From NCBI GenBank assembly GCA_945889495.1, contig CAMDBU010000054.1, positions 1 through 34,507 of the forward strand: a DNA stretch of 34,507 nt, written 5' to 3'. The position numbers and the translations under genes are program-made. This document shows, piece after piece, positions 1 to 34,507 of the stretch. Source of the DNA: Syntrophobacter sp. SbD2. GTDB lineage: Bacteria > Desulfobacterota > Binatia > UBA9968. The notes beneath the pieces are model-generated. The model was given only the letters and a program-made list of their open reading frames with translations, ran no database searches and had not been told where the DNA came from. Every line of letters starts with the position of its first letter. The first letter of the stretch is position 1.

Positions 1-75
1 GCGCACCGCCGCATCGATGCGCTTGAGAACCGCGTGCGGAAAAACACGACCGCACACCACCACGCTGTTGTCCAT
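1..75 (-). CDS. Possible 5' end of a gene running off the left edge
   Basis: On the minus strand an ATG at 75 opens a frame that stays open to base 1, giving 25 residues that begin MDNSVVVCGRVFPHAVLK. The hydrophobic strand VVVCGR followed by a short helix could be the start of a Rossmann-type protein, but this is too short to assign. No clear ribosome binding site precedes the ATG. It would be co-oriented with the kinase and deaminase genes to its right, about 100 bases downstream of the kinase stop. Low confidence; it may be chance. Confidence 0.22.
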   Translation of the reverse strand, partial: MDNSVVVCGRVFPHAVLKRIDAAVR

Positions 76-174
76 CGCCGTCCACTGTGCCACAAAATAT
101 TTTCAGTGTCCAGCGGGGGGACTTACGTCCGCGAATTAGAGCAAAGCGAGGGATATCGTCTTGAATGAGACTTA

Positions 175-1065
175 TTAAGAAGACGAGATTCCTCGGCGTT
201 GCCTCGGAATGACAGAATCGTGGCGTGATTTGTCCATCTGATTCAGCTGGTCATGGCCCAAGCTCGACGGCAGCGTTGCCAGGTCGGCCTGCACATGTTT
301 GATGCCGGGGAGCGCTTCGATGTGGGTGATCACCTGCTTGGCCGTGACCCATTCCGGCACCGTGCCGGAGACGAAAACATCGCCGCCGTTGGCTTTGACC
401 TCGACGCGCACCTGCGACAAGTCTTCGGCGAGGGCCAGGGTCGCGCGCACCCGCATGGCCAAGGCGAAATCTTCAAAGGCTTGTTTGGACAATGGCGTCA
501 TCTGGTAGTCCGGCGCGTGGGCGGCGGCGACGATCAATTGTTTGGCCGTGGCGACGCTCATATGGCCGAGATTGACCACCAGATCGTAGCGGCTGGCATC
601 GCGCCAGTCGGCGCCGAACATGCCTTGCAACCGACGTGTGCGCGCCTTGTCGACCTCTTCGACGTAGCGCTGGGCGGCCAGTTGGTTGAGGTTCTGGCGC
701 GCGCGCACTTGCTCGATGCGCATTTCGATCGGCGCGGTGAGCAAGACTTTGAGCACATGTTGAAACTTGGGAATCAGCTCATGGCCGAGATGGCCGTGAT
801 AGACGATGCCATGATCGCGGGCGAGCTCGCAGAACGCCGCCTGCAAGGCGATCCGATAGGGATCGAGATTGCGCGTGAAGGTCGCCCACCAGCTTGGTTC
901 GCGTTCGACGATTTCGCTGAGCTTAGTTTCCGGAATGCCGTACTGCAAACTGGCCTGGACTAAAACTTCGCGGTCGACGCTCCCGTAGCCCAACGCTTGT
1001 GCCACGCTATCGGCCAACTCTTCACCGCTCCCCGATGCGCCCTGATAGATGGTGATGATTTGCAT
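175..1065 (-). CDS. Cytidylate kinase-like protein with C-terminal BON domain
   Basis: A 296-residue protein in two parts. Residues 1-185 look like the cytidylate kinase-like family: an N-terminal loop YQGASGSGEELADSVAQALG (residues 7-26) followed by VDREVL matches the family pattern GSGG..IA..LA..LG...DRE. The loop has no P-loop lysine (no GK[ST]), as is common in this family, so real kinase activity is uncertain. Residues about 200-265 look like a BON domain (RVEVKANGGDVFVSGTVPE, then a valine-rich helix and LPGIKHVQADL), a fold usually linked to membrane or envelope binding. The start is fixed by GGGAGGG upstream of the ATG. The last 16 residues or so are encoded by a repeat-like sequence. 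It lies 59 bases downstream of the deaminase and is probably co-transcribed with it. The substrate is unknown. Confidence 0.8.
   Translation of the reverse strand: MQIITIYQGASGSGEELADSVAQALGYGSVDREVLVQASLQYGIPETKLSEIVEREPSWWATFTRNLDPYRIALQAAFCELARDHGIVYHGHLGHELIPKFQHVLKVLLTAPIEMRIEQVRARQNLNQLAAQRYVEEVDKARTRRLQGMFGADWRDASRYDLVVNLGHMSVATAKQLIVAAAHAPDYQMTPLSKQAFEDFALAMRVRATLALAEDLSQVRVEVKANGGDVFVSGTVPEWVTAKQVITHIEALPGIKHVQADLATLPSSLGHDQLNQMDKSRHDSVIPRQRRGISSS
185..215. repeat. Interspersed-repeat-like sequence at the kinase 3' end
   Basis: On the minus strand this reads as a TGTCATTCCGAG...CGAGGAATCTC arrangement. That is typical of short intergenic repeats common in many GC-rich bacterial genomes. 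Here it is translated as the C-terminal tail of the kinase/BON protein (residues RHDSVIPRQRRG), which suggests the original stop codon was lost and the gene now ends inside the repeat. One copy only is visible in the window. Confidence 0.35.
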
Positions 1066-1124
1066 GGTGGTTTCCCTCCCTGGTTGCCCGGTTTCGCCAA
1101 GCTATTTTCAGCCGCTCGCCATAG

Positions 1125-1613
1125 TCACACCGTCATCGCTTCCGGCAGGACCAGTCCTTGGCAGAAGGCTTGGGCGGCTTCTTCTTCGAACAGCGGCCCG
1201 ACCACTTCCACCGGATGGGTGCCTTTGGCGAGCACTTCGGCGCAATGCTCGAATAATTGCTCCGAGGGCTGGTCGACCAGCTGTCGCAAGCGGGCGTTGC
1301 TGATGCCGAACACCACCCGGCCGACGCCGCTCCAAAAGATCGCCCCGGCGCACATCGGGCAGGGCTCGGCGTTGACGTAAAGCGTGCACAGGCTCAGCAG
1401 GTGGCGCGGGAACTGGCGCGAGGCCTGGGCGAGCAGCCGGGTCTCGGCGTGGCTGGTGCAGTCATGGTTGGCATGTTTGGCGTTTTCCGCCTCCATGAGA
1501 ATCCGCCCGCGGCTGCTGACTAGCACGGCGCCGAAGGGCCGGTCGCCATGGTCGCGTGCCCGTTCGGCGACCATGAAGGCATAACGTAGATATCGATGAT
1601 CGGTTTCTATCAT
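1125..1613 (-). CDS. Nucleoside/cytosine deaminase family protein (CDA fold)
   Basis: A 162-residue zinc deaminase of the guanine/tRNA-adenosine/cytosine deaminase family. The HAE motif (SHAET, residues 54-58) gives the first zinc ligand and the catalytic glutamate, and EPCPMC (83-88) gives the two cysteine ligands. Typical family pieces include RPFGAVLV near residues 25-32 and FGISNARL further on. The ATG at 1613 is chosen because GGAGAAACTC directly precedes it; a longer frame to 1727 would read through a terminator-like hairpin and is rejected. TadA would normally be somewhat different around the anticodon-binding C-terminus, so a free nucleobase or nucleoside substrate (for example guanine) is preferred but not proved. 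It sits directly below a long structured leader and upstream of the kinase-like gene, which together suggest nucleotide salvage. Confidence 0.82.
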   Translation of the reverse strand: MIETDHRYLRYAFMVAERARDHGDRPFGAVLVSSRGRILMEAENAKHANHDCTSHAETRLLAQASRQFPRHLLSLCTLYVNAEPCPMCAGAIFWSGVGRVVFGISNARLRQLVDQPSEQLFEHCAEVLAKGTHPVEVVGPLFEEEAAQAFCQGLVLPEAMTV

Positions 1614-1680
1614 GAGTTTCTCCGTGGCGGTTGTGGCGGTGGTTTCAGCCTTTCGGCGTCGGCAGGAAATCCCCGCCGCT

Positions 1681-1718
1681 AAAAAAGACAAGGGCGCCCC
1701 GCATAGCAGGGCGCCCTT
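1681..1718 (-). terminator. Intrinsic terminator hairpin upstream of the deaminase
   Basis: AAGGGCGCCC (1690-1699) and GGGCGCCCTT (1709-1718) form a perfect 10-bp stem with a 9-base loop. On the minus strand the stem is followed by GTC and then TTTTTT (1686-1681). It lies about 70 bases upstream of the deaminase start codon and at the 3' end of the structured region, so it can either end an independent ncRNA or act as an attenuator for the deaminase operon. Confidence 0.7.
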
Positions 1719-2084
1719 GCGGCGCATATCGCGCGCTCATCTGCGCTAATTATTTTGCCATCATTCCCGCTGCCAACGGCTTGATGGGCTGCGATCCGGA
1801 ACGCACTCACGTGAGTGACCTCCGCGTGTCAGACTACCTACGACCTTCCTCACTGGGTCGCCGAAGCGACGATTTGCCTTCAGGCAATTTAGTTGAGGTC
1901 CGGTTAGTTAACGCCGCTGCGTGAGTTGGGCTCGATCTCCGGGTCGGGAGCCGCCCGCAGACAGCGGGCATACGTGCTTCGGTGGATTTCCGTCCTGCAT
2001 AGCAAAGACCTCCTTTCACACCTTGGGGCTACACTTTAGCTTGCGACTCATTTGCCCCTACGCCTGGCGGCGTTCAGTGAGTCT
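1685..2084 (-). ncRNA. Candidate structured leader or stand-alone ncRNA, family unknown
   Basis: About 400 nt between a minus-strand promoter and an intrinsic terminator, full of short perfect inverted repeats: 1758-1763/1782-1787, 1804-1817 (CACTCACGTGAGTG), 1857-1861/1866-1870 (GTCGC with a UUCG loop on the minus strand), 1874-1878/1883-1887, 1929-1933/1948-1952, 1953-1958/1964-1969 and 2025-2029/2054-2058. No convincing long protein frame occupies it. I compared it by eye with tmRNA, RNase P, SRP, 6S and the common riboswitch cores (TPP, FMN, SAM, cobalamin, guanidine, c-di-GMP) and found none of their invariant sequences. Either it is a regulatory 5' leader of the deaminase-kinase operon or a free ncRNA. 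The sequence shows the hairpins; the RNA identity is inferred. Confidence 0.5.
1908..2000 (-). CDS. Possible 30-residue leader peptide in the structured region
   Basis: A minus-strand ATG at 2000 is preceded, 6 bases upstream, by AAAGGAGGTC (2007-2016), a full match to the consensus Shine-Dalgarno and the best one seen in the window. The frame encodes 30 residues starting MQDGNPPKHVCPLSAGG and ends at TAA (1908-1910). It contains hairpins inside the coding part, as attenuator leaders do, but has no run of one amino acid. Alternatively the purine-rich stretch is a structural element of the RNA and is not translated. Confidence 0.3.
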   Translation of the reverse strand: MQDGNPPKHVCPLSAGGSRPGDRAQLTQRR

Positions 2085-2090
2085 GCCTCC

Positions 2091-2119
2091 GCTCTACGAC
2101 TGCACAAGATGAATGTCAA
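2091..2119 (-). promoter_or_regulatory. Sigma-70-like promoter for the structured leader
   Basis: On the minus strand TTGACA (2119-2114), a 17-base spacer and TAGAGC (2096-2091). The -35 is perfect and the -10 is weak. Expected transcription start is near 2084, just before the hairpin-rich region. Confidence 0.5.
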
Positions 2120-2181
2120 GCCCTTATTTTTGTCGCTCAGTTATTTACGTTGTAGTTGAACAGATTCCACGCTGCGTCAAG

Positions 2182-2210
2182 TTGACTTCACGGCGACGCG
2201 GCGGTTTAAT
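2182..2210 (+). promoter_or_regulatory. Sigma-70-like promoter for the Spy/CpxP-like gene
   Basis: TTGACT (2182-2187), a 17-base spacer and TTTAAT (2205-2210), 40 bases before the start codon at 2250. Both boxes are close to consensus and the spacing is ideal. It is back to back with the minus-strand promoter of the structured RNA. Confidence 0.6.
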
Positions 2211-2249
2211 TTTTGTCAGTGAATTGGTTCGCGCAAACCGGAGGTGGCG

Positions 2250-2834
2250 ATGCACGGCAAATTAATTTTCTTGGTTTTAGCTTTGCAATTGTTGGTGGCG
2301 GCTCCGGCACTGAGCGCGGAACCGGAGCGCCAGCGCTCACCGGTGCCGGAGGAGCTGTCCGAAAGTTGGGAACGTTTTCAGCGCGCCTTGCACGAGTGGG
2401 GCGGGCGGCTGTGGGAGCGCGTCGGGCCGCGCGGCGCTCGCGAGGATCGCCCGGTGATCAGCCAGATGCTGAATAACAAAGACGCGTTGGGATTGTCGGC
2501 GGATCAAGTGCGCCGCCTGGAACAGCTGCGCGATAATTTTTCGCGCCAAACGATTCGCAACGAAGCCGATCTGCGCATCCTCGAACTCGACATGGGCGCG
2601 CTGCTCGACAACGAGCCGGTGGACATGGCCAAGCTGGAAACCAAAATGCGCGAAGAAGAAAAACTCCGCACCGACCTGCGCATCGCGCGCATCCGCGCCA
2701 TCGAGCAAGGCAAGGCGCTACTCAACGCCGAGCAAAGGAAGAAATTGACCGAGCTCTTGCGCCAATCCGTGACGCTGCGCGCGCCGGCAAGCCAAAACCC
2801 CAGCGCCATCGAACGCGGGGCCAGCTCGCGATAG
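2250..2834 (+). CDS. Spy/CpxP-like periplasmic LTxxQ protein
   Basis: A 194-residue exported protein. Residues 1-23 (MHGKLIFLVLALQLLVAAP...LSA) form a signal peptide with an AxA-like cleavage site. The mature part is nearly all helix with a repeated LTxxQ-type pattern: LGLSADQVRRLEQLRD near residues 82-97 and LLNAEQRKKLTELLRQ near 158-173. This resembles the Spy/CpxP/ZraP family of periplasmic chaperones and metal-stress sensors. Charged E/R/K helices between the two motifs would form the usual cradle. GGAGG (2240-2244) sets the ATG at 2250 rather than the GTG six bases earlier. It has its own promoter and the next gene appears to have another, so it may be a single-gene unit. Metal binding is not evident: there is no histidine cluster. 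Confidence 0.7.
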   Translation: MHGKLIFLVLALQLLVAAPALSAEPERQRSPVPEELSESWERFQRALHEWGGRLWERVGPRGAREDRPVISQMLNNKDALGLSADQVRRLEQLRDNFSRQTIRNEADLRILELDMGALLDNEPVDMAKLETKMREEEKLRTDLRIARIRAIEQGKALLNAEQRKKLTELLRQSVTLRAPASQNPSAIERGASSR

Positions 2835-2841
2835 ATCTTCA

Positions 2842-2904
2842 AATCGCCCAGCGAATCGCCCAGCGAAATTTCCATTGACTCCCGTCCTGGCGCGGTGGTA
2901 ACTC
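2842..2904 (+). promoter_or_regulatory. 12-bp tandem repeat and promoter before the first substrate-binding gene
   Basis: AATCGCCCAGCG occurs twice in tandem (2842-2853 and 2854-2865). It is followed by TTGACT (2875-2880), an 18-base spacer and TAACTC (2899-2904). The tandem unit directly upstream of a -35 box could be an activator or repressor site, but no binding protein is identified. Confidence 0.35.
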
Positions 2905-2939
2905 GGCTCATCGCCGTCTTGCCATGACAGGAGTCGTTG

Positions 2940-3935
2940 ATGTCGAATTTTATACTCCCGGGAATTGTTTGGCTCGCTTGGTTGTTGTTGGTCGCGCCCT
3001 CGCTCGACGGCGCCCAAGTCGATAGCGTCACCATAGGTTATTCGTCGTTTTCTGGCGACTATGTGCCGCTGTGGATCGGCGTCGAAGATCGCATCGGCAA
3101 AAAGTATGGCGTCGATTTGAAAGCGGTCTATGCCGGCCGCGCCCGGCCGCAGCAGTTGCTCCTCGGCGGCGAAGCCTTGGCGGTGATCGCCAGCGGCACC
3201 GGCGCGCTGACTTCGCATATTCTCGGCGCCAAAGATCAGGTGATCGTGCTGACCTTCAGCAGTAAAGTTCCCGGCGTGCTTTTTACCCGACCCGAGATCA
3301 AGAGCGGCGAAGACTTGAAAGGCAAAACCATCGGCTCGGGGCGACCCGGTGCGCTGGGCGATATCATGGCGCGCTACGTGCTCCGCGCCAAGCTCAATCT
3401 TGTGCCCGACCGCGACGTGAAAATCTTGCCGGTGGGTGAGCCGGCGCTGGCGTTGCAAGCCTTGGAGCGCGGCATCGTCGAGGGCGCGTCGTTCTCCGGG
3501 CCGCAGGTGGCCTTGGCGCGCAAGCTGGGCTTCCGCGAATTGGTCAATTACGAATCCATCGGCATCGTTTACCCCTACAACACCGTGACCACACTACGCT
3601 CAACCATCGCCAAACAGCCCGAGCTGTTGGAAAAAGTGCTCAAAATCATTCTCGAAGGACGGGCGATATTTCGCGCCAACAAGGAAAAAAGTCTGGCGGT
3701 GTGGAAAAAATATTTGCGCGGCACCGCCGATGATGTGCTCGACGAAGCCTATCAGACGACGATGAATACCATGGATGCCTCGGCCCAGCCGTCTCTGGCG
3801 GTGATCAAAAGCGGCCTGGATATTCTCTCGCTCCAGTATCCCCAGGCCAAGCAGACCGATGCCAATTTGATTTTCGACGCGTCGATAGTTCGCCGCCTCG
3901 AACAGAGCGGTTTTGTCGATGCGACGAAAAAATAG
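2940..3935 (+). CDS. ABC transporter substrate-binding protein, NMT1/THI5-like
   Basis: A 331-residue exported binding protein. Residues 1-25 (MSNFILPGIVWLAWLLLVAP) form a signal peptide. The body matches the NMT1/THI5/SsuA fold: VTIGYSSFSGDYVPLWIGVE near residue 30, then the switch motif SGEDLKGKTIGSGRPGALGD in the middle, where the ligand pocket usually lies, and helices for the second lobe. Such proteins deliver small aliphatic or aromatic compounds (thiamine precursors, sulfonates, nitrate analogues) to an ABC permease. No lipobox cysteine is seen, so it should be soluble in the periplasm. AGGAG (2929-2933) fixes the ATG at 2940. No permease or ATPase gene lies nearby, and the substrate cannot be read from the sequence. 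Confidence 0.82.
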   Translation: MSNFILPGIVWLAWLLLVAPSLDGAQVDSVTIGYSSFSGDYVPLWIGVEDRIGKKYGVDLKAVYAGRARPQQLLLGGEALAVIASGTGALTSHILGAKDQVIVLTFSSKVPGVLFTRPEIKSGEDLKGKTIGSGRPGALGDIMARYVLRAKLNLVPDRDVKILPVGEPALALQALERGIVEGASFSGPQVALARKLGFRELVNYESIGIVYPYNTVTTLRSTIAKQPELLEKVLKIILEGRAIFRANKEKSLAVWKKYLRGTADDVLDEAYQTTMNTMDASAQPSLAVIKSGLDILSLQYPQAKQTDANLIFDASIVRRLEQSGFVDATKK

Positions 3936-4119
3936 TTTCCATCGGGCGTGGTGGTCTTGAAAGACTGTGTAGGCTCGCGCTCAAACTGGTGAAGCAGGGT
4001 TTCTTCGAAGTGGTCGCGGCGGACGACATCGGCGCGCTCTGGCGCCGGCGCTGGACGCCGCCATCGTTTGTAGTTTTCGGCCGTTGGATGTTAGAAAGAA
4101 TTTCGCATCCGCGGTTCCC

Positions 4120-5124
4120 ATGTTGGCGATCACCAATTATTTTTTCCGGGTAACGTGGCGCGCACTGTTGGCGCTGGCGGCGTTCCTCTGCGCGCCTCAA
4201 TTGCACTCGGTTCATGGCGCCGAATCGCTGCGGCTAGGTTTCTCCGGCGCCACGGCGACGCAGTTGGCGGGCGCATTGGCCCTAGAACATAAATTGTTCG
4301 AGCTTTACGGTGTCAACGTCGAGTTCGTTCAGTCGGCCGGCAGCACCATGATTCGCGCGCTCGATGGCGGTAGCTTGGATGTCGCTATTGTCGGCGGCGG
4401 CCAGGCGCTGAGCGCTTATCTCAAGGGCGTCGAGGTGCGCATCATTGGCGGCCTGGTGAACACCGTACCCTATCAATTGTGGGCCAAGCCGGAGATCGCC
4501 CAGCTCAAAGATCTCAAAGGCAAACTGATCGCCAACACGATTCCCGGCACGTCGCTCAATTTGGCCGCGGCGGTGTTGCTCCAGCGCGCCGGCCTCGATC
4601 CGTTGCGCGACGTTAAGCTGATCGCCTTCGGCCGCCTCGGGCTGGTGTCCCAGGCGCTGTTCACCGGCGTGGTCGATGCGGCGCTGTTATCGCCGCCGGA
4701 AACCATCGAAGCGAAAAAATTAGGGCTGCGCATGGTCATCGATATGGTGACGGCACGGATTCCCTGCATGTTCACCTCGGTGGTGACGACGCGAGCGCTG
4801 TTGGAGCAGTCGCCGGTGGCGCTGACGCGCTTTCTCAAAGGGCTCATGCATGGGGTCAAACTTGCGTCGACCAATCCGGATATGGCAAAGAAGAGCATCG
4901 CCAAGAACATGCGGCTCAGCGATGCGGCGGTGATCGACGAGGTTTATCAAAGAACCATCTCGCTCTACGAGCGGCTACCGCTGGTGCCCAAGGAGGCGGT
5001 CGAGACGGTGATTCGATTGTCGCCGCCGCAATCCCAGCGCAACCCGTTCGGCGTGGTCGACATGAGTTTACTTGAGCGCATCGATAAGGAAGGTTTTGTC
5101 CGCGCGCTTTACGCGGCGAAGTAA
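4120..5124 (+). CDS. ABC transporter substrate-binding protein, NMT1/THI5-like (second copy)
   Basis: A 334-residue protein of the same fold as the gene before it but well diverged. Residues 1-37 hold a signal peptide (FFRVTWRALLALAAFLCAPQ...). After this comes LRLGFSGATATQLAGALALE, the SGGSLDVAIVGGGQALSAYL-type pocket region, and AQLKDLKGKLIANTIPGTSL, the usual DLKGKxI motif. The ATG at 4120 is chosen from signal-peptide length; a TTG at 4084 would add 12 residues and no good ribosome binding site is seen for either. The 184 bases between the two binding-protein genes hold no feature I can name; one frame stays open there for about 68 codons but resembles nothing. The di-iron gene starts 20 bases downstream, so the two are likely co-transcribed. 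Confidence 0.8.
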   Translation: MLAITNYFFRVTWRALLALAAFLCAPQLHSVHGAESLRLGFSGATATQLAGALALEHKLFELYGVNVEFVQSAGSTMIRALDGGSLDVAIVGGGQALSAYLKGVEVRIIGGLVNTVPYQLWAKPEIAQLKDLKGKLIANTIPGTSLNLAAAVLLQRAGLDPLRDVKLIAFGRLGLVSQALFTGVVDAALLSPPETIEAKKLGLRMVIDMVTARIPCMFTSVVTTRALLEQSPVALTRFLKGLMHGVKLASTNPDMAKKSIAKNMRLSDAAVIDEVYQRTISLYERLPLVPKEAVETVIRLSPPQSQRNPFGVVDMSLLERIDKEGFVRALYAAK

Positions 5125-5144
5125 AAATTTTTCAGGAGGACCAC

Positions 5145-5993
5145 ATGGCGGATATCAGAGGCGTCGGCAAAAAAATCACTTACAGCGAGGACAATCCGAT
5201 CAGCGCGGAGTTGGAGGCGTTTCGCAAGAGCCGCGACAACATCAAGCGGCCGCCCAAGGACGATGAGGAGAAAGAGCGCTTGGCGCGCTGGCTGGCCCAC
5301 CGCGGCCGCGACGAGCTTGAAGTCACCGTCGGCACGGCGTGCTACGCCATGGCGCATTTCGAGATGGACGCCGATTGGCGCCGCCAGTTGGGCGAGCATA
5401 TTGGCACCGAGGCGGGGCATGGCTGGGGTTACATTCGCCAGGCGAACTCGATCGACCCGAGCCGCGATCATTCCAAGCCCGACCCGGAGTTCGAGCGCCA
5501 GTACGGCCTGACGCCGCGCATCGAGCACCACCAGATTATGAAGCGGGATTTTTTGAGCTATCTTTTTTCCGGCAACCTGTGGCCCTACGGCCACTGCACC
5601 GCGGCGAGCATCCAGAGCATTCAGATCACCACGCCCAAGCTGCTCGACTTCGAGGAGAAGGTCGTGCACGCCGAGGAGCGCACCCATCACGACGCGATCC
5701 TGCAGAAGCTCCACGATTATGTTTGGGAGCAGATCGAGATCTACGGCGAAGCGCCGATCCGCCGGCGCATCGGCGAGATCGAAAAAATCGCCCTCAACAG
5801 CCGGCCGCGCACGGTCTTCGATCCGCCGCGGCGCGACTTCCTGCGCAAATATTTCAACGTGCCGGTGGACAACGTGCGCTTTTTCCCGGCCTGGCGCGAA
5901 TATCTGTACTTGAACGTGTTGGGCTTTCCGCCGGAGCCGGTGCATATCGAGAATTGGCCGGCGGATGTGCCTCAGCCCAAAGCGGGCGCATAG
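5145..5993 (+). CDS. Ferritin-like di-iron carboxylate protein
   Basis: A 282-residue soluble protein without a signal peptide. Two ExxH motifs, EAGH (residues 89-92) and ERTH (178-181), lie about 90 residues apart in predicted long helices. Further acidic residues (E73 in HFEMD, E84, E171) are in suitable places. This is the E...ExxH...E...ExxH layout of ferritin-like di-iron enzymes such as PaaA/PaaC-type or N-oxygenase-like oxidases. AGGAGG precedes the ATG closely. It is flanked by a substrate-binding protein and an amidohydrolase, which suggests an oxidative step on an imported organic compound. It may alternatively be a non-catalytic ferritin-like subunit like PaaC. No partner reductase is in the window. 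The fold is well supported; the reaction is not known. Confidence 0.62.
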   Translation: MADIRGVGKKITYSEDNPISAELEAFRKSRDNIKRPPKDDEEKERLARWLAHRGRDELEVTVGTACYAMAHFEMDADWRRQLGEHIGTEAGHGWGYIRQANSIDPSRDHSKPDPEFERQYGLTPRIEHHQIMKRDFLSYLFSGNLWPYGHCTAASIQSIQITTPKLLDFEEKVVHAEERTHHDAILQKLHDYVWEQIEIYGEAPIRRRIGEIEKIALNSRPRTVFDPPRRDFLRKYFNVPVDNVRFFPAWREYLYLNVLGFPPEPVHIENWPADVPQPKAGA

Positions 5994-6055
5994 CTGGAAT
6001 TTTGCCAGGGGCGCCGCCCATCGGTCAGACCCTAACCGTCAGCCAAGGAGGAGTT

Positions 6056-7111
6056 ATGATGCGAATAGATGTCGATGCCCATGTGGACGAAACCGATGCT
6101 ACTTGGGATTACCTCGCGGAGAGCGATAAACGTTTTAAGCCGGTGACGCTCGATCCCGGCGGGGCGACGGCCCATGGCGACGCGCGGCCGCATCGCTTGT
6201 GGATGATCGACGGCACGATTTTGCTGCGTCGTTGGCGCGACGATAAACGCACTGGAACGGTCAAAGAGACCCGCGAGCTGCTCGATGTCGACAAGCGGCT
6301 GCGCCACATGGACGAGCTGCGCGTCGACGTGCAGGTGCTTTATCCGACGATGTTTCTGCACTCCTACACGGCCCGGCCGGAGATCGAGCTGGCGTTGTGC
6401 AAGGCGTACAACCGCTGGATCGCGGCGGCGACGGAGAAGAGCAAGGGACGGCTGCGCTGGGTGGCGATGATGCCCTATCTGTCGATCGATGAAGCGGTGA
6501 AAGAAGTGCGCTGGGCCAAGGATCACGGCGCCTGCGGCGTATTCAAGAAAGGTATCGAGTGCGACGATCGCGCCGCCAGCGATCCGCATTTCTTTCCAGT
6601 CTACGACGAGGCGAGCCGTCTGGACATGCCGATATGTATTCACAACGCGACCAGCCACATCCAGTCGATGACGGTGCCCGGCAACGGTCTGGGCGGCGGC
6701 ATGATTGCGATCGCGGCGTTCAGTGCGCTGGCGGAGGCCGGCGTACCCGACAAATTCCCCAAACTCAGATTTGGTTTCATCGAAACTGGCGCGTCGTGGG
6801 TGCCGTTTCTTCACGCCGATCTGATGGCCAAGATGCTGCGCCGAACTTTTCTGCCCATCGAGGTCAAAGACGATCTGTTCCGCAAGTACCGTTTCTATGT
6901 CGCCTGCCATACTAACGACGATTTACCTTACATTCTAAAATACGGCACCGAAGACAGCTTGATGATCGGTACCGACTACAGCCACGCCGACCAGTCGGCG
7001 GAGATCGAAGCGTTGGATGTGATCGAACGGCGCGGTGCCAGTGGAGATATTCCGGCGGCGGTGGCGCGCAAGATCGTCGACGACAATCCGCGCCGGTTTT
7101 ATGGCTTCTAG
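6056..7111 (+). CDS. Amidohydrolase, ACMSD/amidohydrolase-2 family
   Basis: A 351-residue TIM-barrel metal hydrolase or decarboxylase. The N-terminal strand carries IDVDAHVDE (residues 4-12), a D-x-H motif in which the second histidine of the usual HxH is replaced. Other expected ligands follow: H196 in ICIHNATSH, E243 in FGFIETGASW, and D307 in MIGTDYSHAD. The C-terminal VARKIVDDNPRRFYGF is the typical family ending (N..RFYG). Relatives include 2-amino-3-carboxymuconate-semialdehyde decarboxylase, gamma-resorcylate decarboxylase and various ring-cleavage hydrolases. AAGGAGGAG is placed just before the ATG at 6056, which has a second ATG directly after it. The gene lies between a di-iron protein and a binding protein, consistent with breakdown of an imported aromatic or heterocyclic compound. 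Confidence 0.82.
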   Translation: MMRIDVDAHVDETDATWDYLAESDKRFKPVTLDPGGATAHGDARPHRLWMIDGTILLRRWRDDKRTGTVKETRELLDVDKRLRHMDELRVDVQVLYPTMFLHSYTARPEIELALCKAYNRWIAAATEKSKGRLRWVAMMPYLSIDEAVKEVRWAKDHGACGVFKKGIECDDRAASDPHFFPVYDEASRLDMPICIHNATSHIQSMTVPGNGLGGGMIAIAAFSALAEAGVPDKFPKLRFGFIETGASWVPFLHADLMAKMLRRTFLPIEVKDDLFRKYRFYVACHTNDDLPYILKYGTEDSLMIGTDYSHADQSAEIEALDVIERRGASGDIPAAVARKIVDDNPRRFYGF

Positions 7112-7144
7112 GCAAGCCTGCGGCAAACAGTTCTAAAAACGACC

Positions 7145-8131
7145 ATGACCGCGCTGAAAAATATTCTTGCCTTGCTGTTGGTCATAAGCTGCGCGCGCAT
7201 TGGCGGCGCGGCGGATGATAAAACGCTTGAGCTGGCGAAAAAGGAAGGCCGGGTCAACTTCTACACGTCCATGGGCTCCGACGAGAGCAAGATCGTCGCC
7301 GACGCTTTCACCGCCAAGTACCCGGCGATCCGCGTCGACATCACCCGCCTGGGCAGCGAGAAGCTCATGCAGCGGTTGATCACCGAGGCGCGCGCCGGCA
7401 GTCACTTCTTCGATGCCGTCACCAACAGCGGCATGGAAATTCACCTGCTCGGTAAAATGGGCTTGCTGGCGCGCCACCAAAGCCCTGAGTTCGCCGCCTT
7501 CATGGCCGACGCCAAAGACCCCACCTGGCGCTGGGCGGATATGTATTCCAACCTGCGCCTGGTCGCCTACAACACCCGGTTGGTGGCCAAGGATAAAATT
7601 CCCCGGCGTTACGAAGATCTGCTCGATCCCGCTTGGAAAGGGCAGATCGGTTTTCCCGAAGGGCAGTATTCCTGGTTCGCCGCCATGTTGAAAATCATGG
7701 GCGAGGAGCGCGGGCGCAAGTTTTTCCAAGGCTTGGCGCGCCAGGAGTTAAATTTTCGCGGCGCTCAAGTGCTGGTCACGCAGATGATCGCCGCCGGCGA
7801 GTTCGCCATCGGTTTTGTCTACGACACCCAGGTGCTGCGCTTCAAAAAACGCGGCGCGCCCATCGAGATCGCGCCGCTGCCGTTCGTGACGAAAAATATT
7901 CATCCTCTGGCGCTCGCCGCCCACGCGCCCCATGCCAACGCCGGCAAGGTGTTTATCGACTACGTGCTGTCCAAGGAAGGGCAGTTGTTGATCAAAAACA
8001 TGGGCCGGGTGATCTCACGCAGCGATATCCCGCAGGAAGAATTCGCCGGGGTGAAAATCATCTCCGAGGACGTCACGGTCGCCGACCGGCTCAACGCGGT
8101 GATCGCCGATTACAAGAAGTATTTGCATTAG
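7145..8131 (+). CDS. Extracellular solute-binding protein, iron/2-aminoethylphosphonate type
   Basis: A 328-residue exported protein, starting with the signal peptide MTALKNILALLLVISCARIG. The mature start KTLELAKKEGRVNFYTSMGS is the standard opening of family 1 iron(III)-type binding proteins. It is followed by IVADAFTAKYPAIRVDITRL, DLLDPAWKGQIGFP and FIDYVLSKEGQLL, all in the usual order. In this class the opening and the PAWKGxI motif identify the fold but not the ligand: iron, putrescine, phosphonates and organic acids are all known. It is 33 bases downstream of the amidohydrolase. There is no permease or ATPase. Its fold differs from the two NMT1-like proteins upstream, so the cluster has two unrelated types of binding protein. 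Confidence 0.85.
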   Translation: MTALKNILALLLVISCARIGGAADDKTLELAKKEGRVNFYTSMGSDESKIVADAFTAKYPAIRVDITRLGSEKLMQRLITEARAGSHFFDAVTNSGMEIHLLGKMGLLARHQSPEFAAFMADAKDPTWRWADMYSNLRLVAYNTRLVAKDKIPRRYEDLLDPAWKGQIGFPEGQYSWFAAMLKIMGEERGRKFFQGLARQELNFRGAQVLVTQMIAAGEFAIGFVYDTQVLRFKKRGAPIEIAPLPFVTKNIHPLALAAHAPHANAGKVFIDYVLSKEGQLLIKNMGRVISRSDIPQEEFAGVKIISEDVTVADRLNAVIADYKKYLH

Positions 8132-8178
8132 CGCGCCGGCCATTTGTTTTTCCCCGGTCATTCCACTAGCTTGGCTTC

Positions 8179-8997
8179 ATGAGCTGTCTTCGGCATAGCA
8201 GAAGCCGCCGCTACCTCATAAGCGCGCTGGCGCTCCTGCATATTTCACTATGCTTTATCCCGCCCGCCCAGGCGGGCTGCCGCGATCTCGATGTCGCGCG
8301 CGGCTTCGGGTCGCTCGCCTACGCCGCCAACGTCGACGCGACGATTCAATATTTCGGCCACAACTTTTTTCTCATCACCACCAGCAAGGGCACGCGCATC
8401 GTCGCCGATCCGCTCGGGCCGGGCTGGTATCCCAACCCCAACGTCGCCGCCGACGTGGTCACCGTCGGCAAGGAAATGTTTAACCACAACGCCGTGCAGA
8501 TCGTGCAGGGCAATCCGCTAATCCTGCGCGGCCTAAAAAACTACGGCGCCGATTGGAATCTGGTCAGCACCACGGTCAAGGACACGTTGATCTATAGCGT
8601 GCCGATCCATCAAAACGCCGACTTCATCCAGGGCATTCATGGCGCGGCTTTCGTCTTCGACACCGGGCTCCTGTGCATCGCCCACTTGGGCGATCTCAGC
8701 CAAAAACTAAACGAGCAACAGATCAAAGCCTTCGGCAAAGTCGACATCGCGCTGACGCCGATCGGCGGCGGCCGCACCATGGGCCCGGACTTGGCCAAGG
8801 AAGTCCTCGCCCAACTCAAACCGAAAATCGCCATCCCCATGCACCACCGCGACAATCCCTACCTGCTCAAACAATTCGCCAACGGCATGAAGGCGCAAAT
8901 GCTCAACACCGACACCCTGGCCGTGAGTAAAGACGCCCTGCCGCTGCCGACCGAGATTAGGATATTGCAGCCGCGTGGGGTGATGAATTATCGGTGA
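8179..8997 (+). CDS. MBL-fold protein, UlaG-like, with a degenerate metal motif
   Basis: A 272-residue exported protein (signal peptide to about residue 32, ending LCFIPPAQAG). The body matches the UlaG-like metallo-beta-lactamase branch: IQYFGHNFFLIT, then AHLGDL, PIGGGRTM and AIPMHHRDN. However, the place where the HxHxDH metal site should be reads VTVGKEMFNHN, so two of the three histidines and the aspartate are gone. The paralogue at 11377-12168 still has SHRHGPH there. The later ligands (H in IHQN, D in HLGDL, H in MHHRD) remain. It may therefore bind one metal ion or none, or act as a binding protein. The last 237 bp of the gene are repeated at 10203-10439. Confidence 0.75.
   Translation: MSCLRHSRSRRYLISALALLHISLCFIPPAQAGCRDLDVARGFGSLAYAANVDATIQYFGHNFFLITTSKGTRIVADPLGPGWYPNPNVAADVVTVGKEMFNHNAVQIVQGNPLILRGLKNYGADWNLVSTTVKDTLIYSVPIHQNADFIQGIHGAAFVFDTGLLCIAHLGDLSQKLNEQQIKAFGKVDIALTPIGGGRTMGPDLAKEVLAQLKPKIAIPMHHRDNPYLLKQFANGMKAQMLNTDTLAVSKDALPLPTEIRILQPRGVMNYR
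8761..8997 (+). repeat. Left copy of a 237-bp direct repeat (3' end of the MBL gene)
   Basis: This segment is repeated at 10203-10439 with six base differences. Five lie in the first 60 bases and one about 120 bases in; the last 110 or so are identical. Both copies end exactly at the TGA stop and the sequences after it are unrelated. The left copy is part of the intact gene. Confidence 0.9.
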
Positions 8998-9095
8998 ATC
9001 AGGATTCCTGTTGGATGGGTTTGTGAAGAGGAGGCGTTCAGATTGTTGTCCGCTGCCGATCTCGCGGGTTCGGCCTTTAGAGGTTTGCTAGAGCC

Positions 9096-10165
9096 ATGAA
9101 AGTGACGCGCCGCAAAACCGCGAAGTCGTCGATCCTTGTGCCCGCGGGTCTGCTGCCGGAGCTGCGCGAGCTGATTCACTCGGCGCGGTAGACCGTGGCG
9201 CGGGCGGTTAATACCGGGCTGACGCTACTTTACTGGCGGGTGGGTGAGCGGATACGGAAGGATATTCTCAAGGAGAAGCGGGCTCAGTATGGCGAAGAGA
9301 TTTTGCAGGCGCTGTCTGCAAAATTGGTCGGCGAGTTTGGCCGAGGGTTTTCGACGCGCAACCTGGCGTCGATGGTGCGGTTTGCCGAGGTGTTTCCCGA
9401 TCTCCAGATTGTGCAGGCACTGGCTGGGCAATTGAGTTGGACCCATTTCGTGCTAATTCTGCCTTTGGAAAAGCCGTTGCAACGGGAGTTTTACGCCGAG
9501 ATGTGCCGGATCGAAGGGTGGACACGCGCACCTTGCAGCAGAAAATAGACGGCATGCTGTATGAGCGCACGGCGATCTCAAAGAAGCCGGCCAAGCTGAT
9601 CCGAACCGAACTCGATGCGCTTAGAGACGAAGACCGATTGACTCCCGATTTGGTTTTCAAGGACCCGTACATCTTGGATTTTCTCGGTCTTCGCGACGGC
9701 TATTCAGAAAAGGACTTGGAAGCGGCCCTGCTCCGGGAGATCGAGGGATTCTTATTGGAGCTTGGTGCCGGTTTTGCGTTTGTCGAGCGTCAGAAACGCA
9801 TCACTATCGATGGCGAAGATTTTTATTTGGACTTGCTTTTCTATCACCGGCGCCTACGTAGATTGGTGCTCGTTGAACTGAAACTGGGCGCGTTCAAAGC
9901 AGCTGACTTTGGCCAGACTACACTCTATTTGCGCTGGCTGGACAGATATGAGCGCCAACCAGGCGAAGACTCTCCAATCGGGCTCATTCTATGCGCTGGA
10001 AAATCCGGCGAGCGGATCGAACTCCTGGAGCTGGAAAAAACCGGCATTCGCGTCGCGGAATATCTGACCGACCTGCCGTCAAAGGATCTCCTACGGCAGC
10101 GGTTGCATGATGCGATGGCTCAAGCTCGGGCTCGGTTGGATCATATCGTCGAGGACAAGTCATAA
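9096..10165 (+). pseudogene. DUF1016 (YhcG-like) PD-(D/E)XK nuclease, broken by a stop and a frameshift
   Basis: An ATG at 9096 starts a frame that reads MKVTRRKTAKSSILVPAG and then LPELRELIHSAR before an in-frame TAG (9189-9191). It continues TVARAVNTGLTLLYWRVGER, exactly where family members have Q in AR-Q-xVARAVN, so one C-to-T change explains the stop. Near 9521-9524, after CRIEGW, the frame shifts: what should read about one residue and then TRTLQQKIDGMLYERTAIS loses one base. The remainder, to 10165, is intact and holds the nuclease core: LDFLGLRDGYSEKDLEAALL, the DFYLDLLFYHRR catalytic region and VLVELKLGAFKAADFGQ. The family is often found near restriction or toxin genes. With two lesions it is a pseudogene, unless both are sequencing errors. 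Confidence 0.85.
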
Positions 10166-10202
10166 TGTCCGAGTACATCCTCTTTCCTCGATGAGTTCCC
10201 CC

Positions 10203-10439
10203 ATCGGCGGCGGGCGCACCATGGGACCGGACCTGGCCAAGGAAGTGCTCGCCCAGCTCAAACCGAAAATCGCCATCCCCATGCACCACCGCGACAATCC
10301 CTACCTGCTCAAACAATTCGCCACCGGCATGAAGGCGCAAATGCTCAACACCGACACCCTGGCCGTGAGTAAAGACGCCCTGCCGCTGCCGACCGAGATT
10401 AGGATATTGCAGCCGCGTGGGGTGATGAATTATCGGTGA
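10203..10439 (+). pseudogene. Right copy of the 237-bp repeat: fragment of an MBL gene
   Basis: About 78 codons identical in frame to the end of the MBL gene at 8179-8997, starting at IGGGRTMGPDLAKEV and ending at the same stop. Five of the six base differences are silent (for example GGC/GGG, TTG/CTG, CAA/CAG) and one changes N to T (AAC/ACC). It lacks the N-terminal two thirds, including the signal peptide and the metal site, so it cannot make a working protein. It follows the broken DUF1016 gene by 37 bases. Confidence 0.85.
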
Positions 10440-10575
10440 GGTGGTTAGTCGCGCGGATTGACAAGGATGGCAAGGCATTAAGCACGCTCCCCCCCCTTCT
10501 AAAAATGGGTTGGCACCCTAGCCACGTCGTTTGGCATTAGACGCGACCTTAGTATTGGGCTACGATGGTTTGGTA

Positions 10576-11046
10576 ATGGCGAGCGTTTATTTAGAAACCA
10601 CCGTGATTAGCTATTTAACGGCTCGGCCAAGCAAGGATGTTGTCCAGCGCGCACACCAGCGATTGACAAGGTCCTGGTGGCAGAACCACCGGTCGCGGTT
10701 CGATCTTTACGTTTCGCCGTTGGTGATGCAGGAGGCGGCCGCAGGAGATCCGTTTCGCGCTCGACGACGGCTTGGGATTATTCAAGGTCTACCGAGTCTA
10801 GAGCTCACCCCGGACGCGGTGAGGCTTGCGCGAACACTGATCGATCATGGGCCGATTCCCCAAAAAGCTGAGGTCGATGCCTTGCATGTCGCGATTGCCG
10901 CGGTCCACGGAGTCGAGTATCTGTTAACTTGGAATTGTGCCCATATCGCCAATGCGCTCATGCGGAGCGAGATCGAATCGATTTGCCGCCACCAAAATTA
11001 CGAACCGCCGATACTGTGTACGCCCGAAGAACTCATGGAGAACTAG
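10576..11046 (+). CDS. PIN-domain protein, VapC-like toxin
   Basis: A 156-residue PIN-fold protein. MASVYLETTVISYLTARPS is the first strand with its acidic residue (here E7, where most PIN proteins have D). VSPLVMQEAAAGDP gives the second acidic position, AEVDALHVAIAAVHG the third, and YLLTWNCAHIANA the fourth, in which the usual D is replaced by N. The order and spacing match the PIN class whose members read LETTVISYLTARPS...TWNCxHIANA. PIN toxins of this kind cut RNA. The ATG at 10576 is chosen from the domain start; a longer frame begins at 10531. It overlaps nothing and is followed after 4 bases by a 67-codon gene that should be its partner. Confidence 0.8.
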   Translation: MASVYLETTVISYLTARPSKDVVQRAHQRLTRSWWQNHRSRFDLYVSPLVMQEAAAGDPFRARRRLGIIQGLPSLELTPDAVRLARTLIDHGPIPQKAEVDALHVAIAAVHGVEYLLTWNCAHIANALMRSEIESICRHQNYEPPILCTPEELMEN

Positions 11047-11050
11047 GAAA

Positions 11051-11254
11051 ATGGCTAAAGATTCGATCGTTGAAGAGGTCCGTAAGGCGCGCCAACTTTA
11101 TGCCGCCAAGTTCGATTTCGACTTGGATGCGATCTATCGTGACTTGAAGCGACGAGAACAGCTCGGTGAGTTCAAAACGGTATCGCGAAAACCGCGGCGG
11201 CCCGGCGCTGAAACGTCTGGGCGGGGGCGGCGAAAGTTAGCTGCCTCGGGCTAG
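11051..11254 (+). CDS. Small companion of the PIN toxin, likely antitoxin
   Basis: A 67-residue basic protein beginning MAKDSIVEEVRKARQLYAAK and continuing FDFDLDAIYRDLKRREQL, with an arginine-rich tail. I recall small proteins with this IVEEVRxxRExxAxxF...DLDAIxRDLK pattern as regular downstream partners of PIN genes of this class. The start is fixed by the 4-base gap after the toxin stop. No DNA-binding fold is obvious. The order, toxin first and partner second, is the reverse of the usual vapBC layout. The link to the toxin is inferred from position and pattern. Confidence 0.65.
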   Translation: MAKDSIVEEVRKARQLYAAKFDFDLDAIYRDLKRREQLGEFKTVSRKPRRPGAETSGRGRRKLAASG

Positions 11255-11376
11255 TCCAATGTCGCACAGAGTTACGATCTGCTTGTAATCTCGTGTTCGA
11301 TTGTCCTCGACGTTGATTGGCTTGGGGCTCCTAGGTTGCCTTATCTGTTTTAGCCGTCGCAAGAAATCTTCAACTC

Positions 11377-12168
11377 CTACCGCTGCCCCCAAGGCATCAC
11401 CATGGTCTCAATCGGCTGCGGCAATTCCTGCTTGGATATCTTCAGCACCGGCGTGCTGAGCATTTTTACCCGGGTCAAACCTTGGGTGTATTCCTGGACG
11501 GCTTGGTCCCACCAGAAGTGTTTGGGGATGGCGATTTTGGGGTTCACCAATTTTGTCACTTCGCGGGCTTCGCTGGGGGTGACGGTGAAGTAGCCGCCGG
11601 CGATGGGCACTAGCAGGATGTCGATCTTGCCCATCATTTTTAGCTGATCGGGTGTCAGCACGTGGCCGAGATCGCCGAGGTGGGCGATGCAGATGTCGTC
11701 GATTTTGAAAACGAAGATGGCGTTTTTGCCGCGCTGCATGCCGCGGCTTTTGTCGTGGTAGGCGGGGACGACGTAGACCGAGACGTCGCGGATGGTAGTG
11801 GAGATCTTTTGCCAGTCTTCGCCGCTGGGCGTGAGGCCGTGCAGGATCACCGGCGTGCCGGGCGCCATATGCACGCTGCTATGGGGACCATGGCGGTGGC
11901 TGGCGGTGACGATATGTTGCGGCAAGGTCGGGCGCGGCAGATCGAAGGCGCCATGCGGGTCGGTGAGCACCGGGGTGACTTTCGACGAGGTGATTTCAAA
12001 GGTCGAGTGGCCCAACCATTCGATGGTCACCTGCGGCGCGCTGGCCGCGGCGGCGCGGAAGATTCTGCCCTGCTGGACGACTTCGAGCTCGTGGCAGAAG
12101 GGGAGAACGCGCGCCGGCGATATTAGCAGCGCGAACATGAACGACATTGTGCGGATGATTCCTATCAT
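11377..12168 (-). CDS. MBL-fold protein, UlaG-like, exported
   Basis: A 263-residue protein and a clear paralogue of the MBL gene at 8179-8997. It has a signal-like N-terminus (MSFMFALLISPARVLPF) and the body VTIEWLGHSTFEITSSK, then SHRHGPHSSV (the metal site, with P in place of the usual D), VVPAYHDKSRGM, IAHLGDLGHVLTPDQLKMMG, and AIPKHFWWD near the end. The three histidines of the first site, the H of AYHDK, the D of HLGDL and the last H are all present, so metal binding is likely. GGAG lies 8 bases before the ATG. It is oriented with the vWA cluster to its right and follows it after a 67-base gap with a hairpin, so it may be a late gene of that unit. Substrate unknown. Confidence 0.8.
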   Translation of the reverse strand: MIGIIRTMSFMFALLISPARVLPFCHELEVVQQGRIFRAAAASAPQVTIEWLGHSTFEITSSKVTPVLTDPHGAFDLPRPTLPQHIVTASHRHGPHSSVHMAPGTPVILHGLTPSGEDWQKISTTIRDVSVYVVPAYHDKSRGMQRGKNAIFVFKIDDICIAHLGDLGHVLTPDQLKMMGKIDILLVPIAGGYFTVTPSEAREVTKLVNPKIAIPKHFWWDQAVQEYTQGLTRVKMLSTPVLKISKQELPQPIETMVMPWGQR

Positions 12169-12193
12169 TCAGCACACTCCACGGCGGGTTCTC

Positions 12194-12232
12194 CAGTTTC
12201 GGGTTTCGGATTAACTCGAAACTCAAAACCTG
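12194..12232. repeat. Imperfect intergenic hairpin (TTTCGGG type)
   Basis: CAGTTTCGGGTTTCG (12194-12208) and CGAAACTCAAAACCTG (12217-12232) are inverted copies with a few mismatches and one bulge, around an 8-base loop. It fills most of the 67-base gap between the last vWA gene and the MBL gene. Confidence 0.55.
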
Positions 12233-12235
12233 TAA

Positions 12236-14500
12236 CTAAATCAACCCCCACTTCCGTCGCATCCACCATTCGACGCTGAGCAGCGCGAGCACGATGCTGA
12301 ACGGCCACAGCGTGCTCCATAATCTGGTTTGCCGCTGTTCGACCAGTTGCGACGGCGCGATGGTTTCCAGCTTGGTGGCGATTTTTTCCAGCGCTTTGTC
12401 GTTCCAGTCGTTGATCGAGAAATATTCGCCTTTGCTGTTCTCGGCGATCTGTTTTAACAAATCCAAGCGCGGCAGGCCGTCGTCGGTTTCGCCGTAAGCA
12501 AACGCCGCGCTGAAGCTGCCGCGGTCCTTGCCCAGCACTTTGCCACCCAGGCTGGCTTCGACTTCGACCCGGTGGGTGCCTTCCTTGGTCGGTATAAATT
12601 CGCCGGTGTATTCGCCTTCCTCGCTGTCGGCGCTGGCGGCGACCACGGTGGGCGCGCCGTCGGGGTCGAAGACGCGCAGTTGCACGGCGGCCTGGCGCGT
12701 CGGCGTGAAGTCGTCTTTCAACACTTTCAATTTGATCTGGCTTTTTTCGCCCGGTTGGACCGACGCTATTGGACGGAGCTGGACCTGTTCGAAGGACGGC
12801 TCCTGGGCCAACCAGCGCGCCGCTTGGCGCACCAGCTTCAAATGATTTTGCGGCGACTCTTTGTTGCCGACGGCGATGAAGTTCCAGCGCCAGGCGTCGT
12901 CGCTCATCAGCGCCAGGGTGCGCCCCTTGCCGAAGCGGCCGATGGTGAGTAGCGGCGCGCCGCCGCTGTCGGCGCTGGTATTGATTAACGTCTCACCGCG
13001 GGCGGCGCGCACTTGATTCATGCCGGTGAGCGCCGGCATTTTGCTCCAGGCTTCTTCGTTGCTTTTGGGATCGGGCAAGAGCCGGGTGATCGGGTGTGCC
13101 TTACCCGCCGGCGTGAGCGCGGCGCTGAGCGTGACCGGCGCTTGATAAGCGCCTTTGCCGTCGAGCTCGACCGGCAGCAACTCTTTCAAAGCGCTCTCGC
13201 CGTAACCGCCGGCGTCGAAGGAGCGCGGGCCGCCGAGCATGGCGAGGCCGCCGCCGTCGCGCACGAAGTCGCGCACCCGTTCGAGATAACTGGGATTGAA
13301 GTATGCCCGGTGGGAAAAATCGTCGAAGAATATCACGTCGAAGTTTTTTAGCTCTTCGAGAAAAATATCGTCGATGGGAAACGGAATTAAACTTAGCTGG
13401 CTCTCCGGCACGTCGACGGTGTCGGTGGGGGTGCGCAGAAACACAAAGGAGACCAGCTCGATCAGCGGATCTTGCTTCATCGCCATGCGCAAAAATCGAT
13501 AATTCCACGCCGGCGAGCCAGACAAGGTTAAAATGCGAATCTTGTCGCGCTGGACGTCGACTTTAAATTCCTTCTGATTGTTCTGGGTGATCTGTTCGCC
13601 AACCTGGGCCGGAATGTTGGCGGAAAATCCATGGGTGCCCAGATCCTTGGGCGTGAAGGCGAGCGTGATCTTCTGCTCGAAGACATCGGCGTCGATGGCG
13701 ACGGTGCGGGTGGTGACGATATTTTTGCCGCGGTTGAAAAACAGCGGCACCGACTTGCCCTTCATGCCCGCCGCTTGGATGGTCAGGTCGATCTTGAACT
13801 CACGGCCGCGAAAGGCGAACTCCGGCGCGCCGACCTTGGCGATGCGCACATCGGTAAATCCTTCCGCCTCGCCGACGCCGACCGCGAACACTGGCACGGT
13901 GAGGGCCGGGCCGCCGTCCAAAGTCTTTTTATCGCCGTTGGTGATGCCGTCGGTGAACAGCACCAGGGCCGATGCCGCGCTGCTGTCGCGGGCGGCGGTT
14001 TGCAGGAGTTCCAGCAACCGCGTGCCGGGATCTTGCGCTTTCAAGCCCGCCAGGCTTTCAGTGGAGATGGGTTCCAAGCCAGTGCCCAGGCGAATCAGTT
14101 TGAGATCGTAGTCGCGACTCAACCGTTGCAGGAGCGAGTCCTTGCCGCCGCCGGTGTCGAGTTTTTCGCGCACCAGATCGAGGCGGCTCTTGGCGTGTTT
14201 ATCGCCCGGCGCGCTCTTCGCGCTCGCCGGAAAGCCCATGCTCTGCGAACTGTCGATTAAAACCGTCAGCGGCCGGCGTAACTTTGTCACGCGCTTGTCG
14301 ATCAGCGCCGGGCCGAAGAGAAAAAAGATCAAGACGCCGTAGACCAGCGCGCGCAGGGCGGTGAGAATGCTCGCCTGGCCGACCGGCAGCCGTTTTTTCA
14401 GACCGAAGAATTGCTGCACCAAGAGCGCGACGGTGGCGGCGCCGATGAGCGCCACCAGCCAGCCCGGTAGCGAACCGATGAGATAGAGATCTTTCATCAT
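12236..14500 (-). CDS. vWA and GATase1-like domain membrane protein
   Basis: A 754-residue protein with two N-terminal helices (residues about 9-30 and 46-64) and one at the C-terminus (about 728-746, ending WWMRRK). Between them, residues about 75-250 form a von Willebrand A domain with a complete MIDAS motif (LIDSSQSMG, DxSxS) and the second ligand loop in LFTDGITNG. Next are Ig-like strands, then a class-I glutamine-amidotransferase-like domain (about 345-590: IRILTLSGSPAWNYRFLR, then VIFFDDFS and MLGGPRSFDAGGYG). The nucleophile cysteine of true GATases is absent. It closely resembles the large vWA proteins encoded with MoxR/DUF58/DUF4159. It starts 3 bases after the DUF4159 stop, so it is co-translated with it. 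It is probably a membrane-held part of an envelope assembly complex. Confidence 0.8.
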   Translation of the reverse strand: MMKDLYLIGSLPGWLVALIGAATVALLVQQFFGLKKRLPVGQASILTALRALVYGVLIFFLFGPALIDKRVTKLRRPLTVLIDSSQSMGFPASAKSAPGDKHAKSRLDLVREKLDTGGGKDSLLQRLSRDYDLKLIRLGTGLEPISTESLAGLKAQDPGTRLLELLQTAARDSSAASALVLFTDGITNGDKKTLDGGPALTVPVFAVGVGEAEGFTDVRIAKVGAPEFAFRGREFKIDLTIQAAGMKGKSVPLFFNRGKNIVTTRTVAIDADVFEQKITLAFTPKDLGTHGFSANIPAQVGEQITQNNQKEFKVDVQRDKIRILTLSGSPAWNYRFLRMAMKQDPLIELVSFVFLRTPTDTVDVPESQLSLIPFPIDDIFLEELKNFDVIFFDDFSHRAYFNPSYLERVRDFVRDGGGLAMLGGPRSFDAGGYGESALKELLPVELDGKGAYQAPVTLSAALTPAGKAHPITRLLPDPKSNEEAWSKMPALTGMNQVRAARGETLINTSADSGGAPLLTIGRFGKGRTLALMSDDAWRWNFIAVGNKESPQNHLKLVRQAARWLAQEPSFEQVQLRPIASVQPGEKSQIKLKVLKDDFTPTRQAAVQLRVFDPDGAPTVVAASADSEEGEYTGEFIPTKEGTHRVEVEASLGGKVLGKDRGSFSAAFAYGETDDGLPRLDLLKQIAENSKGEYFSINDWNDKALEKIATKLETIAPSQLVEQRQTRLWSTLWPFSIVLALLSVEWWMRRKWGLI

Positions 14501-14503
14501 GAG

Positions 14504-15265
14504 TTACCGGGTCAGGCGCTTGCGAATGAACGGCACATGGATGAGATCGTCTTTGTAATTCTCGGTCATGGCGTAGAGGATCAGATTGATCCCCAAGTGA
14601 AAAGCGTCGCGCCGCTGCGGTTCGCCGCCCGGCGTGCAGGCGTTGGTCCACTTGCCCACTTGATCGCGCTCCCAGGCGGCGCAGAGGCCGTTCTGGCAAT
14701 AGATCACCGGCGTCGAGTTGCCGATGGTGATGCCGTCCAAGGCCGGGCTGACGATGCGCACGCCGCCGATGCGGCGCAGTAAGTAATAACTGCGAAGCGC
14801 CGCGTGGCCGGCCGGCATGCGTTTGAATTCTTGACCGGGAAATACCCGCAGCATCTCGCGGCGCACCGCCTTGTCGAAGCCGTAGCCTTGCTGGCCCAAA
14901 GCGTCGTCGATTAGCAGGAAGCCGCCGTAGGTGAGAAAGCGGCGCAATATCTCGATCTCGTCCTGGGTGAACGGATCGAATTCATATTTGCCAGTCAAAT
15001 AAAGAAACGGGTAATTGAACAGGTCGCGGTCGGTCAAGCTCACTTCATGGCGCACCGTCGCCGCCTCGACGCTGGTGCGCGCCATCAGTTCCTCCATCAA
15101 CGGCGTGACCGACAACGGGTGCGGATTCCAATCGCCGCCGCGGTATTTGAGCTGCGCGAAGACGAACTGTAGGCGGCGCTTGTCGGCGGGATGGGACGCA
15201 TACGCCAATTGTGGCAGCAGAGTTGATCCGACGAGCAGTTTGATGAAGTGGCGGCGGTGCATCAT
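14504..15265 (-). CDS. DUF4159 protein, exported
   Basis: A 253-residue protein with an N-terminal RRHFIKLLVGSTLLPQ signal that has the look of a Tat substrate (RR then FIK; start MMHRRHFIK). The body is the DUF4159 fold: LQFVFAQLKYRGGDWNPHPL, FLYLTGKYEFDPFTQDEIEI, FLTYGGFLLIDDALGQQGYG, and a C-terminal HLGINLILYAMTENYKDD. DUF4159 resembles the glutamine-amidotransferase-like domains of the neighbouring vWA proteins and is usually found with MoxR and DUF58. Two ATG codons lie back to back (15265, 15262) and no good Shine-Dalgarno is seen because a hairpin region precedes the gene. It is tightly followed by the vWA/GATase-like gene. Confidence 0.8.
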   Translation of the reverse strand: MMHRRHFIKLLVGSTLLPQLAYASHPADKRRLQFVFAQLKYRGGDWNPHPLSVTPLMEELMARTSVEAATVRHEVSLTDRDLFNYPFLYLTGKYEFDPFTQDEIEILRRFLTYGGFLLIDDALGQQGYGFDKAVRREMLRVFPGQEFKRMPAGHAALRSYYLLRRIGGVRIVSPALDGITIGNSTPVIYCQNGLCAAWERDQVGKWTNACTPGGEPQRRDAFHLGINLILYAMTENYKDDLIHVPFIRKRLTR

Positions 15266-15269
15266 GGGT

Positions 15270-15341
15270 ACAAATGGATAATGGACAATTGATAATTGAT
15301 AATGGGGGGAGGGGAATTATCCATTATCAATTATCCATTGT
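15270..15341. repeat. Heptamer-based inverted repeat between vWA and DUF4159 genes
   Basis: The left arm (15270-15303) is four degenerate 7-bp units: ATGGATA, ATGGACA, ATTGATA, ATTGATA. The right arm (15316-15341) is three units of the opposite sense: ATTATCC, ATTATCA, ATTATCC. A G-rich loop lies between. The arms pair almost fully. The AT-rich composition differs strongly from the genes on both sides. It resembles the short tandem heptamer repeats reported in cyanobacteria and some other phyla. Confidence 0.75.
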
Positions 15342-15343
15342 TT

Positions 15344-17431
15344 TTAAAACCGCTGCCCCAGCCATCCCTCAAATAACAGCGTCACGATCAAAAGAGCCAA
15401 CAACGGCAGTGCCAAATCAACCCGCTTGCCGCCTTCTTTCAGCGCCGAGACGTCGACCACTTCGGTGCGGATCGGTTTTAGTTTTTCGGCCAACTCGGCG
15501 GCGCCGATTTCGTCCAGGCGCGATTCCAAGAACGGTGGGTTGACGGCGTAGATTTGCGGTGCGCCGCTGTCTTTGTCGCCGCCGGCGCTGAGCGCTAGCC
15601 GGTAAATGCCGGCTTTGTCGTTGTCGTCCACAGTCGCCACGGCGCGGTCTTTGGCGCCGGCGATGGCGACTTCGTTGGTTTGCTTGTCCGGTTTGGTGAT
15701 GCGCAGGTTGCGGCCGGTGAAAGTGGCCGGGAACGATAATTCTTTGCTGGCGCCGACGGCGATGCCGGCGTCGAGATTGCCGCGTTTGCCGCCGGCGAGA
15801 TATTGGGTCAGCGATTGGATCAGCGGCAGGAATACCGTTTTCACCGGCAGATCGCTCCAGTCGCGGTCAGCGCTGGTGGCGATCAACATGACTTTGCCGG
15901 CGCCGACTTTTTGTTCGAGCAGGAGCGGCTCGCCGTTGGCGAGCGCGATCAGCGGCTTGCCGGCGGCGCGCTGGTAGCCCCACACGCGGACGCTCTTGAT
16001 CGATTCCTGCAAGATACTGTCGGAGAGATTTTGCAGCGCCGGATGGGTGAGATCGATCTTGTCGATCTTCTCGCCGGTGGATTCCAGGCCGGTTTTCTTG
16101 TCGCGCAGTTGAGCTGGCAACGTGCCGGCGAGTTTCTGGTTGTAGCTGTCGGCGGAAAACTTATCGCCGGCGAAGATCAGCAGGCCGCCGCCCTGGCGGA
16201 GAAAACTTTGCAGCTTGGTGACGAAGCCGTCGGGAAGCGTAGCTAGATTGGCCAGCATCACCACCTGATAGTTTTCCAAATTGACGGCACCCAAACCGTC
16301 GGGCAAGACCACCGTGGGCAGAAACAGCGACGCGTCGCGCTCGCCGGAGGGATTGAGCGCGCGGGTGAGAAAAAACGTTTCGCTCTGCACCAGGGCAGTC
16401 TGCGGGTCGCCGTCGACCAATAGGATTTTCAATTTATCCTGGGCATCGATGGCGAAGTTGGCTACTGGGTTGCCGGCCAAGCCGTCCTTCTTGAGAATGA
16501 TCTGCCCGGCATGGGCGCCGGCCTGATTGATGCGGGTCTGAAAGCTCACCGAGGTCTCGCCCTTAGCGGGAATGTTGGCGAGCTTTTGTTCCTTGTTCTG
16601 GCCGTCGATGGAGAGTTGCACGAGTAGCTCTTTGATTTCCGTGCCGCCGAAGTTGGCCACCGTGGCTTCGATCTGCAACGGCAGGTTGACGCCGACGCCT
16701 TGGCCGCCCAGCCGGACCTCTTTGACCGCGCCGTTGAGCGGCTGCTGCTTTCTGCCGATGCGGATCACTTTCAACGGGATTGATGGATCAGCTTGTTTGA
16801 GCGAGGCGACGGAAAATTGATCCCAGCCGGTGAGCGCCATATCGGTGACGATGCGGATCTCTTTTTGCCCCGCTGGTTGGTTGAGGAGTTCGTAGGCTTT
16901 GCTCAGCGCGGCGGGCAGGTTGGCGCTGCCGTCGGCGATTTCGATATTCGCTATGTCTTTGGTTAAGACGCTCTTCTGATCTTTGAGACGGAAGGCTTCC
17001 TTACCGTTAACATTGGTCGGGATCACCGCGGCGCGGTCGCCTTCGTTCAATCCGCCGATGAGCAAGGTCGCGGCTTCCTTGGCTTGCTTGAAACCGTTGC
17101 CGTCGCCGGACCAGGTCATGCTGAGCGAATTGTCGAGGATCAACACCAGCGACAACGGCCCGCCGCCGGCGAACAGGCCGGCGCCGGTTTGAAAGATCGG
17201 GTTGGCGAGGAGCAGCGCCAGGCAGATCACCGCCAGGGTGCGTAGCGCCAAGAGCAGCCAGTGGCGCAAGCGATAGCTGCGCGAGATGCGCTTCTGCGAC
17301 AAGAGGATAAAGCGCACGGCGGGAAAGCGGATGCGCTTCAAGCGCCGCCGGTTGAGCAAATGAATCAAGATCGGCAAGGACGCCGCGGCCAGGCCGAAGA
17401 GAAACAAGGGGTAGAGAAAAAACACCGACAT
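15344..17431 (-). CDS. BatA-like vWA membrane protein
   Basis: A 695-residue protein. Residues 1-80 are the Aerotolerance/BatA N-terminal region: helix 6-26 (LYPLFLFGLAAASLPILIHL), the basic HLLNRRRLKRIRFPAVRF segment and a second helix (about 58-78). The vWA domain follows with MIDAS motif LILDNSLSMTW and IVTDMALTGWD. Then come Ig-like strands and a GATase-like domain (KILLVDGDPQT, MLANLATLPDGF, QGGGLLIFAGDKF), and a last helix (about 672-690, LALPLLALLIVTLLFEGW). The domain order is the same as in the gene at 12236-14500. ATG at 17431 lies 6 bases after the DUF58 stop. In Bacteroides BatA and BatB form membrane complexes; the role here is inferred to be similar, a membrane partner of MoxR. 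Confidence 0.82.
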   Translation of the reverse strand: MSVFFLYPLFLFGLAAASLPILIHLLNRRRLKRIRFPAVRFILLSQKRISRSYRLRHWLLLALRTLAVICLALLLANPIFQTGAGLFAGGGPLSLVLILDNSLSMTWSGDGNGFKQAKEAATLLIGGLNEGDRAAVIPTNVNGKEAFRLKDQKSVLTKDIANIEIADGSANLPAALSKAYELLNQPAGQKEIRIVTDMALTGWDQFSVASLKQADPSIPLKVIRIGRKQQPLNGAVKEVRLGGQGVGVNLPLQIEATVANFGGTEIKELLVQLSIDGQNKEQKLANIPAKGETSVSFQTRINQAGAHAGQIILKKDGLAGNPVANFAIDAQDKLKILLVDGDPQTALVQSETFFLTRALNPSGERDASLFLPTVVLPDGLGAVNLENYQVVMLANLATLPDGFVTKLQSFLRQGGGLLIFAGDKFSADSYNQKLAGTLPAQLRDKKTGLESTGEKIDKIDLTHPALQNLSDSILQESIKSVRVWGYQRAAGKPLIALANGEPLLLEQKVGAGKVMLIATSADRDWSDLPVKTVFLPLIQSLTQYLAGGKRGNLDAGIAVGASKELSFPATFTGRNLRITKPDKQTNEVAIAGAKDRAVATVDDNDKAGIYRLALSAGGDKDSGAPQIYAVNPPFLESRLDEIGAAELAEKLKPIRTEVVDVSALKEGGKRVDLALPLLALLIVTLLFEGWLGQRF

Positions 17432-17437
17432 GGCGCG

Positions 17438-18325
17438 CTAGTCTCGCCAGCTCAAGTAGCTCGCCAACGCCTGGTCGAGCGGCGTGGCGGTGGAGATCAG
17501 TTGATAATCGATGGCGCTGTCATGGCACTGCTTGCGCATGTTGTCGATGAACTCTTGGACCACTTCCTTGTAGGTGGCGCGGATGGCGCGCGGGTCGGCG
17601 ATCACCTGGAGCTCGGCGGCTTCCAAGTCTTCGAACAAAATATTGCCGTCGAAGGGCAGATCGAGCTCGGCCTGGTCGAGTAAATGAAAGACGATGACGT
17701 CGTTGCCCTTGAAGCGGAACTGGCGCAGCCCTTTGACGATTTGATCGGGCTCGTCGAGCAGATCGGAGATTAAAATCACCAAGCCGCGCCGGCGAATCTG
17801 GCCGGCCAGCTCTTCTAAAATTTTCGCGACGTTGGTTTCTCCGGCCGGGCCGCGGTTCTCCAACGCATGGATGATCTGCAACAGATAGTCGCGCTTGGAG
17901 CGCGGCGGGATGAAGGATTCCACTTTATTCGAAAACGTGATCACGCCGGCGGCGTCCTGCTGTTTCAAGATTAAATAGGCCAGCGAAGCGGTCAGCGTGC
18001 AGGCGTAGTCGAACTTGGTGATGCCGTCCGACGCATAGTTCATCGAGTTGCTGCCGTCGACTAGCATGTAGGCGCGCAGGTTGGTCTCGTCCTCATACTC
18101 CTTGATCATGTAGCGGTCGAATTTGCCGAGCGCCTTCCAGTCGATGCGGCGGATCTCGTCGCCGGGGGAATACTCGCGGTGCTCCTCGAACTCGACGCTG
18201 AACCCCTTGGCCCGGCTCTTATGGACGCCGGACAGTAATCCCTCGACTACCCAGCGCGCGCGCAGGGCGAGGTTGGAAATGCCCGCCAGCACTTTGGGGT
18301 CGAAGTAGTTTTTATCGCTTGTCAC
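17438..18325 (-). CDS. DUF58 protein (vWA-like, MoxR-associated)
   Basis: A 295-residue soluble protein. Its core reads VEFEEHREYSPGDEIRRIDW, the DUF58 signature, followed by KALGKFDRYMIKEYEDETNL and a vWA-type metal motif MLVDGSNSM. The middle carries DAAGVITFSNKV and VILISDLLDEPDQI. GTG at 18325 is chosen as the start because it is the only good codon outside the hairpin to its right; a TTG at 18346 would place the first residues inside that hairpin. In DUF58 families this protein is a standard partner of the MoxR ATPase encoded directly before it (19450-18407), probably as a client or an adaptor. Seven bases separate its stop from the next start. Confidence 0.85.
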   Translation of the reverse strand: MTSDKNYFDPKVLAGISNLALRARWVVEGLLSGVHKSRAKGFSVEFEEHREYSPGDEIRRIDWKALGKFDRYMIKEYEDETNLRAYMLVDGSNSMNYASDGITKFDYACTLTASLAYLILKQQDAAGVITFSNKVESFIPPRSKRDYLLQIIHALENRGPAGETNVAKILEELAGQIRRRGLVILISDLLDEPDQIVKGLRQFRFKGNDVIVFHLLDQAELDLPFDGNILFEDLEAAELQVIADPRAIRATYKEVVQEFIDNMRKQCHDSAIDYQLISTATPLDQALASYLSWRD

Positions 18326-18331
18326 TTTGTG

Positions 18332-18388
18332 AATTCCAGATTCCAAATATTCCGGATTCCGACAATCTGGAAATTGGAATCTGGAATT
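18332..18388. repeat. Perfect 15-bp inverted repeat between MoxR and DUF58 genes
   Basis: AATTCCAGATTCCAA (18332-18346) and TTGGAATCTGGAATT (18374-18388) pair perfectly. A nested near-palindrome (TCCGGATT / AATCTGGA) lies inside, so the whole 57 bp can fold into one long hairpin. It is AT-rich compared with the genes. It could slow or end transcription, protect the mRNA from decay, or be a mobile repeat. Confidence 0.75.
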
Positions 18389-18406
18389 TGTAATGGGCGT
18401 CGCGCC

Positions 18407-19450
<1,044 letters not shown>

Positions 19451-19466
19451 GCTCTTCCTTTGCAAA

Positions 19467-21050
19467 TTAGTTGGCGCGGCCCAAGCTGTCCAGGGTGGTT
19501 CTCGCCTGGCGGGCTTTTTCGGCGTCGCCGAGCACGGTGTAAACTTCGCCGAGCAGACGATAGATCAAGGGATGAAACGGATTCAACTGAATCGCTTCTT
19601 CGAGGACGGCGCGAGCTTCCTTGAAATTCTTCGTCGCATGGTAGCCACGCCCCAACTGGACGTAGGTGTTGGAGCTGTCGGGATCGATGTCGAGGGCTTT
19701 TTTAAATAGCGGCAGCGCTTCCTCGGCGCGGTTCTGTTCGAGCATGACGCGGCCAAGTTTGTTCAAGATTACCGGCGACTGGGGCTGGGCTTGCAGGGCG
19801 CGCTGGTATTCGTTCAAGGCCGCGACTGGCCGCCCCTTGGCGAGCATCTGGTCGGCCAGATGGGTGCGGTTGCGCGCGATGGCGGATTGAATCTCGCGCA
19901 GCTCGACCACTTCTTCATCTTCCTTCTGATCTTTCTTGACGCGCAAGCGGCGCACCCGGCTGCCTTCAATAGATTTCAAACCCTTGGCCTTAAGAAACGC
20001 TTTCCATTTGCTTTCAAATGCGTCGAAGGCCATGCCGTAAACTTTTTCCACCGCTTCCGGCGTCGGTTTGTCTTTCAGTGTCGCCAATAGATCGCGCACG
20101 CCGGCTTTGCCTTTGCTCTGGTTGATGAAGTCGACGGCGGAGGCGGCTTCGGCGTAGGCCAGTTGCACCTGTTCCGGCGTGTCCAAGTGGATCAGCGACG
20201 GTTCCATTTTTTTGAAACCGACGAACTGATTTTTCTCTAGCGCCTGGACGATCAGAGTCTGATTGGCTGGGGTCAGATAATCTTCATGGGCATCCTTGGC
20301 CGGCGCCGGTTTGCGCCAGCGGGTTTCGTAAAAGCGCGCCATGCCTTCGTGCAACCAGATCGGCGCCTGGTTGTTCGACAGGTTGACGATAGCGTAGTGG
20401 AGATACTCATGGCTCAGCGAATCGACCCAGCGGTAGCCGAAGGAGAGCGCCCGCGGCGAGATGATCATCAGTTTATTAAATTTACAGATGCCGACGGCGC
20501 CGGTCTCTTCGATGTCGCGCAAGGACAAGGTCGAGATCGCGTTGAAGCTCGGCGCGTCGGGGGCCACTTCGACGCGGACTTTTTCCTTGGGGTAGTAGCC
20601 GAGTTCGGCGCCGATCGCCTCGTAGGTTTTCTCCAGGGCGTCGAGCGCGTGGGGCACCAGGATGGCGTCGCGCTTGTCGTCGACGTAGAGAATGAAATGG
20701 GCGCTCTCATGGCGCTTGAAGGATTTATGGACGTCGAGGGTGAGCTGGGTGAGCAGCTTCATCGCCTGGCGCCGCGGATCTTTGGAATCGATGGCTAGGG
20801 CGCGGTCGAGAGTCGCCAGCGCTTCCTGGTAGCGCCCTTGGTAGAATTTTATCCGGCCATCGAACTCCAAGGCGGCGGCCGATTTGGGATTGTCCTTGAG
20901 CGCCTTGGCGGCGATCGCCTCGGCTTCGGGAAAGCGCCAGGCTTCGAGAATCTCTTCACCGGCCTTGAACTCGCGCTCGGCTTCGGCGCCGTGGAGTAGG
21001 CCGGACCATAAGCAAAGGCAAAGGAAGAGGGGCGCGATTCGGTACTTCAA
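19467..21050 (-). CDS. Exported TPR protein with an HExxH peptidase domain
   Basis: A 527-residue protein. Residues 1-22 form a signal peptide (MKYRIAPLFLCLCLWSGLLHG). TPR-like helices follow (about 30-100), then a gluzincin-like domain (about 110-350) with HEYLH at 214-218 and a downstream glutamate in LHEGMARFYE (235-242) as the likely third ligand. A second set of TPR repeats (about 400-525) contains PVILNKLGRVMLEQNRAEEA and TYVQLGRGYHATKNFKEA. Such peptidase-MA-like/TPR fusions exist in several phyla but their substrates are mostly unknown. The start is a TTG 7 bases after the DUF4175 stop, the only codon that gives a complete signal peptide; the next ATG is about 95 codons further on. 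A large periplasmic peptidase upstream of moxR is not a usual part of Bat operons. Confidence 0.78.
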   Translation of the reverse strand: MKYRIAPLFLCLCLWSGLLHGAEAEREFKAGEEILEAWRFPEAEAIAAKALKDNPKSAAALEFDGRIKFYQGRYQEALATLDRALAIDSKDPRRQAMKLLTQLTLDVHKSFKRHESAHFILYVDDKRDAILVPHALDALEKTYEAIGAELGYYPKEKVRVEVAPDAPSFNAISTLSLRDIEETGAVGICKFNKLMIISPRALSFGYRWVDSLSHEYLHYAIVNLSNNQAPIWLHEGMARFYETRWRKPAPAKDAHEDYLTPANQTLIVQALEKNQFVGFKKMEPSLIHLDTPEQVQLAYAEAASAVDFINQSKGKAGVRDLLATLKDKPTPEAVEKVYGMAFDAFESKWKAFLKAKGLKSIEGSRVRRLRVKKDQKEDEEVVELREIQSAIARNRTHLADQMLAKGRPVAALNEYQRALQAQPQSPVILNKLGRVMLEQNRAEEALPLFKKALDIDPDSSNTYVQLGRGYHATKNFKEARAVLEEAIQLNPFHPLIYRLLGEVYTVLGDAEKARQARTTLDSLGRAN

Positions 21051-21057
21051 GCGGCGA

Positions 21058-24000
21058 TCACTCGGAAAGATTTTTGAAATAGCGCTCGATCTGCTCTTTC
21101 ATCTGCCGCGGCACGCCCTGCTTGAGAGAGTCGAGAATTTCTTCGCGGAAGTTGCGCGGTGCTTTGTACTCTTCCTTGCCCGGCAGACGGAATTTTTCCG
21201 TGTCGAGGCCGGTGAAGCCCTGCTCGAAGTCGAACTCGGGAAATTGCGGCATGCCCGGCAGCGGCATCATGCTGCCAAAGGGCATGAAGCGGCCCGGCCC
21301 GCCCTGGCGGAACAAGCGAGTCATCGGCATGTTGCCCATCTGGCCGCGTTGGGCCATCTGCTGCATGGACTGCTGCATCTGCTGCTGGGCCTGGCCCAAG
21401 CGTTCCAAGGCCGTGCGCTCCGGCGGCACCGCGCCGCGCGAGTCGAGCTGGCCCAAACGGCCCTGGGCGCTGCCCATGGCTTTGCCGGCCTCGCCGATGC
21501 CCTGGACGATTTTTGGATCGAGCTGGGGGAAGAGCTGAAACAGCGATTCCAACTTTTCATGGAGCGAGTCGGTGCGATCTTTCAAGACATCCTGGCGCTG
21601 GGCCAACTCACGCAGGGCGCGCTTGTCGGCGTCGCTCAAGGCTTGCGCAGGTTCGTTGAGCAACTTCTCCAACTGATTCTTAATGTCGCTGATGCTCTTG
21701 TCCGCCCGCTGGGCTTTGGGCTCCTGCACCGGCGTGCGTTTCTTGGCCAGCTCCTTGCGGATATAACCGTCGCCTTCGTTAAAGCCGGGAAAATCTTTTT
21801 GGCTGAGCTTGGCGATCAAGTTGCGCAACAGCGCGTTCATGGTCGCGTCGTCCATGTTGGTCAGTAGGTTGGGGTCATCGGCTCCCTCGCGGTCAGGGAA
21901 TATCTCGGTCAGCTTGCCCAACTCGGCGATGGAGCGGTTTAAGAATTGATCGAGCTTCGACTTCAACGCCGCGTCGCGTTCGGTCAAGCCGGCGCTATTT
22001 AAATTTTCCGTCTTGACCAGGATCTCCTGCTGCTCGCGGGCGATCTCCTGGAGCTCATTGGTCTGGCGGTTCATCTCGCCCTGCATGCGGCCCATGCTCG
22101 AGGCCATCTGCGAGCGCTGCATGTTTTGCATCGCCGCCACCATCTGGGCCATTTGATTGAACAGTTCTCTGGCCAACTGGCGCGCGCCTTCGATGTCGCC
22201 GGCCTGGAGCTTCTTGCGGATCTCGTCGAGCTCCTTGAACATCTGGTCCATGCCGAGTCCCTGCATCTGCTCGGCGTTCATGAAATCGTCGGGCATCTGC
22301 TGGGCCAACTGGGCCATTTGCTGCTGCAAGTCCATCAGCGATTTGGCCAGATCGGCGATCTGCTTCATGATCGCGTCGAGATTCTTGTCGCCGCTTTGCA
22401 GCTTATCCAGTGAGTCCATCAAGCGCTCTTGGTTGCGTGCCAGGTCCTGGGCGGTGGCGGCGAGCTCCTGCGCCTTCATGCGCTTGCCGATGTCTTCCGA
22501 TAGTAGCGACATGCGCTCGAGTTCGTTGGAGATCTCATCCCGCGCCTTGAGTTTGTCGTCGGTATTGGTCGCTTGCTCTTGCTTGCGTAACAATTCTTCT
22601 TTGGTGAACTCCAGATTGCGCTTGAGGGCGTTCAAGTCGGAGTAGGTGGCGAAATCGGTCATGCGGTCTTTTTCCGTGCGCCGCATAATTTCTTCGGTCC
22701 GCTTGGCGGCGTCGGCTAGGTTTTGCTCGAAGCGCTGGGCCATCTCGGTTGACTGCGGCGTTGGTTTATCGCCGGGATTGGGCGTCTCCAGGTGATCGGC
22801 CAGGAGATTCATCATCCGCGTGTTCAAATCTTTGACCATCTCGGCGATTAGCTGGTGCTCGCCTTTGAGATTCTTAAGCTTCAATCGAATCGACTTCGAC
22901 GTGCCCAACTTGGGACCGGAAATCGTATCGTTGTCGAACACCTGGAGGAAAAACACCGCGTCGTCCTGGTCGCGCAGCCCCAAGCGGCCGAGATCCATCT
23001 TATATTGATCGCGCAGGATCAGCCGCTTGGAGTCGTCCTTGGCGAGGCGAATTTTTTCCTCGCGCTCGCCGATCTTGACGATTAAATTAATCTCGCCGAT
23101 GCCGAAGTCGTCGCGCGCGCTGTATTCTAAATTCAAAATCTCGTCGCCGTTGATCTCCAAGTCCTCGGTGGGGCGGAGCAGATCGACGGTGGGAAAGCCG
23201 TCGGGCTTGACGCGCAGCTCGTAACTGATCGGCGAGTTCTTAAAACCATGCGAGTCTTCGACCAGGATGCGATAGGACTGCGCCTGAAACAGCACCAGGT
23301 TGGCCTGCAGCTTGCGGCCGTCGATCTTGAGCGGGATTTTTTTGCCGTCGTCCATGACGATCTCGGCCTTGACGACGTCTTTGGTCGTCACCGCGTCGAG
23401 ACGTACCGATGAACCCTTCAGCCCTTCGATGTTGCCTTCTGGCGACGTGATTGATCCCAGTCCGGAATAGGCTGGCGGGTAAAGGATCAATTGGATGTTG
23501 GCGATCTCCGGCGTGTCCACCGCCTCGGCGACAAAGGTCGCCGAGGTAAAAGCGCCAGCGACGGCGCGGTAGCGTAGGCTCTTGTCGAGGCGAGCGATCT
23601 TCGAGCTGAACTTGCCGCCGCCAAGATTTTCCATGACGGTTTTTTCCTGGCCGATCAGTTCGCCCTTGGCGTTGGTGCCTTGCCAGGTGATCAGTTCGAG
23701 CGATTGCGGCATGGCGCCGGCAGTTGAGGCCTGGATGGTCACCGTGCTACCGCGCACCACCCGCAAGCCTTTAGGTTCGAGTTCGATGGTGGTCTGGCTC
23801 GGCGGGATGTGATCCAGTGGGTTGGCAAGCATGTTCAAGGTCCCGCCGACCCAGGACGGATTGAGAAAGACCATGGCCGCCACCGGGACGATTAACAATC
23901 CCAGCAGCCGGGCGCTGGCGCGAATTCGACTCCTATCGAGCAGGTCGTCGATTTTCAGCGCCGCGACTTGCTTGCGGGTGGCGCGCAACAGCGCGAACAC

Positions 24001-24378
24001 CATGGTCGTCGAAAAGCCCGGCGTATTCTTGGCCTCGGCGACCTGGGGGTAGAGTTGCAGTGAGTTGATTAAGTTGTTGCGCAGCTTGGGCTGCTTTTCT
24101 TCGATATAGCGCGCCGCCCGTTCTTGCGACAGTCGGCCGAGAAAGCGGTAAAGCGTCCAGGCGATGGCGGCAACCAGGACGATGGCGGTTAAGACGGAGT
24201 AAGCGAGCGGCGCGTAGGGCAGGAGCTGGCGCAGTTGATAGACGCCGAGACCGGCGGCGAATAGCAGCACGGCGCAGATCGCCGTCAGGCAAATTCCCTC
24301 GATGCCTTGGAGCAGCTTGAAGCGCCGGTTAAAGCGCTTCAGGAACGAGGAGAGTTCTTGATATTCTTCCTGCCCCAT
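21058..24378 (-). CDS. DUF4175 large membrane protein
   Basis: A 1106-residue protein starting with three helices (about 26-48, 57-79 and 160-178) followed by a long periplasmic part. The middle holds repeated Ig-like strand blocks (for example ELEPKGLRVVRGSTVTIQAS) and the end is a long coiled coil rich in Q, M, L and E (about 530-980), with a proline/glycine/methionine stretch MPFGSMMPLPGMPQF near residue 1050. This matches DUF4175, a family found with MoxR/vWA genes. The function is unknown; the many coiled-coil segments suggest a scaffold spanning the periplasm. ATG at 24378 is preceded by GGTGA, spaced 4. It is the first gene of the cluster and has a promoter-like sequence upstream. Confidence 0.82.
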   Translation of the reverse strand: MGQEEYQELSSFLKRFNRRFKLLQGIEGICLTAICAVLLFAAGLGVYQLRQLLPYAPLAYSVLTAIVLVAAIAWTLYRFLGRLSQERAARYIEEKQPKLRNNLINSLQLYPQVAEAKNTPGFSTTMVFALLRATRKQVAALKIDDLLDRSRIRASARLLGLLIVPVAAMVFLNPSWVGGTLNMLANPLDHIPPSQTTIELEPKGLRVVRGSTVTIQASTAGAMPQSLELITWQGTNAKGELIGQEKTVMENLGGGKFSSKIARLDKSLRYRAVAGAFTSATFVAEAVDTPEIANIQLILYPPAYSGLGSITSPEGNIEGLKGSSVRLDAVTTKDVVKAEIVMDDGKKIPLKIDGRKLQANLVLFQAQSYRILVEDSHGFKNSPISYELRVKPDGFPTVDLLRPTEDLEINGDEILNLEYSARDDFGIGEINLIVKIGEREEKIRLAKDDSKRLILRDQYKMDLGRLGLRDQDDAVFFLQVFDNDTISGPKLGTSKSIRLKLKNLKGEHQLIAEMVKDLNTRMMNLLADHLETPNPGDKPTPQSTEMAQRFEQNLADAAKRTEEIMRRTEKDRMTDFATYSDLNALKRNLEFTKEELLRKQEQATNTDDKLKARDEISNELERMSLLSEDIGKRMKAQELAATAQDLARNQERLMDSLDKLQSGDKNLDAIMKQIADLAKSLMDLQQQMAQLAQQMPDDFMNAEQMQGLGMDQMFKELDEIRKKLQAGDIEGARQLARELFNQMAQMVAAMQNMQRSQMASSMGRMQGEMNRQTNELQEIAREQQEILVKTENLNSAGLTERDAALKSKLDQFLNRSIAELGKLTEIFPDREGADDPNLLTNMDDATMNALLRNLIAKLSQKDFPGFNEGDGYIRKELAKKRTPVQEPKAQRADKSISDIKNQLEKLLNEPAQALSDADKRALRELAQRQDVLKDRTDSLHEKLESLFQLFPQLDPKIVQGIGEAGKAMGSAQGRLGQLDSRGAVPPERTALERLGQAQQQMQQSMQQMAQRGQMGNMPMTRLFRQGGPGRFMPFGSMMPLPGMPQFPEFDFEQGFTGLDTEKFRLPGKEEYKAPRNFREEILDSLKQGVPRQMKEQIERYFKNLSE

Positions 24379-24465
24379 AATTCACCAATTGATCGGCATC
24401 TTATCCCCGTTTTAGGGGGCTTGTCCATCCCGTGGCGGGCGAAATCATGAGTGGTATCCGCCATC

Positions 24466-24494
24466 CGCATATGCTAAGGAAAACGGATATTCAA
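24466..24494 (-). promoter_or_regulatory. Possible promoter of the DUF4175-MoxR-vWA cluster
   Basis: On the minus strand TTGAAT (24494-24489), a 17-base spacer and TATGCG (24471-24466), about 90 bases before the DUF4175 start codon. Both boxes are moderate matches. A small C4/G4 hairpin (around 24405-24420) lies between it and the gene. The rest of the 145-base divergent gap between DUF4175 and the EutA-like gene shows nothing else I can name. Confidence 0.3.
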
Positions 24495-24523
24495 AAGCGC
24501 TGAGAAAGGACTAGTGAGCCCGC

Positions 24524-26107
24524 ATGGATAATGTTGTGAATGAAGAAGAATTAAAGTTGCATGACGGACATGATGACGAGTTCGATGACGAAGAAGCGAT
24601 GATGGATGAAAACCATCCGATGTGGCGCTCGGAGCGGATCACGCTCAACTCCGTCGGTATCGACATCGGCTCGTCGACTTCCCATTTGATTTTTTCCCGG
24701 CTGACCCTGCGGCGCCAGGGCGTGGCGCTGTCGTCGCGCTTCGTCGTGGTCAACCGCGAGATTATCCATGAGTCGCCGATTCTGCTCACGCCTTACGTCG
24801 ACAAGACCACCATCGACACCAACAAGCTGGGCGATTTTATTCATGAGGCTTACCGGTTGTCGGGCTTGACGCCGGAGGACATCGACACCGGCGCGGTGAT
24901 CGTCACCGGCGAAGCGGTGAAAAAGAAAAACGCCGAGGCGATCGCCGCGCTATTTTCCGCCGAGGCGGGGAAATTTATCTGCGCCACCGCCGGTCATAAT
25001 TTGGAATCGATCCTGGCCGCCTACGGCTCCGGCGCGGTACATATGACCTATCACGAAGGCGGCGACTTCACGGTCATGAACGTCGACATCGGCGGCGGCA
25101 CCAGCAAGATCGCCATCGTCAAAGAGGGGCGGGTGATCGACACCTGCGCCGTCGAAGTGGGCGCGCGGCTGATCGCCATGGATGAAAACGGCGTCATCAC
25201 CCGGCTCGAAGACACCGCGCTCAAGTTCGCCAAGATGGCCGGCATCGAAGGGCTGAAACTGGGCGGGACGATGAGCGAGGAGCAAAAGGACAAGTTCGCG
25301 GAGAAACTGGCCGAGTCGCTGTTTGAAGTCTTGGAACGCGGTAAGCTGTCGCCGGAAGTGGCGGACCTCTTGCTGACGCCGAATATCGACTTCAAGGATC
25401 CGATCCACGCGGTGATGTTTTCGGGCGGGGTTTCCGAATTCGTCTACGGCTACGAAAAGCGCAATCTCGGCGATCTCGGCGCCTACCTGGGCAAAAAAGT
25501 TCGCGCCAAAACTAATCAATTGGCCGGCGGCAAGATTGCGCTGCGGCCGGCCGAAGTGCGCATTCGCGCCACGGTCATCGGTGCGTCGCAGTACACCGTG
25601 CAGGTGAGCGGCAATACGATTTATTTATCCCATCCGGAGCTGCTGCCCTTGCGCAACCTGCAAGTGGTGACGCCGATCTTCGAGCAAAAGGAAACCATCA
25701 GCGTGACCGAAGTGAAAGACGCGGTGGCAAAGGCGCTGGCACGCTTTGACGCCGATGATATTGACCGCGCGGTAGCTTTGGCGATCCGCTGGGAGTTGGG
25801 ACCCTCCTATCCATTGATCCGCACCTTGGCCGAGGGCTTGGTCCAGGCGATGAAGGGCCATATCGACAACGGCCAGCCGCTGGTGTTGGTGTTCGACGCC
25901 GATATCGCCAAGCTGATGGGCAATATCATCGAGCGCGAGCTGATTCCTGGCGCCGGGATTATTTCCATCGACGGCATCGATCTGAAAGATTTCGACTTCG
26001 TCGACATCGGCCAGGAGCTGCCCGACGCCAAGGCGGTGCCGGTGGTGATCAAGTCGTTGATCTTTCGCAACACCGAACATGGCCGCGGCCACCATGTGAA
26101 GCAATAG
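24524..26107 (+). CDS. EutA-type ASKHA ATPase (ethanolamine ammonia-lyase reactivase family)
   Basis: A 527-residue protein with the ASKHA (actin/Hsp70-like) ATPase motifs: GIDIGSSTSHLIFSRL (about residues 41-56), the second phosphate motif NVDIGGGTSKIAIVKEG (about 187-203) and the adenosine-pocket MFSGGVSEFVYGYE (about 296-309). An acidic tail at the N-terminus (EEELKLHDGHDDEFDDEE) is unusual. Overall it resembles EutA, which releases damaged cobalamin from ethanolamine ammonia-lyase. No eutB or eutC or other cobalamin gene is near. Instead it is followed by a small membrane protein, a TPR protein, a ferredoxin and a carboxyltransferase. It may reactivate a different enzyme or have a wholly different client. 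The ATG at 24524 has only a distant AAAGGA upstream. Confidence 0.75.
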   Translation: MDNVVNEEELKLHDGHDDEFDDEEAMMDENHPMWRSERITLNSVGIDIGSSTSHLIFSRLTLRRQGVALSSRFVVVNREIIHESPILLTPYVDKTTIDTNKLGDFIHEAYRLSGLTPEDIDTGAVIVTGEAVKKKNAEAIAALFSAEAGKFICATAGHNLESILAAYGSGAVHMTYHEGGDFTVMNVDIGGGTSKIAIVKEGRVIDTCAVEVGARLIAMDENGVITRLEDTALKFAKMAGIEGLKLGGTMSEEQKDKFAEKLAESLFEVLERGKLSPEVADLLLTPNIDFKDPIHAVMFSGGVSEFVYGYEKRNLGDLGAYLGKKVRAKTNQLAGGKIALRPAEVRIRATVIGASQYTVQVSGNTIYLSHPELLPLRNLQVVTPIFEQKETISVTEVKDAVAKALARFDADDIDRAVALAIRWELGPSYPLIRTLAEGLVQAMKGHIDNGQPLVLVFDADIAKLMGNIIERELIPGAGIISIDGIDLKDFDFVDIGQELPDAKAVPVVIKSLIFRNTEHGRGHHVKQ

Positions 26108-26112
26108 GTCCG

Positions 26113-26141
26113 CGCGCCGCTGGCGGCATGCCCGCGGCGCG
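26113..26141 (+). terminator. GC-rich hairpin after the EutA-like gene
   Basis: CGCGCCGC (26113-26120) and GCGGCGCG (26134-26141) form a perfect 8-bp stem, starting 6 bases after the stop codon. No T-run follows, so it would not be an efficient intrinsic terminator, but it could stop or stabilise the transcript before the next promoter. Confidence 0.35.
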
Positions 26142-26154
26142 ACCCTAGATCACA

Positions 26155-26183
26155 TTGACTTCCTGCGAGATTTCTAATATTTT
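26155..26183 (+). promoter_or_regulatory. Strong sigma-70-like promoter for the carboxyltransferase operon
   Basis: TTGACT (26155-26160), exactly 17 bases, then TATTTT (26178-26183), followed by an A/T-rich start region. The first gene begins at 26220. This promoter separates the downstream genes from the EutA-like gene, so they may be regulated apart. Confidence 0.6.
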
Positions 26184-26219
26184 TTTTGAAAATCGTTAAG
26201 ATACGGGTGTTTAACATTT

Positions 26220-26405
26220 ATGGAAGAACCCACTGGACTACACAATTTTCTCGAGATCGTGACCAAGCCGGATAACATTCCGATCGTTGGCATGTTGATC
26301 TTGGTGATTTTCTTCACTTGGCTTGGCTTGAAGGAAGCTTTCAAGAACGACAAGCTGATCGAAGAAGGCCGGGAAGACGAGATCGCCAACGAAATGTGGA
26401 AATAA
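26220..26405 (+). CDS. Small single-helix membrane protein
   Basis: A 61-residue protein with one transmembrane helix (about residues 20-40, IPIVGMLILVIFFTWLGLKE), an N-terminal MEEPTGLHNFLEIVTKPD outside and a charged tail (KNDKLIEEGREDEIANEMWK). I do not recognise the family. The start has no Shine-Dalgarno and lies about 35 bases after the promoter. Its stop codon is directly followed by the ATG of the TPR gene, so the two are translationally coupled. The length and layout suggest a membrane anchor for a complex formed by the downstream proteins. A chance frame is unlikely because of the clear helix and the tight spacing. Confidence 0.7.
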   Translation: MEEPTGLHNFLEIVTKPDNIPIVGMLILVIFFTWLGLKEAFKNDKLIEEGREDEIANEMWK

Positions 26406-27251
26406 ATGGCGCATAAGTGGTTGGCGCTGCTAACCGCCGCCCTGGCAATCGCTTCAGCGATACCTTTCTCCCTCGCCGCCGAATTTTCCGCCCCCTTCGC
26501 AAACGACAAACGCTGGGAACAGGCGCGTAAAGATCTCGCCCAGGGTAAGGCCGCCGAAGCTAGAGCCGCATTCGAGGAGCTGCTCAGGCAATATCCCAAT
26601 GACGCCGACTTGCATCTGTTTCACGGCATGGCGCTGCTCAGGCTGCGCGATCCCCAGACGGCGATCCTGTCGATCAAACGCGCCATCGGCATAAATGGCG
26701 AACATGTCGATGCCAGAACTCTATTGGGCTATGTCGAGTTAGAAATCCGCGGCGACATTCCGGCGGCGATCAAAGAGTATCGTAAGGTCATCGAGCTGCG
26801 GCCCAACTTGGCCGACGCCCATAGCAACCTGGCGGTGGCGCTGAAAAAGCAGGGCGATTTGGACGGCGCTACGGCGAGTTTGAACAAAGCGCTCGAACTC
26901 AAGCCCGACAATGTCGGCGCGCTGACCACCCGCGGCAGCGTTTTCGCCGAACTGGGCAAGTGGTCCGAGGCGCGGCGCGATTTCGAACAGGCGCTCAAGC
27001 TCAGCCCCAGCGATGAAGGCGCGCTCTACGGCCTGTCCCAAGCGTTGCGCGAGGCCAAGGAGTACGGCGCCGCCCAGAGCGCACTCAGCGAACTGATTTC
27101 ACGCTCGGGCAATTTTGTATACTGGCTCGAGTGGGGCCGGGTGGTAATGATCCGTTATTGGTGGGCGTTGCTCCTGGTCGCCATCGGCTGGGCGGCCAAG
27201 GGCAAGTTACGCGGTAAGTTCATGAAAGCGAGGACGGAAGCGAATGGCTGA
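26406..27251 (+). CDS. TPR protein with signal peptide and C-terminal membrane helix
   Basis: A 281-residue protein. The first 25 residues (MAHKWLALLTAALAIASAIP) are a signal sequence. Residues about 35-235 are six or so TPR repeats, for example AIKEYRKVIELRPNLADAHS and NLAVALKKQGDLDGATASLN, then GSVFAELGKWSEARRDFEQA. A single helix near the end (about 240-262, MIRYWWALLLVAIGWAAKG) and a basic tail anchor it. Its stop overlaps the ferredoxin start by 8 bases. TPR repeats in such places usually bind partner proteins, so it may recruit another subunit to the membrane. No catalytic motif is visible. Confidence 0.8.
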   Translation: MAHKWLALLTAALAIASAIPFSLAAEFSAPFANDKRWEQARKDLAQGKAAEARAAFEELLRQYPNDADLHLFHGMALLRLRDPQTAILSIKRAIGINGEHVDARTLLGYVELEIRGDIPAAIKEYRKVIELRPNLADAHSNLAVALKKQGDLDGATASLNKALELKPDNVGALTTRGSVFAELGKWSEARRDFEQALKLSPSDEGALYGLSQALREAKEYGAAQSALSELISRSGNFVYWLEWGRVVMIRYWWALLLVAIGWAAKGKLRGKFMKARTEANG

Positions 27252-27789
27252 GGCAAAAAAGCGCAAAGGTACGGCTCTCTTGGCGGTGATGGACGAGAAC
27301 TGCTCAAGCTGCGCCGGTTCGCCGATCTGCGAAGCTCACTGTCCGGTGGACGACTGCATCAATTTACTTTACGAGGAACTGCCCGGCGGCGGCTTGAAGC
27401 CCTATCGGGTGTTTGTCGACAACGACAAGTGCATCGGCTGCCAGATGTGTTTCAGCGACGATCTCACCAAGGTCCAGCAGCACAAAGATACCGGCGAGAT
27501 TTTCTACGAGTACGCCAATAAGTTTTACGACGCCAATCGCAAGCCGGTGGCGGCCGACGCCGTGCCCAAACGGATTTCCCTGCAACTGATCGGCACCGAG
27601 TCGGAGGACCGCTTGGACAAAAAAATCTGTCCCTGGGACGCCATCAAAATGCATGAATTCGAAGATGGCCTGGCCCAGTCGGAGTATTTCTACGATCAGA
27701 GCAAGTTAAAGCAGGTCAACGGCATGTACGTCATCGACGCCAAGGAGAAAGCTCGCTTGGAAGACAAGCAGAGCGATCTCTACGATTAG
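27244..27789 (+). CDS. Ferredoxin-like protein with an interrupted second 4Fe-4S motif
   Basis: A 181-residue soluble protein. The first cysteine set is C20-x2-C23-x5-C29-x3-C33 (NCSSCAGSPICEAHCP), with an extra C38. The second set is C63-x2-C66-x2-C69 (KCIGCQMC), but its fourth ligand is not in the usual position. A CPWDAIKM motif that looks like the missing part appears only at C129, after 59 inserted residues. This gives two 4Fe-4S clusters with an insertion inside the second motif. The gene overlaps the TPR gene by 8 bases, so they should be made together. A ferredoxin next to a carboxyltransferase suggests electron transfer linked to carboxylation or decarboxylation, or a redox partner of another subunit. 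The insertion is not a cloning artefact, as the frame is intact throughout. Confidence 0.75.
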   Translation: MAEAKKRKGTALLAVMDENCSSCAGSPICEAHCPVDDCINLLYEELPGGGLKPYRVFVDNDKCIGCQMCFSDDLTKVQQHKDTGEIFYEYANKFYDANRKPVAADAVPKRISLQLIGTESEDRLDKKICPWDAIKMHEFEDGLAQSEYFYDQSKLKQVNGMYVIDAKEKARLEDKQSDLYD

Positions 27790-27815
27790 ACCGACCCCAA
27801 AGGGAGCCCACGCAT

Positions 27816-29189
27816 ATGGCGGGTAAGATCGAAATCATGGAAACCGTGTTGCGCGACGCGCACCAGTGTCTGGTGGCGACACGCATGCCAACTGAAGACA
27901 TGCTGCCGATTGCCGCCGAGCTCGATGACGTGGGCTATTGGTCATTGGAGACCTGGGGCGGGGCGACCTTCGACGCGACACTGCGATTTCTTAAAGAATG
28001 TCCCTGGGAGCGCCTGCGCAAGCTGCGCAAGGCGATGCCCAAGACCCGTTTCCAAATGCTCCTGCGCGGCCAAAACGTGGTCGGCTACAAGAATTATCCC
28101 GACGATATCGTGGAAGCCTTTGTGCAGCGGTCGGCGGCCAACGGTATCGATGTGTTCCGCATCTTCGACGCCATGAACGATGTGCGCAACATGAAGACCG
28201 CCATCGCGGCCGGTTTGAAAACCGGCAAGCTGGTCGAAGGCACGGTGTGTTACACCATCAGTCCGGTGCATTCGCCGGATTATTTTCTCCGGATCGCGGA
28301 AAAGCTCGCCGACATGGGCGTGCAGATTATTTGCTTGAAGGACATGGGCGGCTTGCTGGCGCCCTATGCGGCCTACGAGATCATCAAAAAAATCAAAACG
28401 CGCATACCGCTGCCGCTGCATCTGCATTCGCACTGCACCGCCGGCTTGGCGCAGATGACTTACATGATGGCCATCGAGGCCGGCGTCGACATTGTCGACA
28501 CGGCGATCTCGCCGTTCTCCCAAGGCACCTCGCAACCGGCGACGGAGCAAATTGTCGCCGGTCTCATGGGCACGCCCCATGATACCGGGCTCGATCTCGC
28601 CAAGCTCGCTAAGATCGCTGAATATTTTTATCGCATCCGGCCCAACTACCGGGAGTTCGAAAGCCCGGTCAACAATCAGATCAAGCCCGATGTGCTGATC
28701 TCGCAGATCCCCGGCGGCATGTTGTCCAATCTAGTCGCGCAGCTGCGCCAGCAGAAGGCCGAGGATAAATTGGAAGCGGTGTTGGCCGAGATGCCGTCGG
28801 TGCGCAAAGACTTGGGCTACCCGCCGCTGGTCACCCCGACCAGCCAAATGGTCGGCGCCCAGGCCGCGCTCAACGTCATGACCGGCAAACGTTATTCCGT
28901 GGTCGCCATGGAAACGCGAAATTATGTCATGGGCCTATACGGCGAAGCACCGGGCGAGATCGGCGCCGAGATCAAGGAAAAAATTCTCGGCAAAAAAGAA
29001 CCGATCACCTGCCGTCCGGCGGACTTGCTCAAGCCGGGGTTGGAAAAAGCCCGCGCCGAGGCCGGCGCCATGGCCAAGAGCGAAGAGGACGTGCTCACCT
29101 ACGCGCTGTTTCCTGAGATCGCTAAGGACTATTTTCTGTACCGGGATGGGGTCGCCGAGAGGCAACCGGCAACAGCCGTTACGCAATAG
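27816..29189 (+). CDS. Biotin-dependent carboxyltransferase subunit (5S/PycB/OadA-type)
   Basis: A 457-residue HMGL-like TIM barrel with a PYC_OADA-type C-terminus. Key pieces: LRDAHQC (residues 12-18, metal and pyruvate binding), LLRGQNVVGYKNYPDDIVEA, the carboxylated-lysine motif ICLKDMGG (K175) and HLHSHCTAG (H202 and H204, metal ligands). SQIPGGMLSNLVAQL (about 300) and GYPPLVTPTSQMVGAQA are typical of the group. It has no biotin-carrier domain; the last residues are not an MKM motif. It could be the 5S subunit of methylmalonyl-CoA carboxyltransferase, pyruvate carboxylase subunit B or oxaloacetate decarboxylase alpha. The usual partners, a biotin carboxylase and a biotinyl protein, are not in the window. 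AAGGGAG precedes the ATG. A terminator follows. Confidence 0.85.
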   Translation: MAGKIEIMETVLRDAHQCLVATRMPTEDMLPIAAELDDVGYWSLETWGGATFDATLRFLKECPWERLRKLRKAMPKTRFQMLLRGQNVVGYKNYPDDIVEAFVQRSAANGIDVFRIFDAMNDVRNMKTAIAAGLKTGKLVEGTVCYTISPVHSPDYFLRIAEKLADMGVQIICLKDMGGLLAPYAAYEIIKKIKTRIPLPLHLHSHCTAGLAQMTYMMAIEAGVDIVDTAISPFSQGTSQPATEQIVAGLMGTPHDTGLDLAKLAKIAEYFYRIRPNYREFESPVNNQIKPDVLISQIPGGMLSNLVAQLRQQKAEDKLEAVLAEMPSVRKDLGYPPLVTPTSQMVGAQAALNVMTGKRYSVVAMETRNYVMGLYGEAPGEIGAEIKEKILGKKEPITCRPADLLKPGLEKARAEAGAMAKSEEDVLTYALFPEIAKDYFLYRDGVAERQPATAVTQ

Positions 29190-29228
29190 TCACGGCCAGG
29201 GGATGGCGCCACCTTTTGACTTTGACTT

Positions 29229-29296
29229 GTCATGCCGGCGTAGCCCGGCATCCGTTCGATCCGCCCCGCCTGGATACCGGCCTACGCCGGTATGAC
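29229..29296. repeat. Interspersed inverted repeat (GCCGGCGTAG type)
   Basis: GTCATGCCGGCGTAGCCCGG (start of left arm, 29229) and its inverted partner ending CTACGCCGGTATGAC (29296) form a hairpin with 25-base arms and an 18-base loop. This matches the general pattern of short REP-like intergenic repeats (TGTCATgCCGGCxxxG) seen in many proteobacterial genomes. Confidence 0.7.
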
Positions 29297-29314
29297 GGAA
29301 TCCCCGACCAAATG

Positions 29315-29343
29315 GTCGCCTAGATATTAAAGGCGACTATTTT
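29315..29343 (+). terminator. Intrinsic terminator of the carboxyltransferase operon
   Basis: GTCGCCT (29315-29321) and AGGCGAC (29331-29337) form a 7-bp stem with a 9-base loop, followed by TATTTT. It also lies between convergent genes, 22 bases from the hisG stop. On the minus strand the stem is not followed by a T-run, so it acts mainly on the plus strand. Confidence 0.65.
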
Positions 29344-29365
29344 CGAAGGTGCGCTGAACTAAACG

Positions 29366-30265
29366 CTAGATAATTTTATTGAGCGGGTATTCGATGATGC
29401 CGACGGCGCCGGCTGCGATCAATTTCGGCGCGAGATCGCGCACCACGGATTCTTCGAGCACGCTTTCCACCGAGTACCATTTGACGCCTTTGAGATTGGG
29501 CGCGGGATGGAGCGTCGCAACGGTTGGCGCGGTGATGCTCGGGATCAGGGCGATGACTTTTTCCAAATCGCTTTCCGGCACGTTGAGCTTGATGCCGACT
29601 TTGTTCTCGGCCGACAGCGCGCCCAATAGGAGCATTTTGATCTGTTCGATCTTGGCGCGTTTCCAAGGATCTTCCCAGGCTTTTTTGTTGGCGATCAACT
29701 GCGGGCAGGATTCCATCAGTTCGTGAATAATATCCAAGCCGGCGGCGCGGATGGTCGTGCCGGTCTCGGTGACTTCGACGATGCCGTCGACCAAACCTTC
29801 GGCGGCTTTGGCTTCGGTGGCGCCCCAGGAAAATTCCACTTCCACGGGGATGTTGCGCTCGGCGAAGTAGCGCTTGGTGAAGTTGACCATCTCCGTGGAG
29901 ATGCGCTTGCCTTTCAAGTCTTCGATCTTTTTGATCTGCGAGTCGCGCGGCACGGCGACCACCCAGCGGGTCGGGCGAAAACTGGTCTTCGAGTAGACCA
30001 TCTCGCAAACCACTTCGACGTCAGATTGGTTTTCCAGGGTCCAGTCCTTGCCGGTGATGGCGACGTCGAGCGTCCCCATCTCGACATAACGCGACATCTC
30101 TTGGGGCCGCGCCAGGCTGCAGCGAATCTCGGCGTCGTCGATGGTCGGAAAATAGCTCCGGCTCGATGACGAAATTTTCCAGCCGGATTTCTTGAACAGA
30201 TCGACGGTCATCTGTTCGAGACTGCCTTTGGGAATGCCCAATCTAAGTTGGTTGTTGCCGGCCAT
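29366..30265 (-). CDS. hisG: ATP phosphoribosyltransferase, long form
   Basis: A 299-residue first enzyme of histidine synthesis (ATP and PRPP to phosphoribosyl-ATP). The start matches the family ([18 protein letters not shown]), followed by [20 protein letters not shown] and the PRPP-binding region around [14 protein letters not shown]. The C-terminal part (about 215-299; [20 protein letters not shown] then [10 protein letters not shown]) is the ACT-like regulatory domain of the long HisG. So it should be feedback-inhibited by histidine and need no HisZ. The ATG at 30265 is chosen because a frame to 30328 would run into hisI, which begins at 30657 and stops at 30274. Eight bases separate the two, so they are an operon. 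Confidence 0.92.
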
Positions 30266-30273
30266 GGGAACCC

Positions 30274-30657
30274 TTATTTTTTGTAAACTTCCTTGGGATC
30301 GAAGACGCGCTCGCCGATGACTTGCCAATCGGCGCCGGTGCGCTGGCGGAAAAAACAGCTCCGGTAGCCCTCATGGCAGGCGGCGCCGCCGACCTGATGG
30401 ACTTGAAGCAAAATCGTGTCGGTATCGCAGTCGATGAAGGCGTCTTTGACTTCTTGAAAGTTGCCCGACTCCTCGCCCTTGAACCAGGGGCCTTTGCGCG
30501 AGCGGCTGTAGTAATGGGCTTTGCCGGTCTCGAGAGTTTTCTGCCAGGCCTCTTCGTTCATGTAAGCGACCATCAGCACGTCGCGGCTTTGATGATCCTG
30601 AACGATCACCGGCACCAGGCCGTTGCCTTTGGCGAAATCGATTTTGACATCCGACAT
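30274..30657 (-). CDS. hisI: Phosphoribosyl-AMP cyclohydrolase
   Basis: A 127-residue protein for the third step of histidine synthesis, opening the purine ring of phosphoribosyl-AMP. Metal motif [16 protein letters not shown] (about residues 72-87) holds the CxD ligands, and [12 protein letters not shown] (about 93-104) carries the two other cysteines. [19 protein letters not shown] is the usual substrate-binding stretch. There is no fused HisE domain, so the pyrophosphohydrolase must be encoded elsewhere. GGAG lies 9 bases before the ATG. It is followed directly by hisG. No other his gene is in the window. Confidence 0.93.
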
Positions 30658-30723
30658 AGGAATTTTCTCCGAAGCTGTTTAGCTAACATAGATAGTAGGG
30701 GGCTTCAACTCTTTGGAACGCGT

Positions 30724-30805
30724 ACCGCAGAGACGCCGAGAAGGCGGAGGAAAGAGTTTCGGATAACTTAGGATCCGAACTCCGCGAACTCCGTGTCTCC
30801 GCGGT
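30724..30805. repeat. Imperfect inverted repeat (ACCGCAGAGACGC type) upstream of hisI
   Basis: ACCGCAGAGACGCCGAGAAG (from 30724) and its inverted partner (30781-30805, ending TGTCTCCGCGGT) form arms of about 25 bases with several mismatches and a 32-base loop. It lies in the 247-base divergent gap between hisI and the aminotransferase. This pattern is common between genes in many deltaproteobacterial and related genomes, so it is a dispersed repeat. It could also carry a hisI promoter, which I could not identify. Confidence 0.65.
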
Positions 30806-30904
30806 GAAAACATCTTTCTTTTTGGTTGGGATTGTCCCGCGTCAAGGTTGAAACCGGTTGGCGATCATGATTATTCCGATGGTGGAACATTCCGGATTCT
30901 CTTT

Positions 30905-32080
30905 ATGGCAGTCATGTCTCAACGGGTCGCCGGTTTCGGCACGACGATCTTCGCCGATATCAACGCGCTCGCAGCCAAGCATGGCGCGGTGAATCTTGGC
31001 CAGGGGGCGCCGGACTTCGACGGGCCGCCGCAGGTGTTGGCGGCGGCGGTGACGGCGGTCAATGGCGCGCTCAATCAGTACGCGCCGGGCATCGGCATGG
31101 CGCCGGTGCGCCAGGCGATCGCCCAGCATGCCGAGCGTTTTTACCAGCAGCGGCTCAATCCCGACACCGACGTGCTGGTCACTTCCGGCGCCACCGAAGC
31201 GATGTTCGCGGCGATCCTCGGCTTGGCCGACGCCGGTGACGAGGTGATCGTGTTCGAGCCGGTGTACGACACCTATGTGCCGAACCTGATCATGGCCGGG
31301 GTGACGCCGCGCTACGTGGCGCTGCGTGGCGAGGATTGGTCCTTCGATCCGGACGAGCTGGCCAAAGCGTTCAACCGGCGCACCAAAGCGATCGTCGTCA
31401 ACACGCCGCATAATCCCACCGGCAAAGTTTTCTCCCGCGCCGAACTGCGCGTCATCGCCGAGCTGTGCCAAAAGCATGATGTCATCGCCATTACCGATGA
31501 GGTCTACGAACATATTCTCTACGACCACGCCAGCCATGTGCGCTTGGCGACGCTCCCCGGCATGGCCGAGCGCACGTTGACCATCAGCAGCTTGGGCAAG
31601 ACTTTCAGCGTCACCGGCTGGAAAATCGGCTGGGCAGTCGGTGCCGCGCCGCTGGTCCATGCGGTCAATCAGGCGCATCAGTTCATCACCTTCGCGGTGT
31701 CGTCGCCGCTCCAGGCCGCGGCGGCCACCGCGCTCAATTTGCCGTTCTCATTCTTCGATAATTTACAGTCGAGCTACCAAGCGCGGCGCGACCGCTTGTT
31801 GCCGGTGTTAAGAGCGGCCGGCTTCAAAGTTTTCAAACCCCAGGGCAGCTACTTCATCATGATCGACTGGCGCGGCGTGGCGCCGAGTTACGTAGAGGAC
31901 GACATGCAGTTTGCCCGCTGGCTGATCGAAGCGGTGGGCGTCGCCTGCATTCCGGCGAGCCCGTTCTACCAAGACTGTGACAAACAGCTGGGCAAATATT
32001 TCGCCCGCTTCGCGGTGTGCAAGAAGGATGAAACCCTCGACGCCGCGGCCGAGCGCTTTGCCAAGCTTGGGAAATTATGA
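30905..32080 (+). CDS. PLP-dependent aminotransferase, class I/II
   Basis: A 391-residue fold-type I aminotransferase, most like the kynurenine/glutamine K/methionine group. Typical motifs: NLGQGAPDFDGPPQV (start), TSGATEAMFAAILGLAD, the NTPHNPTGKVFSRAEL loop, AITDEVYEHILYD and the PLP lysine in SSLGKTFSVTGWKIGW (about residue 238). FARFAVCKKDETLDAAAERF is the usual C-terminal arginine region. The ATG at 30905 is preferred, because the 19 residues that precede it in a longer frame are not conserved-looking. No Shine-Dalgarno is obvious. It runs in the same direction as the methyltransferase, which starts 35 bases after its stop. Substrate choice cannot be read from the sequence. Confidence 0.88.
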   Translation: MAVMSQRVAGFGTTIFADINALAAKHGAVNLGQGAPDFDGPPQVLAAAVTAVNGALNQYAPGIGMAPVRQAIAQHAERFYQQRLNPDTDVLVTSGATEAMFAAILGLADAGDEVIVFEPVYDTYVPNLIMAGVTPRYVALRGEDWSFDPDELAKAFNRRTKAIVVNTPHNPTGKVFSRAELRVIAELCQKHDVIAITDEVYEHILYDHASHVRLATLPGMAERTLTISSLGKTFSVTGWKIGWAVGAAPLVHAVNQAHQFITFAVSSPLQAAAATALNLPFSFFDNLQSSYQARRDRLLPVLRAAGFKVFKPQGSYFIMIDWRGVAPSYVEDDMQFARWLIEAVGVACIPASPFYQDCDKQLGKYFARFAVCKKDETLDAAAERFAKLGKL

Positions 32081-32115
32081 CGATTCAAATAAACCAAACT
32101 TTCGAGGTGATTAGG

Positions 32116-32682
32116 ATGAAGTTATTGCGCACGGTAATTTTGCTGGTTCTAGTTTCCACGGCGATTCGGACCCCGGTCAATTCCCAGGAATCGATTCCCT
32201 ATGTGCCGAGCACCATGCCGGTGGTCGGCAAGATGTTGGAGCTGGCGTCGGTGAGCAAGGACGATCTGGTTTACGACATGGGCTGCGGCGATGGCCGGAT
32301 CTTGATCATGGCGGCGAAAAAATTCGGCGCCCGCGGCGTCGGCATCGACCTCGACCCGGTGCGCATCGCCGAGGCGAAAGAAAACGCCATCAAAGAAGGC
32401 GTCAGCCATCTGGTCGAGTTCCGCGCCGAGGATGGCACCAAGACCGACATCTCCAAGGCGACGGTGGTGACGCTCTACATGTTCAAATGGTTCAACAACG
32501 CGATCCGTCCCAAACTGCAAAAGCTCCGCCCCGGCTCCCGCGTAGTCGCCCATGATTTCGACATCGACGACTGGAAGCCGACCTCGACAGTTTACTTAGA
32601 CTCCGAGAAAAACGGCCACGAAGGCATCGAGCGGCCGCACACGCTGTATCTCTGGCTGGTGGGCGCCGAACCGAAACCGTAA
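32116..32682 (+). CDS. Exported SAM-dependent methyltransferase-like protein
   Basis: A 188-residue protein. Residues 1-24 form a signal peptide (MKLLRTVILLVLVSTAIRTP). Then comes a Rossmann methyltransferase: motif I in LVYDMGCGDGRILIMAAKKF, motif II GVGIDLDPVRIAEAKENA, and DDWKPTSTVYL at the end. The whole SAM-binding half is intact, yet it appears to be exported, which is odd as SAM is cytoplasmic. The signal could instead act as a membrane anchor, or the fold could bind another ligand. GAGGTG (32104-32109) with a 6-base spacing fixes the ATG at 32116. Proteins with this combination occur in several soil bacteria, but no substrate is known to me. Confidence 0.75.
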   Translation: MKLLRTVILLVLVSTAIRTPVNSQESIPYVPSTMPVVGKMLELASVSKDDLVYDMGCGDGRILIMAAKKFGARGVGIDLDPVRIAEAKENAIKEGVSHLVEFRAEDGTKTDISKATVVTLYMFKWFNNAIRPKLQKLRPGSRVVAHDFDIDDWKPTSTVYLDSEKNGHEGIERPHTLYLWLVGAEPKP

Positions 32683-32767
32683 CTGGCGGCAATTCGTCTC
32701 TGGCTCGCGGTGATCGGTGCTAACGGCGGCTGGCGTGGCGCCGATCGTCATCGCCGAGCCGATGGGA

Positions 32768-33898
32768 TCACCCACGCCGTGACAGGTATTTCAATATTTC
32801 ACGTTTGGCCAGCTCTAAGCTCGGCAGCGTCTTGGCGGGAAGCGCTTCGATATCGAGATGAAGCGCCAAGGCTTCGAATAATTCCATCGGCAGACCGCCG
32901 CCGATCCATAACGCGCTTGGCAGAATCATGGTGGTCTCGATGGTTTTGAGCAGCGCGTTGGGAAATTCGCCGGGCCATTTTGACGGCTCAGCCAAGGTGC
33001 TGTTTAGGACCATACCCGAGTCGTGATCGACGCACAGAAGGGTGTATGGGAAATACGGCCGCTCCGCGCCATTGACCGGCGCCGGCGAATGGAAGGCGTC
33101 GATCTCCCAAACCCCGCCGCGCTTGCGGCCACTGCTCTCGATCCGTTGCAGTCGGGTCTTATCGAGGGCGAAGACCGGCAGCGGCGCTTTGACCGGCGGC
33201 GCGGGCTGTCGCCACTCGCTGCGCCAGCTCGAATCGGTCGCGGTTTCGGTTTCGTCGGGCAGCGGCAGCGGTTTCGTCGTAGATGCTAAGTCGCCCGGCT
33301 CAGCGGTCTGACCGACTGGCCCTTGGCCGCCTGTAGCGTGGCCTGGGCTCGGCACGCGGACGAGATAATGGTTTTTCTTTGGCGCAACCAGTCCGTTGTC
33401 ATCTCCGTCCAGATGGAGGGCGACTAACCTGGCTTGGTCGAGACAGTGGGTTAAAAACTTGGCCTCGCTCTCGTTGACATGCCAGGAGCAATAGCCCGGT
33501 TGCATGCTGCGGAACTGCGGCCAAACGTTGCGGCCGATGAAATTGTAACCGAGCCTTTTGGCGATGGCGAGTTCGGACTTGTCGAGTTCACCGCGATTGC
33601 TAAACCATACGGCCAAACATTTTTGGCCGTAACGCACTTCCGCGTCGTCGGCGCGTATTTCGCCGGAGCGAATCCGGCGATAAGTTTCTAGTCCCTCGGA
33701 GCCGAGATAGACCGCCAAACCGAAGACTGTGCCCATTTCGCCGAGCACGCAGCAATAACCAATCTCGCCGTCTTCGGCGTTTTGCACGCCAAAGACATCG
33801 GTGTCGGACATCCACTCCCAGCAGGCGATATCGCGGAAGGCGATGGCCTTGTCATAAAGCGCACGCCACACAGGTAGTGGGCAGGTCGGTATCTTCAC
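32768..33898 (-). CDS. Two-domain protein of unknown function (resembles DUF7309/DUF6930)
   Basis: A 376-residue soluble protein. The N-terminal domain (about 1-170) begins WRALYDKAIAFRDIACWEWM and holds ENAEDGEIGYCCVLGEMG-like repeats of small residues. A proline- and threonine-rich linker follows (about 180-245). The C-terminal domain (about 250-370) includes LCVDHDSGMVLNSTLAEPSK and LFEALALHLDIEALPAKTLP. I recall this layout in proteins labelled DUF7309 plus DUF6930, but I cannot verify this here. No catalytic motif is seen. It faces the methyltransferase gene and is alone on its strand. Its role is unknown. Confidence 0.7.
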   Translation of the reverse strand: MKIPTCPLPVWRALYDKAIAFRDIACWEWMSDTDVFGVQNAEDGEIGYCCVLGEMGTVFGLAVYLGSEGLETYRRIRSGEIRADDAEVRYGQKCLAVWFSNRGELDKSELAIAKRLGYNFIGRNVWPQFRSMQPGYCSWHVNESEAKFLTHCLDQARLVALHLDGDDNGLVAPKKNHYLVRVPSPGHATGGQGPVGQTAEPGDLASTTKPLPLPDETETATDSSWRSEWRQPAPPVKAPLPVFALDKTRLQRIESSGRKRGGVWEIDAFHSPAPVNGAERPYFPYTLLCVDHDSGMVLNSTLAEPSKWPGEFPNALLKTIETTMILPSALWIGGGLPMELFEALALHLDIEALPAKTLPSLELAKREILKYLSRRG

Positions 33899-33980
33899 GG
33901 TCTGATTTCCCTTCGTTGGCTGTATGGTTGGAACGATGCGGGCCCGTTGTTCGGCGACTCGGTCGCCGTTGCGCCAATAG

Positions 33981-34005
33981 AAAAATTACATCGCTCGGCG
34001 CGATG
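33981..34005 (-). terminator. Intrinsic terminator of the truncated binding-protein gene
   Basis: On the minus strand CATCGC, loop GCCGA, GCGATG (34005-33989), then TAATTTTT (33988-33981), lying 26 bases after the stop codon at 34031. A second small hairpin (GGCGAC/GTCGCC) lies further on, around 33952-33966. Confidence 0.55.
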
Positions 34006-34030
34006 CAATGGCGCCCTGGGGGATTTCGAG

Positions 34031-34380
34031 TTACCAGAAAATTTCCATGTACTGTTTGTTGACCTCGTCGAATCGCGCCATCATTTTCGGGTTCACCGGA
34101 TGGAGCCGGTAGCCGGCGGTTTTTTTGCGCAGGTCGGACTCGACGTTGGGATTGGCCGGATAGCTGCCGATGACATTGGCGGTGAGTTTCTGGCCCTCCG
34201 CCGAAAGTAAAAAATCGACGAACAGCTTGGCGGCGTTGGGATGGCGCGCCTGGGCGTAGACGCCGAGCAGATGGGTGGAGGCCGGGATCGGATTACGCCC
34301 TGGCACCCATTCGATGGGCGCGCCGGCTTTCTGAATCTTGGCGAAGGTTTCCAAGTAAGTGTGTCGTAGCAACGTCAATC
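34031..34380 (-). pseudogene. 3' part of an iron-type solute-binding protein gene, cut by an IS-like end
   Basis: About 115 residues at the C-terminal end of an extracellular solute-binding protein. It reads TYLETFAKIQKAGAPIEWVP and then FVDFLLSAEGQKL, the same class as the gene at 7145-8131, which ends with AGKVFIDYVLSKEGQLL. The N-terminal two thirds are missing. Moving upstream, the protein-like frame runs to 34380 and a stop codon (TAA, 34388-34390) follows inside sequence that begins TGTCATGTTAACGG. The gene therefore appears to have been interrupted there. A TTG at 34378 can serve as a start but would make only a fragment. A terminator follows. Confidence 0.7.
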
Positions 34381-34507
34381 TGTCATGTTAACGGCAAGGC
34401 GAAAATGTCAGGTCGGTTTGTTGGTAGCAGCCTCCAAGGTAGAAATCGGACCGTAGCGGAACCCCTGCTTCTTAGCTGGCGTTCGGTATAGGCCAAGTGT
34501 GTGCGTC
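34381..34507. mobile_element. Possible terminus of an IS21-like insertion sequence
   Basis: Sequence starting exactly where the binding-protein frame ends opens with TGTCATGTTAACGG and repeats TGTCA at 34406-34410 (GCGAAAATGTCAGG). IS21-family ends begin TGT and carry repeated TGTCA-type motifs near the tip. On the minus strand a frame ending at TGA (34410-34408) stays open to the window edge and could be the end of a transposase gene, but its 32 residues are not recognised. The other end, and any target duplication, lie outside the window. Confidence 0.4.

Follow-up and report, generated by a model that had tools for sequence, protein, structure and literature searches.

Positions 1681-2119 of the window (the whole analysed stretch of 34,507 nt from Syntrophobacter sp. 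SbD2) raise the question of whether they encode a leader of the neighbouring nucleoside deaminase gene or an independent RNA, both of which had been proposed by the first-pass annotation. Its observation of a structured RNA was confirmed on the minus strand, where every element of the RNA gene lies (Table 1), and the perfect -35 box that it had reported recurs throughout the family described below. Its terminator stands as a hairpin followed by a T run, with the correction that the stem comprises 15 pairs and not 10 bp. The predicted size of about 400 nt agrees with the 397 nt between the assumed start and the terminator in the window, an interval that spans 274-486 nt across genomes. Judging from the position of the promoter, transcription should start near 2084, and letters resembling TAAACN, TAGAGN or TATATA were seen by eye near the -10 place in relatives. 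A script built to look for a terminator-like hairpin chose one with a T-rich tail in all 23 copies (-19 to -34 kcal/mol), and a GGCGC..GCGCC-type hairpin precedes it in most copies by eye, though it is not visible in G001 (G numbers denote genomes, G000 being that of the window). The comparison showed the RNA to be a putative self-contained gene with promoter-like and terminator-like ends of its own. An ORF of 30 codons with a strong Shine-Dalgarno sequence (2000-1908) and a long-range helix had been missed in the first-pass annotation.

Folded as a single sequence, the segment is only modestly better than chance (minus strand, z -2.21; plus strand, z -2.31; 2/100 shuffles equally good in each case). 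Such folding alone is insufficient, and the structured RNA is established by 23 homologous copies with a covarying core and a covarying long-range helix; homologues were gathered, as had been suggested, and compensatory changes were found in both parts.

The RNA was compared with known RNAs. The whole window had no match to Rfam 15 at the gathering score, and the best sub-threshold match of the segment reached 19.2 bits, with 45 needed. The loci of 10 relatives gave no match up to E 1, and those of 10 further relatives gave two matches far below threshold (25.2 vs 114 bits and 20 vs 45 bits). These searches bear out the earlier statement, made by eye, that no known RNA family is matched. tmRNA was rejected, with no RF00023 match at 1681-2119, the only match in the genome over the cut-off lying on another contig (C108:576-928, 191.8 bits; the window is C54), and with no tmRNA found in the window by ARAGORN. 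The 6S RNA model RF00013, which matches only 5/14 control genomes, had no match anywhere in the genome; 6S RNA is presumably unlike this RNA in its layout (ORF, three-way junction). A search of the open-access literature found no description of this RNA.

Homologues were collected in several ways. Blastn gave matches in 11/97 genomes, the window's own included, and a repeat element was rejected as it gave one copy in that genome. From the best-conserved part we built a covariance model of 60 positions (R1), which at E 0.01 scored in 19/148 genomes of the class; of its two weakest matches, that in G083 was real and that in G089 was not. A second covariance model built on 20 copies (R2) added the second copy of G012 at E 0.04. 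Of five matches at E 0.5-4 from a less stringent search of 10 genomes, only that of G002 (E 0.75) had the full layout. A pattern of the Pro-Pro region (see below) occurred in 11/148 genomes, all of which carry family copies, and added G005, while the reversed control pattern occurred in 0/148. Altogether, 23 copies were found in 20/148 genomes of the class, namely in 19/25 genomes of the window's family and in G083 from another family. Two copies each were found in G012, G014 and G015 (loci L062, L084 and L092); the paired copies are divergent, and those of G015 and G012 differ also in their 5' elements. Six family genomes, 67-98% complete, yielded no copy (G004, G007, G008, G010, G016 and G018).

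Among 395 genomes sampled from the phylum, no further credible copy turned up; the plasmids and phages searched contained no similar DNA, and the viral contigs did not match the pattern. The family may nevertheless be spread more widely, because genuine members (G002, G005) also escape R2 under its strict filters. Eight hits with core-like scores (L040, L059, L060, L061, L096, L098, L099 and L100) were rejected because none has TTGACA or the layout of Shine-Dalgarno sequence, start codon and Pro-Pro plus 10 nt in the 320 nt before the match; a T-rich stretch less than 300 nt downstream in 6/8 of them was given no weight. A pattern scan of a wider contig collection gave 16 stretches, of which 9 are family copies and the other 7, from unrelated organisms, are without the layout, two of these having core-like scores of 29 bits. 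On these sequence comparisons, we regard the RNA as a divergent family of uncultured bacteria that is absent from Rfam 15.

Table 1. Predicted features of the RNA gene, listed in the direction of transcription (window coordinates)
Feature	Position	Strand	Evidence
Promoter -35 box TTGACA	2114..2119	-	Perfect consensus; 23/23 copies
Weak -10-like hexamer TAGAGC	2091..2096	-	17 nt from the -35 box; read from sequence
5' element type A: stem GACTCA/TGAGTC around hairpin CGCC-GCCA-GGCG	2025..2083	-	By eye
Shine-Dalgarno sequence GGAGGT	2008..2013	-	Similar sequence before the start in 23/23 copies, weakest in G019
Mini-ORF, 30 codons (MQDGNPPKHVCPLSAGGSRPGDRAQLTQRR)	1908..2000	-	Start region to Pro-Pro conserved, stop position not
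CCA CCG, conserved Pro-Pro codons	1980..1985	-	Pro-Pro in 23/23 copies
LR5, 5' strand of long-range helix	1957..1969	-	Starts exactly 10 nt past the Pro codons
Three-way-junction core: P3 (GACCT/AGGTC), H3 (TTGCC-TGAA-GGCAA), H4 (GTCGC..GCGAC)	1842..1900	-	Covariance models R1/R2, pair counts
LR3, 3' strand of long-range helix (TTGGCAGCGGG)	1765..1778	-	Pairing with LR5
Short GCGC hairpin ahead of terminator	1722..1738	-	Read from sequence
Intrinsic terminator, 15-pair stem	1688..1720	-	Followed by CTTTTTT to 1681

The core was examined in two alignments. In A7, whose 21 sequences were fitted to the model and which therefore leans towards the structure, 96.5% of the cells were paired, compared with 28.8-38.8% in the slid-partner controls, and 10/14 pairs had two-sided changes (shuffle mean 3.4; 0/500 shuffles reached 10). 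In A4, whose 11 sequences were aligned by sequence and cut by hand where the P3 strands were expected, covariation scored 0.219 vs 0.074 in the shuffled alignments, while pairs with two-sided changes were no more numerous than in the shuffles (364/500 as high). By eye, the H3 stems are wholly exchanged in G002 and G005. The G022 copy (L090) has an insertion of about 100 nt in the H4 loop that is foldable by eye, suggesting that this loop tolerates additions.

LR3 sits 58-89 nt before the end of the terminator (21 copies). When its region was fixed from the terminator alone, the LR5-LR3 duplex reached -20.8 kcal/mol with the copy's own strand vs -18.4 kcal/mol with permuted strands (p 5e-5, 20 non-redundant copies, the near-identical G020, G021 and G024 being left out of such statistics); own pairing was better than the median foreign pairing in 15/20, and a control segment in this terminator-anchored test gave p 0.57. 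An earlier choice of LR3 by its best own pairing was biased, and two later permutation tests are free of that bias. Three control segments in the earlier of these two tests gave p 0.58, 0.005 and 0.10, the one with 0.005 lying inside the rod described below. The permutation tests treat the copies without a model of their tree. Pairs at LR5 position 7 were UA in 9 copies, UG in 5, GC in 2, CG in 2 and AU in 1, with one unpaired, and the helix was predicted at -16.8 to -24.7 kcal/mol in 20/20 non-redundant copies.

The stretches between this helix and the core also pair with each other (own -38.4 vs permuted -28.5, p 5e-5, 18 copies), in a test where the ends of the second stretch were set by the LR3 of best own pairing and where G022 was kept, whose H4 insertion misplaces the core boundary and makes that stretch too long. 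The body would therefore be one rod, of 158-297 nt among the copies and 205 nt in the window. Taken together, the pairing tests showed a predicted rod with a three-way-junction core, closed by the long-range helix. In partition functions, the probability of this helix was above 0.5 in 19/23 copies and below it in the window, G003, G017 and G022; in the window it was 0.33 vs 0.53 for a local hairpin, and forcing the long-range helix cost only 0.1 kcal/mol. That hairpin, GCCCGC/GCGGGC (about 1969-1953), is among the short perfect stems of the first-pass annotation; it is strong in the window as described, but it is a local alternative to the long-range helix. It was our first reading of a roadblock after Pro-Pro, and it was rejected in favour of the long-range helix because the hairpin is weak (above -9.1 kcal/mol) in 7/20 non-redundant copies and the helix lies within the range given above in 20/20.

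The mini-ORF has an in-frame start codon in 23/23 copies, ATG in 21 and GTG in both copies of G012, one of these GTG starts having been assigned by hand over a nearer in-frame ATG. From the start to the first Pro there are 5 codons in 21 copies, 4 in G022 and 6 in G005, and an acidic residue stands ahead of Pro-Pro in 23/23 copies; the residue directly before Pro-Pro is Thr in 13/23. The first and second positions of both Pro codons are invariant in 23/23 copies and the third positions vary, the first codon being CCA in 13 copies, CCG in 8 and CCC in 2, and the second CCG in 13, CCT in 9 and CCC in 1. Pro-Pro is followed by Gly in 12 copies, Asp in 6, Cys in 3, Glu in 1 and Lys in 1 (the window).

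The distance from CCNCCN to LR5 is 10 nt in 23/23 copies. The Pro codons were located by a pattern requiring these 10 nt in 21 copies, and the same rule was applied to the other two; 22/23 copies had first been found by means other than the Pro-Pro pattern (blastn or core models), and G005 is no independent test of the spacing because it was found through that pattern. The ORFs have 8-51 codons, and 21-51 in 21/23 copies. The two ORFs of 8 codons (G013 and G015b) have a stop codon right after Pro-Pro-Gly and keep the long-range helix despite this early stop (-23.7 and -16.8, respectively). In these two (L089 and L092), the stop codon stands where their relative G009 has a Gln codon, one transition apart. 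The stops after Pro-Pro-Gly, the variable ORF ends and the constant 10-nt spacing suggest selection on the peptide as far as Pro-Pro-X and, past that point, on the RNA. The window copy, with Pro-Pro-Lys and an ambiguous fold, is a weak example; G009, G013 and G015 are clearer.

We consider it somewhat probable, from these arrangements, that the locus is a free-standing RNA gene in which a ribosome pausing at Pro-Pro-X of the mini-ORF, against the rod, gates the fold. A ribosome would initiate on the mini-ORF, reach Pro-Pro and pause while its P-site is occupied by the second Pro and its A-site, in most copies, by Gly or Asp. Between the A-site codon and the base of the rod there would be 7 nt, which would place the rod close to the mouth of the mRNA channel, where it and the inefficient Pro-Pro-X bond would add to each other's effect. 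Bond formation (EF-P active, charged tRNA present) would let the ribosome advance and peel LR5 from the helix; failing that, the ribosome would stay parked and the rod would remain folded. An RNA gated by translation in this way would be a sensor-type small RNA. More tentatively, such a stand-alone, non-leader RNA, gated by a Pro-Pro-Gly/Asp stall, might report the state of translation (EF-P activity, charged tRNA, ribosome supply) in trans.

Several observations bear on the pause itself. The pause-prone Gly or Asp follows Pro-Pro in 18/23 copies, and PPG and PPD are among the EF-P-dependent pause motifs named in PMC6544042 and PMC4140641. The pause table in PMC4140641 lists Gly, Asp, Glu and Lys after Pro-Pro; Cys, found in 3 copies, is missing from the strong pauses of that table. 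Speaking against a pause, the same paper gives strong pausing in an E. coli efp mutant for only 2.8% of PPX motifs, with a strong influence of upstream residues. PPG at the start of a reporter stalls ribosomes without EF-P (PMC5021804), ribosomes on MgtL are destabilized by acidic residues that come early and together with proline (PMC11282234), and mgtL/mgtP steer their leader RNA by ribosome destabilization or Pro pausing (PMC6460261). EF-P is encoded in the window's genome, and its domain PF01132 was matched in 22/25 family genomes, 21 of these matches exceeding the cut-off; two genomes with the RNA, G005 and G017, gave no PF01132 match, from incomplete MAGs or real absence.

Initiation may be gated too, by differing means, since the Shine-Dalgarno sequence is predicted to be mostly paired (unpaired probability at most 0.41) in 18/23 copies, the window (0.62) not being among them, and the 5' elements differ. 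The type A layout of the window, in which GGGGC can pair with a downstream GCCCC (pseudoknot-like), was seen by eye in 10/23 copies and is replaced or absent elsewhere. By the same inspection, 6 copies have a hairpin loop CCUCC complementary to the Shine-Dalgarno sequence (G005, G011, G013, G015b, G022 and G083), 5 have a hairpin holding that sequence in its loop or stem (G006, G009, G012, G021 and G024), G019 is without a 5' element, and G012b was left unassigned.

The RNA might instead work in trans as a structured small RNA whose mini-ORF is translated only incidentally, CCNCCN and the start region being kept as RNA contacts. The structured body is the best-supported feature, the ORF ends are not conserved and the window copy has PPK, as this reading would have it, and CCNCCN might serve as an RNA motif instead of as codons. 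Nevertheless, the Pro codons vary at their third positions and never at the first two, the start is in frame whether 4, 5 or 6 codons lie before Pro-Pro, and every copy has a Shine-Dalgarno-like sequence and an acidic residue before Pro-Pro, and we consider this reading unlikely. Considerably less probable is a small-protein gene with a structured 3' UTR. A Shine-Dalgarno-like site with an ORF of 21-51 codons in 21/23 copies would suit such a gene, but the peptide past Pro-Pro-X seems to be conserved only under the constraint of the LR5 strand, and two copies end after 8 codons.

The reading as a cis-acting leader (riboswitch or attenuator) of a deaminase operon was weighed with a map of neighbouring genes around 21 copies (ORFs of at least 70 aa, crude greedy caller, up to four on each side). 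In the window, a deaminase (PF00383, E 4.3e-24, cytidine deaminase family) lies downstream on the same strand; the distance of about 70 bases after the hairpin given in the first-pass annotation holds with a possible ATG at 1613, and the domain does not require the longer ORF, whose start at 1727 overlaps the terminator. In its layout, the mini-ORF would suit a leader peptide whose translation alters the RNA fold. The deaminase family was found near the RNA only in the window and in G003 (2/21 copies), both of the window's genus, and in G003 it is the second ORF downstream with another gene between. Among the 19 mapped copies that have one, the nearest downstream ORF is in sense in 9 and antisense in 10, its family is not common to different genera, and no conserved sense downstream gene was found; one gene cluster recurs at varying downstream places in G003, G017 and G020. 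These differences between genera and the antisense ORFs argue for a free-standing RNA gene, the other option of the first-pass annotation. With no Rfam riboswitch match either, the deaminase-leader reading is largely refuted by the neighbour comparison, and we give it very little credence.

Other neighbours were noted on the same map. A Metal_resist gene (PF13801) at 2244-2834 on the plus strand is divergent from the RNA and shares its intergenic region. In 6/21 copies a gene of this cluster is the closest or second-closest ORF upstream, a synteny among some copies and no constant partner. Downstream of the deaminase, one ORF (175-1065, minus strand) joins a cytidylate-kinase-like domain (PF13189) to a BON domain, and the window also contains a strong EutA match (PF06277, ethanolamine utilisation, E 3e-124) at 24524-26107 on the plus strand.

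The spacing between the Pro codons and the structure resembles that of known frameshift stimulators. Still, a programmed frameshift cassette, in which the Pro codons and the structure 7 nt past the A-site codon would shift the ribosome, is hardly to be expected, as frameshifting at CCC/U-C has been reported (PMC8129111) but the slippery letters are not conserved here, CCA and CCG being the commonest first and second codons.

The preferred reading, a free-standing RNA gated by a pause at Pro-Pro-X, has among its closest known parallels the mgtL/mgtP leaders of Salmonella and E. coli, which likewise have a short acidic or proline-containing ORF in a structured RNA and in which ribosome behaviour (EF-P, EttA, Mg2+) sets the RNA fold, the destabilizing motif of MgtL being EPDP (PMC6460261 and PMC11282234). 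Those leaders precede a regulated transporter gene, whereas this RNA has its own terminator and no conserved downstream gene, and the prolines of mgtL alternate, whereas those here are consecutive. EF-P-dependent PPX sites in coding genes share the Pro-Pro-Gly/Asp found in 18/23 copies, but they belong to long protein genes, while the predicted pause here is at codon 7 in most copies, in a mini-ORF whose spacing from an RNA domain is fixed. tmRNA is a stable structured RNA with a short reading frame; the ORF here, in contrast, has a Shine-Dalgarno sequence and a start codon of its own. SgrS is a dual-function small RNA that is free-standing, with a promoter, a terminator and a small ORF. RyhB/RyhP has the same dual function and the same likeness to our RNA (RyhP is named in the title of PMC5331693). 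What sets this RNA apart from RyhB/RyhP and SgrS is the constant spacing that links its ORF to the fold, together with a peptide that is not conserved past Pro-Pro-X. Stalling mini-ORFs are known from leaders, where they act on the following gene; if our reading of this structured RNA class, which lies outside Rfam 15 and comes from an uncultured lineage, is true, ribosome stalling can also govern an RNA that is the end product of its gene.
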